A stretch of 64,000 nucleotides of DNA, from NCBI RefSeq assembly GCF_032854445.1, contig NC_088302.1:3522338-3586337 (forward strand), written 5' to 3'. A program made the translations under genes and the position numbers. The notes under the pieces are model-generated. The model was not told where the DNA came from and ran no database searches. It was given only the letters and a program-made list of their open reading frames with translations. The stretch comes from Liolophura sinensis (lineage: Eukaryota > Mollusca > Polyplacophora > Chitonida > Chitonidae). This document shows positions 1-64,000 of this stretch, one piece after another (position 1 is the stretch's first letter; every line of letters starts with the position of its first letter).

Positions 1-1111
1 TCAGGGAAAGCATGATATACGATAAACTTGACCCAAATCACAAGCAGTTACCATTCCCCACACCGTGACTAAGCACATTGGCCTGTCGCTTTGAAGGTTT
101 GAAATAAAATGTTTTCTCAAACTGTCCACAGTGCCTCCAGTCGAACTAAGGCTTCTCTGTTTGGGCAAGTGAAATGACCAGTTACTTAATTTCACTTCAG
201 ACGATTGTCATGAAATGACTGTTTCACCTCTGAGGTTGAAGACAGGTGTTACTTCCTATCTAATAATTGACAAATCAGTATACATGTTATAGGGTGCAGT
301 AACTAGATGTGACATGAGTAAGATTATCGTATACAGTCACCACATCTCCCACAGACGTAAAGTCTTAGCCGGTATGCTTATCAAGCCCAACACTGTGACA
401 ATATTCAATTTACAGAAAATAGTATTGCTGTTTATTTTTAGTTAGCAAACAAATATTGAGTATTTTAAATATTTGGAACAATCAAAAATAAATAATATCT
501 CCCATCATTTAGCAATGATGAGACAGATATGTTACAACCCAGATAAATCCCTCAGTATCTTACATCAGGTTGATAGTTGTAACACTCATCATTATCTCAT
601 TATTGACATATCGTGTGTATTTCAGCATGAATGTAACAATATCGCATGAAATCAGAGCTTTCCTGAAGACTGACAATACCTGTCCACACCTGGCTGGATC
701 AGTTATCTACATGTGTATCACACATCATGCTAAACCTACAGTGTAGCACTGTTTTTTTCACAATGCACTAATTCCAATAGACACTTTAACCTGGCCTCAT
801 TCCCAGTTATTACCATTAGTATTGGTTATTAACATTTCAGCAATCCATGTCTTGCGACATCCTATTGCCAATAGCTGTGCATTTGTGTATCAGGAACATG
901 TTCATCTCAATTTAAACATGTCAATGTGACACATCAGTATTTGACCATGTGTCACTGGTTATGCGCACAACACTGTCTGGTATCAGGATGTACGTTCGTT
1001 TCTGGTTCCTATTTCTGTCCTTCACCATGCTTTGTAACACTCTTCCTTTGGTCAGAGATTCTTTCTTTAGGTTTGTCTCATACCATGCATCAGTGACGAT
1101 ATATTCCACCT
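1..1111. other. Flank downstream of JTB, no gene seen
   Basis: AT-rich sequence with short open frames only. No domain, exon chain, RNA gene or strong repeat was recognised. It may include the JTB polyadenylation region. Confidence 0.5.
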
Positions 1112-1592
1112 CGTCTATCACCCATCAGTATCTCAGTCCACATTTTATCACATATCTTTATCTCACATGATATATCATCCATGAGTTCCTCAGTCATATT
1201 TCATCAGCTATACTTATCTCTCATCATACAAGTATATCATCCATCAATATCTCAGTCCACATTTCATGGGCTATACCCATCAGCTACACTCATCTCACAT
1301 CATACACGTATGTCATCCATCAGTATCTCAGTCCACATTTCATTCGCTATCTTCATCTCATGTCATACAAGTATGTCATCCATCAGTATCTCAGTCCACA
1401 CTCCATCAGCTATCTATGTCACATGATATATCATCCACCAGTTCCTTAGTCCACACTCCATCAGATATCTTTATCTCACATGATATATCACCTATCAGTA
1501 TTTTGGTCCACATTCCATGAGCTATCTTTATGTCACTTCATATATCATCCATCAGTATCTCAGTCCACATTCCATTGGCTATCCTCATTTGA
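1112..1592. repeat. About 60-bp minisatellite abutting the JTB stop codon
   Basis: Roughly eight imperfect units with CCATCAGTATCTCAGTCCAC, CATCAGCTATC and CACATGATATATCATCC. Spacing of the CTCAGTCCAC core varies from about 52 to 75 bp. The array ends within a few bases of the JTB stop (1595-1597), so it is probably transcribed as JTB 3' UTR. Confidence 0.85.
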
Positions 1593-1594
1593 GA

Positions 1595-4500
1595 TCATAT
1601 ATCAGCAGCTATCTGCCTGTCAATCTTCTCTCGCAGCATTCTGTCTAGCCTGTGTTGTCTAATGACCACCAGCCCGTAGGACAGGATGCCAATGGCAAAT
1701 GTCACTCCTTCAAATATCCAGAAGTTCCTTTCCTCTAACCATTGCGTCCCTGAGCACCTACAGAACATAGACCACAATCATGAAGCAGACTAACACTAAA
1801 GATGAACATACCCATCCACAGCCAATGATATGATGCTGAGTGAAGAGTAAAAGTGGGGTTGACTGGCGTGGTTACAAATAGTGAATAACCTGCACAAACC
1901 AGTTGATGTGTTTCTAGGAAGGGGAGATAACTACATTACTGGCCAGTCTCCCTTTTTAACACCAATCTCATTGTTTCATAATTAGTTAACAGAAATGTGT
2001 TATGGACAGGTAGACATCGTGATGGATATCTGTATACCAAATCTCTACCAAACATTGACTAAATTCCTTGGTAACTGAAGACTAGTTCCCAACTATTCCT
2101 GAAAGATACAGGAACTTATCCCGGTAAAAAGGTAAAAGACAGGCTGTCAGCGTTTTTGAATGCATGTCACACTTTAAAGAGGCTATGCCAGAGCGTTTTG
2201 GCAAAAATACATCTTCGCCAATCAACTCAAAGGGTCTGTATTTACAAAGAATAGCTCAATAAATTGCCTTTCAGCAAATATCAGACTTCTATCTGTGCTA
2301 TTTACGGTGTTCAAATGAATTAAAAAGGTTGAAAAAATGATCATGTGAACCACTTTATACATTTTAGGAAGAAATGCCAAGTTTGAATGGTAGCACATGC
2401 AGAGAGGAGGCTGATATCTAGTGAAAGGTACATTATTTAGGCTATTAAAATATCTAAAATATTGGTGGAAGGTAAGCAGTCTTAGACTGCAAATGCAGTC
2501 ACACATGTGTCCTTGACAGCATATTGTCAGTAAGGCCTCAGAAAGAGTGCTTAGTCCAAGGACAGTTTTGAACCCACTCACATGTGTCCTAGCACTTCTT
2601 ACAATTGGACGATAGCTTACTCCCTACATGTATTTAACAGGTAACAATAATCCATTTAAGTGATACACATGGTTAGTCATACAAATGCACAAAAGGACAC
2701 CCTATATTTTAAACTCAGCTGCCCCTTCACAGAAAAAAAAGCACCCAGAAGAATATGACAGTTAAACATCCATAATGGACATGTGCTGGAAACTACTTGT
2801 GCTTTAACTGCAGAACCTGAGAGTGGGTTAAACTAAAACATACATGCGCATAATTTTGGTGCCATCTTCACAAGCTACGACAGTTCTGAACCCCGTTTCT
2901 TGACAGTACTTCTTCTCACTGAACTGCAAAAAACAAATTGCCACATCAAAAACTCCAATGGACTGAAGGATGTTCTTGCTTCCAAATTTCCACAAGAATG
3001 TCACAAGGCAATGACAATAAAAACATACTAAATAGGTGCAGCTGCATGTAATAAACAATACGTAGATGATCTATCTGCATTTTTGACACATTCTTGTTGT
3101 GATGTCAACTTCATAAATTCGTGGTTTTCTACATAAAGTTACCATGAAAAACTTAGAACATAAAATCTTAAAGATAACACTATGAATGATCAGCCACACT
3201 GTTTTCTTTTTTTGTGTGTGATATTTTCCTTCTTTTTTTTCTGTTCTGAAACCTTGGGACAGCCTGTTAGACTGACAACTTTTCTTTCTTGGTCTTGGTT
3301 AACATGGATATCCTGCACACTCTAAACTCATCTTTTGGTGAATGTCTATAAGTATGTTACAGGTATTACAAGTATTTACAACTCACCAGTTCATCAGCTA
3401 GACACTCCCTACAACTTTCCACAACCTTTTCTTTTCCAAGTTTACATGTTTCATTTGAATCTGAAAATCATGGTGTAAAAACATTTTGATCATACAGTGA
3501 TTATGTTTCTAAAAGAAACTGTTTGATAATTAAAAAAGGCAAGCCAGATTAAAATGAATATGCTATTTCAAAAAAATTCTGGAACCACTAATACAATTTA
3601 GTACTTTTTATTTTGAACTTAAAATTGCATTTGGTGGGTTGATAAACTCACCACACATACAGTCAGTCTATTTGCAAGAAATATTTGTACGTCAAGAAAT
3701 ATATCAAATAAGGGTACTGTACTATTAAAGCACAATAAGCACAAAATTTTGTGTAGCTGTGGAGCTTTGTTTTCAGACATAACAAGACTTCATACCAACC
3801 TCCTTTACCCTTTCTTGAAATTTCCTTAACTTTATGCTGAGCTGACCACCTTGTCTCTAGCACCACACTTACTACTGATATTCTGACAAACAAATAAAAA
3901 TACACTTGCTACACATATAAATAAAAAATAAATAATTATCTGAATGTACATTTCACGTCTTCTTTTTTTCCAGGCACAACCTTTACCTCAAATGACACAA
4001 GACCTTGTACATTTACTGTATGTAGATGTATGTAAACTTCGAGTGTTGTGAAGACAAGGTTGATCCCTTTCTCCATTGTTGGTCCACTTTTCAGATGTTC
4101 AATGAGGAAAGCTCTTGAATGAATTGAAGTCACTCTACGGGGCCTCCGTGGCTCAGCGCAGCGTAATGACCCAGGAGCCTCTCACCAATGCGGTCGCTGT
4201 GAGTTCAAGTCCAGCTCATGCTGGCTTCCTCTCCGGCCGTAAGTGGGAAGGTCTGCCAGCAACCTGCGGATGGTCGTGGGTTTCCCCCGGGCTCTGCCCG
4301 GTTTCCACCACCATAATGCTGGCCGCCGTCGTATAAGTGAAATATTCTTGAGTACGGCGTAAAACACCAATCAAAAAAAAAAAAAAAAAAAAAAGTCACT
4401 CTACCACGTGATATCAAGCTGAAATTTGCATTCATTATAAAAGTCTGTTGAGATGATACGGCACAGTGTCTGTGCTAAGATTTAACGTCATGTCACGAGA

Positions 4501-4857
4501 CGTATCAGTGATCAATGGCCTGTAAGTAGAAACATTTGTTCTTGTAGTAACATACATTTAATAACACATCATCAGTGTCACGGAAAGAATAATGAAAATG
4601 ATTTTCAAACAGATGTTTTCAACACAAGCAAGATCAAGGACAAAGTAAGGGAATAACTGCTTCACATTAAAAATGACAACTTGCAAACCATAGTGACCAG
4701 TGTATTCCACTTGATAAATCCACAGATACCTCCATGATATATCAAATGTCATGTAGTCGGCTGCTGTCGTACTGGTGAAGGCATGTTTTTGTCTAACTTA
4801 CGTAACTAAAGTGAAGACAACCGCCAGCATCCGCTTCTTGGAACAAAACTCAATCAT
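1595..4857 (-). CDS. JTB: JTB (jumping translocation breakpoint) family membrane protein, 5 exons
   Basis: Exons on the minus strand: 4802-4857, 3809-3882, 3387-3460, 2844-2923 and 1595-1757. Each intron is GT/AG and the phases join without a break into 148 aa. Residues 1 to about 33 form a signal peptide with basic KKR followed by a hydrophobic stretch. The ectodomain has six cysteines (C49, C60, C63, C75, C86, C96) in the order seen in JTB. A membrane segment at about 107-127 contains FWIFEG and ends in VVIRQHRLDR, the most recognisable JTB signature. A short basic tail follows. An in-frame TAA lies just upstream of the chosen ATG. Length and five-exon structure match vertebrate JTB. In vertebrates JTB has been linked to mitochondrial and cytokinesis functions; that is family knowledge, not seen here. 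Exons 1-2 are the least certain because they rest on phase, splice sites and signal-peptide character. Confidence 0.86.
4139..4392 (+). mobile_element. tRNA-derived SINE in JTB intron 1, with target-site duplication
   Basis: The 5' head (GGGGCCTCCGTGGCTCAGCG) and GAGTTCAAGTCC resemble Pol III A and B boxes of a tRNA. The body includes GATGGTCGTGGGTTTCCCCC, CATAATGCTGGCCGCCGTCG and GAGTACGGCGTAAAACACCA, then an A-rich tail. A perfect 12-bp duplication AAGTCACTCTAC flanks it (4127-4138 and 4393-4404). It lies antisense in JTB intron 1. Confidence 0.92.
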
Positions 4858-5141
4858 TGTGCATTAATCAAACCCTCTTCATTTCAACAAGTTTAAGATG
4901 CTCAAAGATCGGTGTACACAGTGTTGACGTTTAAAATGACGACATCTTCATGGCGTTGTGGTGGTATTGTGTACTTCCTTCTCGCTCTCTCCTAGTGTCG
5001 ACAAAGTGGGAGATGCTGTTAGAATAAAACAACCATCCTGGCAACAGCCGACTTGACGGAGAGTACTCGACGGCAAGTGCACCCTGGGATAGAGACAGTC
5101 TGCCATTTTGTGTGGAGCACATTTGAAGGTCGTCAGGCAAA
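4858..5141. promoter_or_regulatory. Putative bidirectional promoter between JTB and COX5A
   Basis: The two start codons point away from each other and are 284 bp apart, so both 5' UTRs and core promoters must lie here unless there are upstream noncoding exons. GCCATTTTG at 5102-5110 is the reverse complement of the YY1-type core CAAAATGGC, a motif common in promoters of nuclear oxidative-phosphorylation genes. ETS-like CTTCC sites occur near 4976. No TATA box is evident near either start. Promoter function is inferred from arrangement. Confidence 0.5.
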
Positions 5142-8100
5142 ATGCTTCGTGCAGCAATTCAGCGGGCAAGTTTGGCTGTGCAGACAACCGTGAGACAGTC
5201 ATGCCGACGGCAAGTGGCGGGTAAGCAAAATCACAATAGATTTGTGTACCAGGAGTTTGGAGCACGCCACTCATTTTTACCAAGTTGTTTCTGTATTTTT
5301 CTCGATTTCAACAACAACGCCTTTAGCTGAGAAATCATTGCCGTGACGACTTTATTATTCGGGGAGTTGCGAAGCTGAACATTGTAAACTTTGTCATTGA
5401 TGACTTTATCATGTGCTCAGAAAGCAGATTCGTTTATGAGCTGACATTATCATGGTCATGCGAATTCTGCCAGCAAAGAATTATTTATTTTGTCTCTGTG
5501 GACTGTCTTGCAAAGATGCTGTTGCCATTCCCGGACATGTAGCCACAAATTAGCCTTACGTGAAAACAGCTCTTGATGTCATTCCCTTATTTGATCTCAT
5601 ATCTGCAAGGTTGCCCTTTAGTTCCAAAAGTCCATTGTGGATGCGATCAAATTTACATGCAAATTTTTAAAATTCCTCACAATCTTAATCTTCTCGTGTT
5701 TCATGGCTTCCACCAAAACATTTCTATAAGAAGGTCTTCACGCACCCCTTTTCATAGCTCTATGTTGCAATTTTCTTATTACATGTGGGTTTGGATTGTT
5801 TGGTTTAACTCTCCTGAGTAGTTGGTCATAAACCATTACCACAACCTTAGCTGGTCATAAACCGCTACCACAGCCTTGGCTGGTGAGAAACCGCTACCAC
5901 AGCCTTGGCTGGTGAGAAACCGCTACCACAGCCTTGGCTGGTGAGAAACCGCTACCACAGCCTCAGCTGTCAAACAGCTATTGTGTTGTACAGCACACAT
6001 GCAACATTCCAGTTCCTTAGGAACTCCCTCATTGGTCCACCGGAGAGACACAGATGTTTACAGATGAGATTATACATTTTGTGAAGGCCTGAAATTGGCC
6101 AGTCCAAAATATGTAGTTTAGCCTCCAGTCAAATGAAAATTGCTCTTTCATATGTGAAAAGCGTTGAGGAATTACGGTATATATTTAAAGCCACATTTTT
6201 CCTCCCAGGCTTTACCCCAACACCTGCCAGCTCGTCAAAGATTTCACTGTCCCTGGATGCACGGGTCAGCGGTTAGATCAACTTTTGCAGTCCATGGAAG
6301 AACCCGTGTAACTAGCTACATGTAATATAAAACCAAAATTAGGATAGAATTATTATTACCAGGCAAATGGTTTACTGTGCTGTTTCAAACAGTCTTGCAT
6401 GGTAGGCCATGTACATGTAGGAGTAATCTCCCTTACTTAATAGCTTACAGCACTTGTGGCTCTCTTTTGTTTGCTTTGGACTACATTACCATGGTATTAA
6501 CATGATTATGGAATGTTGTATTTATTTGCAGTAACCAGTGTTAGATACAGCCACGGTGTACAGGAGACTGATGAACAGTTTGACACCAGATACATAAATT
6601 ACTTCAACAGGCCAGACATTGATGGCTGGGAAATAAGAAAAGCCATAAATGATCTTCAGGTATTGTCACAAAATCACATGTATTATAGTGATGCTTGTAC
6701 ATTGGATATGTTTTTGCTTATGCATGGAACTACATGTAAACGCCTTGTTTTCCAGTATCGACCAATTGTTTTGTCTATAAAACAGTATTATGAATAGCTT
6801 TCTGAAAACGAAAAAAGAAAAATACACTTAGTATATATTAGTGATATGTTTTCTAATTTGAACAGTTTTAATGACGCTTAATTGTAGATTTAAGAACTCT
6901 TGGCCTTTTCTTTTAGGGTTATTGTTATGAGTCACAGCGATTGGGGAAAATTGGAGTCTTAGAGACAAGGAAGACACTAAAATAAAGTATTGTCAGATGA
7001 AAGACCATTAAACACTGTCCAAGAAAATACTCTGATTTATTTTTTTTTAGAATTTTTCTGACCAAATGCATTTAAAACATAGGATTCTGTGGTGGTCTGT
7101 GGGTACCCAGATGGCATCAGTGACGTCACATGTTGACTGCATTCATTGTTCTAAATGAAGATGCATCTTGAATGATGAAATGTAGCGATCTATGTCATGT
7201 ATGTGTGTCAACCAGCAAAAAGCTCAAGAGACATCACCAGCCCGATATGGTCAGAAAAGGCCACAGTAGAATCCCAACTTTTAAATTCATTTCACTGGGT
7301 CGAAAAATATTGTAAGAAAATAAATCAAACTGTTTTCCGAGACAATATTTAATGGTCTTTCATCTGAGGTATACTTCATGCTGGTGTGTTCTTTGCCTTT
7401 AAATCTTAACAACAGTTTCATTCTAGATACAAGACAACGTCAAAACTTCAGTCTGGAATTGAATTTAATACCAGGCTTGAATATTAATACTCTTTGAACA
7501 ACTCTGTTGTGTTCAGATTAATTAGCACACTGTTTTATCCCATGAGATTCACAGCACACTATGAGTTGAGACTTATTTGTGTTTTGCTGAGACTGACATT
7601 TCAGTCCTGTAACTACTCTTTGCAGGGAATGGACTTGGTGCCAGAGCCCAACATCATTATTGCTGCCCTGAATGCCTGTAGGAGAGTGAATGACCATTCC
7701 TTAGCTGTTCGATACCTGGAAGCTGTTCATGTGAGTCTATTTTTCCTGGAATGCTGGAGGGATGTACAGCTTGTGTGGGAACCAAGTGCCTGTGGAAATA
7801 TTCTAGTCTGAATTATTCTTAAGTTTTGCTTTAAGTAATATTGTGCAGATATGGTTTTCTAGCAACCTGCAGATGGTCGTGGGTTTCCTCGTAACATAAT
7901 GCAGGCTGCTGTTGTTTATGTGAAATAAGATGTTTGTGCCATGGATGAACAATTTGATGATGTTCCATTGTAAAGGATGGACTGTTTCTGTTTTTCAGGA
8001 CAAATGCGGCAACCACGTCCAGACAATCTGGCCGTACCTGTTACAGGAGATCCGACCAACCCTACAGGAGTTGGGTATATCCACTCCTGAGGAGTTAGGC

Positions 8101-8145
8101 TACGACAAACCAGAGCTAGCTTTGAAAGATGTGTTTGACATGTAA
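5142..8145 (+). CDS. COX5A: Cytochrome c oxidase subunit 5A, mitochondrial, 4 exons
   Basis: Exons: 5142-5220, 6532-6659, 7626-7730 and 7999-8145 (stop TAA at 8143-8145). Phases join into 152 aa, close to the usual 150. Residues 1 to about 30 are arginine- and alanine-rich without acidic residues, as in a mitochondrial presequence. The mature part carries [50 protein letters not shown] and [19 protein letters not shown], all diagnostic of COX5A. The protein is a peripheral matrix-side subunit of respiratory complex IV. The C-terminus is a few residues longer than in vertebrates ([11 protein letters not shown]). Introns 1 and 3 and the 3' flank carry minisatellite or SINE fragments. Possible poly(A) signals lie near 8450 and at 8810-8815. 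Confidence 0.96.
5822..5970. repeat. 29-bp minisatellite in COX5A intron 1
   Basis: Five units of CTGGTGAGAAACCGCTACCA then CAGCCTTGG. The first two have GGTCATAAACC in place of GGTGAGAAACC. The later units carry donor-like GGTGAGAAA. Confidence 0.93.
7857..7930 (+). mobile_element. SINE 3' fragment in COX5A intron 3
   Basis: Contains AGCAACCTGCAGATGGTCGT and GGGTTTCCTCG followed by a diverged end. Head and tail are absent. Confidence 0.65.
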
Positions 8146-8334
8146 TTTAGGTAGGCCTGCTCTCCACTAAACTGATAACCTTGAATTATTTGACATGTAT
8201 TTTAAGTATGTCTGCTCTGCACAGAACTGCTAACCTTGAGTCATTCGTCAAAATTTGGAAAACTGGTTTTTCCATTCAAGATGGTGTAGTGACCTTTAAC
8301 ACCTCTTCGTTATATGAGCTACATGTAATGTTAT

Positions 8335-8455
8335 TAAACCTGCAGATGGTCATCAGTTTCCCCAGGGATTTGCTCGGTTTCCTCCCAGCATAATGCTGGC
8401 TGTCATGAAATGAAATAATCTTGAATATGGCGTAAGCTCTAATTAAAGAAATAAA
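8335..8455 (+). mobile_element. SINE 3' fragment downstream of COX5A
   Basis: Diverged CTGCAGATGGTCATCAGTTT and CATAATGCTGGCTGTCAT followed by CTTGAATATGGCGTAA. It may supply AATAAA-like sequence to the COX5A 3' UTR. Confidence 0.65.
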
Positions 8456-10212
8456 TGTAGGGTTGTTAAATATGCATATAAAGTCCTAGGGCTTTCATGG
8501 GCACACAAAGATTGATGTGTATGTAATATAATTGATTTGTATGGGCCTTGTGTCCATGTTTTTTACCATGTTTACTCATTATCCTCAAATTTGCTGTTTT
8601 ACTTTGTATTTTTCAGGTCTTATTAGGAGTGCTAAGATGACAATATATTCTATTCTATCCGCAGTCAAAGTACAGTTGAGTGTTGGTTTAGGACTTCTGC
8701 ATCAAAGAGCGCATATTGTAGATACTTGTTGCTGGTCTCTGGTCCCCTTTAAATTTGTCTTATGTTGGTTTTTGCTTATTCTCCATCATAGTATGCAAAA
8801 ACTAAAAAAAATAAATCTATAAAATGATGGACATTTGTCTTGGTTTGAGTTTTTCCTGGTGTTCCAGGGTGAGTCTTGAGCGGTGGTTTGGCAGAGAACA
8901 AGGACTTCACATGTTCTGAATATTGTTCTCAAGATGGACTAGAGTCGCTAGCCATGTTATTGTTATGATGAATATCATTAAGCACACCAAGTGTGTGCTA
9001 ATCAAGTTGGTTGTGGCATTCTAGGAATTTGAAGGCCTGTATTCGATGTCATCAGGGATCAGCTGGAAATGGTATAGAGTACTTAATATTCAAAGAATGA
9101 AGCAGATTTATTTTGTATTTAATGTAAAACTCAGTTCCTTATCTGTGTTTTGATAACAGTGCTTCACTGCCCATCTGAATTTCTTGATGGCATGATGGCT
9201 GTAGGAAGAAAACGTTTTCAACAATGTAAAACAAGGTGGTTCCTATACCTCCTTGATGCCAGGTTTCCTTGCATGGGATTCCGTGAAGTATTGAGTAGAA
9301 AGAAATTTTTAACCGATGGACTGTAGGAAGACTTCATTGAAGATTCACATGCGTTTGAACAATGACGTCGTCTTTGACATTGTTGTGACTTTACGACCGG
9401 AAGTTGTTGCATGCTTAGTGGTGTTTGGGCAATGCTCCACAAAGTGCATAGTTTATCATAACTACATTGTTGACATGATGAAGACAAGGTAGTTACGGTG
9501 AAGTTCATAGCCTATGTTTTGTATGTGGAAAAAACCTCTGGTAGGTTAAAAGGGTTTGGCCGTTTGGTCCGCACTGTCTGCCCATCCATAAACTTGAAGC
9601 CCACACATCCTTGCTTATTTTACTTCAACTGCTCTGGGATCGTGTGAAAAGTGGCTAGTACATCTCTCATCCCAACAACTTTCTAAATAACGTTTTGGCT
9701 CCGTTGCCGTTTTCTCTTCAGGGTTGGTGTCCATTATTCAGAATGAGGCTTCATTGTTGCATTGTTGTTGAGGAGGAGACAGTGGCCTAATGGTTGAGAT
9801 GGAGTTGAAAACCGACAGGAAATTTGTGGATTACATCACGCGCGGTGCTTGGGGTCATGGTGACAATAATCGACTCCGCTCTCTAGCTGTTTGGACCGTC
9901 TAACGTCCGTTTAAAACCACGTGCCTTGCACCAATATATGGCGCGCATAGCTGTACGTTACATGCCAGAAAGTTCGTCATTAAATTGCCCAAACACCAGT
10001 CAATCAATCCTGTTATGAACACAAAAGTGGGAATGGAGAGCACTCTGAATATAGTTCTGAAAACCGACACACAAACCAGTCAGTGACAAGATGATAGAGA
10101 CTGACGGGCTATATCTGAACCTGTCGGAGGGGGGAGGGGGAGTCATCTTTGGAGCTTTGCCAGACCTACACCTTGATGACAGGCAGCCAGTGTACATAAC
10201 CGTGAAGTGCCT
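8456..10212. other. Intergenic DNA, no gene recognised
   Basis: A stretch at about 9160-9325 reads as an open plus-strand frame with GRKRFQQCKTRWFLYLLDAR and could be a relic or lone exon, but no partner exons were found. AATAAA lies at 8810-8815. The rest shows no recognised feature. Confidence 0.4.
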
Positions 10213-10352
10213 GGGCCCAGTTTCACAAAGATGTGGGACATGTACGATAATCATACATATAGGACAATGGTATGGTAATAGTGACGTACAAAATATCGTG
10301 CGACAAATGTACGATAAAAAAATGTCGTACGCCGCTTTGTGAAACTTGGCAA
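10213..10352. mobile_element. Short MITE with 16-bp terminal inverted repeats
   Basis: GCCCAGTTTCACAAAG (10215-10230) and CTTTGTGAAACTTGGC (10335-10350) are inverted with 15 of 16 matches. The interior repeats TGTACGATA-like motifs in both orientations. No coding capacity. Confidence 0.8.
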
Positions 10353-12519
10353 TGCACGAGACTTAACCATGTTAACTAACTTGACCGCGGTGTGCATGAG
10401 CTATATTTATTGCACAGTTAGCCTGAAGGTGAATCTGACCAGTAGATAATGGGAGTTCAAAACTGAAGGCTCTGTCAGAAATGAATGTTCCCCCCAAAGC
10501 GTAAATTAAACAAAGCATTTGCAAGCTGTTAAATTTTATCACGTAGAGTAATACAATCTTCTCCGTGTGTCATGTTTTATGTTGCGTATATGTTTTTTTT
10601 TATATTTTTTTGATATAATGCATGCACGGTAGTAGAAGCCAGATGGATCTCGGAAGTGTTGGTTGAGAGAATCTATGCTACACTCCAGACCTGTTTAAAC
10701 TTACTGTCGGCAAACATTTAGGTACTAACTCTGGAAGGACTTGAAACGTGATGAAAAGTTACATGATCAAACATTATGGCTTTGGGCTAAATAAAACAAT
10801 CTGTGAAATCATAGGAAGGAACGTTTATAACAAACAAATACAGACATATACTGGTATTCTGGACTGAAGAATCCCCGCATCGTCTTACCGTCGAAATCAA
10901 CTGTTCTCAACCTCCACAAGTCAATTGTGGGAGCATGCTGTCTGGCAGAGATGGTTATGTTACCAGGTTAATTTTGTCCATGTGTCGGGATGGGAAATGT
11001 TTCACGGACTCTTCAAACAGGTTCATTTAGAGGGCTGAGCACAGATTGAGCATTATCTACCACCTCGATTACAGCCAAAACAAGGTGAAGTTCGTAATTT
11101 TAGCGCCATGTCACAGGTTTTGTTCATTATGCATAGAAAAGAACAAAGCATGAAATCATTTGTAGTGTTATGTATCTTTATGTACACCATCAAGTGGCTG
11201 CCACCCAATACCTATAGGCCCCGAGGGTAAATGTACCAAGTAGCTGTGAAATACTAGCATTTTCTAGAATGCATTCTTGATTATGTGTTACCATGATGAC
11301 CTAACATATATAATGATACAAGCTTACAGAAACACGCCGTAGTCCGTGATATATAGGAAAGCTGACTGGAGCCAAAAATATCCAATGCTTACTCCTGCGT
11401 AAACCCTTGGTCACTTCCTCATTGAGTATTGGCCCTGCCTGATAGTATATGTCACACTGCAGTGGCATGGTCTGTCTGCAGTGTCTTGCTTGATATAACA
11501 TGGATTGACATATGTCAAAAACTTTGTGCGATACTTTCTTTGTCAAAAGTGATGTTTCTAACTACATTCCTCCTCTTATAGAAAATAAGACGTACAGTAC
11601 AGAGAGTAAAACTAGAGCATCGACGACTGTGTGATATCTGACAAATGGTCACGTGTAATCCGGCCTCTTGTCAATTTACCTCAGGGTTGTCTGAAAGCTA
11701 CTACTGTAATTGCTTGAACAGTAGAACATTATTCGCTCTCTAACACGATGACTTTAGCAGAATTAGTTTTAAAAAATGCGGTAGTATGAACTGAAATCTA
11801 CAAAGCGTCAATGGCCTAGAATTACTCAAAATGCTGTGTTGTCATCGGACTTAAGTTAACCTGCAATAACGTTAAAACAAAGCAAAGGGACCAGGAGAAC
11901 ATCGCCTTCCTTAGCACCTCTCTGAAATATACACGTTCATCAGGCGATGTAACAATACCGAATAGTGCCGATGAATGCCTAACAATGGTTGTAATGGTGT
12001 TTATGGCATCATGATATCCCGTTCAAATCACCGGCGATTAAAAGGGACGGTTTACGCGCGTGCAGTGACATTTTTTATGAGTATTAAGATGCTTAAAAAA
12101 TCATTTAAAACAATGACATATTTATATAAATTTTACACATTTACGCTGTAATAGTGACTGGGTGATATAGGCTGGAGTGGTGGCTTTTTCTTGGCAAAGC
12201 CCTAAGCACAAAGCGGCATGGGCGTGTTAGTCACGTCACAATGGAAGCGTCATTATATCCCCGTTACAACCCATTCCGCAGGCGACTTGGCGTATTTTGT
12301 AAACACACGGACGATTTCCTCCGTACGCCATGGGATATCAAAGTCACCCAAAGGAAATGTGTTACCAGGAATCATTTAAGGGAGAAATGGTGCCCTGGTT
12401 GAAGATGGTGTCTTCTTAGCTAGAATTCCCAGTGCTATGGGAGGAGAAGAAACACTATTTTACGCCAGAACCGAAGACTCCCAGTTTGAAGCCCATGCAG
12501 GGGCCAGGGGTGGGTCTCA

Positions 12520-12885
12520 TGAACCGGCTCCGTTAGCACAGTTGGTAGAGCGTCCGCTTCGGGAGCGGTAGATCCAGGGTCAATCCAAGGTCGTATCACA
12601 CCTAAAACTTTAAAAGAGGTAGTTCTTGCTTCCTCGCTTGGCGTTCAGCACGAAGGGGATAGTGCAACTACGGGTGGACCCGTATCAGTATAATGGTTCG
12701 GGCGGGGTGCTTTACTTGCCTTCGATAAGGCGTCTCAGTGAAGCAGCGCTAGATAAAAGAGCGGTGGAAATCCGTCCTGCAACAAGGAGGCACATTACAT
12801 GCATTCTAAGGACTCCTTCGGCGTCATATGAAAAACTGTTAAGTACGACATTAAACGCCAAGCACTCACTCACTCACTCATTCGA
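12520..12885 (+). mobile_element. Second tRNA-derived SINE family, near full length
   Basis: The head GGCTCCGTTAGCACAGTTGG then TAGAGCGTCCGCTTCGGGAG has an A box (TAGCACAGTTGG) and a B-box-like GGTCAATCC. The body contains CCTCGCTTGGCGTTCAGCAC and the 3' end is GTACGACATTAAACGCCAAG followed by CACT and CATT repeats. It looks like a tRNA gene at its start, but the tail shows it is a retroelement. Confidence 0.85.
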
Positions 12886-13008
12886 TTTCATGAAACATAC
12901 TTAGTGTTAAGTAGCCCTTAGCTAAGTGCACTTCATATTTCTACAACATACACTCTCATGGTACTGCAGGGCAAACTTAGCTAAGTAAGTTTCAAGAAAC
13001 CGGCCCCC
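12886..13008. mobile_element. Probable MITE next to the second-family SINE
   Basis: Left arm TTTCATGAAACATACTTAG with TTAGCTAAG, right arm CTTAGCTAAGTAAGTTTCAA then GAAACCGGCCCC. The arms are inverted but imperfect, and the left outer end may be lost. Confidence 0.5.
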
Positions 13009-13579
13009 TCATCCTCTGAATGTCTAACTGATGTCAGTTTCAGACCTATAAACAAGACCTCAAACCTTCTCCGAGAGAGCTGCAGTGACATAACAAGCCT
13101 TGAAAGCAAGACAGCCCTGCATGGCTTGAAAGATGATGTAAGTCTAACCGATCACTTGTCCACAGTGACCCTGACCCACTGGCCCTGACCCACTGACCTG
13201 AACCCACTCAATAATTGCGTTTAAGTCTAGTGAGTCAGGGTAAGTCTAGTGTATTGCACAATGCCTGGAATGAGGGGTCTGTGTCAACTCGTTCCATTGT
13301 TAGGGTCTTTGTGAAAAGTTTAATTACGTCAGTTTCAGACTGTTTATGGATGTCAGGCTCAGCTAACGTTCACACAAGTCGACATCGACCAAAGGCAGCC
13401 AGGGACCCAGCTAGGCTCCACATCTGACAGAAGTTTAACAGACCGAGTTCTCCATACCAGGGACACTGATGGAGACCCCGAAACAACAGCAGTAAACGCA
13501 CTGTCTGCACCTGGATAGAGAGAGTTTGAGACACGGCGCTCAGTAGACAATCACTGCCCAGACGCCTGGATTTAAAGGT

Positions 13580-14460
13580 GTTTGGGAGAGGGTGCTTAGT
13601 AGAGAAGCATTGTGTGGACTAGGATGAAGAGGTGTTAGGAGAGCTAGGTTGCCTGCCTGGACGCCTGGATAGAATGGTGTTCGGCAGAATCGCTGCTTGA
13701 ACGCCTGGATGGAGAGGTGTTTGGCTGAAGCGCTGCCTGGACGCCTGCTTGGAGAGGCGATTGAGTAAAAGCGTTCAATAGAGGAGCATTGCCTGCCTGG
13801 ACGCCTGGATAGAATGGTGTTCGGCAGAATCGCTGCTTGAACGCCTGGATGGAGAGGTGTTTGGCTGAAGCGCTGCCTGGACGCCTGCTTGGAGAGGCGA
13901 TTGAGTAAAAGCGTTCAATAGAGGAGCATTGCCTGCCTGGACGCCTGGATAGAATGGTGTTCGGCAGAATCGCTGCTTGAACGCCTGGATGGAGAGGTGT
14001 TTGGCTGAAGCGCTGCCTGGACGCCTGCTTGGAGAGGCGATTGAGTAAAAGTGTTCAATAGAGGAGCGTTGCCTGCCTGGACGCCTGGATAGAATGGTGT
14101 TTGGCAGAATCGCTGCTTGAACGCCTGGATGGAGAGGTGTTTGGCAGAAGCGCTGCCGGGGCGCCTGGATGGAGAGGTATTAGGGACAGGGCGCTCAGTA
14201 AACATACGCTGCCTAGACGCCTGAATTTAGAGTTGTTTGGGAGAGGGTGTTCAGTGAACAAACACTGCCTGAACGCCTCGATTTAGAGTTGTTTGGGAGA
14301 GGAAGTTCAGTAGAGAAGCACTTTCTGGTTGCCTGGATGTACCGGTGTTTGACGGAGGCGCTGCCGGGGGCCGGGATGGAGATTATGGAGAGGTGTTTGA
14401 GAGGGCACTCAGTAAATTAAAGTTGCCTGTCTGGACACCTGGACAGAGGAGTGTTTGGTA
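13580..14460. repeat. Minisatellite with 140-bp higher-order unit built from about 47-bp subunits
   Basis: The basic unit is GACGCCTGGATGGAGAGGTG with TTTGGCAGAAGCGCTGCCTG. Three diverged subunits make a 140-bp block whose marker CGGCAGAATCGCTGCTTGA recurs at 13682, 13822, 13962 and 14102. Flanks contain further diverged single subunits. Open frames on either strand here are by-products. Confidence 0.92.
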
Positions 14461-17171
14461 GAAGCGGCACCTGGGCTCCTTGATGGAGTGGTGTTGTGTG
14501 TGTGTGTTGGGGGGGGGCGATTTCATTTACTGTTTTGTTGTTGTTTGACTGCCATATTCGTGTGCTTAATTATGTGTAGGTAAACATTCTCCTAAATGAC
14601 ATCGTTGTGATACAAATTCCCAGGTTATTTAGGCCAGCTAGACTTGGGTTGGCCATGTATGTCGTCAACCGCCGAGCCGGCCAATTGCAGATTGGCTAGG
14701 CCGGTAAATCTATTGTTTTTGGTGGATTTAAAGTGATTATTACGTTTCTCAGAAGGCCTCCCGGTAATATACTGTTTAAACAGGTTAGAATGTCTATAAT
14801 TAGGACCAGTAGCTAAATCTGTACTCTAATCTTTTAATGACATACCTTGCTCGTGAGTTGTTTTCGAGTTAGGATCAAGCAGCTGAGCAATGGATTCGAA
14901 CATGGAACAAGGATTCTCAACCTATTCTGTATAGGAATGATTATATAGGTAAATTACTATCAATGATGTCTCGCACCTACTCGTCACTGACTAGTTTGCA
15001 ATACATAACAAATGGAGTGGAGAGGTGGTTGGGGTGTGTTCTGTGAACAAAAGAGGTTCCTCTGTAGAAGGATTTACTTATTTTATGTGGTGGATTTTTT
15101 CACGCTGTATTCAGTTCGCTGGGAGTTCGCTGGTACGACGATGGCGATGTTCATGGATGAGAGAGACCAGGACGATAAAAACCACCGCGCACGCGCATGG
15201 GAACTGGGCCAATTTTTTAACATGCATGCGACATTGTGAATTGAGGAGGACATTATATAATCAAGTTTTAGTCATTGAATAAATTTCCGCGAAAAGCCAC
15301 AGAGTAAAATGCATCGTTGCCAAAGATTTTCTTGATAAGAGAATATGATGTGACTGAAATATTATTTGAATCACACGGTGATATCAAATCACTATGTTTA
15401 CACAGTACTTAGATTACCAGGAAAAAGCAAAAGAGATCCCGCAATAACAGATGGTAGACCGTGATTACACCACACGATGGTACAAGCTGTGTGCAGATCC
15501 GCTTGTTCTCATTGAGGCAATAGGTGAGCATGTTACACTCTGGGGCGTTACCAGACGATATAGATGATATAGGGGCATGTATGCCGGTGTTTTTGTGCAT
15601 AACATTCGTGTAGTAATTTACAGGCGTGTGTAACATAGAAATTCAGATGCATGAGCTATAATTATTATTATATATTATATACCCTTAACTCGTCGCATTT
15701 GAAAGGACACGAAAGCTTTAATTTTGTCATATCAGTAATATATATATTACAAGTGGCCTGATAACTCAGCCACTATGTATGACAGCACTGTTGAGAATAT
15801 GTATAATTATTCACCGTAAACACGAGGAATTGGGACTAAAAATAAAGCACAGACATGTAATGAGAGCCAACAATACAGCAGCACCAATTAACTACTGTTA
15901 CACAGCCCTGAAAAATGAGCATCAGTATGGCGAGATTCGTATGTTAACACCGTGCCACCAGTCTCCCTCTGATGCCCTTTTTTAACCCACAAAGATTGTT
16001 TAGAGTAAAATAAATATTTACGTGAACTGGCAGTCTCTATGAAATAGTTACCAATTTACGGTTTTCAAGATTGTATTCAGCACATCAAACACAGGCATGT
16101 TGGAGGATGTGTTTCGTTCTTTAGTTGAGCATTGTCTGAGATCTTTTTTACCGTTCTAACATTGGACAATCCAAGATATTTCATCTTTTAGAGCATTTTT
16201 TTCTGCTAAAGAATAAAAATCATTGTTGCAGTTGGCATTTACTTCGTATACATACGATATTAAATTTAACAGAAAGTGTGTTGCCTGACTGATGCTAGAA
16301 TAATTCTGTCACTGAAGCAGATTATTCTGTTCATCATACGTGTAGCACACCTATTCTATTAATTCAGCGTAAATATAATGTTAGACTAACAGGGTACTGT
16401 GCTAAATATTTTTTATGACAGAACACATTTTAGTATTGTTCAGGAAAAAAATCATTTTAAAATGAACAAATTATTATTTTTGGAGTGTAAAACATTCTTT
16501 ACAGAACTCGTATGAAAGACGAGGATGACCGGTGCTACGTTAAGCTAATTCACATTCTTACTGCCAGATGTACATTACCTTGTTAGAGAGTTTTGATTTC
16601 ACTCCAACAAATGCCTGTTTTGTACGTGGCTGGTAGACCTGTATTAACTAAATTGCTCAGTACTAAGATATGTTTCAATGGTCGTTATAGACTATTCACT
16701 GGTATTGCGAGCCAATTATTTCCAAATAACCATGAAAATTAATTAACGTATCTCGGTAACGGAATTTATGTGTTCATTCGACTAGGTACACATTTGTTTG
16801 TTAACTCAGAATACATGTGTGTAGATGAAATCTGTATAATGAGCATTGTGGACATCTTTAGCCTAGGCTATTTGTGGACGAGGTGAATAGGCCGGTTATC
16901 GAGGATGTGATTATAAAAGATGGTTCAAGTATCGTCCTGTTTACGGCTTGTGCCCGTGGGGCTGGTTTACATCAGAGGATGGGAGAAGAACTAACGGTAC
17001 CCTGCAGTAGGAGTGTTTCAGCGCATTTAGACGTTCTAGTCTCTCCGATAATCAGACGCTGGGTGAAAAGCCGGCACGTTAGATAACAGATAGCCCCGAT
17101 GTACCTCCGCAGACCAGCTCCCTGCTGCTCCATGTTCCAGTAAAAAACATAAGATATCCTCGGCATTCAGA
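14461..17171. other. Intergenic DNA upstream of the receptor, no gene recognised
   Basis: AT-rich sequence with only short open frames and a TG-then-G tract at about 14490-14518. The last few hundred bases should hold the promoter and 5' UTR for exon 1A, but no core element is distinctive. Confidence 0.4.
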
Positions 17172-20100
17172 ATGAAGACAGGGAACTGGAGCTTGCAGTT
17201 ACAGAATAAAACTTCTGGAAGTGCCGATGATGACAATGTTTACGTAATTCTAACAGCTATGATGTGTTTGCTGTCTGTTCTAGGCTGTATTGCCATTGTC
17301 GTTGTCTACCTGGCATTCCAGCGGCTCCGGACTCCCACCAGAAAGCTGCTGGTGTACTTAAGCGTGGCAGACCTGTTAACCGCCATCGGTAACCTTCTTG
17401 GTATCGTCTGGTTCATCTTCAGTGACAGCGTTCTTATCCACAGAAGTATGGGGTACTGTAAATTCCACGCGGCTCTTACCGTCTTCTCCAGCATCAGCTC
17501 GTTCATGTGGACTTTGACGATGGGCCTCTGTCTATACTTGTGCATCGTGAAGAACAAACCAAAGGCTGTTGAATCACATATGGTGTATTTCCATTTGGCA
17601 TGCTGGGTTTTCCCAGGTAAGTATTAATAAGCGGTTTACTTTATGTGATTGGTGTTTACATTATCCTCGAGATTACACATTTTGCACATCAGTAACCAGG
17701 GCAAAGTCAACCGACCTCGGATTTAAACCTTTTAAAACCGGATTTAACACAATCCGCAACAAAAGTTCCAGTCACAGCAGCCCAACCAGCTACAGACAAG
17801 CATTTTTATTCTACAGAGATGAAAGTTGTCATCATTTATGTGGAGTACAGGATTTTTTTTAAATAAGTCTAATTTAGGAAAGTTACACAAATGTAACTTA
17901 ATTTTGCATATAATTTTGCCCTTTTTAGATTATACTTTATCAGTTTTCGTCTCTAGCAAGGTACGATCAAGTCGAGTATCCGGGAATAGCTGGGTTCAAC
18001 AACGTAACCAATACATAATATAGAAATCTCCTGGGTTATTTATGCCGGCAGAAGATTGCATTTAACGACCACACTTAAAACTGAATGTGTAGACCCTGTG
18101 TCAAAGCGCACATTGCCGATGCAATAAATGTGAATGTCTTCTTGGTTTTATGTTGGAAGCGAAGCGGTTTGTTTAAGAACAGATGTCTGTAATCCGGATA
18201 AAGGGCCTTCAGCAGCCATGCCACCATTAAAACATTTTTAGGAGAATGTGACCGATTACTGCTTGATTTTAGATGATGAGAATAGTCTGACTACCACAGC
18301 GTCCACATAGTGTGATAACCCTCCTTTTTATAGAGAATTTAAAAATGTCAGTAAAAGTCAGATATAACACTTTGGTTGTTGAATGATTAATAAGTCATCG
18401 TTTGCTTTGTCTTTTCCACCAAACCCTTGACAAACCGAAATGCTACAAGGATGAAGTTTTAGCACACACAGGAATATAAAAGTCATTTGATCCATAATTT
18501 TAAGTTTAAGTTCCACCTTTTAGTACCTTAATTTAGTTAATCAGCTGATGTTCTAATCAAAGCATGTCTCATGAAATGGACGTTTTAATTATTCCTTTGT
18601 TCATGGATTGTCGTACAGCATACTCTGACAAAGGCTTTTTGAAAGTTTACACCGTGAATCAAATCAAACATAAACGCACTACTTTACTCGCTAGGAAGTT
18701 CGTACTCTAATAGAAAAATGCTTTGGAAAACATCATGAAGATTAGAAGTAAAAGAGCACAAATCTAACGGCACTTCTACCTGGCACGGTAATCCAAACAC
18801 TGTGCTTACCATAGCGCTATAAAACTTATTGCTGCATAAATTTAGCCCTTAATTGGCATTGATGATACCAGTTTATAACAACGTCTCATTTCAAAGGTGG
18901 AACAGCGCCGATTTTATTCAGTACTCAAGTCATGCCCAATTTGCTTTGCGAAAGAACCGTAATCGGTCGCAAAAGTGTTGTATTGTTCTTGAGTGTAGGA
19001 TAATCTTCATTAGGATAGACCACGATAGACCCTGAACATCAATATCATCGTTCATTGCCCTACTGGACAGACCAAAGAATAATGACTGAACAAGTAAAAG
19101 TAATTAATAGTGATATTGACCACGTCGTGCCTTCGGCGGCATCTGGATTTGAACACTCGTGCACCTAAATGCTCACTGTGCCTCTACTAAACTTCAGTCA
19201 CCAAAATAATCTTATCTGCTGTAAACGATAAATGCATACAAACTAGTATTGTGTAGGGAAATTTGCTGGCAATATGTTTGGGCTACAGTGCATTTTGCTG
19301 GCAACATGTTTGGGCTACAGTGCATTTCGCTGGCTGCATGTTTGGGCTTTAGTGCATTTTGCTGGCTGCATGTTTGGGCTACAGTGCATTTTGCTGGCTG
19401 CATGTTTGGGCTACAGTGCATTTTGCTGGCTGCATGTTTGGGCTACAGTGCATTTTGCTGGCTGAATGTTTTGGCTACAGTGCATTTTCCTGCGGATACA
19501 CAGCTCCCCCATGTAAATTTCCTGCACATTGCGTTGTTATATAGACGAGGTGTTGTATTCTCATGATTTCTCACAACCAAGGTACTGTAAATGTGGAAAG
19601 GCCAATCAAATATACAGCAGTATGGTCTAAAGTTACAACTACAGTGAGTGAACCTTCAATAGCTGCTTGTATTCGTATTCTACTTTCTGTAGATTTACTA
19701 AATTTACAGTATTTATCTCTGTGGTCAAATACAGCAATTCAATGGCGTTACTCAGCCGCGGTTTATACTGTTAGGCACAACTTTTCCCCAAGAAAACAGG
19801 GTTTACGTCCCTGGTGACAAGAAAGCCATTTGTCGAATATTCACTTCTGAAGAATGGGAGTTTTGTATAATAAGGACATAACAAAGACATATAGGAATAA
19901 AAAACAAGAACATAAAGAGCTGAAGGTAGTCACACACGGTATTGATAAACATTCAGTTAGATCACAAATATCGCTTGTTTTGTCAGAAAAACCTGTGGCG
20001 GCATTAAAATTGTCTTAGGGAACAGAACGCTCATGGTAGGATCGATACTAAAGATGATAGCCGGGTTCTATAAAGGTCAGTAAGAGGAAAATCTCGTATA

Positions 20101-23100
20101 ATACGTGCTGACGTGAAAGACAGAGCAGCAGAGTAAAAATGATTTTCATATGAAGAACATTGGGCTGGACAGACAATGTACACATTGAAATCTCATTGCA
20201 CCCAAGTAGTAACCCCACAGCACGTCACCAAAAGCCGTTTATAAAACGTTTAAACTTCGATATGCTGTATTTTATAATTAGTGTGAATCTCTGAGTGGAT
20301 TCAGCAGTGCTTTTGTTGAGGCCAGTACTCTGTCTTGTATATTTGTGAGGAAGAAAGCACGATGTTGAAACTGAACATAGAGATGTGTGCTTATGCATTC
20401 TTTTCTACTTACGATTCACAATTAGCGGACCAACGTGCTTTTAACCTAATTAGAATACCAAACAGCTATACATATAGGCCTATGTCTTATTTAGGGGGCA
20501 ATTACGGCCTGGATTACAGTATGAAGGAACATTACGCATGGATAACATACATGTGATACATGACGTTGTCTGGATAAAGGTACGCTAAGGAATTGAATAA
20601 GTCATGGCCTGCTTCTCCGTGACTGGTACTATATGCGTGCTGTATCACGTCGTTTGTGTAGAAGACTAAGCCTTATGAAAGTGACGGCTTTACACTGTAG
20701 GTGTTCAGTACAGATTTAACACAAACCGTATTTCAATCCTGAGTGTTTTCCCATGGACTGGCGATGTACATGACTCAAAACAAAATTAAGAGAGCATGGG
20801 CTTATTTTACTCAGATAACAATGTATACAAGACCGTTTGAAAGATACTGGAAATAGCTTATTAATGTTAACATCACTGGATCAGAAATGGTCCATTACAC
20901 GAACATAATGATTTGTAATAAATGGGTTCATGTATGAGGGAAGGTCTGGCATAAACCTTCAGATGGTCGTGGGTTTCCTCTGGGGCTCTGTCCGATTTCC
21001 TGCCACCATAATGCTGGTCGCCTTCGTGTAAGTTAAATTAAATAAATAAATGGTTTCATTATTCACCTACAACACTGCCAGCAGTAAGCCACCATTGGCT
21101 TTCAGCATCATTTGATAGGAGGAGTTGTAACGGACATTTGTCTTCGTTTGTTCAGCCTAAACGGTTTTATTGAGCTCTCGTTTTTCCTGTAACCACTCGA
21201 CTTGCCCAACAACATAAAGATGTGCCATTTATAGAGACTAGCGAACACGGCGCCCACTTTCACTGCTCCTTCTCCTGGTGAATTAATTACTACGGATCTG
21301 AATGTTCCATGACAAACAGCTCACTTATGTGAAGTAGTAATAAGCACGCCCATTTGCCCACTGCGTTCTGGACAAACCATGCACTGTTGTTAATTATTTT
21401 GTGTAACATATGCATTTTACCAACACGTTTAACACGTCATTTAATTTAACTCAGTTCCTATGAATAATGAAAATATTTGACATACTTCCGGGAAAATAAA
21501 TCTAAATGAATGAAAGTGATTTTCATTTTTAGCAAAATTTCTGAATGTCTGTTCGTGTTTGAAAGGCTTTTCTTGAAGAGAACAGATTGAGAGTGTCTTC
21601 ATATCAAGACACCAACTGATTTGACGTACTGTATTTAGATTCACACGTACTGCAGGATTTGTATATGCTACATCTTCGTGGACACCTTTAACGCTTAAGC
21701 CTATTTCATGAGCACATGTAAAGAAATAATAATGTTGTTGCTGAAGTAGTGGTCAAAATATAAGCTGTTTTACATTTCCAGAATCAAAACACTCATGGCC
21801 GTCAGTTACTTGATCACCTCCGGCACTTGCCACATCTGGACGTCGACAAAGACGTTTCTGTATCCCTACATATAATGAAGTCATTTTTCTGTTGAGTCGC
21901 TTCTAAGTGTGCTCCACTCCATCGTGCTACAGTTAGCTACACACGAGCAGTTTGCTGATAACTAGCAAGCTTTAAATCACTCTGGTTATAACTAACGACG
22001 GATTTGAAACTACGTAGCTCTAGCCCATAGACTCGGCGATTTCCATCTGTAAATCTCGCCCTTTTATGAACATGTTTGGCTTGAATGGAGCCCACAATGG
22101 TGGTAATTCTACAGCAGCTGGGCAGGAAATATTATACGTCTGGCTGACTGGAATCACATCAGTCTCGTCCATATTGGGATGTGTTTTTCTAGTCGTGCTA
22201 TACTGTGTCTATGAACACCTTCAGACCTATGGCCGCCAGCTGCTACTATATTTGAGCATTGGTGATTTTCTCACAGCAGTGGGCAACGTGCTGGGTGTCA
22301 TATGGTATGCGAACAATTCCAGGTGGGCAGTATTGGGTGCGTCCTATTGCAAGCTGCAGAGTGCACTGACCATTTACTCCAGTAATGTGTCTTTCTCTTG
22401 GACACTGGTCATTGGGATCTACCTTAATCGGACCATAGTGACTACACGAGGGCGTTGTGTAAGGCATTCTAAGGTATACATTCATCTGCTCTGCTGGGGA
22501 TTCCCAGGTAAGCAGAGGTATAACACGATAGGACATCACTTATAGGAAGTGCGTTTGCTTTGCGGCATCTTTGGAATTTCAGTACAAATTTTGTTTCACA
22601 ATTCATGTTTCCATAGAGAAAAGATACAATTCTTAGAGAATAATTAAATGCATATGCACAAACATTGCACTTGTATTTTTCTTTGCACCATCTTCGAGTC
22701 ATTATACCTTACTCACATATGCAATATTACCCACGTACACTTAGCAGCCCTACCGTACTGTGTGCATGGTTGTGAAGGCCACAGATGGCCAAGCCAGCAT
22801 ATGTACTTCAGTGCCTGTCTTTGAGCATAGTAGGTAGAATTTACACATGTAATCACGCCATCAGAACCTTCAATCTCCACATTTCTAAACTGTTCCCAGT
22901 TTCGACTGTCTGGTAATCTACAGCGCTTTCAACATTGACATATAGGGAATACCAGAACTTAAGCATAAATCGAATTTATATGAGACGCACCAGTATAGCA
23001 TCTCGTCCGCAAAAATGCCAACAGCTAGTTTAGAGATGTTGTGCTTACACTCAGCGTATAGGTTACTAAATTTCCTGGCGCTGTCATTATTGTACAATGC

Positions 23101-26100
23101 GGTATGGATGTGATTTAAGCATGATTGGTGAAAGGCCAGCAGAATTATACGTCTTGTTCTGTGGATTAACGCTGTGTCATTGACAAGACAACTGTATTGG
23201 ACTTGTCAATACTTCAGTAGTTAAAGGCAAACACCCGTGTTTATTTCGCCAGAAATGGAACTATATTTCTTTTCGTGAATTTCCACTTTGTGTCGTATTA
23301 TAGGATTTTATCGTCCTATGAAAGCCCAGACTTCAGTCCAAGACTACGCTTATTTTATGAAAACAGGAACAGATTTACCAAGGTCAACAAGCAAATCCCT
23401 AATCTCTAACAACAGAAATGTAAAACGTGCCGACACCACTGTAAGATTACTTTCTAGAATTCGTTTGAGGTATTCACGAGGAAAAAACACTGCTTCTGCC
23501 AATTGGGTTAGTGGCAAGAGCCGGGTTAAGGACAGTATTATATAATGGTCTAGGGTCATGTGCAGTGTGTGTAACAAAAATTACAGTGTATAATAATTTG
23601 TGATGGAACCCATAATCTGGGATAACGACAATTTCGCTTTGCTAAAATGTCGCGGAAGCTACACGGGATCTTGGGGGATCTTGGGCATCACTCACAAAGC
23701 TTTGTTGGATCTAATTTCTTAGGACATTAGTCAACAGAACACCTAGCCAAGGGTAACAATCATTGATACAATGCCAAAAGACGTGCAAAAAATAAAAACC
23801 AATGCTTGAATCATTTAGAGCAAACTATATATGCGATTATTTTTTTCTCGATCGCAAAATGTATGGAAATATCAAATGAGCAATTTTGTATAAACCTGCA
23901 TGCTGTAATTAGTATAGTTAATACGGAAATTTCTCGTATTATAAATGCATAAAATGTCCCATTATATAGTTTAGAAGATATGAGCATGTTCAATGGGCTC
24001 TGCGCCATCTGGTTGCTCTGATACGGTATGTCAATCTGGTGCGATAAAATCACATTGTTTACAGTTCAAATATTTGAATGCATTGATAGCACCGTAACAA
24101 GGATCTAAACAAAAACATTGTATGTTCAGACAAGTTTATCAGTGGTCTGTCTGGTGGTGATTTATGGCGACTCAACTGTGCCACCAATGCTCTTTCACTG
24201 TTAAAGAAAAAATAATTAAAAACGGTGACTACAGAATCAAATAATATTCTTTTTATTTGTTATCATAAAATGTACCGGTCGAGTCACATAGCAAAGACAT
24301 TAAAAATGGTATTTTTTGCTGCCTCGCTTGGTGTTTAGCACTTAGAGGTGAGAGGACGGAAACAGGGACTGTTAGGCCCGGTGTGGAGTGTCATGTCTGA
24401 TGTCTTCGGCATGTTACTTCAGTAGCGGCAGCAGTTTGCTCTGCCACAAGAAGACACAGTATATGAACATGTACACATACCTAACGACTCCTCGTTGTCA
24501 TACGACTGAAAAAATGTTAGGTACGACATTGAACCCCAAGCATTCATACATACATATAAAATATACATCTTATTGAGAAAGTAAAATATAAATACATAAC
24601 ATATATAACATAACATATATAAACACGAAACAAAACCATTTACTGCTGTTGTAATTTTCTGTTTCGTTACAGCGATAATAGCGTCGGTTGCCCTTGGGTT
24701 TGATGTTCTGGGGTACGACCAGTCCTTAGACCAGGCCACGTGGTGTTGGATCGACCCCCGGGTACCCCATGCTCTCTTCTGGCAGTTCTTCACAGGCAAG
24801 GCCTGGGAAATCATCTCTTGTGTCCTCACGACAGCCCTCTACGCTCGTCTGAAAATATTCCTTTTGAAACAGGTAAGTTTGGTGCTATAAAACAAATATA
24901 CTTTTTCTAGTTTCTCCTAAGCTCGGAATTTTTGCTGTGCGGGTTAATAATCTATAAGGCAACGCGAAAAATAAACGTTCCTGGTACGAAATATTGATTT
25001 ACGAAGTTTTGTGAAATTGCATACATGACACGGAATGGCCTGTGACTTTCCAGTGTGGGATGTAGGCCTACCTCCCTCTGACGGACTGCAGACAAATGAG
25101 AAGTCTTGTAATGTAATTCAACAGACACTTTCGGATCTATAAACTCAACAAATAAGTAAATTAGAGGAAATATGGTGTGACTTCATTTTGAAAACAAGAT
25201 GGACAAAAGGTCTGGCTTCCTTTTCTTTTACTGTTCGGTATATTTGCTACAAGTGAACTATTTGGTTCGATTAAAGTAAATTGTCGTTCAGCAAATTTAC
25301 ACGAACGACAATTTAAAATAAATATTGATAGCCTTAATAGCAATTTGTATTTAATCTATTAATCGACATGGCAAAGGGATTGTTTTATTTGCAGAGATAT
25401 TCTGGAAATGTAAACAAGCGTTCACTTTCTATAAGGGGAACTATGAGACTTTTTGGCGGTGATTTGAAAGCAGGTTCATCATCCATCACAGAATGTATAG
25501 AGAGCAGATGGACATTTTCTCCAGTGTACACTTGCCAAACTTTGTGGAGAAGCTCTCATATATAACCCCTGGGTTAATTTTCCTCAAGTAGTTTGCTCAA
25601 TCTTAAGATGATAACCTGGTCGATACAGGATTGGGCTGCTTTTTTATTCGCTTTCAACGTGTGGAGAATAAACGAACGTAAGGAGCTGGTCAATTTCTCT
25701 TGCTGCAGAACCATTGAAAGGGGAATCCTTGCAAACGATTTGTGGTTTCTCTAAAAACAAAGCAGTATGTTTACATAACCACTGAAAACGTTTTGATTAA
25801 TGTAACCTGAAGTTTTGATACTCCCAGATGTAAGGCATGTGGATGTTGTCAGTTATAGTTTCCCTGCGCTGATCGGACCTAATATGTGGTTTAAAGAAAA
25901 ACACACCTTATTCTGGCATAACAGATCACGATGTTCACACGATGTAAAATACAACTCAAAAGCCAGTATAAAGCCCACACGATACACAAATACTAGAACA
26001 TCGCAATGCAAGTAAACATCAAAGGTTTCTTTGGAATGAAATTAATCATGTTACTTAAAAGTAAGCCATACAGCTGCGTAAGCGAAATTCCCATCAGCAA

Positions 26101-28496
26101 AAATTGATTTTTGCTCCATAAAAGAAGAACAAGCAGTATATACATGTGGTTACCATTTAATATCGTGTTCTTCTATACTGTCCCAAGGTAATATCCAAAT
26201 TATATTTATTACAAAACTTTGGAAATCGGTTTGACATAATTTCTCGCGTAAACCACTCCGCCTTACATATTATACTCACCCAGACAACCTTTTCTGGTTC
26301 GTCATGAGCGGTACATTTCACATTTGTCACGCCAGCTTGATTCAGCATATCACTGTACATCAGGACACAGCTATAGATTTATGCAGTTAGACTATGTGTA
26401 AGCGTGGAACGGAGAAGTCAATGTGTGAAAGAGAAAATGTCATCCATTTTCAGGGGTTACCATAGCTCTAAGATCTGTTAGCCATGTTTGTAGCTTAACT
26501 TCCACATTAACCGCTCTGAACCGTTACATTCACTAACCTGGATTTTGGTTCTGTCGTCTGCGCTTTCTCCAAAGTGCCAACGCTGTACGCCGAAAAAGGT
26601 GTCCCTATGATTTTTAAGTACCTCTGAATTCATATCATCTCATTATTTTGGGACTAATAAAGGCCATAACATCGCAAATAACACAAATGTAATCGACGCA
26701 CCCACTCGGACAGCATCAGAACTTCGTAAGCCGCCATTTTCAAATCACGTGAATCAGTTGCTAGGGTGGACTCGGTTGCTCTTCCCAAAAATTAAGACCA
26801 TCTTTTTTCACAATATAATTGATTATACATCATTTCTGTCGATTATTAGCACACCAGTTAAAGTTAAGACTCCCAAACAATTTGTCAATCGCTGTTTAGA
26901 TGGTGTACATCTCATTTGTTTCAATTAAATCATTCCGTGGACGAGTTTATCTTTTTCCGGACGATGCCAAGTGCGGTCGACTCAAATTGAAAATGGCGGT
27001 TAGCGAAGTTTGGCTTGCTGACGCTGTAACAGATGCATTTGTGTTTATTGTGACGTTATGGTCTTTACTATTCCCGAATGATTAGTACCCCATTCACACG
27101 GGCAAAGTTGAGCTGGCTTAAATCCGTAGGTGGCTTTGAGCCAGTTTGAGGTCGCCCGTGTGAACGCAAAGCGAGGGCATTTAATCCGGTTTAGGGCCTA
27201 TTTGCCCCTGGTGGCTTTAAGCCAGTTTCAGGGCTTGATCAGGTTTATCTGTGTCCTGTGAACTGTTACTGGATTAAATACCCCGGATTCGTGGAGGTCA
27301 GGATGACCGTGTGAACGGGCAAATCCCTGAACTGGCTTAAAACCGCCTTGACCAGATGGTCGTGTGATCGCACGCAATTTTACAGCTGGCTTCGAGTTAA
27401 ACCGGTTCAGATTTGATCTATGTATAAAATATCCATACAGTTGATGTCATCGACGGAATTCCATGTAGTTATTGTGCGTCACCTGATAGGAATTTCAACT
27501 TGCTGCTGTTGACAGAAAGACAAGTCTAAGGAGATTGTACAGCAGCGAAGAAAGAAGCAGCATGTTATAAACGAAGCCAATCGGAAGTTGACGTTTGTAC
27601 CCTTGGTGTTCATCATCCTGCGGTTCTGGGGCACTTTGCGGTTCCTGCTGGGCGTTTTTGCCCATGACTATGCCAGCTCCAGCGATTCCGCCTGGCTGGC
27701 ACCTCTGCAGGTGATGATGATATTCATACATATATCGTCGAGGTATTAATTTACCGAAACTCTAAGATTTGTTTGAACGAACAATTTGCCAGCTATATCC
27801 CACTGTCGTTCATACTGTCCATACTGCAGTCTTTTATGTCGTATTTCTGCGTAAACCTCGATATTGCTGGGTGGTCTAAAGTTCCTGAGGCCTGGTCCCT
27901 TTGTACTGTTTTCATGTGATTGTTTGTTAAACAAAGTATTTTTAGTAAGTCAACCTTAATAGCAATTCACATCACTCCACATAGGCATTTTTTACCTAAT
28001 TCTGCTAAAGACATGGTGATAGGGGGCGTGCAAGATGCTGCTTTGTAAGTTACATGTCCAGTAAGAATAAAACCCTAAATGAGGTATACTGACCTATTTC
28101 ACTGGCATTTGCCAACTACCCACACTGTCATCGTTGCTGTAGTCTTATTACATCGATTGTAGACCATGTTAGTGGATTATTTTGTTCACCGTTTGGTTGG
28201 GATTCAAAAAAAAAAAAAGAAAGGAAGAAAGAAATACCAAGTGCTTTTTCATATGGATCCTGATGGAATTTTTCTATAAAAATGATATTTTTGTCTTATT
28301 GCAGGGTATTGGAGACAGCGCACAAGGATTTGCCAACTTTGTTCTGTATTGTTTCTTCACGGAACGAGTTCGCAACCAGCTCAGGTTGACCTTGTGTCCA
28401 TGTATCTTGCGAGAAAGGCGCGTCTCCAATGAACAGAGGGCGTCAGAACCAAGCAACACCAACTCTAATACAAACAATACGGCAGATGATGGCTGA
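17172..28496 (+). CDS. GPR157-like seven-transmembrane receptor, exon 1A form
   Basis: Exons: 17172-17616 (1A), 24673-24872, 27516-27710 and 28305-28496; all junctions agree and give 343 aa. Exon 1A encodes an N-terminus with N-glycosylation sites NWS and NKT, TM1 to TM3 and the start of TM4 (CWVFPG). Exon 2 completes TM4 and encodes extracellular loop 2 with ATWCWIDPR and TM5. Exon 3 encodes a basic third intracellular loop, TM6 (FVPLVFIILRFWGTLRFLL) and the next loop. Exon 4 encodes TM7 (GIGDSAQGFANFVLYCFF) and a Ser/Asn/Thr-rich tail. The layout and the motifs LSVADLL, WCWID and GKAWE match GPR157, an orphan receptor reported at primary cilia in vertebrates. Exon 1A retains LYLCIVK at the TM3 end, like LYLSIVR in GPR157. 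An alternative first exon is annotated separately. Confidence 0.85.
19255..19492. repeat. 32-bp minisatellite between receptor exons 1A and 1B
   Basis: About seven units of GCATGTTTGGGCTACAGTGC then ATTTTGCTGGCT. The 32-bp period moves through all three frames, which explains the overlapping open frames. Confidence 0.93.
20945..21055 (+). mobile_element. SINE 3' fragment between receptor exons 1A and 1B
   Basis: Contains CAGATGGTCGTGGGTTTCCT and CATAATGCTGGTCGCC, then an AAATAAATAAAT tail. Confidence 0.7.
22066..22507 (+). CDS. Alternative first exon 1B of the GPR157-like receptor
   Basis: This exon encodes 147 residues plus one base and ends TTC CCA G before GTAAGC, the same phase and position as exon 1A. 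It can therefore splice to the shared exon at 24673, giving a 342-aa receptor. It is a diverged paralogue of exon 1A: same TM1-TM4 layout, LYLSIGDFLTAVGNVLGVIW in TM2, conserved SYCKLQSALTIYSS before TM3, and CWGFPG at the end. An NST glycosylation site is near the start. At the TM3/loop 2 boundary it reads GIYLNRTIVTTRGR instead of GLCLYLCIVKNK in 1A. No second set of TM5-TM7 exons lies between 17616 and 22066, so 1A has no private 3' part in this window. Alternative: 1A is the relic of a broken tandem duplicate. Confidence 0.8.
24310..24555 (+). mobile_element. Degraded copy of the second SINE family, upstream of receptor exon 2
   Basis: Contains GCTGCCTCGCTTGGTGTTTA, CGACTCCTCGTTGTCATACG and GGTACGACATTGAACCCCAA then CATTCATACATACAT. 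It lacks the tRNA head and sits about 120 bp before the shared receptor exon. Confidence 0.75.
26690..27040. mobile_element. Foldback element in receptor intron 2
   Basis: The left arm contains AGAACTTCGTAAGCCGCCAT then TTTCAAAT (about 26718-26746). The right arm contains ATTGAAAATGGCGGTTAGCG then AAGTTTGGC (about 26986-27015), its inverse. A relative lies at 54263-54585. Outer limits are uncertain. Confidence 0.7.
27088..27385. mobile_element. MITE-like element with CCCATTCACACGGGC-type ends
   Basis: CCCATTCACACGGGCAAAG and CCGTGTGAACGGGCAAAT are inverted and direct relatives, and AACTGGCTTAAA / TGGCTTTAAGCCAG motifs recur in both orientations. It ends about 130 bp before receptor exon 3. 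Confidence 0.65.
27760..28165 (+). repeat. Copy of the roughly 330-bp dispersed/tandem repeat in receptor intron 3
   Basis: Contains GAGGCCTGGTCCCTTTGTAC, TTTTTTACCTAATTCTGCTA and AAGAATAAAACCCTAAATGA, modules shared in the same order with the tandem units at 60885-62800. Confidence 0.75.
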
Positions 28497-28720
28497 GTCT
28501 CTTTCCGTATCTCCCTCGAGAGATAAGTCCCACATAAAAAGGTGCCGAACAGCAACACCGACTCTAACATAAATAACACTAAAGAGGACCACTGAGTATG
28601 TTTCTGTATCTCCTGCTGTCAGAGGCGACTCACCGATGAATAAGCAGTCTGGGTCAACAGCAACGCGTTGCTGGTAAACAAAGGACTCCACAACTGAGTA
28701 AAACCTAACACAAATAACAC
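28455..28720 (+). repeat. Decayed tandem duplication of the receptor C-terminal tail
   Basis: AACACCAACTCTAATACAAA in the coding tail recurs 99 bp later as AACACCGACTCTAACATAAA, past the stop codon, followed again by a TGAGT and TATCTCC context. A third, weaker copy is near 28694-28720. Confidence 0.7.
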
Positions 28721-29362
28721 ATGCATCAGTTGACGGCTGCTGTCAGAGAGGTTTCTGCGATTAACAGGCAACAACACCAACTATTACATGAATCAGTAAC
28801 ACACCAGATGAGAGGAGTCATTCCTTGCGTCTTTCCATTATCACTTGAAACTGTTGATTGCTTCTCTTTAGAGGAATCCGTCCCAATTCCGTACTTCATA
28901 TACACTTACTATCTTACTTCCTTGGTGTTTGCACTGAAAACTGTTTTTGGAAATAGCACTGCGACTATTGACCCTGGTATACGACTGTCGGTTTTGAATC
29001 ACACATTTTAACATTTCCAGGGAGTGAATTCAGATAACATTTTGAAATGGTCATAAGGCAGCGTGCTAATATGAATTCATACCATGAACTGTGAAGCAGT
29101 TTTCATTGCTTATATCCCTTGTACTTTTGTAAATGAATCATTCCAAATATGTTCAATATGATTTCAACTCCAACATGGAGACGCGTGTATACGAGGTACA
29201 TACAGCGATGTACATTATAACCTGCGAAGACTTGTTTAATATGGTGCATAAGTGCAGCTTTCCGCGAATCCGTTTACCGTCAAGTTAAGAGCAAATAGTT
29301 TCACGTGGTTGCGATGACGGTACAAGCCGTATATCTCTTGTCTGGGATGGAGCCAGGGGTAT

Positions 29363-29400
29363 AGGGCGGGGGCGGGAGGGGGGGGAGGTGGCAGTGGGCG
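29363..29400 (+). other. G-rich tract with quadruplex potential
   Basis: GGGCGGGGGCGGGAGGGGGG provides at least four G-runs of three or more with one-base loops. It lies about 870 bp past the receptor stop codon. Confidence 0.6.
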
Positions 29401-29944
29401 TTGGCAGATTTGCATTTGGCCTGCCTCAGAAGAGTTTTCCTGAACGTCAAACGTCAGGTAACTGTTATAGGCCCACTATTCTCACCTGGTTTATGACCTC
29501 ACGTCATTCATGCATGTAGGTAAATTTACATTTATTCGTGCAGAATATCTACAAAGTAAAAAGAAATGGCACTGGAAATATTTCAGATTCGAATGTTTAT
29601 TTCACTGACAAAAATAAAATGGAAGTGGTAGAAGGATATGTCAAGAGCTGCGATCACCGCCTTCGCTAGCCAAGTGGTCTAAATTAGGTGTTCTCCTTCA
29701 ATCCGAGCACAGTATTTGGCCATTGACAAAAGTGAATTCTGCTTGTAATGACCTGGCAAGGTGTGGTGTTTTCTTTCTTCAAGCTCTGTTTCCTCCACCC
29801 ACACACCTGATCGCCGTCATATAAGTGAAGAACAAATCTAGGCTATAATTATGATATAGCGGTATTCATTCGTCCACTTTTTTGGAAACATCGACTCACA
29901 TTCTTTGAGGGGAGAATGTTAAACCCCACGTACGACAGATGATC

Positions 29945-30295
29945 GGTGTTATATCCGGTCGTCGGGCACAGCTGTGAGGCTGGCGTCGTCGTTACGTGAT
30001 CGACTACTTTCTCCGAGTGGTCGACGTCCGTGAGGCTGGCGAGATCACTGTGTTGTTGAAGACTTTCGCGGTGTAGTCGACATCCGTGAGACTGGTGGTG
30101 TCGCTATATGGTCGAAAATTTTCGCGGTTAACTGGAAGGTCGTGAAATTGGTGGTGTCGCTGTATGGTCGGCAACTTTAGCGGTGTAGTCGATGGCCGCA
30201 AGAATGAGGGCGTCGCTACGTGGTCGACCGCCGTGAAGTAGACGGCCGTGTGAGGCTGGCTGCGTCGCTGTGCGGTCGGCGACCGTCGATTCACT
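29945..30295. repeat. Degenerate GC-rich tandem repeat of about 58 bp
   Basis: Diverged units with GGTCGACGTCCGTGAGGCTG, GCGTCGCTATATGGTCG and TTTCGCGGTGTAGTCGAC. About six units. Rich in CpG, unlike its AT-rich surroundings. Confidence 0.75.
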
Positions 30296-32142
30296 ACCGG
30301 AGGGGTCCCGATCACATCATTTTTAGGAAGTCATATATTCTGAGGAATGAACAGCAGGAAGCTAGATGTCCAAGGTCAGGCTCTTTTCAAAGCTTGATCA
30401 TTTTTTGTCTTTTTCTTGATAGGGACGAAGCTAGTGTGGTCAAGTCAAAATTAACTTGATCTTAACTATTATGGACGGTCATTTATTTACCTATTTAACT
30501 GTTATTTACACAACAATTTTTCACTTATACAATGGTGGTGAGTTTTATGGATAGAAGAAACCGGTGAGTCACAAGCAAAGTTACTGACAAATTTTCCATA
30601 ATATGACGGACATATACCTGTAAGGTGTGGAGCGGATCATGGCGGTGCGTTATTAAGGTGTTTGTCTTGCGGTCGTGGGTTCAGTTCCATTCTTGGACAG
30701 AGAGTTTTCAAGATCCCCCTGCTTCCATTGTCCTTGGGGTCTTGATGGCAAGAAGCAGTTGACGGCGCTTTGTTGTGTGGTCTTACTTAAAGTTCGTTGA
30801 AAACGGCTTGACTTCTATCAAAATAACGTAGTGGTATGTACCACGTAACTTGACAGTGGTCAGTGGTTTTACTTCGCTTCACCCCAACCCATAAGATTCC
30901 TCCTCGCTCACCCGTGATAAATGAAAAATTCCTGAGTATGGAGTTAATTACCAATCAGAAAGCACCTGTACTTCTAATGTGATATCCGATTAGTTCAATA
31001 CAACCACTTATGCTGATAAGACGTGTGTTCTCATATAAAAAATAAAAAAGAAATTATGCACGAACCGAAATATCGGATAAGGAATTTCGTGTGTTCATAA
31101 CCTTTGTGTCAAAAAGCCATCGGCATGTAGGCGTGTATAGCTAAAGGCCTAAGCCTATTTTGGTACACAGGTAGTCCTTTGCCTATGTGTAGGCGTATAT
31201 CCATGCCGAACTATAGTCTGTGAACCACACAAACGTTTAGTTAGACAATGACAGTTCCTCACAAACTTACAGTAAAAGACAAAGTGACCTCTAATATAAA
31301 TAGGCTACAGCTAAAATCACTTGTCGCGGTCCAGGAGGGCGGTCCTTAACAAGCGATTCACGAGTTCGAATGCAGCTCACACTAGTTATAGCTTCACTTT
31401 TAAGTTAGACCTGTCTCCCCCGCCAGTTAACCTGGTCGCCATCGTACATGTGTTTAATGAAAGTACTGGAGAGCATAAAGGAAGAGGCTGAGAATTATGA
31501 GTCAGCTAGCGTGGGCCTACGCACTGTCTTAACTGGAACAAGGAAGTTTACGACATTTAAGATTATTTAATTTAGTTTATTTAATTAAGCCACAATGAGT
31601 GAAATTCAGTTTGTCAGTCATAACTCGCAAATCGATAATATTAAAACCCACAAGCAATGTCAAACATGACTCACTTCGTTTTCTCCTGGCAAGGACTGTA
31701 AAGGGCTCAGTCGATGAACACGTTCATACTGAAGGAAATCTGTCGATAACAGATATGCGCTTAGAGTTATCTACCCTGAATTAAACATTCTTCTGCGATG
31801 GAAAGGCCATAGTGAGCATGCGTGGCGTGCGGTTGTCAAGACATGGCTGCCGATCGTCGGAAATAAGAACATGGTGTTAAAACCATTATCTCTGAAATAT
31901 GTGACTTTTTTTGTAAACGTAAAGTTTCTAAAGCAGAAACCGAAAATCTGAAGGAAAACAAAAACATGCGTGAAAGTAATTCAAACGGGTTTGTTTTTTG
32001 TAGTAGCCCGTTATCGGTTGATGTGAAGTACACGGCTTGCCGCTTTAGCTTAACCTTGTGTCTTGCCGAGACGTTGTATTTATAAAGTTCTCCTTCTTCA
32101 TTCATTGTCTGTGAAAACTGTGACAATCTGCCATCTCTGATC

Positions 32143-35100
32143 ATGGCTATGGAAAAGCACTATATTGTCCGAGAGACACACACACGTGGCATCACCGCTC
32201 TCGGATTTAACTCGCACAGGAGGGAAATTCTTATGGGTTGTGAAGGTATATATTCCGCCATTCGGCACACAGCACATTCAGCTTTACAGTTTCATTTACC
32301 CATAGGGACTACAACACGGATATTCTGTTGGAGAATGTTAGTTTTTTCCTGAGAAATTTTCTTTTAGTCAGTAATGAATTTTGGTTTCAAAGTTTGTACA
32401 TATGTCTTGGTTGCGGTTAATATATACATGATATACTGTCTGTGCTGGGAACCTTAGCTGGGCCATGTCTCAGTAAGACTTGTTTCAGTCACAAAACTTA
32501 TGTTTTTGTTACTTTCTGCCATATGTTGAAGTTCTGTGTAGCTATGCTGTCTGTAAAGCAAAGATGTTATTCACAAGCACTGCAGTGTAAAGCTAGAGAA
32601 TCAAGTGTTTTAACTTTAAACACAGCTTGGAAATGGCTTGCATAGGTGGCAGATGCTGAGTGGTGATTGTTTCTATTACCTGATGAAATGTGTTTCTGTG
32701 TGTGTGTGTGTGTGCGCGCGCACGCGCGCGCACCCGTGTATGTGGATGTGGGTTTTTGTGGTTTTTTGGTTTAACTTGATCTGTTCTGGTGTTAATTGTC
32801 CAGATGGTGTTGTGAAGACCTGGGAAGCTGAAAGTGGCAGACTTCTACTGAGTGCAAATGAGCACAGAGGATGGGTAACAGACTTCCTCTACTGGTAATT
32901 TAAATCAGATTTTTTGTCAATGAAAATATTATGTTTGTATATAACTATAAGATTTGATAGCTAGAATGTAATCTGCAATATCCCTGGATCCTCGTACTTG
33001 TGTTTAATATAGACTTGTCTCTTGTTATGCTAATCTAAAGGGCCAAGTATGTTTTTGAGAAGTGAATTTTAAATTAATGATTCTCAGTATTGAAAAATAT
33101 GTTTGCCAAGATTGTGAATGTATGCAGTTCAAGATATTTTGAGTATTACTTTACTGATAAATTCTTTCAAGAGTTTGTGTGGAGTGAAATATAGTTGAGC
33201 TTGGTTGTAAAATAAGTGTTAAATAAGTAAATAAATAAATAAATAGTTTTCCGTGTGCTCATATTGTGAAGTTTTTCTAGTAAAGTAATTTATTTGCAAT
33301 CATTTGTTCAATGTTTTCATTCTGCTGTGTTCAGGTCTGGTGCTAAGCTTGTGTTGTCTGCAGCTAACGATGGTTTTATTGTTGCCTGGGCCTCAGGAGG
33401 TGGGGTTTATGACAGAATACAGGTTAGTGCTGGAAGTGTCATGTTCAGAAACTTTTTTTAACAAACTGTTTGAGTGGGGATCAAAAGTATCAAAACTTAC
33501 ATTGTAAACATTGCTGAAAACACAGTCTAGGGTAGTTTCTCTTTACTTCATATCATCCGCCAGCCATGTGCATATCCTTTGCATACCTATAAAGCCTTAC
33601 AGAGAGTCTAAAATCATTGTCAACAGATTTCTCAGAATTTAGCTGTCATCATTCTAAACCCAACATTGGAGAGCCTGTGTGAAACCTGGTCATACCTTAC
33701 CTGCTCTTAATCCCTGTGATTTTAAATGTTTAAGTGTTCCAAGCCTGATAGTTCAGTAATTTATTATACACTGTTTTCTTAACCTATACTCTTTTTAAAA
33801 CCAGGTAATAATTTGCAGTATTCACAAAACACAGTTTCTTGCATATGTATACCTACATATACTGTTTCTCAACACATGTTAAGTATTCAGTATGACAATA
33901 TCCAAAATTATGAGGGAGTACGGGTGCCTTAATTTATGTAGCTGTGTAGGGTTCTGACTATATTTATTTTATGACATGTTATGATTATTGCCTGTAATAT
34001 CCTTGTCCTGAGTGTCAGGTAATTAAAAGTGGGACACCTGCTCTGACTTTCCATTGGCACAGTTTATCTAGCAGCTGTAAAAACAAATTTCTTCAGTAAT
34101 AAGAACAACAAACTCATTCCTGATGTGTACTTTTGTTGGGTATAGATTGGCATGCCCGTGTACTGTATGGCTATCAATCCTAGAAGACAACAGCTTGTTT
34201 GTGGAGTTGTCGGGGGTATCAAGGTCTTCTTATTGGATCAAGGTAAGCTAACTGGTTTTTTTATTCTCGGTGTTTGTATGAGTTTCTATACCAAGTCATA
34301 TAATTTACAACATATGTGAATTAAATATTTGAAGTAAATATCATACTAATAACATAATGTTGGTATCAAGATCGCGCTGTAAATTTTGTCTTAAAGCATT
34401 TTATGTCTTTTTTTGTATCTGTTTTCTTTTCATGTGTACTTTATGCCATGTATTTAATATCACATTTAAACCTAAAGAAGAATGTAAAAGACTTTCAAAT
34501 AATCATTCATTTTCTTGTCCTAAATCACAGAGCGAAACTGCGGTCATGTAGTGAACACAAAGGCCCTGTATTTTGCCAGAGAACACACAGACATCGTCAA
34601 GTGTATCATCTGTAATGAGTCTCGTATCTATTCTGCTGGGTGAGCAACTTTCCACTCAGCTTTGTTTTCAAAATTTATGTGTGCTTTGCTTGTGTAAATA
34701 AATACATGTCATTATCTGAAGACATTTGTTATATGTTTGAATGTAAACTATAAGGTATAGTGGTGATGCCCATGTGTTATGGGACTGGAGCTAATCTACT
34801 CACCCATTACCATTTAGAAAGAAATTAACATTCTTGACACAGCAATGATGACAATGGGAGACTCGAGCTGCACAGAAGGTCTAAACTGACAGTAGAATAC
34901 GAGGTTTTCTTCTGTGATATTGCAGTGCATGTGTACTTCATATATGTTAATTGAGCAGACATACACACTGATAATTGTGACGCAATAAAGGAAAGAACAA
35001 ATAAGTTCACAGCCTTGGTCTGTCTTGATACAGACAGAAAGGGGTTTTACGAATTCCCCATTAGATTCTAATATAAATGTGTTGATCTCCCAGCCTAAAC

Positions 35101-38100
35101 TGATGTGTTTGCAGACAGATATGTATTCATCTACCAGCCTAAACTCATGTTTTTGTTGACAGATATGTGTTGATCCCCCAGCCAAACTCATGTTTTTGTA
35201 GACAGATACATGTATATGTGTTGATCTCCTGGCCTAACTGGATGTGTTTGTTGACAAATTTGTGTTGATCTCCCAGCCTAAACTCATGTGTTTGTTGACA
35301 GATATGTATTGATCTCCCAGCCTAAACAGACGTGTTTGTAGATAGATATATGTTGATCTCCCAGCTTAAAGTCATGTTTTTGTTGACAGATATGTGTTGA
35401 TCCCCCAGCCTAAACAGATGTGTTTGTAGATAGATATGTGTTGATCTCCCAGCTTAAAGTCATGTTTTTGTTGACAGATATGTGTTTATCCCCCAGCCTA
35501 AACTCATGTTTTTGTAGACAGATATGTATTGATCTCCCAGCCTAAACTCATGTTTTTGTTGACAGATATGTGTTGATCCCCCAGCCTAAACTCATGTTTT
35601 TGTTGACAGATATGTGTTGATCTCCCAGCCTAAACTCATGTTTTTGTTGACAGATATGTGTTGATCCCCCAGCCTAAACTCATGTTTTTGTTGACAGATA
35701 TGATCAGAAATTGGTGATATATGATTCCTCATATACTGGGGATAACAGCCTGGAACCCATTGTTATGTGAGTTATTTACATGCTTGTACTGTGTGAGAAG
35801 TTTACTGGCATATGTCTGTTCTGCACATCTACATGTATATGTAAAATTTGATCTTAGCTGTGGTGATGGTATGTAGCTGCACCATACCTTATGTTGTCAG
35901 CACATGTTTAAATAGGTTTTTCCAGGCACATAGTAAGCACATGATGAAGGGAGGTGGTTTTTAGCCCAGCTGTCTGGCCTGATTTCCTAAAGATACAAAC
36001 CTGATTAACATTGTATACGTTAAGCTTTGTTTAGTTGCAACAGTTATAAGACCAATAAAATAAGTAAGGAAGTATTAGATAGAAAGTCTACACATATGGT
36101 AACCTTGTGACATTACTCTTCCTAACCTTAGCTTTTATAATATTACTGTACAGGTACGTCTTTCACTGGTTATATATGGGTTCTCTCAAAATACTTGTGT
36201 TGTGTTTCAGCAACCATAAAGCTCACAACGCTGGGATTTCCTGCCTGATTCTGGCTAAAGACAATGAGAACAACACATGGTAGGTGTATTGAGTTTTCTC
36301 TAGAAACAGGTTTTATTGCAACTTATTAGGATTAGCAGTTATGCTACATGTATTTGTATTAACTGAAGTTGTTCCAGTATTTGATATCAAGTTACAAGGG
36401 TACTAAGCCTATTTAAGAATGTTTGTCCTGAACAGGGCTTTTTAGCTGCCTAAACTAAAGGGGATAGTATATGGAAATTTTTCATTGATATCTGAGTAAT
36501 CAGTCACTTTCAATTATTCATGAACTATTCATTCTCCTTTGCAGACTATGATACATTATATGTGTATATATAACATATACTTTCAGGATATTTACTGGAT
36601 CTTTTGACAAGACAGTAAAGATCTGGTCAGCTGACGGCAAACTTGTTCACCGATTGGACAACTTCGTAAACACAGTGTCTGGTATCTGTTACGTACCTCA
36701 TTGTAAGACTATCTGGGTGGCCGGGGGCTCGTCTTACGCCAGTCTGTTTGACCCCAAGTCAGGGGATAATGTGAGTCATTCACTTCGCTGTGTCTGTATT
36801 ATGCCTCCGTGACATGCATACATGCATGTTTGTATTAAAGATCAAATTGGTGATTTAGGTCAATTATTGAAAGCTATGTATGCATAGTGGTAACTCTGTA
36901 ACCTCAGCTTCAATACTGCTTCAGTGTGCAAGTCATCTTCAGTTTAATAATGTGAAACATAAGATTGATGAGTCTGATATGGTGAGTCAGGAGTTATCTC
37001 CCCTAGTCCACTTGGAACTTTCAGGCATGCACATCTTTCTAAGCTAGCAAATGATTCAATTTCTAGGTTCATTTGTGTTTCATTTTTTATTTTTTATCCT
37101 AGTTGCTGTATTCCTACAGGTTTCAGATTTCATTGGGACGTTCCAGCATGAGGAAGAGGAAAAGTACTATCTACAGCAAATGAGCTTCTCCCCAGAACTG
37201 AATATGCTGGCAGGTAGGACAGGGCAGACCCAGAGGAGATAATAAATATGTAGGGATAGTAGATTTGTTGTCAGATGCTACAAACTTTGGATGTGTCTGA
37301 ATTCTGGAAAACAAATACTGGCGATAATTAAGCTACCAGTGGTTGTCGTTACCATTGTAGGTCTTTTTAAGTCATGAAAATGTAATTTTGTAAACTTTAA
37401 GAAGTAAGCTTGAGCTATATAATATTACATATTTACACTTAAAATGACGGCATGAAACTTCAAATACATAAACTATTTGTTTTTGAAGCTGCACACTTAT
37501 GGCAGACAAATAAATTATTCCTAGTGTATTACCCGTTTGTTTGTTTCCAGCATCAACCAGTCGTCGTCATATGATCGTGTGGAAGTACAACTCCTCAGGC
37601 TGTATCACAGCACTCAAGTGGCGCACCCAGCTGGAGAGTCTCTGCTATAGTCAGTCATCACGCTTCCATATCTTCGTTTTTGGGCTTAATGTGGAATTCA
37701 TGCTTTGTTTATACACAACATGCTGCTTATGTTTTCCCTGCAAATTTGGCATTTTAAAACAATTCATAATTTTCATTAAGAATATTTCTTAATTGCGGAA
37801 GGTGAAATGATGTATAGCTCGACGTTACAAAGTAAGACATGGTATTGCGAGTGGGGGAAAGTGTCTACTCTGTTTATATGAAGTCTCAGAGCAATATATA
37901 TCCTCCTGGATATGCTTTGAAGATTTAGGAATCTGATATAATATATGAATTATGTGTATAGGGTTTGGAGTCAGAATTAGTAGGCTATTATAGACATTGT
38001 GATTTTATTTTGTCTTTTTGTACATTTTCTGTATAGGCATGTTATTGTTTTGCTCCCTCAGTTACTAACAGTGCGTTAACAGGTACATGTACATAGCAGT

Positions 38101-41100
38101 TTATGATCAGGTTTTTTTCACTCAGTTGTTTTTGTTCATGTTAACAATAATGATTAATTGATTTTTTTTGTTCTGATTTTCAGCACGAAAGGTGCCAATT
38201 CTGATTTTCAGTGGTGACAATGAAGGAGCTGTCATAAAGTGGGAGAGGATGCAGTCTAACCACTTCATGTACAGGTCAGTCAGAAATGTTGGAAGTCTCA
38301 TGAATGGTAATAACATGAGAGGTGATAATGATCTGTGTAAGTGGTAACAGTCAGATGGTTTGATCTTTTATATTTTTTACAGTTAGTATTTTATTTTTTG
38401 TAACTGTTCAGTCATGTGACATTTGTTGTCAGAAGTTGAAATACAAATGTTATATGAATCTTTGTCCCAGCTTTTACAAATAAGTGCAGAATAGGTTTTG
38501 TAAAGAAAAGACAGCTTACGATCCCCCTGCCCTCCATTCTTCTTATTATACCCGCACTATGGTGCTTCTTTTAGCAAGAGAGCTGTGGAGTAACAAATGC
38601 ATGCATTGAAACCTGAGATGACTTCACATCTACTCTCATCAAACTACTTCTCATATGTTTCACATCTAAGCTGAAGGAAAAGTGCACATTAAATTTTTTC
38701 ATTCATATACTTACTTCCCAGAGTTTAACAAATTGTCAGTTTTTGATCTGATCACATGCATGATGGGAAATGTATCTCAACAGTGTGTAACCTGGAGGAA
38801 GTATCAGTCACTACTGCACCATGGTTGGGATGAAGTCTAGAGGGGGCGGATGTATGATGGGCTTACATGTGCACTGGTTGCTTTCTCAGTCCATTAATTA
38901 AGGTTTCCATATATTTAGGCTACTGATGTTGTATTTTTTACTGTACCATTTGAACATTTATTGTGATTCCTACTCATATGTTGAATATAGTGGACCAATG
39001 TCATAACTGTCATAACACATCCTATTGCTCCTATATTTCAGTTGAACCATCTTCGGTGTCTACCATATCTTGGAGTCGGGACTTTATGTCATACGCAAAT
39101 TTATTAATTTATTTTCAGCAAGGAGTCTTTTATCTTAAGTGACTCCAAGATAAAGAAGACTCGTCGTACAGGTAGCAAAGCGAGGGAGTTGATGCTTGAG
39201 CAACAAGAGTCAGAGGAGGAGAAGGCAAAAACGGAAACTGGCAGCAGCTTTAGCAACAAAGTCATTACCAGTCATTACACTTTTAACCAGCCTGTCATCC
39301 CACCTGTAAGTACACCTGTGTCTCACAGCCATTACACCTGTACCTTTATACTAGTCATTACACCTTCAAGCATCCTGTCATTCAACCTGTCATAACCATT
39401 ACACCTATATCTGTGTAACAGTCACATACACATTTAATCAGCCTGTTATCCCACCTGTAAGTTCAGGTGCTTGTTACAATCTTTCTTAAACATTCAACTC
39501 TTGTTTTGTCACATGGTTTGTATTGAACACATTGGCGCATTCTTTTTTTGTAACTGATTTGAACAGCTAATTGAATAGCTAATGTTGAATTTCGAAAGAG
39601 CTATTTAAAGATTATTAATATGCTGCTTTTTGTTATTATTTTGGTAATTATTAAGCATTTTCTCGGGGACATGAAGGTAATTGCTTGTAACGTTGTTTTC
39701 TAGCTGTTTTATATACAGGAAGGATTATACTGCATGTGTGTTGCATGAAGGCTGTGTGCTCAGTATACCTTTGTATGTACATGTATGCAAATGTCTATGT
39801 ACTGATAGACATCCCTCTGTTCTTAACTATTCTCAATCCATCAACAGCTGCTTTATACAGATATTATAATTTACTATAAACTGTAATTTTCCATGAACAA
39901 GAATTTTCCATAAACTTGAATATTTTAACTTGCAGTGTATTGTATTTTTGCAGGGATTATAAACAGTATTTTGAATATGTTTTACCTGCTTCTAGCTGTG
40001 CGATATTTAAGTTTATACATGTAGTTTGTGTAGAATGCAATATCCCTGGAGTGGTAAAGGTGATAAGTGAAGTAATTATGCAATTAAGGTGAAGTTTTAT
40101 AATTTATTGAAAAATTATAAGGAATTTACCCATGGCTTTCAATTATAAACAAACTGTGTTCGCTCTCTGATAAAGTGCCACCGTATATTTTGATTAAATA
40201 CAACATATTCAGCTCAGTCAACAAGCTTAATAGACCATGTACAAACCATGGTGAACTGGAATGCATTTTTATTTGCACATGCCATTGTATACATGTATAC
40301 CAAAACTGTTTGCATATATACATATTCTAGCTGTCGTGATCATGTATTTACCTCACTATTTGCTTTCAAATTATACTGTGTGTAATTGTCATATTTTTTA
40401 TTTGACATTTTAAAAGTATCTTTCACCCTTTATATTATTCATCAAATTCTCTGTTCTACAACTTGTTGATTACTTTTTGTGTAATGTTTGTAAATTAGAG
40501 GATATAGAGTGTAGCACACATTAAATGATATTATATTTCATAGCAAAGATTATTTGCATTAAGTGTTTCTCCTTGCTAAATCAAGTGAATTTCTAATATT
40601 ATACAATGCTGTCAGTTTTGAGATAGCAGTGATCACCAGAAAAAAGGCTGTTCATTGCCTTCTGTGTACCTTGTCATGAGTCTAATGCTATGCTTTCTAT
40701 TGCAGGTCTCCACCCACAAGCATCCTCATACGACCATTTCAAAGATCATATTTGTGGAGAGTCTAGACTACATTCTGGCGGCCTCAGAGGACAGTAACAT
40801 ATGTACGTATATTTTGATCTTTTCACAGTCATTTGGACTGAAAGTGAAGTAGGGTTGAGGATGAGATTATTTGAAAAATCTTCAGACCTTGCACACATAT
40901 CACAGATGGGAAGGTGGCTTATTTGTAAATCCCTGCCTTGTGTGAAGCAGGTCCTTGATTCATTGTTATGTCAAAAAATGATTGTTACAATGTATTAATT
41001 TCTACAGTTCACATCATTTTGTCTTTCAGTACATGACGTCATAATGCTGAGCTGTGAAAGGAACATTTGACATCAGTAAAATGGCATCACAGTCCTTGTG

Positions 41101-44100
41101 CCAGACCTTTGACAGGTCCTCATTTAGTACTATGTATACATCTGATTTGATTTAATTGGTGTTTTGCGCCGTACTCAAGATTATTGCACCTATATGACGG
41201 CGGCCAGCATTATGGTGGGATGAAACCAGGCAGAGCCTTGGGGAAATCCACGACCATCCCACTTACGGCCGGAGAGCATACATCTGAAGGTGATAACATA
41301 CACTTGTCACCTCCAGTATGTATGCAATCCAGTCAATGCCAGGTTAAATGCATAATGCTATGTTTTATACTGTAATATACCTACACTGTAACCAAATTTC
41401 AGCATGACTGTACAATACATTCATACATCACATATGTTAGCTTTTGGCTTTAATTAACCTGATACAACTTGTATAGTAGATTACATTTCACCTTACTGTA
41501 TGTACAAAGGCAAGCAAACCTTTACATTTCCTCTAAATGTAGTGTTCAAATTTTTGAACTTCTGGGTACCCGTTATGAATCGGTCTAACTTGTGCCAGGC
41601 ACTACTTCCGTGATGTCCATGACGACATATAGTGAATACACAAAAACACCACTAATAGTGCTGAGGATGCAATGGTGTGACAGTGCCCCTGTCATTTGCA
41701 GATGTATGACTGAATTGACTTGCCTGTTTCAGCTGTATGAATGAATTGACTTGCATGTTTCAGATGTGTAAGGTTTTGACTTGCATGTTTCAGATGTGTA
41801 TGGTTTTGACTTGCATGTTTCAGATGTGTAAGGTTTTGACTTGCATGTTTCAGATGTGTACAGTTTGACTTGCATGTTTCATATGTGTAAGGTTTTGACT
41901 TACATGTTTCAGATGTGTGGAGTTTTGACTTGCATGTTTCATCTGTATGAATAAATTGACTAGCATGTTTCAGATGTGTGAGTTTTTGACTTTCATGTTT
42001 TAGAAGTGTGGGCTTTTGACTTGTTTGTTTCAGATGTGTACAGTTTTGACTTGCATATTTCAGAAGTGGAGTGTTTTAACTTGCATGTTTCAGATGTGTA
42101 GGGTTTTGAATTTCATGTTTCAGAAGTGGAGTGTTTTCACTTGCATGTTTCAGATGTGTAGGGTTTTGACTTTTATGTTTCAGAAGTGTAGGCTTTTATC
42201 TTTCATGTTTCAGATATGTACAGTTTTGAGTTGCATGTTTCAGATGTGTACGGTTTTGACTTGCATGTTTCAGATGTGTGGGATTTTGACTTTCATGTTT
42301 CAGATGTGTATGGTTTTGACTTTCATATTTCTGAAGTGGAGGGTTTTGACTTGCATGTTTCAGATGTGTACGGTTTTGACTTTCATGTTTCAGATGTGTG
42401 GGGTTTTGACGACGCTGCGGTCGGGGTCCTGAAGAACATGAGGCCCCATGACTCTGAGTCATTGATCAGGAAATTTGCTATATTACTGGATAATGATTCT
42501 GCTCTTCTTCCTCAAAACACCAAAACAACCAATGTAAGTCCATGCTGTCATTCTACTAGGAAAGGAAGTGTAATATATGTATATACGTATAACCATATAA
42601 CATGAAGGGTAAAGTGATCATATGTTAAAAAAACTTGTTACCTTTCACAGTGTGCTTATGTTCTAATATCAGGTACATGCACATGTGCTTGGCTCTGCAA
42701 ATCATTTCTCTGTTATGTCTATTATGTATCATTTTCGCAGACTTTAGCATCTCATTTACTGTATGAATATATATTGTGATTTTCACAAGCCTTGAATGGC
42801 CATAGACAAAGTCTATCTTGGTCTAGCTGTGTAACCTGTCTAGTGAGTTCCACATGAAGAGCCAAATTGAGTACGGCGATTTATGCAACAAATAGCATTT
42901 CCAGGATCTAACAACTTAGCGATTGATGGTGCTCATCTTTGCATTTGTGCAGTCTAACTTTGGTTGAGGACCTTGGTGTGCATATCTGTATGCTACACAT
43001 GAGGAAGGTGGTCATTAACTTCCTGAAACACAGGCACTTGGGTTTTCCCCACCCATATGCCTGAATGTTAAACAACAATCAGATCTATCAATAAATAAAC
43101 AATAGTTTGTTCTCTAGTGCATGTCAATTCATCGGATCATTTTGATCACCAGCATTCTGGAGGAATCAGGAGGCTGGCTACTTGCTTACTATTTAACAAT
43201 ACATCACTTTTTGTGTAGGGTTATTGTAATTTCATAATCTTTGTTTAGCATTGTTGGCATCTGTACAAATTTTTTTCAAGTTCTCTGTCAATTCTTAATG
43301 CTTGTGAGATCATTGTGTTGTAGGAGAGTGATTCGGTGACCAACAGAGTGGCAGGTTTGTGTGCAAATATGTGTTATCTGAGCATGTCAGCTGTGTGACT
43401 AGCATGTAGTTATTACCAGAGAGCACGGCTTTAACAGTACTTATGTGGTGAGTAATGTGTAATCTTTGCCTCACTATTTTGAATCTTAATTATGTTCAAA
43501 CGTTTCATTTGATTTGTTCAAACAGATTACGCGTTGTAATTTTTATTGGTCAGATATTTTTAATCTCAGGAAAAGCCATCATGTTGCTAATGAAAGTTGT
43601 TATCTGAAATTTTGTAATTTGCAAAAATTGGGCAGTGTAACTCAGTACTTCTCCTCTGAAAGGAACTCTTATCTGCCAACTGCCAGCAAAACTCAGTTGT
43701 GTCAGTACGGTATTTGCCCTATTTATGCCATACTTTCAGCAATGTGATAATACATACTAAAAACCATGTTTTATAAAGCCATGCCGCATGTTTTGGATAG
43801 NNNNNNNNNNNNNNNNNNNNNNNNNNNNNNNNNNNNNNNNNNNNNNNNNNNNNNNNNNNNNNNNNNNNNNNNNNNNNNNNNNNNNNNNNNNNNNNNNNNN
43901 NNNNNNNNNNNNNNNNNNNNNNNNNNNNNNNNNNNNNNNNNNNNNNNNNNNNNNNNNNNNNNNNNNNNNNNNNNNNNNNNNNNNNNNNNNNNNNNNNNNN
44001 AGCTGTAGTACAGAACAGCAGGGAGACCTGACAGACGTGGCCTGTGATGGGGTTATCCTGGACATGGACTACAACCCTGTAGCATGAGTACATGACACAT

Positions 44101-47100
44101 ATCATAGCTGTAGTACAGAACAGCTGGGAGACCTGACAGACGTGGCCTGTGATGGGGTTATCCTGGACATGGACTACAACCCTGTAGCGTGCGTACATGA
44201 CACATACCGTACATCTAGTACAGAACAGTAGGGAGACCTGACAGACGTGGCCTGTGATGGGGTTATCCTGGACATGGACTACAACCCTGTAGCGTGAGTA
44301 CATGACACATATCATAGCTGTAGTACAGAACAGCAGGGAGACCTGACAGACGTAGCCTGTGATGGGGTTATCCTGGACATGGACTACAACCCTGTAGCAT
44401 GAGTACACGACACATATCATAGCTGTAGTACAGGACAGCAGGGAGACCTGACAGACATGGCCTGTGATGGGGTTATCCTGGACATGGACTACAACCCTGT
44501 AGCGTGAGTACATGACACATATCATAGCTGTAGTACAGAACAGCAGGGAGACCTGACAGACGTGGCCTGTGATGGGGTTATCCTGGACATGGACTACAAC
44601 CCTGTAGCATGAGTACACGACACATATCATAGCTGTAGTACAGAACAGCAGGGAGACCTGACAGACGTGGCCTGTGATGGGGTTATCCTGGACATGGACT
44701 ACAACCCTGTAGCGTGAGTACACGACACATATCATAGCTGTAGTACAGGACAGCAGGGAGACCTGACAGACATGGCCTGTGATGGGGTTATCCTGGACAT
44801 GGACTACAACCCTGTAGCATGAGTACATGACACATATCATAGCTGTAGTACAGGACAGCAGGGAGACCTGACAGACGTGGCCTGTGATGGGGTTATCCTG
44901 GACATGGACTACAGCCCTGTAGCGTGAGTACATGACACATATCATAGCTGTAGTACAGGACAGCAGGGAGACCTGACGGACGTGGCCTGTGATGGGGTTA
45001 TCCTGGACATGGACTACAACCCTGTAGCATGAGTACACGACACATATCATAGCTGTAGTACAGGACAGCAGGGAGACCTGACAGACGTGGCCTGTGATGG
45101 GGTTATCCTGGACATGGACTACAGCCCTGTAGCGTGAGTACACGACACATATCATAGCTGTAGTACAGGACAGCAGGGAGACCTGACAGACGTGGCCTGT
45201 GATGGGGTTATCCTGGACATGGACTACAACCCTGTAGCATGAGTACATGACACATATCATAGCTGTAGTACAGGACAGCAGGGAGACCTGACAGACATGG
45301 CCTGTGATGGGGTTATCCTGGACATGCACTACAACCCTGTAGCGTGAGTACACGACACATATCATAGCTGTAGTACAGGACAGCAGGGAGACCTGACGGA
45401 CGTGGCCTGTGATGGGGTTATCCTGGACATGGACTACAACCCTGTAGCATGAGTACACGACACATATCATAGCTGTAGTACAGGACAGCAGGGAGACCTG
45501 ACAGACGTGGCCTGTGATGGGGTTATCCTGGACATGGACTACAGCCCTGTAGCATGAGTACACGACACATATCATAGCTGTAGTACAGGACAGCAGGGAG
45601 ACCTGACAGACATGGCCTGTGATGGGGTTATCCTGGACATGCACTACAACCCTGTAGCGTGAGTACACGACACATATCATAGCTGTAGTACAGAACAGTA
45701 ATGATGGTGTGAGCTTTTAACATGCCAACACAGGAGGTATAAACATTTTATATTTCACATGAATAGAGGTTGAGGTAGTAATTTAATACGGCATTGCTTA
45801 AACATCATTGGAATGACAACGGGTAATGTTATGCTAATATGTCTGTACATGTATGCTCAGGTGGCCATAGTGTTGTTGTTTACTGAGCTGGTTTTAAAGT
45901 CACAGGCAGTGGCCGGAGCTGATTCAACTGAGGCTTTGTACCGGGAGGTTTGCACATGTGTACCACAGTATGTGGTGAAGGTCACTGCATGGCTTATTCC
46001 AGACAGGGGGAATATTAACCCTCAACAATCTGTAGGTTTGTGATGTTAAATAAATGTCAGTGTGGACTGTGTAAATACTAACCTGAACATTTACATTCAT
46101 TAACTGCATCGAACGTGTTAACGTCATCAAATTTCTTTGAGCTTGTAACTTTTGTTTTATACATGGATGTTATACAGGAAAGAACTTGCTTAATTCCTGT
46201 AATGTGATGGTACTATTTTTATGGGAATTACTTTGAGCATGTATGCTATGAATGATTGAATGATTGGGTTTTAAAGTTACATTATCAGTATTTCAGCCTG
46301 TGATAGCCTTTCCCTAACAAACTATTCATTCTGTTGTAGGAATGAGTTTGCTTATGCTTCCTCTGATAAGATGGTGTACATCAGGAAGTTCTCAACCGTG
46401 GGGACGAAGATGAGGCTGGTGAACACGTTACAGGGCCATGACGGGGACATCACGTGTGTCGTGTGGAACAAAGTCAGGAACAAGTGGGTCACAGGCTCTG
46501 AGGATTCCACCATCAGGATATGGGTATGTCGGCTACACAGCCACATTGCTCTAGAAAGTTAAAGGTGGTAATTACTGTACGGATGATGAGTTATAAATAA
46601 ACATACACATTAGACAGACTCTTATGCTAGTGGCGAGAAAGGGAAGTACATACATCTACACTTCTGTAAACACACACACATACCTTCCTCCCAGAGACTA
46701 TTACATAAAGTATACGAAAAATCATATTCTGAGAAATATTTGTTAATGAATTTGCTCGTAGATATTCTCTTGACATCATTCCCTTTTGGATATTTTATCC
46801 CTCACAAAAACACAAGTTTACAACAAAGAACGCTATTGAACAGTTGTGTGTATTTGTTATGCAGGCTGGTGATGGGATGAACGAGTGTGAGCAGGTGCTA
46901 GCAGCTCCAGGAGGGGTCTGCTGTATGTGTGTGGATGTGTTCAATGGCTGTATAGTGGCAGGGATGCAGAATGTCATCAGGTATGTTCATGTCATCAGGT
47001 ATGCTCATCTATCAGATTATAAACAACTCGTACACAGTTGTCAAAATGGATCCTGTACTATTCAGATAAGCTGTCCAATAAGTTTATTGGAAAAGCTCAA

Positions 47101-48472
47101 TTTTCTCCTGTTCTTATTACATTAGAATTGCCAGCCCACACTCTGGTCTTGTTGAGGTATGCTTATGTGTGTATGGGTGAAGCTTTCTGTCCTGTAACTC
47201 GGGTATTTTGCTGCAAAAACTGAACTTATATGTCTTAATTATGTCCATCCGTAGCACTAGGAGTGGGTCATGGCCAAGTTGTCAAAGGTGCTTTCTTTCA
47301 CTAACTGGAACACATCAGGTGTGAGTTCAAACCCAGAATTGTACAGGAAGTTATTGGATTGCGTCATTCTCACTCTTCAGTGATGTATGCCAGGTCGATA
47401 GTTCCACTTACACAAAGATGCTGTGAACATATGTACTATCTGTACATCACATATGGGAAAGTAAACCACAAAGACTAGTGGTTTACCCAGTTTGTCCAGT
47501 TTGATCCACCCATAAACTGTCTGCCATCATACACATGTAAGTGAGAAATTTTGGGTATGCATTCAACAGCACTCAATCATTGATGTGTAACAGCTGATCT
47601 ATGTGTGTTAACAGAGTGTATGACACAGAGGAGTATAGATTGGTACAGACCAATATGGGCCACACAGACTCTGTGAGGAGCATCATTCACATCCCTGAGA
47701 GGAATCAGGTAGGGTTGTTTGACTGGTGGTTGTATAAATCAGGTGCTACAATATCTACAATGTGGACAAAGTCTGTGTGCTGCTGTCATGCACCAGAGCT
47801 TTCCTAGTCATATTGTTTGACACAGTATTACATGTACTCACATGCTCAACCATCTCTGTCTTCAAAAGCAAAACTGTGGAATTACCAGAGTTTGTAGTTT
47901 GAGGCAGTAAAACTCACTCTTACTTGCGAGATCATGATACTCACTAACTGGCTACACAGTCAAGGTATAGAATTACCATCTACAGGAGATTTGTACATAC
48001 ATGTATGTGACGGATAGTTGATGCAGGTGGAGGCTGACACACAGTCCAGCAGTCGATGAAGACCAGTTGCCTTTCAGCAATGTGCCATTATAGTTTTTGC
48101 ATCTGTCCATCACACGTGGGAAACATGATGTCAGTAACTTGGCAAGGCCCTTGGTTTACCATGGGCACTTCAGCTTTCTCCCTCCATAAAACTTACTACC
48201 AAATGTATGTGTATGTGGAATGATAGAGCTTCTAATACATTATAATACAAACCGTTCAGCGTTTTATCTTACAGTATGTCTCTTGTTCATGGGACAAAAC
48301 AATACGTGTGTGGAACGCGTGGAAGAGGGTTCGCAGGAAAACCATGCCAAAATCTGAGAAAGGAGTTCTCAAGAAAGAGGAATATCTTACAGAGAGGACT
48401 GAGGAAGGTTTTGAAGCGGATGACAAGGAGCTGGATGAGGAGATCAGAGAGGAAAACAGCCCGTCCCCATGA
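32143..48472 (+). CDS. Large WD40-repeat protein, about 736 aa, 20 exons, unnamed
   Basis: Exons: 32143-32245, 32804-32894, 33335-33422, 34146-34242, 34531-34639, 35698-35766, 36211-36279, 36587-36770, 37120-37213, 37551-37649, 38184-38274, 39119-39305, 40706-40802, 42394-42533, 43324-43354, one copy of the array at 44001-45695, 46340-46523, 46865-46980, 47615-47708 and 48275-48472. Phases agree throughout. WD40 strands include DGVVKTWE (about 35-42), GSFDKTVKIW (213-222), GDNEGAVIKW, ASEDSNIYVWGFD, ASSDKMVYIRKF, GSEDSTIRIW (592-601) and SCSWDKTIRVW. The length suits two beta-propellers. A charged, helix-like insert (about 366-427, KARELMLEQQESEEEKAK) separates them, and an acidic tail ends the protein. 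Function is unknown to me; such proteins are usually scaffolds. Exon 15 (31 nt) is the weakest: skipping it is phase-compatible if an AG three bases further downstream is used in the array. AATAAA at 48830-48835 probably ends the transcript. Confidence 0.88.
32692..32740. repeat. TG/CG alternating tract
   Basis: A run of TG dinucleotides passes into alternating GC/GCAC in intron 1 of the WD40 gene. Alternating purine-pyrimidine of this kind can adopt Z-DNA. Confidence 0.85.
35078..35697 (+). repeat. 44-bp minisatellite ending at the exon 6 splice acceptor
   Basis: About 14 units with TTTTTGTTGACAGATATGTG and TTGATCCCCCAGCCTAAACT as their main parts occupy the end of intron 5 of the WD40 gene. 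Each unit carries GTTGACAG followed by ATATG. The last GTTGACAG (35690-35697) is the acceptor of exon 6, which itself begins ATATGATCAG, so the unit spans the exon boundary by five bases. The 44-bp period is not a multiple of three, unlike the array before exon 14. Confidence 0.9.
39427..39462 (+). repeat. Duplicate of the exon 12 end and its splice donor
   Basis: The stretch reading TTTAATCAGCCTGTTATCCC followed by ACCTGTAAGT nearly repeats the end of exon 12 and its donor (TTTAACCAGCCTGTCATCCC, ACCTGTAAGT, ending at 39311). The DNA between contains further CATTACACCT fragments, so the whole piece looks like a decayed local duplication. Confidence 0.75.
41146..41285 (-). mobile_element. SINE fragment, reverse orientation, WD40-gene intron 13
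   Basis: The minus strand carries GGTCGTGGATTTCCCC, CATAATGCTGGCCGCCGTCA and GAGTACGGCGCAAAACACCA. The tRNA-like head is missing. Confidence 0.8.
41695..42412 (+). repeat. 30-bp minisatellite whose last unit is the exon 14 splice acceptor
   Basis: About 24 units of the type TTTTGACTTGCATGTTTCAG + ATGTGTACGG fill the end of WD40-gene intron 13. Each contains TTTCAG, a usable 3' splice site. The final unit is the real acceptor (CAG at 42391-42393), and its next 19 bases are the start of exon 14 (VWGFD). The period is a multiple of three, and the frame of exon 14 stays open upstream to about 42186. Confidence 0.93.
43801..44000. other. Assembly gap (200 N)
   Basis: Exactly 200 undetermined bases directly adjoin the exon array. 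A round gap length usually means unknown true size. The array probably continues into it. Confidence 0.99.
44001..45695 (+). repeat. Tandem array of a complete WD40-gene exon, 105-bp unit, at least 16 copies
   Basis: Units start at 44001 and every 105 bp to 45576, with a partial unit at 45681. Each holds a 3' splice site (TAGTACAG), a 70-nt exon encoding (E/D)QQGDLTDVACDGVILDMDY then NPVA, and a 5' splice site position. The exon fits the gene only once: it joins phase 1 upstream to phase 2 downstream, which matches the exon at 46340. GTGAGT or GTGCGT donors occur in the units at 44106, 44211, 44421, 44631, 44841, 45051, 45261 and 45576; the other eight have AT instead of GT. The 44211 unit also has an in-frame TAG. 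The 44631 unit (exon 44644-44713) is a consensus copy with an intact donor. Units at 45261 and 45576 encode His for the second Asp of DMD. A 200-N gap cuts the 5' end, so the true copy number is unknown. Confidence 0.93.
46972..47008 (+). repeat. 18-bp tandem duplication of the exon 18 splice donor
   Basis: TGTCATCAGGTATG occurs twice, 18 bp apart. The first GT (46981) is the annotated donor. Using the second would add 18 nt (RYVHVI) in frame and without a stop. Confidence 0.8.
47262..47590 (+). mobile_element. Probable tRNA-derived SINE, WD40-gene intron 18
   Basis: GTGAGTTCAAACCCAGAATT resembles a B box, preceded by a tRNA-like GGGTCATGGCCAAGTTGTC. A later part (GTTTGATCCACCCATAAACT, GTAAGTGAGAAATTTTGGGT) resembles other SINE 3' ends in the window. 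Confidence 0.5.
48110..48235 (+). mobile_element. SINE fragment in the last WD40-gene intron
   Basis: Diverged match to the 57700-57872 element: CACACGTGGGAAACATGATG, CAGTAACTTGGCAAGGCCCT and TTTCTCCCTCCATAAAACTT, ending some 40 bp before exon 20. Confidence 0.5.
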
Positions 48473-48839
48473 CCCCTGGGGAATGGATACCTGTGGGTGG
48501 GTGGTGCAAAAGTGGACTTGTAACAGGTGTATATGTATACATGTATGTTTTTCCTGCTGAATTTGGCATGTTTGCTGGGCTCATGGGGTTTTGTGTTCTG
48601 TACATTGGAAATGCTCACACAGACATGAAATTGTTACTCTTACAACAGATTGTTTCCTGAGGTCAGAGATATTTGGTAACATCAGCTTTAACACTGTTCC
48701 ATTCTGACTGAATTATAGTTAACTTAAAAGTTTCACATAGTCATTCATTTTTTTATTGGGTTTGTTTTGGTTTTAATGCATTTGCTTTGGGTAGCAACAC
48801 GGGGTATTGTTTATTATTTGGCATGACTTAATAAAGCTT

Positions 48840-50464
48840 TCTTCATTTTTTAATATATGGGTATTTTGGGTGGATTCTTTGGGTTTTGTGGAAATACTAT
48901 AGGGTTTTATTTCTGGATCATTTCAGGCTTAGTTGAGTTTTAGTTTTCCTCCAGTGGCATTGCTCACTGGTTGACAGTGATGTGCAGATTTTTTCTTGTA
49001 TGAGTTTGATGGTCTTATGAGTCTGATTGTTATTCTGTTACAAGGGTAAGGGTGAGTTGTAGATTTTACTGTGAAATTCATGCCAAAGGGAATATTTTAG
49101 GATGAGATATGGTTTCTGCTCACCTTTTGGTAGGATTAAGATGGGCTTATAAAATATGGAAATTACCTGGATTTCTTTTTCAGATATTATTTACAAATAT
49201 ACATGAAATGCAATTTGGTGTAAAGAGGGGGGATTGTTTTTAAATTAATATATATTATCCTTTTCACTTCTGTGTGGAAAATACTTTCCACATATCCCAA
49301 GGCCTGTTGCTAAAGAATTTGTCATGACATGATGTTGGTCTGGTGTAAACCGACAGTACATATAGACTCATCATGTCATTGGAATGTTACTGTATCATGA
49401 CCTCAAACACTGCCCTGGGAGCTCTGTTGTACAAGGTAACCCCTGATAAAAAAAAACAGGTCTGTAGATTTTCTCATAAGATGCTATATATTTGTTGATA
49501 CATGTACTCTTTATTCTACTCAGATTTATTCCATTGTATCAAAAGTTTATGCAGTATTACAGACGTACATGTATAGCACGGCAACTTATACAGGGCTGAA
49601 GATAAGTGGTTTTCAGAGGTCTGCACAGAGTTGTTTTTGAGGCCATAAATGTGTGATGTAAAACGTCCTGCAAAACTAACTTTGTATTGTTTGCTGAAAG
49701 GTATGTATTACTGAAAAGCCATAAAGACTTTGTATTCTGTGTTTTCATGGTTGTTTCTGTGGAATATTCTATCTGTTTTCTTGCGTTGATGATTGAAGAA
49801 TCAAATATGTATATTTATTGTTGTTTTGTGATAGTTCTGTGTGATTATGAGTCATTTAAATGAAAACAGTTATCTCAACAAAAGCTATCAGCTATTTTTT
49901 TAAATTAGGAAATATATTTTTATCTTTTATTCTCCATCATATAGAGGTGCCTTGTTTGTTTTTATTTGTAAATTACTATAGTAGTACTGTTAGCTATTCA
50001 TTTTCCTGGTTGTCCATGGTATTTTGGTATCTTACATTTGTGTGCTATACTGGGTTTGATTCTACATCTGGAATGTATACATTTATTTGTGAAAAATGCA
50101 TCATCCTCATATTTAAAGTTCTATTTCACTGGTATATATTGACTGTATTTTGTGATACTTTTAGAGAGTCAATAAATTTTAATAAGTTATAACGTTGTGT
50201 GATTGTCCTGTGATGAGAAGATATAAAAATACAAAAGTTATGAATAAATTTAGCAATTTATTTTCAAGTAAAAAGAATCCATGGGAATCAAGGGAAACAA
50301 CTGAGATATTCTTGATTTTTATGTTGATTACCTCCCTTAGGTCACAATACACGGATTCACAGTTCCCTTCTTTCCCTTTTTCTTCTAAGCCTAGCACCTT
50401 TACTTTTGTTTTCGACATTACCACAGACCTTAGGTGAACAACCAGTCGTTTATAACCTCATGTC
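48840..50464. other. Intergenic DNA after the WD40 gene
   Basis: AT-rich, only short open frames. No exon chain, RNA or element recognised. Confidence 0.4.
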
Positions 50465-51265
50465 ACACTCCATTTTGACAAAATCATCCTTCCAGTCTTC
50501 ACCCTCAATCCTTTGACTGCATAAACCCCTGACTTCACTCCCTCCTGTCACAAACATACATCTCTGATTTCACACTCCATCCTGTCACAAACATACATCC
50601 CTGATTTCACACTCCATCTTGTCACAAACATACATCCCTGACTTCACACTCTATCCTGTCGCAAACATACACCCCTGACTTCACACTCCATGTGACTTCA
50701 CACTCCATCCTTTCACAAACACACATCTCAAACATCACACTCCATCCTGTCACAAACATACATCCCAGACTCCACACTCTGTCCTGTTCCAAACATACAT
50801 CCCAAACCTCAAGCTCCATCCTGTCACAAACATACATCTCAGACTTCACACTCTATCATGTCCCAAACATACATCCGTGACTTCACACTCCATCCTGTCC
50901 CAAACATCCATCCCGGATATCACACTCCATTCTGTCACAAACATACATCCGTGACTTCACACTCCATCCAGTCACAAACATACATCCCAAACCTCATGCT
51001 CCATCCTGTCACAAACATACATCTCAGACTTCACACTCTATCATGTCCCAAACATACATCCCTGATTTCACACTCCATCCTGTCCCAAACATCCATCCCG
51101 GATATCACACTCCATTCTGTCACAAACATACATCCGTGACTTCACACTCCATCCAGTCACAAACATACATCCCCAACCTCACACTCCATCTTTTCAAAAA
51201 TATACATCCCTGACTTCACACTCCATCCTGTCAAACATACACCCCTGATTTCCCACTTGTACTGT
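50465..51265. repeat. 37-bp minisatellite downstream of the WD40 gene
   Basis: About 21 units of CTGTCACAAACATACATCCC then TGACTTCACACTCCATC, with substitutions and a few indels. Some multi-unit blocks repeat (about 50820-50960 against 51000-51150), showing higher-order copying. Confidence 0.93.
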
Positions 51266-53982
51266 TATAAACATGCATCTTTAACTTTACTCTCCATCAT
51301 GTTACACCTTATCTGGCCACGGAGACTTTGCCATCACGCCTAGACCGGATGACTTGTGCACCCGATTATAACATTGTTTAGGTACTCTTTGAGCAAAGTT
51401 CTGTGCAAAAATGCCTAAATCCAATTAATAGTGCGCACCTTTTTACGACGATTGGCATCGACTTTAGATAATTCTTGGAAATAGGGTATGTTTTGAGTTA
51501 CTCGTCACGTGAGATCATGTCCTAAACCCGTTAGACCTCTTGGTATGTCAGTTATGTTCTGAAACTGACTTCATCTTTGCCACAACCTTACCTGAGTATT
51601 CCAACTTATTCAATAGCTCAACAGGCAATGGTGACCAACGATACTGTTTGGAAAGTGAAACAGAAGTATGAATTACTGGATACTTTTTAAACAAGCAAAA
51701 GACGCTTTGACAGCGAGTTGACATGCCGTGACATGAAAGGTCAAACACCGATGCGCATGCAGAGCGCACTAAAACATCAGTTACACGTGTAAAATATGGC
51801 TACCGTGACAATTGTTAGAAGGGCACGAAGGCGAGATATTAAGGAATTCCCGCTTGTATACGCCACGGAATGTTCAGGAGGCCGTGGAGCCGTTTGCGTA
51901 TGCAATTCCCCTGACCTTTTCCCGTGACACGTAAATTTTGGAAGCTATGTATTTTCATTCCGTCAACTTGCTCCCAGGAACGTTCTGCTTAAATACAAGA
52001 ATCTTACTTTGTCACCTCGGCTGTGAACTAGACTTTACCCAACATTAACAGTTGAGAGCCGATTTCTTAACTACTACACGCCAAGTACGCTATACATGTG
52101 TTCTAGCGAATGGTGATCATCGAGAAGTGTAACTTGGTTACTTTTTTTGGAGGCATTGGCAAAAACTAGACATTTTTTAACTACAAAGCTGACAGAATCC
52201 TGTCTACTTCCTCTTGCCATTTTCATTAAATTCAAGTTTTTTTTGTTCTCCATATGCGTAAAACATCCTGTGGGTAAATGCACTATCTGCCCACACATGT
52301 GACTGCTCAGGAAAATGGGGGCTAATCAGGTCTTCACGTCCCTAAATCAAATTAAACATTTCTTGCTTCCACTTCGGTAATGGTAAGGTCACCGATAACT
52401 GCTCTTAGCTGTCTAAGCACAGTTCATGACAGACACCCTCTGACATATTGGCATCAAATAACCGGTGCTGAGACAAGTTTCGGGGACGTATTAGAGTTCA
52501 GCTTTGACACTTGACATATTTGACCATTTTTTGTATCTATCTCCACGATGCTGCTAAAAAAAATTAACTTCGAGAAAGACAAAGTTGAAGTAAGAAGTTA
52601 TGGCAAAACCCCGACCAGAATTTTAAAATAGCGGGAAACGAGAAGAGAGAAAGCTTCCGTCCTCCCTCAAAATCGGCTAAAATAAAATAAGAAAAATCTG
52701 AAGAAGTTAGAAAAATATAAAAGTAGGTCAAAGTTGCACAGTTTGGTTTTACAATACTATAATAACGATTTCAAATCGTTGGTAAAAGAGTAGAATAGAA
52801 CTAAAAACAAATACGGCGGAAGTAATTTTCCACCGCTTTAGTAGCCAAATGCGAAACTACTATTTCTAATGCCGGCGTTTGACTGGTTGGCTATTTCACA
52901 ATAGTTGGCGGAACTTGGTTTTTATATTCCTTTGGTTTCCATTAGCCAGAAACAAAACTATTTAAAAGAACACTGTCCCATCAGGGGTTCCTTAACCGTG
53001 TAACTTTTGCATTAATTGTAAACCAATTAGGTTTTGGATTTTTTGTCTGTCGCCCTCTGTAAGATTTCCGTCATTGATCCTACCCGGTATGGAATGAGGC
53101 GCGAACAAACCATCATTTGAAGAAATGATTGGATTGTGAAGACGCACAATTTAGAAACCGAACAACTGTCATGTGATGCATATCTATATCATCTTTATAC
53201 ATGTATGCTCAACTGACCGAAACATGTTTCCATTATATTCAATACCAGAACCTAATCCCGGACAAGAAACTTGTATCTGCCACCCTTAAGTGAAAAGTGC
53301 TACACATTAATGTAGACATATTACGGATGTACACGCGGAGGCATGCAGGTACTCATCATACACAGAGATTTGCTGATAGGGGGGCACTTATAGCTTGATG
53401 CCGAATGTATGCATTGGTTATTTTGTATCACGGACAAGATGAGAAGTTCGAAAGTCTGGCTAGCTTAGTTGACGGGAATGGGGCCGGAAAGCAAATGACT
53501 GCACTACCAGAACGTTGCCGTGGCAAAAGTGAGTAGTCTCTGATTGTAAATGGACATATAGTGGATAAATTCGATTAGGTAGCGCGGAGTTCCCAACAAA
53601 TAAGCGTCTAATCGGACATCTATCGTACATTTCAAAACAACGCTGTGAAACCCGGTTAAATTGGGATGAATCAACGATGTTTGCCAATGTTTAAATGGCC
53701 CGTAAACTATCCCCAAACGATTAGCTGAAACAAGTATTCAGCCTCAGATCAGTGAGGAAGAGACGGAGAAAATGAGAGCTATTTCATATTGCCTAAGAAG
53801 TGACACGGATGAGTGTAAGAAGTAGATTACTTGCTTCACGGCCTGAAATCAAGATTTACTTGATTACGCTTAACAAATGGCATGGTGTGTTCGGTTTTAC
53901 TCTCTATGCTGCAGTTTTTTCTTTTTTATTCTAGATCTGAAATTTGTTTCATTCTTTCGAGCTTAGCTTTCAGAAATACAGT
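51266..53982. other. Intergenic DNA, no gene recognised
   Basis: No long open frame, tandem repeat or familiar element was identified. Confidence 0.35.
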
Positions 53983-54087
53983 GCTCAGCTTCACAAATCG
54001 CCGTACGACATACGGGTTTTTTGGTCCTGTTTTTGGTCCTGTATGTGCGCTTATCGTACATGTACGACATGTGTGAAACCCTGATGT
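53983..54087. mobile_element. Diverged relative of the 10213 MITE
   Basis: Left end CTCAGCTTCACAAATCGCCG and right end ACATGTGTGAAACCCTGAT form an imperfect inverted pair, with GTACGACA motifs inside each arm. TTTTTGGTCCTG is duplicated in the middle. Confidence 0.6.
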
Positions 54088-54262
54088 ACACTCTTCCATT
54101 ATCCAATCTGGAACTCGATCTTTTCGATCTAGTATGCTGTCCTCAACATGTCACAGCCGTGCCCTACAAAAACATGTTTCCTTTAATCCTAAAGTAATTC
54201 TGACTTCGTATCTCTTCGTTACTTGTTATTAATAAAAACAATAACATCAAAATTATCACAAA

Positions 54263-54585
54263 TGTACCGAGCACATCGACAGCACGCCAAACTTCGCTAC
54301 CTGCCAATTTCAAATCGAATCAGGAGCATTCGGCATAACAACACCCCCCCCCCAAAAAAACGTTTGGATTGAAGCCAAGTAGGTGTACACCACTAAAACG
54401 GCGGTTGACAACTTCTTTGCGAGTCTTTAATTTTTGTTTTAATAATCAGCAGAAGGAACTGTTAGTATCTATTGAGAAAAAAAAAGGAAGATGATCTTAA
54501 TTTTCTGAAGAGCAGTCGAGTTCACTTTAGCACCGTATGATTAAAATGGCGGTTCGCGAAGTTCGGCAGTTGTCCGAATGTATTC
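54263..54585. mobile_element. Foldback element, relative of 26690-27040
   Basis: Left arm GCACGCCAAACTTCGCTACC then TGCCAATTTCAAATC; right arm GATTAAAATGGCGGTTCGCG then AAGTTCGGCAG. It contains a C-then-A homopolymer run near 54343-54360. Confidence 0.7.
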
Positions 54586-54859
54586 TTCGGTTACGTTCAC
54601 CTCTTTATTCACCTTATAATGTGATAACAATAATGTTGTTATATTATAAGGTGATATGCATTCAGAGTAACTTTAAGATCACTGGGAACATGTTTTAGTC
54701 ACGCACAGCTTTCACATTTTTAGGACCTTGCTGGTAACAGGACCGAGTTCCAAGTTTGTGAATCCAACAATTTGGAGCGGTTAATCTGGGAGCTAAATTG
54801 GGAACATGGCCAACCGATCTCCGTGCTAATTGTATTCCTGCATAAGCCTTGCTCTGAAG

Positions 54860-55610
54860 GGTTGTGATTATGTATACTATCACAGTCTTGTCTTGCTCCC
54901 TACGTTCCTTTAACACCTTTGCGCTTCCCGCCGCCTTGTCTTGCTCCCTAAGTTCCTTTAACACCTCTGCACTTTCTGTACTGTCCTAAATATACAATTA
55001 CTGTCCACGAAGCAATGTGTCTCCCTGTACTCAGGGTTGTCTCAGCTATCAATTCCAGGTAGGTGTCACCATGTGTCATCACTAGTAAATCCACACAATC
55101 GTAAATCTGGTAGAAACTGGATAAATTCCAACTCGATCCGCCATTTTTAGATACATACTCCTCACAGAGGGGAATCATGTGCACAATTTTGTCACTGTCA
55201 CTAGACAAGTTTAACATTTTGACATGGGCGCGGACCTATAATCAACATTTGCCAGTAAAATGATTTCTGTACAAAATATGCTTATTGGTTGTGGTGACAG
55301 TCATGTAAATGTACATCAGAAACGTGGTTATCGCCATTGAACCGATATGCGCTGTGAGGAGTTTGCATTCAAACATGGCGGTTGGAGTTCGAATTCGTAC
55401 AATGTCCACCAGTTTCATGCTTGTGTGGATTTACTAGTGATGCAACATGGGGACACCTACCTGTAACAGATAGCTGAGACGACTATGAGTACGGAAAGAC
55501 ATATTATTTGGCGGAGAGCAGTTGTGTATTGTAGACAGTACGGGAAAAACAAAGTTGTTCAATCAACTTATGCAACAAGACAGGGCTGTGATAGTATACT
55601 TAATCACAGC
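54860..55610. repeat. Large imperfect inverted repeat with matching reading frames in both arms
   Basis: The left arm (about 54865-55205, minus sense) and right arm (about 55345-55605, plus sense) are diverged inverted copies around a centre near 55270. The left minus-strand frame (54948-55217) encodes CVDLLVMTHGDTYLELIAET; the right encodes CVDLLVMQHGDTYL, then a stop, then QIAETTMSTERHI. Both arms end in TGTGATAGTATAC plus AATCACA. In the left arm the motif TTGTCTTGCTCCCTA with GTTCCTTTAACACC is also tandemly duplicated. It could be a transposon remnant or an inverted gene fragment. Confidence 0.7.
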
Positions 55611-55639
55611 CCTACCAAGCTAGCATAAATCAGGATTTT

Positions 55640-55800
55640 GCTCGTTGGCTCACAATCCTCGAGGCCTTGTCCGTTTGCATTGTTTTAATGTGACTGTATA
55701 TCAAATTTCATGACAGCAGAGCATTCTGAGTAATTCTAGACCGGTGACATCTAATAAATTGCAATTAACATCACTACATTTGCTTTACGTATTTCTTCTT
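55640..55800 (+). repeat. Partial copy of the 330-bp repeat
   Basis: Contains GAGGCCTTGTCCGTTTGCAT, GAGTAATTCTAGACCGGTGA and AATTGCAATTAACATCACTA, as in the 60885-62800 array. Confidence 0.7.
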
Positions 55801-56059
55801 AAAGGATACGTGAAACGCGCGGTTCGGCTCTCGTTATACGTAGCATATTATGTAGCCCAATATATAAAAGTACAAAAAGTTTGTCAGCTTTCTTCTTGGG
55901 GCGGCCAGTCCAGACATTTGGATAGCCTGCTGTTGTGAGGTGAACGGTGATAACTTCCAAAACACCTGTGGGGGCGCTAAGCTGAGTGTTGGTGATAACA
56001 ACACGTTCATCGATGACGTCTTTCCCGAATATCCCCGACCACTCAGGGAGAATAATATA

Positions 56060-56330
56060 ATAAAAGACTTACAGCATAGAGGGTTAAAGCACAGCAGCGA
56101 CGGCAGTGTGATAACTGGCAACTGGTCCCTCGTAAACCAGTAAAATACGGCCTCATGTCAGTTTACCTCAACTAGGGTTTTATTCTGTTTATGTAAATGC
56201 TAAAACACTAGAAAATTACACGCCCTCACCCCCATGGCTGTAGTGATGTTAATTTCAATTTGTTAGAATTCACTGGTTTAGAATTACTCCAAATGCTGTG
56301 TTATTATCACATTTAACTCACATCAATAAA
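56060..56330 (-). repeat. Reverse copy of the 330-bp repeat
   Basis: The plus strand reads AACTAGGGTTTTATTCTGTT, CCATGGCTGTAGTGATGTTA and TAGAATTACTCCAAATGCTG, the complement of repeat modules in their expected order. Confidence 0.7.
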
Positions 56331-57159
56331 ATATGTCTCGAAAAGGATTTTTTTCTCTCATCGTTTTGGCATATCTTTCTTCATGTCCCTTAAAATCATA
56401 CTCCTCGTTTTGTTGTTCCTTTCCATGTGTCCTTTAAGCCATGGTGCTGGGGTTGTCTTCGTTGTGACTTTTTCAGCATATACGGGAACAGTTGCCATAA
56501 AGCCCTGAGGTAAGTTAACAGGAAGGCCGATTTCCCGTTCGTCCGTCCGTCACAGCTGAGACAAATGAGTGACAGACTGACATGAGCACACAGCGAACTA
56601 ATGATCAGCAGTGATTTACGTCTTTCCCCGAGGGTAAATGTCGTTTGCTTCTCAGTCAGAATCGGTGAATGAATAACTTTTGCTCCCCGTGCAACTCCCT
56701 TATTTCCCGATGTCTTCATTTGCTGAAATAATACATTTTACTCGACGTGCATTCCATCCCAAGTGGAAGTCTCCATCTCCACCGTTCGTTACATGTAACA
56801 GATTGCTACTTATTAAGCCGGACTTGCTGGAGTTCAAATCAGTATAAGGACACTGGTATAGCATGCGTCAGGAACTTGTTCTGTTACAAATTGTTAACAT
56901 GTACGAATTTTTTTCCTTTAGTTGAAGCGTGTCCTTTTGCATAGAGAGACACCCTAAGGAAAAATATACCAGGAAAAAATATGTTTTGCTTAAAGGAGAT
57001 GAATGTGCAAGAAAACCTCTACAAGGATTAAACACCTGATTGCCAGGCTTGAAACTGCAAATGGGTACGCTGAACTAGAATGTAGACAGCGAAACACGCG
57101 ACGGATAGTGCTTTTCTGTGCTGGTTCTTAAAATGAACCCATCATATCTGGCATTTTAA

Positions 57160-57400
57160 TGATTTATTTGATTTATATGATCGGTGTTTTACGCCCTTCC
57201 GGTACCAAAGAACATTTCGCTTATTCGACTTCGGCCAGCATTGTGGTGAGGGGAAACCGGACAGAACCCGAGGAAACCCACGACCATCAACAGGTTGCTA
57301 GCAGATCTTCCCACGAGGAACCCGGAGTGGGCTGGACTTGAACTCACTGGTAGGCAAATATTAGTGACACTTAACACCAGCCATCGCGTGATCCATGCGG
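57160..57400 (-). mobile_element. SINE copy, reverse orientation
   Basis: Read on the minus strand, it has the GTTCAAGTCC box, the GATGGTCGTGGGTTTCCTCG module and a diverged GTAAAACACCGATCATA end. It is older than the copies at 4139 and 57929. The 5' limit is approximate. Confidence 0.75.
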
Positions 57401-57699
57401 TTCTCGAATATCGGTAGTTCCACCAGACGGCGTCTTCCACGTGAATAGCAGTCTGATCTATATCTCCATTAATACTACACCATCAGACCTCTTGGTATAG
57501 TAATAATACCTATTCTATGCATTGAAACAGACACTCGTGTACCAGCGGTCAACAAATAAGGGCACCACAGGTCAATAATCCCAAGGGGAATTCCCAAAAC
57601 GACGCTCAACTCAACCACCAAAGAACGAAGTAGGGTATATGAAGTGCGAAATTAGGACCAAGTCATGCAAAGAGAAGGGGCCAAGACTCTTCTATGTTT

Positions 57700-57872
57700 C
57701 GCTGAAGACTCCTTATCTTCCACCAATACATGTGGGAAAGTTCATCAGTAACTTGCCAAATGTCACTGGTTTACGTCGGCACTTCGGTTTCCTCCACCGA
57801 TAAAAATGACCGCCATCGCATAAGTAAAAAATTCTTGAGCGTGTAGTTAAGCAACAACCGAATAAGTAAATA
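57700..57872 (+). mobile_element. Related, older SINE with a different middle
   Basis: Shares CGGTTTCCTCCACCGATAAA, GACCGCCATCGCATAAGT and TTCTTGAGCGTGTAGTTAAG with the SINE 3' end. Upstream sequence (GTGGGAAAGTTCATCAGTAA) recurs near 48115-48210, indicating a second SINE subfamily. Confidence 0.55.
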
Positions 57873-57928
57873 TAACAACATTGTCCCTTCGTTGCCAAGC
57901 TTGTCGTTGGAGGAGTTTAAAGGAAGTG

Positions 57929-58174
57929 GCTCAGTTAGCGCGCTGGCGCAGCGTAATGACCCAGGAGTCTCTCACCAATGCGGTCGCTGTGATGTTCAAG
58001 TACAGCTCATGTTGGCTTCCTGTCCGGTCGTACGTGGGAAGGCCTGCAGCAAAATGCGGATGGTCGTGGGTTTCCCCCGGGCTCTGCCCATAATTCACCC
58101 ACCATAATTCTGGCCGCCGTCGTATAAGTGAAATATTCTTAAGTACGGCGTAAAACACCAATCAAATAAATAAA
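57929..58174 (+). mobile_element. tRNA-derived SINE, same family as 4139-4392
   Basis: Starts GCTCAGTTAGCGCGCTGGCG, includes the same body modules and GTACGGCGTAAAACACCA, and ends with ATAAATAAAT. Near-identical flanks TTAAAGGAAGTG (57917-57928) and TTAAAAGAAGTG (58175-58186) look like a target-site duplication with one change. Confidence 0.88.
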
Positions 58175-58964
58175 TTAAAAGAAGTGTAAACAAGCAATGT
58201 CACTTCCCTAACTAACCTGTTTACCTACCTGTGACCACAACTATAATTACACCGAGTGTGGTAATAAAAGCTGTTGCAGAAAATGTCGACAAACAACCAT
58301 GCACCGAGAAGACTTGGACCATGGACAATTTTTGCTGCAATGAGGACAAGCCAGAGAACGAATAGTCCGGTTGCATTCATCAAACCGCGAAGAATTACAT
58401 TACTGAGATTTGGTTTTAGCCAAATCGAAAAATGTTGGTTTCTACTCTGACGCTACTAGAAAAGTTTTACTCCCATTACCAGGCCGACGACGTCCATACT
58501 TGTACTATTTGGTGATGAAACCAACTGACTCGCCACCTATATCGGTAGCAGATATGATCACGTCCGATCATACTGTCACGTGGGTCACTGAGTATCTGGA
58601 CTAAACATCCCTCACGACTAAGCTTAAATACTCTATCTTACCACTGAAAAATCATGCTCTACCACGCGAAACTAAATGCTTTCGTGAACATTAGTCAAAC
58701 CTATTAACATTGGTGAGGGATGAATAATCAGCATGGATCGATGACATACAGTAGTATGAAAAAGCAACAAGAGTAGCAAAGACATTAACATCAACTTGTG
58801 ACAATATCGATTACCCACTTGTTACTCTGTTTCCGCAGATTTATATTGGTAAAATATCGATCAATTCAGCCAGGGATGATCGAGACGGATTAGAGTTATT
58901 CCTTAGTACAAACAAATACGGCACGTTGATAGAGTGACCTTCCGATGGTCGTTAATATGAAAGA

Positions 58965-59230
58965 CTTACAGCATACAGGGTGAAACTTAAACAGACACGA
59001 GGGTATGACAGCTTTCACACGTAACCGCTGAAATACGTCCACTTTTCAGTTTACCACAGTTAGGGTTTTATTCTACCAGTTCATATATATGCTTAAATAG
59101 TAGCGAATTACACGCTCGCTGTCACCGTTGCTTAAGCACAATTAAGTATAATATAGGCCTAATGAAGCAGTGATATTAATTGCAATAATAGAATAACTCA
59201 AAATGTTGTATTCGTATCACATTTAATGCT
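58965..59230 (-). repeat. Reverse copy of the 330-bp repeat
   Basis: Contains GACTTACAGCATACAGGGTG, CAGTTAGGGTTTTATTCTAC and GCAGTGATATTAATTGCAAT, parallel to 56060-56330. Confidence 0.7.
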
Positions 59231-59529
59231 TAGTTCACCAACAGATTCCCGCTATATGCAGGAATAGAACATAGAACGACCACAGCACGTGGAGTAAAGC
59301 CAGAGTAGCCAGAGTAAGACAGTGTAATAGTTGGCAAATGGTAGCGGTGAGTTGCTTACGGGTCATAATACGTGTATATTCTGGCTCATACAATGTCTTT
59401 GTAATCGTCAGTGTTCTTCAACTAATCATTACACACCTGACAAAGATAGAGAGTCACCAAAAAGCAAAAACAGTTTGCACAACCATTAATAACCACCATT
59501 AATCTTCCCTGTTGACTGAGACTTTTCAA

Positions 59530-60380
59530 AAGTTGAAGGATTAAGAATATACAAGAGAGAGTGGAAACAACGTCTAATGGAAAACGCATTTTTGTGCGCA
59601 AGCGTTGGATCCTCTTAGGAGGAGAGCCTCAAAGAAGATTCAAAGGCAGTGAGTAGAGCAACAAGGAAAATCACCAAAAGTAGCAATAGTTTGCACAAGT
59701 TTACAATGAAGTGCTTTGAACTGTTGTCAAATGAGATTAGTTGGCAATTGCACAAGCCGATTTCAAGGACCTTGAATCGAACAACAATCGGACAACCAAC
59801 ATTACTGGACTGCATAATCAAACGGTGTGGTAAAATTGCGTCAGAGATTGTCGAAGACAGGATGTTCCAGTATGCATAATCGCAAGCCCAATACCCCAAA
59901 CCACGTTTAACGCCAAAAACCAAAGAAAGTAAAACAAGTATGAAATTACAACAAAACCATGCAAAGAATATGGAGAACTACATGCAATCAATGACGAAGT
60001 GTCCGATTTGATAACTCATATTAATCGGCCTTCACTCTTAACTGAGATATTGCAAAACATGAAGATGACCGTAGAAGAGAACATGGTAACAAAGTATGAC
60101 AGAAAACTGACTGAGGATCTTTGCCTACCAGTGCTGGATTTCCTTTTTGGAGCTGGATCCTATACGGAAATGTGAAACGTTGCGGAATCCACAGATTCAA
60201 AAGAATCCTGGTTCAAGGCAGTCAAGGTGGACATTTTTCCCCACGTGTGTGTGAATCTGGCGCCAAAGAGGAAGTTTTTGATGTGGAGGAGGAAAAAAAG
60301 TAGAGGAAGAATAGAAGAAAAACGTTCATCAGGCAGAAAAAAGAAAGCCAAAGAAAATATCAGCCAGGGGAACTAACACG
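59530..60380 (+). pseudogene. Decayed coding-like stretch, unknown origin
   Basis: Several adjacent plus-strand frames look protein-like but are split by stops and frame changes: RIFVRKRWILLGGEPQRRFK (about 59580-59645), SNEISWQLHKPISRTLNRTT (within 59649-59879), INDEVSDLITHINRPSLLTE and LCLPVLDFLFGAGSYTEM (about 59950-60175), and a lysine-rich end (about 60195-60375). No family was recognised. It may be a transposon relic. It could also be chance, since each piece is short. Confidence 0.3.
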
Positions 60381-60884
60381 CCTCACTACAGAAAAAGTCT
60401 AAGGAACTAAGCTTGGGCACTGAAAGATCATATCAATGAAACACACCGAAGTCACGTGTGAAACACAAGAAGGGGAGTAGCCTGACGTACCTCCATAACG
60501 TTTTCTAGGTCGGACGTTTCACTTACCTACAGTTGCACGGTTGACAATTTCGTAACAATAAAGCATGTAGTCGATCAGTTGAAGCTTGCAAGATGCGTCA
60601 AAACAGAAAACATATTTCTCTTTTCTCATCCAGCGCTTATGAAGAACAGAGGTTCTGTTCTCTTTTTGCAAGGGGCTAATCATTTAAAGGAGCCAGATCC
60701 AAAGACAAACCCTCAATGACATCGAATGAAAAGGAAAACCTTTTCAAAAAATGGTGAAGACAGATTGTGTGAATATCCTTTCAAAGTCAAACGGCACATG
60801 GTGTAGTTGTTGATATATCCAATACTTTAAATAATTATTCTTTAAACCACAAAAAATATAACATTCGTAATTAACACAACTGTA

Positions 60885-62800
60885 GTTTTTTTTACCTAAT
60901 TCTGTTTAAGACGTAGTACAAGGGGGCGAATAAGTTGATGTTGTTTACTGTTGGAGTAAAACCCTATCTGAGGTGGATAGACAAGAGGCCGGATTTCACG
61001 GGTTGTGTGCGACGGTTTGCCGACTATCACATTGCTCTGGTTTTACTATATATGCTGAAGTCTTTGTATAATTCTGCTGGTGGACTAAGCATCCCCGAAA
61101 CCTGGTCCCTGAGCATTGTTTTAATGTGATTGTTTGTTATATGTGATCACGACACAGCGTTTTGAGTAATTCTGGACCAGTTACGTCTAATAAATTGCAG
61201 ATAACATCACTGCATATTTTTACCTGGTTCTGCTTAATCCGTGGTGTAATGGAACGTGTAAATTGCTATTATTTATGCATTTACATGAAGAGTTAAGAGT
61301 GAAACCCAGAATGGGGTAAATGGGCGAGAGGCCGTTTTTCAACGGTTGTGTGAGATCATTTGCCAGCTGTTTCACTGCTGTCACACCGTGATTCTGATGG
61401 TGGAGTCACCATCCCGAGGTATGGCTGTCGTCACACCGTGATTCTGCTGGTAGAGTCACCATCCCGAGGTATGGCTGTCGTCACACCATGATTCTGCTGG
61501 TAGAGTCACCATCCCGAGGCATGGCTGTCGTCACACCGTGATTCTGCTGGTGGAGTCACCATCCCGAGGTATGGCTGTCGTCACACCGTGATTCTGCTGG
61601 TAGAGTCACCATCCCGAGGTATGGCTGTCGTCACACCGTGATTCTGATGGTGGAGTCACCATCCCGAGGTATGGCTGCCGTTACACCGTGATTCTGATGG
61701 TAGAGTCACCATTCCGAGGCATGGCTGTCGTCACACCGTGATTCTGATGGTGGAGCCACCATCCCGAGGCATGGCTGCCGTCATACCGTGTTTCTGATGG
61801 TGGAGTCAGTGGAGTCCCGAGGCATGGCCCATTTGCAGCGTTTTAATGTTAGCATATTTAGTGTAATGACAATACAGCATTTCCAACCATTCTAAACCAC
61901 TGACGTCAAATGCATAGCAAATATCATCAGAGCATTTCTTTATTTATTTTATAAATTTATTTCACCTATTTCTACTTATGTCGTTGTGCGAGGGGCTGAT
62001 TGAGTTGCTACTGCTTAAGTATTATTTAAGCATTTATATGGACAGTTGAGTTGAAACCCTGACTGGGGTTAACTGACATGACGCTGTGTTTCACGGGTAA
62101 TATGTGAGACCATCTGCCAACTATTACACTGTCGTCACTGCTCTGGTTTTACTCTCTTTGTGTCAAAGTCTTTTATATCGCACATGGGGAATCGACAGAA
62201 TACCACGTGATACACATAGTTATAGATCAGGCAGCTTTTCAGACTGCACGTCACAGAGGCGCCCTCCTAGAGCGATGTCACTAATGACATGTCAAAATGG
62301 AGGTACCATTCCATCTGACTTCTTGTGGTACTCCCGTTGTTTTCCGTCTTCGATATCATTAACGGTGCCGTCCATAAGTTTAATTGCTCAAAACTGTTAG
62401 AACATAATTAAATTTCTTAAACACAAATTCCACTAACTTATACTACCTCTTCGGCATTTGTCATTCTGTCTGATAGATAAATCGTACATCCATGTAAAGT
62501 CCTAGCTACAATGCACATTTACATTTGCATTTTGCGTAATTCTAAACCAGTGACATCTAATAACTTGCTATTAACACCACTGCATATTTTTTACCTAATC
62601 CTGCTTAAGCCATGGTCCTAGGGGCTGTGTAATTTGCATCTGTTTAATTAATTATGTGAATAGTTGGAATAAAACCCTGACAGGTAAATTGGCAAGAGAC
62701 CGTATTTCACCGGCTACGCATGACCATTTGGCGGCTAACACACTGTCGTCGGTGTTCTGGACTTGCTCTCCGTGTTGTATGTCTTTATTATATTAATTAT
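60885..62800 (+). repeat. Tandem array of a roughly 330-bp repeat, about four units
   Basis: Units begin with TTTTTTACCTAATTCTGCTT at about 60888, 61216, 61957 (diverged) and 62587. Each continues with GGGGGCG-like sequence, a GAATAAAACCCTGACTGAGG-type module, an AAGAGGCCGTATTTCACGGG-type module and CACTGTCGTCACTGCTCTGG, and several end with GTAATTCTAAACCAGTGACA. The second unit is interrupted by a 50-bp minisatellite. Single copies occur elsewhere in the window in both orientations. Confidence 0.8.
61372..61830. repeat. 50-bp minisatellite nested in the 330-bp repeat
   Basis: About nine units of TCACACCGTGATTCTGCTGG then TAGAGTCACCATCCCGAGGT and ATGGCTGTCG. The unit resembles the single segment ATTCTGCTGGTGGACTAAGC then ATCCCCGAAACCTGG in the neighbouring 330-bp unit, so it is an internal amplification of that segment. 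Confidence 0.9.
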
Positions 62801-64000
62801 GTATATACATACATCAGATGAGATACCAATCATTAGAATGCCGTGATGTTCTCCTAGCAAATAGGCTTGAGTTATGGCATCAGATACCATACAGGTTATG
62901 CATCATATACATTCCAAAAACGATCCGGTCTCCTGCTTCCATACACATTAACCTGTTTCACAAAAATATTCCTCAACTTGTTCATTAATAATTAACCTTT
63001 CTGTTGGTAACAAATACCTAGCACATTTAACAACATTTGCCGGCCAAATTACACGCAATATGCACAATAATACGTCCCCACGAAAAGTGCCGTTGTCAAC
63101 GCACAACCATGCCCACAACACAATTGCTACTCGATTCTGATGTGGCATTTACAATTGCCGTCCTACCAATATAACAAGTTGTCTTTTGTTATGTAAAATG
63201 AAAATAGTTTTCATTGCTCGCTTAATATTGAAGATCTCTTTGGTAACAAAACGCAATAAAGGTCGTCAACAGAACAATAAACAATAAGTAACGGCAGGAA
63301 TGCAAGAACATGAACAGACGTGGCATGAAATGTTAACAGAACTATTTATCACCCATTAAAGTATATCCCTTTGAAATATCTTCACTCGTTCATGTTTTCA
63401 ATACGTTGACTTGTCCTACACATTATATATGTATACTGAGCGCAGTTTTAGTCGTACACAAGCTTTCGTCTACTCATCTGTAGCTTCAGACAAACATTGG
63501 CATATTGATATCTGCTTGGAAAGGTCGATGTGCACCGCATTCAAACGCCATTTACAGCAGGAATGCCGATTGAGGTTGTCTATCTTTATGGAACATCTTA
63601 ACACTGAACTAACAACACATTAGCCATCCGGTCACATCAGATATGATCACCTAACAGTAGTCATATATCTGATGAAATATCTATTTATTTTATCCTCGTT
63701 TGTAATATGGATTTATCTTCACAGTCATTTGTCAAGTGATGGTATCACTTTTGTTATTCTCATTGGGATTTTATAGGTATCCTGGCGTTAAAAAACGCAT
63801 TCAACTCCATCAGGTCACATATTCCCCCCCCCCCCCCCCCCCCAAGATTTATACATACTGGACACGTAAGATTAGGCCAGGACTGACACTCTCAAACATA
63901 ACTCCGAACAGATACATCGGCCAGTAATTCATCCAATTCACTGTGGACAAACGATTTAGCCTTTGGGTTATTTTATTCAGTTGTTATTTTCAGCTATGAG
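62801..64000. other. Repeat-flanking DNA, no gene recognised
   Basis: Only short open frames. A homopolymer run of about 20 C lies at about 63825-63843. Confidence 0.4.

Follow-up and report, generated by a model that had tools for sequence, protein, structure and literature searches.

In a 64,000-nucleotide window of the chiton Liolophura sinensis genome, we found that exon 15 of a WD40-repeat gene lies inside a minisatellite that multiplies the whole coding exon, with flanking intron sequence, at least 16 times. We consider it probable that splicing uses only the first copy, which would fall in the scaffold gap to the left of the array and retain the native 3' splice site, and that the rest constitute a tolerated intronic minisatellite. 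The features of the locus are listed in Table 1.

Table 1. Features of the WD40 gene and its arrays (window positions).
Feature	Position	Strand	Basis or remark
WD40-repeat gene, 19 modelled exons, 708 aa	32143..48472	+	phase-consistent model, propeller profiles
44-bp x 14 minisatellite over exon 6 3' splice site	35077..35702	+	TRF, gene model
30-bp x 23 minisatellite over exon 14 3' splice site	41715..42410	+	TRF, gene model
Exon 14, end phase 0	42394..42533	+	gene model
200-N scaffold gap (placeholder length)	43801..44000	.	adjoins array; left array end hidden
105-bp tandem array (exon 15 copies)	44001..45698	+	TRF, copy layout, register
Example exon-15 copy (copy 7, GT donor)	44652..44713	+	copy layout, gene model
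Exon 16, start phase 2 (GC/G)	46340..46523	+	gene model

The 105-bp unit and the WD40 gene

TRF gave the array a period of 105, with 16.2 copies, 96% match, 0% indels and a score of 3102. It consists of the 18-nt tail of a cut-off unit (44001-44018) followed by 16 full units (44019-45698), and searching the unit against the 609-Mb assembly returned 16 matches, every one at this locus. The tandem repetition of an exon, as proposed by the sequence-only reading, is therefore real, and its count of at least 16 copies stands as a minimum because the gap cuts the array on the left; its right end was corrected from 45695 to 45698. Each unit contains a 3-nt acceptor CAG (or a variant), a 62-nt copy of exon 15 and 40 nt of downstream intron. 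With a phase-0 end to exon 14 and a phase-2 start to exon 16, the phase-consistent model gives exon 15 a length of 62 nt (GGAGACC..GTAGC; 65 nt counting the preceding CAG) and the spacer 43 nt. The 70-nt exon and 35-bp spacer suggested previously break the frame.

The phases of the 19 modelled exons agree in a single open frame, and the 18 exons besides exon 15 lack internal stops; the model was picked for an open frame, its weak exon 12 donor was set by phase, and more exons are possible. Several propeller profiles matched over the exon 15/16 join, with scores below their curated cut-offs. The repeated segment is very likely a genuine coding exon, as the sequence-only reading had it. A paralogue search of the assembly with the exon 15-17 protein gave 18 matches, all to this gene on C8, and searches of PDB and Pfam yielded generic WD40 matches alone, leaving the gene unnamed. 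Three arrays of this gene straddle exon boundaries, two at acceptors and one round the whole of exon 15. In the exon 14 array the unit comprises 13 nt of intron and 17 nt of exon, and five upstream copies would also splice in frame.

The exon-15 copies vary at 5 of the 62 exon sites, three of which alter an amino acid (V>M, N>S and D>H). AG directly precedes the exon in 15 of the 16 copies (copy 2 lacks it), and the donor is GT in eight (2, 3, 5, 7, 9, 11, 13 and 16) and AT in the other eight (1, 4, 6, 8, 10, 12, 14 and 15), contradicting the claim that every copy carries both splice sites. Donors alternate between GT and AT from copy 4 to copy 14, and the S, M+H and ACG variants are shared among copies. 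Among copies 3-16, lag-4 neighbours were the least different (2.3 versus a pairwise mean of 3.1, from few comparisons), and shared variants recur in order.

The last unit is followed at once by unique intron (ACAG followed by TAATGATGG; a further unit would start CAG followed by GGAGACC), and therefore the register of the unit is fixed at its right edge. Unequal exchange preserves the register at array ends, so the left edge is expected to start at the acceptor of exon 15, and we infer that the native 3' splice site of this exon is hidden in the gap. The assembly is reported, in the part of its description used here, to contain 1,110 gaps and 0.0364% N (PMC11068029). The 501 bases left of the gap had a full match at their own site only, with no second contig that closes the gap, among the 40 of 122 candidates scored; the 46 other matches found in that scoring were partial (67-82% identity) and corresponded to dispersed-repeat fragments.

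Reading frame and splice-site strength

We examined the effect of copy number on the reading frame. Inclusion of a single copy kept the 708-aa frame for 16/16 copies. All two-copy joins (120/120) and all read-throughs between neighbours (15/15) stopped early, as did exon skipping and joins of 2 to 6 copies of one unit, 62 nt not being a multiple of 3. The tested mis-splicing outcomes truncated the protein, the exception being inclusion of the extra CAG. The prediction that the frame permits exactly one copy, so that the gene yields one copy or no protein, holds at the level of sequence, as had been proposed from the same DNA. Although the existing phases already fit, a further exon hidden between exon 14 and the array could alter this phase argument.

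Splice-site strength was scored with matrices built on 17 sites each from this one gene, the true acceptors being scored leave-one-out (range 1.4 to 13.0). The AG right before the exon copies (offset 0) scored -3.5 to -5.5, and the in-frame acceptor at offset -3 scored -0.3 to -4.8 in the 15 copies scored, so that all in-frame array acceptors fell below the lowest of the 17 true ones. The content of pyrimidines at -20..-5 was 38-44% in the 15 copies measured versus 56-81% at the 17 true sites, and the last 25 nt contained 3-4 upstream AGs in array copies versus 0-1 at true acceptors. The sole spacer acceptor of normal strength lies at offset -8 (4.8-5.4 in 14/15 copies, 1.0 in copy 3). This is the acceptor chosen by the sequence-only reading; it is out of frame, and since it scores within the true range, aberrant splicing into the array is to be expected at some level. 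Among the eight GT donors, seven scored 4.2 and copy 2 scored 1.9, against a true donor range of 3.2-10.4. Judged from sequence, working splice sites do not flank each copy.

These results make the following course of events probable. Tandem duplication would have started with a stretch reaching from 3 nt ahead of exon 15 to 40 nt inside the next intron, and expansion would have followed. As the unit opens at the acceptor AG, it would leave out the native branch point and pyrimidine tract, which would serve the first copy alone. The right edge of the unit points to a native 3' splice site outside the repeat, which sets the first copy apart. The spliceosome would splice that copy between exons 14 and 16. 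The other copies, 16 or more in number, would leave as part of the intron, since their in-frame acceptors are poor and spacers of 35-43 nt are probably too short for introns, and the protein would be unaffected. The surplus copies could drift freely, half of them losing the donor GT through a CpG-to-CpA change. The first copy and its acceptor are absent from the assembly, and this explanation is drawn from DNA sequence.

Exon-straddling minisatellites in other genes

A second whole-exon array was found in another gene stretch (L020), in which a 141-bp unit carries a 98-nt exon in three copies (the third of 89 nt) and the first copy is visible. Its first acceptor scored 10.3 and the corresponding next two 0.8 and 0.6. 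When zero to three copies were joined, only the single copy stayed open into the next exon. Within the internal copies, seven nt into the exon, lies an out-of-frame AG with a score of 7.7. By its predicted splice sites, this array shows the same layout as that favoured for exon 15, with a strong first acceptor and weak later ones.

L020 belongs to a survey of 20 gene stretches, which were chosen, not at random, for clustered WD40 or myosin matches among the matches listed; the local WD40 profile was made from 46 of the survey's own WD40/myosin matches. Minisatellites made up 10.8% of the 200 kb sampled. After arrays of period <20 were removed (40 to 34), 10 of the 34 straddled exon boundaries: seven at donors, two at acceptors and one round a whole exon. 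Four of these ten (in L024, L027 and two in L032) were recognised by visual inspection and stand outside the targeting tests below. The weakest of the ten is the 32-bp array of L032, where the TRF start lies 54 bp past the conserved coding segment and degenerate copies were read by eye; a 32-aa piece of the L032 exon, searched by itself, matched nothing in PDB, and it aligned to myosin-Ic when hand-joined to the upstream exon. Either splice signal occurred in sense orientation in 13 and in antisense in 8 of the 34 arrays, which is at most suggestive of a strand bias.

Targeting of minisatellites to splice sites was considered and rejected. Six automatically scored contacts were observed versus 13.8 expected under uniform placement, and an edge test gave 6 versus 8.8 expected. 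Among 274 coding-segment ends, 12 lay within 40 bp of an array, and arrays with that margin cover 12% of the sequence. With long coding overlaps avoided, which excludes L020 (coding overlap >60 bp), the counts were 5 versus 5.2 expected. The coding map in these tests consists of domain segments only and is incomplete, and dispersed-repeat-like paralogue segments were removed through a hand-made peptide-motif list. Straddling is no commoner than chance; dense minisatellites and tolerance are enough, and special targeting is unneeded.

Alternative explanations and known systems

Mutually exclusive exon choice, in which any GT copy could be included, one per transcript, and some proteins would carry the M, S or H variant, agrees with a frame that allows one copy and no other number, with seven of the eight retained GT donors scoring like true ones, with spacers that look too short for neighbour-to-neighbour splicing, and with the three amino-acid differences. 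We consider it unlikely, since a donor is missing from half of the copies, no in-frame acceptor scores as high as the lowest of the 17 true ones, and the copies are so nearly identical that choosing among them would gain little. The change of an amino acid at three of the five variable sites gives no sign of selection on the copies, although the numbers are tiny. The earlier proposal that the cell must choose among near-identical exons likewise finds no support.

It is similarly improbable that the gene is being damaged, with aberrant splicing caused by the array depriving the locus of some or all of its function, in this animal at least. Such damage would fit the truncation that follows mis-splicing (barring extra-CAG inclusion), the normal strength of the out-of-frame -8 acceptor, and the exon 6 array, where the last of 11 acceptors tested alone keeps the frame and is equalled or exceeded in score by 6 of the other 10. 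Against it, the other 18 exons remain in phase without an internal stop, in a model chosen open, and similar arrays are carried by genes that match PWP2, G-beta-5 and myosins and that the animal presumably needs.

A more speculative scheme, to which we assign little probability, is that the pre-mRNA draws one exon from many near-identical ones, any copy with a GT being usable, and that single inclusion is enforced by spacers too short to serve as introns and by nonsense-mediated decay of other products. Repeat turnover would then make array length and donor loss a heritable control on the yield of full-length protein; if true, expression could commonly vary in this way in the chiton, given its dense genic minisatellites. 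An assembly artefact is very improbable: the array touches the gap, and coverage is given as only 14x with a HiFi read mean of 8,347 bp (PMC11068029, in part), but the structured variants (alternating GT/AT; shared S, M+H and ACG) point to genuine turnover of units, the part of the array in view spans 1.7 kb, less than the mean read, and other genes contain similar arrays free of gaps.

Like the mutually exclusive clusters of Drosophila Dscam and metazoan Mhc, the chiton array offers tandem exon copies of which one is usable, zero or two breaking the frame. The exon copies of Dscam and Mhc have working splice sites and differing sequences, unlike the near-identical chiton copies, half of them without a donor. 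In expansions of the Lp(a) kringle type, symmetric exons are repeated and all copies translated, which does not apply to the 105-bp array. As in the Rogers model of tandem genomic duplication as an intron source (potato RdRp, PMC4974935, in part), splice signals are duplicated inside a gene; unlike there, no new intron is proposed in the chiton.

The claim that nothing similar had been described was overturned by published human and amphioxus repeats. The human CBS 31-bp VNTR, c.1444_1467+7(16_21), is likewise a 16-21-unit array across an exon-intron boundary, but its unit, read from the notation, comprises the last 24 nt of the exon with 7 nt of intron, not a whole exon (PMC2630376, in part). 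Internal tandem repeats of human segmental duplications also alter gene structure at exon edges by minisatellite expansion, with exon or intron lengthening, possible new introns and ~4 units on average; the cases described in the cited portion include no whole-exon array (PMC2812944).

The closest parallel is the amphioxus mirages, minisatellites spanning exon-intron boundaries in Adh3, globins, troponin C and PGBD5 (PMC3087553, PMC3902484; both cited from excerpts). According to these excerpts, the globin BflGb6 has 6 and 3 units; in PGBD5 the repeats overlap an exon, as 2 or 7 units of 60 bp and 3 or 6 units of 108 bp, and one exon, predicted but unconfirmed, is built of two units; and, judging from Adh3 data and globin RT-PCR, mirages seem to leave regular splicing undisturbed. 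The chiton array likewise has an exon-intron boundary of a coding gene inside its unit: the units hold a splice junction and coding DNA, and many but not all keep AG/GT (AG 15/16, GT 8/16). The turnover of repeats within the cluster that marks mirages may also occur in the chiton array. Mirage units in these excerpts hold one boundary or overlap an exon, whereas the chiton units, at least 16 of them and in a mollusc, hold a whole frame-shifting exon. A search of the open-licence PMC literature found no report of arrays like these in molluscs, chitons included. Gene models made automatically, like short-read data, may be misleading for array-bearing genes, and the donor, acceptor and whole-exon arrays are natural experiments on how the spliceosome chooses among near-identical sites. 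On its sequence the chiton array resembles a whole-exon variant of mirage-like repeats, which would carry an amphioxus curiosity into a mollusc, with two whole frame-shifting exons, in the WD40 gene and in L020, multiplied inside minisatellites.

Frame and structure of the exon 15 array

The WD40 gene that hosts the array was modelled from anchored open frames and splice sites as 19 exons with agreeing phases, which yielded a single 708-aa frame whose sole stop is terminal; the weak donor of exon 12 was fixed by phase. Pfam places the product among WD40 proteins (WD40 profile, E = 4e-40), and the exon 15/16 join is spanned by several propeller models that score under their curated cut-offs. 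Exon 14 ends in phase 0 and exon 16 starts in phase 2, which fits an exon 15 of 62 nt, or of 65 nt with an extra CAG, and is incompatible with the 70-nt exon proposed in the sequence-only reading. The frame logic of that reading, by which exactly one copy can be used, was borne out: any single copy restored the frame (16/16), and early stops resulted from skipping exon 15, from joining two copies (120 of 120 ordered pairs) and from retaining the spacer between neighbouring copies (15/15).

Tandem-repeat search and reading of the sequence confirmed that the 105-bp array is real, with 16 full units (copies 1-16, left to right). An 18-nt partial unit precedes them and contacts a gap, so 16 copies is a lower bound. 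Since unique intron begins directly after the last unit at the right edge, the unit consists of CAG, the 62-nt exon and 40 nt of intron. The native pyrimidine tract would sit outside this unit and so would be usable by the first copy only, within the gap; we deduce that this copy alone, at a left edge hidden in the gap, is served by the native tract.

The gap abutted by the array remnant is 200 N. This length is a placeholder, because by our arithmetic 1,110 gaps of 200 N equal the stated 0.0364% N. The contig end falls exactly within the array, which suggests that the array caused the assembly break. The published assembly was made from PacBio HiFi reads (14x, mean 8,347 bp) and has 1,110 gaps (PMC11068029); that paper first named the species Liolophura japonica, and a subsequent correction changed the name to L. 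sinensis. The window occupies C8:3522338-3586337 of the assembly searched, which comprised 632 contigs and 609,464,459 bases; published GCA_032854445.1 totals 609,495,693 (~31 kb more) in 632 scaffolds. A dispersed repeat includes the DNA immediately left of the gap (43465-43798) and was found at ~39 other places among the 40 of 122 candidates scored. COX1 gave seven matches ~15.5 kb apart on contig C99, plus one on C632; C99 probably represents tandem mitochondrial genome copies assembled into one contig.

Splice sites of the copies

Sites were scored with matrices built from 17 sites each of the host gene. Copies 2, 3, 5, 7, 9, 11, 13 and 16 have a GT donor, and the remaining eight have AT; seven GT donors score 4.2 and that of copy 2 scores 1.9, the true donor range being 3.2-10.4. 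Donor loss is a CpG transition spanning the junction (GCG to GCA), and two other common variants, one at position 16 of the exon and one at position 10 of the intron, read as CpG transitions likewise. Such transitions are expected where gene bodies are methylated.

An AG lies immediately 5' of the exon in 15 of 16 copies, copy 2 lacking it, with scores of -3.5 to -5.5. The in-frame alternative at -3 from the exon start scores -0.3 to -4.8 (15 scorable copies), true acceptors (n = 17) score 1.4 to 13.0, and in 14 of 15 copies a frame-shifting acceptor at -8 reaches a score of 4.8-5.4. The sequence-only reading had the cell choose one exon among many; with half of the copies lacking GT and the in-frame acceptors below the true range, this is not supported. 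The array is real and odd; on the sequence, it is most likely a tolerated minisatellite of which one fixed copy is used.

Related arrays in the gene and the genome

Coordinates of tandem arrays (bare numbers, window positions; L, surveyed 10-kb stretches)
Array	Position	Unit x copies	Relation to gene
Exon 15	44019-45698	105 bp x 16 full units	whole exon
Exon 14	41715-42410	30 bp x 23	crosses acceptor; unit is 13 nt intron + 17 nt exon 14
Exon 6	35077-35702	44 bp x 14	crosses acceptor; ends in exon 6, acceptor inside unit
Further minisatellites	61380-61808, 50520-51257, 19262-19492, 13649-14312, 5819-5969		no gene model linked
Whole-exon	L020:3232-3669	98-nt WD40 exon x 3, 43-nt spacers	another WD40 gene
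Acceptor-side	L024:5494-6389	122 bp x 7.3	gene matching PWP2
Acceptor-side	L027:4585-6984	120 bp x 20	gene matching G-beta-5
Donor-side	L017, L026, L029, L031, L032 (two, one weak), L034		

At exon 14, five upstream acceptors would extend the protein in frame by 10, 30, 40, 50 or 60 residues of a 10-residue repeat, which could make the protein vary in length. Of 11 acceptors tested at exon 6, the last alone keeps the frame, although six of the ten others score at least as high. A rule choosing the site nearest the exon's partner splice site would suit exons 6 and 14 alike. Donor-like motifs are visible by eye in 50-bp and 29-bp units among the further window minisatellites, and positions 41150-41350 resemble a conserved molluscan SINE, presumably a V-SINE such as RUDI.

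Twenty 10-kb stretches, picked for clustered WD40 or myosin matches, were surveyed for arrays of period at least 20. Fourteen contained arrays (n = 34; 21,509 bp, 10.8% of the 200 kb sampled), and ten arrays, spread over nine stretches, held coding DNA and a splice site within the unit. Coding support came from a local WD40 profile (86 sense segments vs 0 antisense), myosin paralogues and PDB matches; the exon of the 82-bp L032 array, searched alone against PDB, gave no match. Automatically scored contacts showed no enrichment at exons under uniform placement (6 vs 13.8 expected) or under an avoidance null (5 vs 5.2). Splice-site targeting of minisatellites is unneeded; exon-straddling arrays are accounted for by minisatellites being dense and tolerated.

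The L020 array shows the complete layout predicted for the exon 15 array. Its 98-nt exon is 2 mod 3 (the third copy, at 89 nt, is 9 nt shorter), and the acceptor of the first copy scores 10.3, the corresponding sites of copies two and three scoring 0.8 and 0.6. Joined to the next exon with one upstream-exon base assumed, one copy is open and zero, two or three copies stop. Against this layout, the internal copies carry an out-of-frame AG scoring 7.7, 7 nt into the exon, which much resembles the -8 site of the exon 15 array.

Comparison with known systems

Our literature search, which lacked most subscription papers, found no report of such whole-exon arrays or of their frequency in molluscs. 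The novelty seems to lie in a whole frame-shifting exon in at least 16 units and in the frequency of such arrays in a mollusc. Two papers (PMC3087553, PMC3902484) describe the "mirages" of amphioxus as minisatellites over exon-intron boundaries, with AG/GT signals in many units, though not all; the clusters are unstable, and splicing seems normal from the data on Adh3 and from RT-PCR of globins. In human CBS, a 31-bp VNTR of 16-21 units lies over an exon end (PMC2630376).
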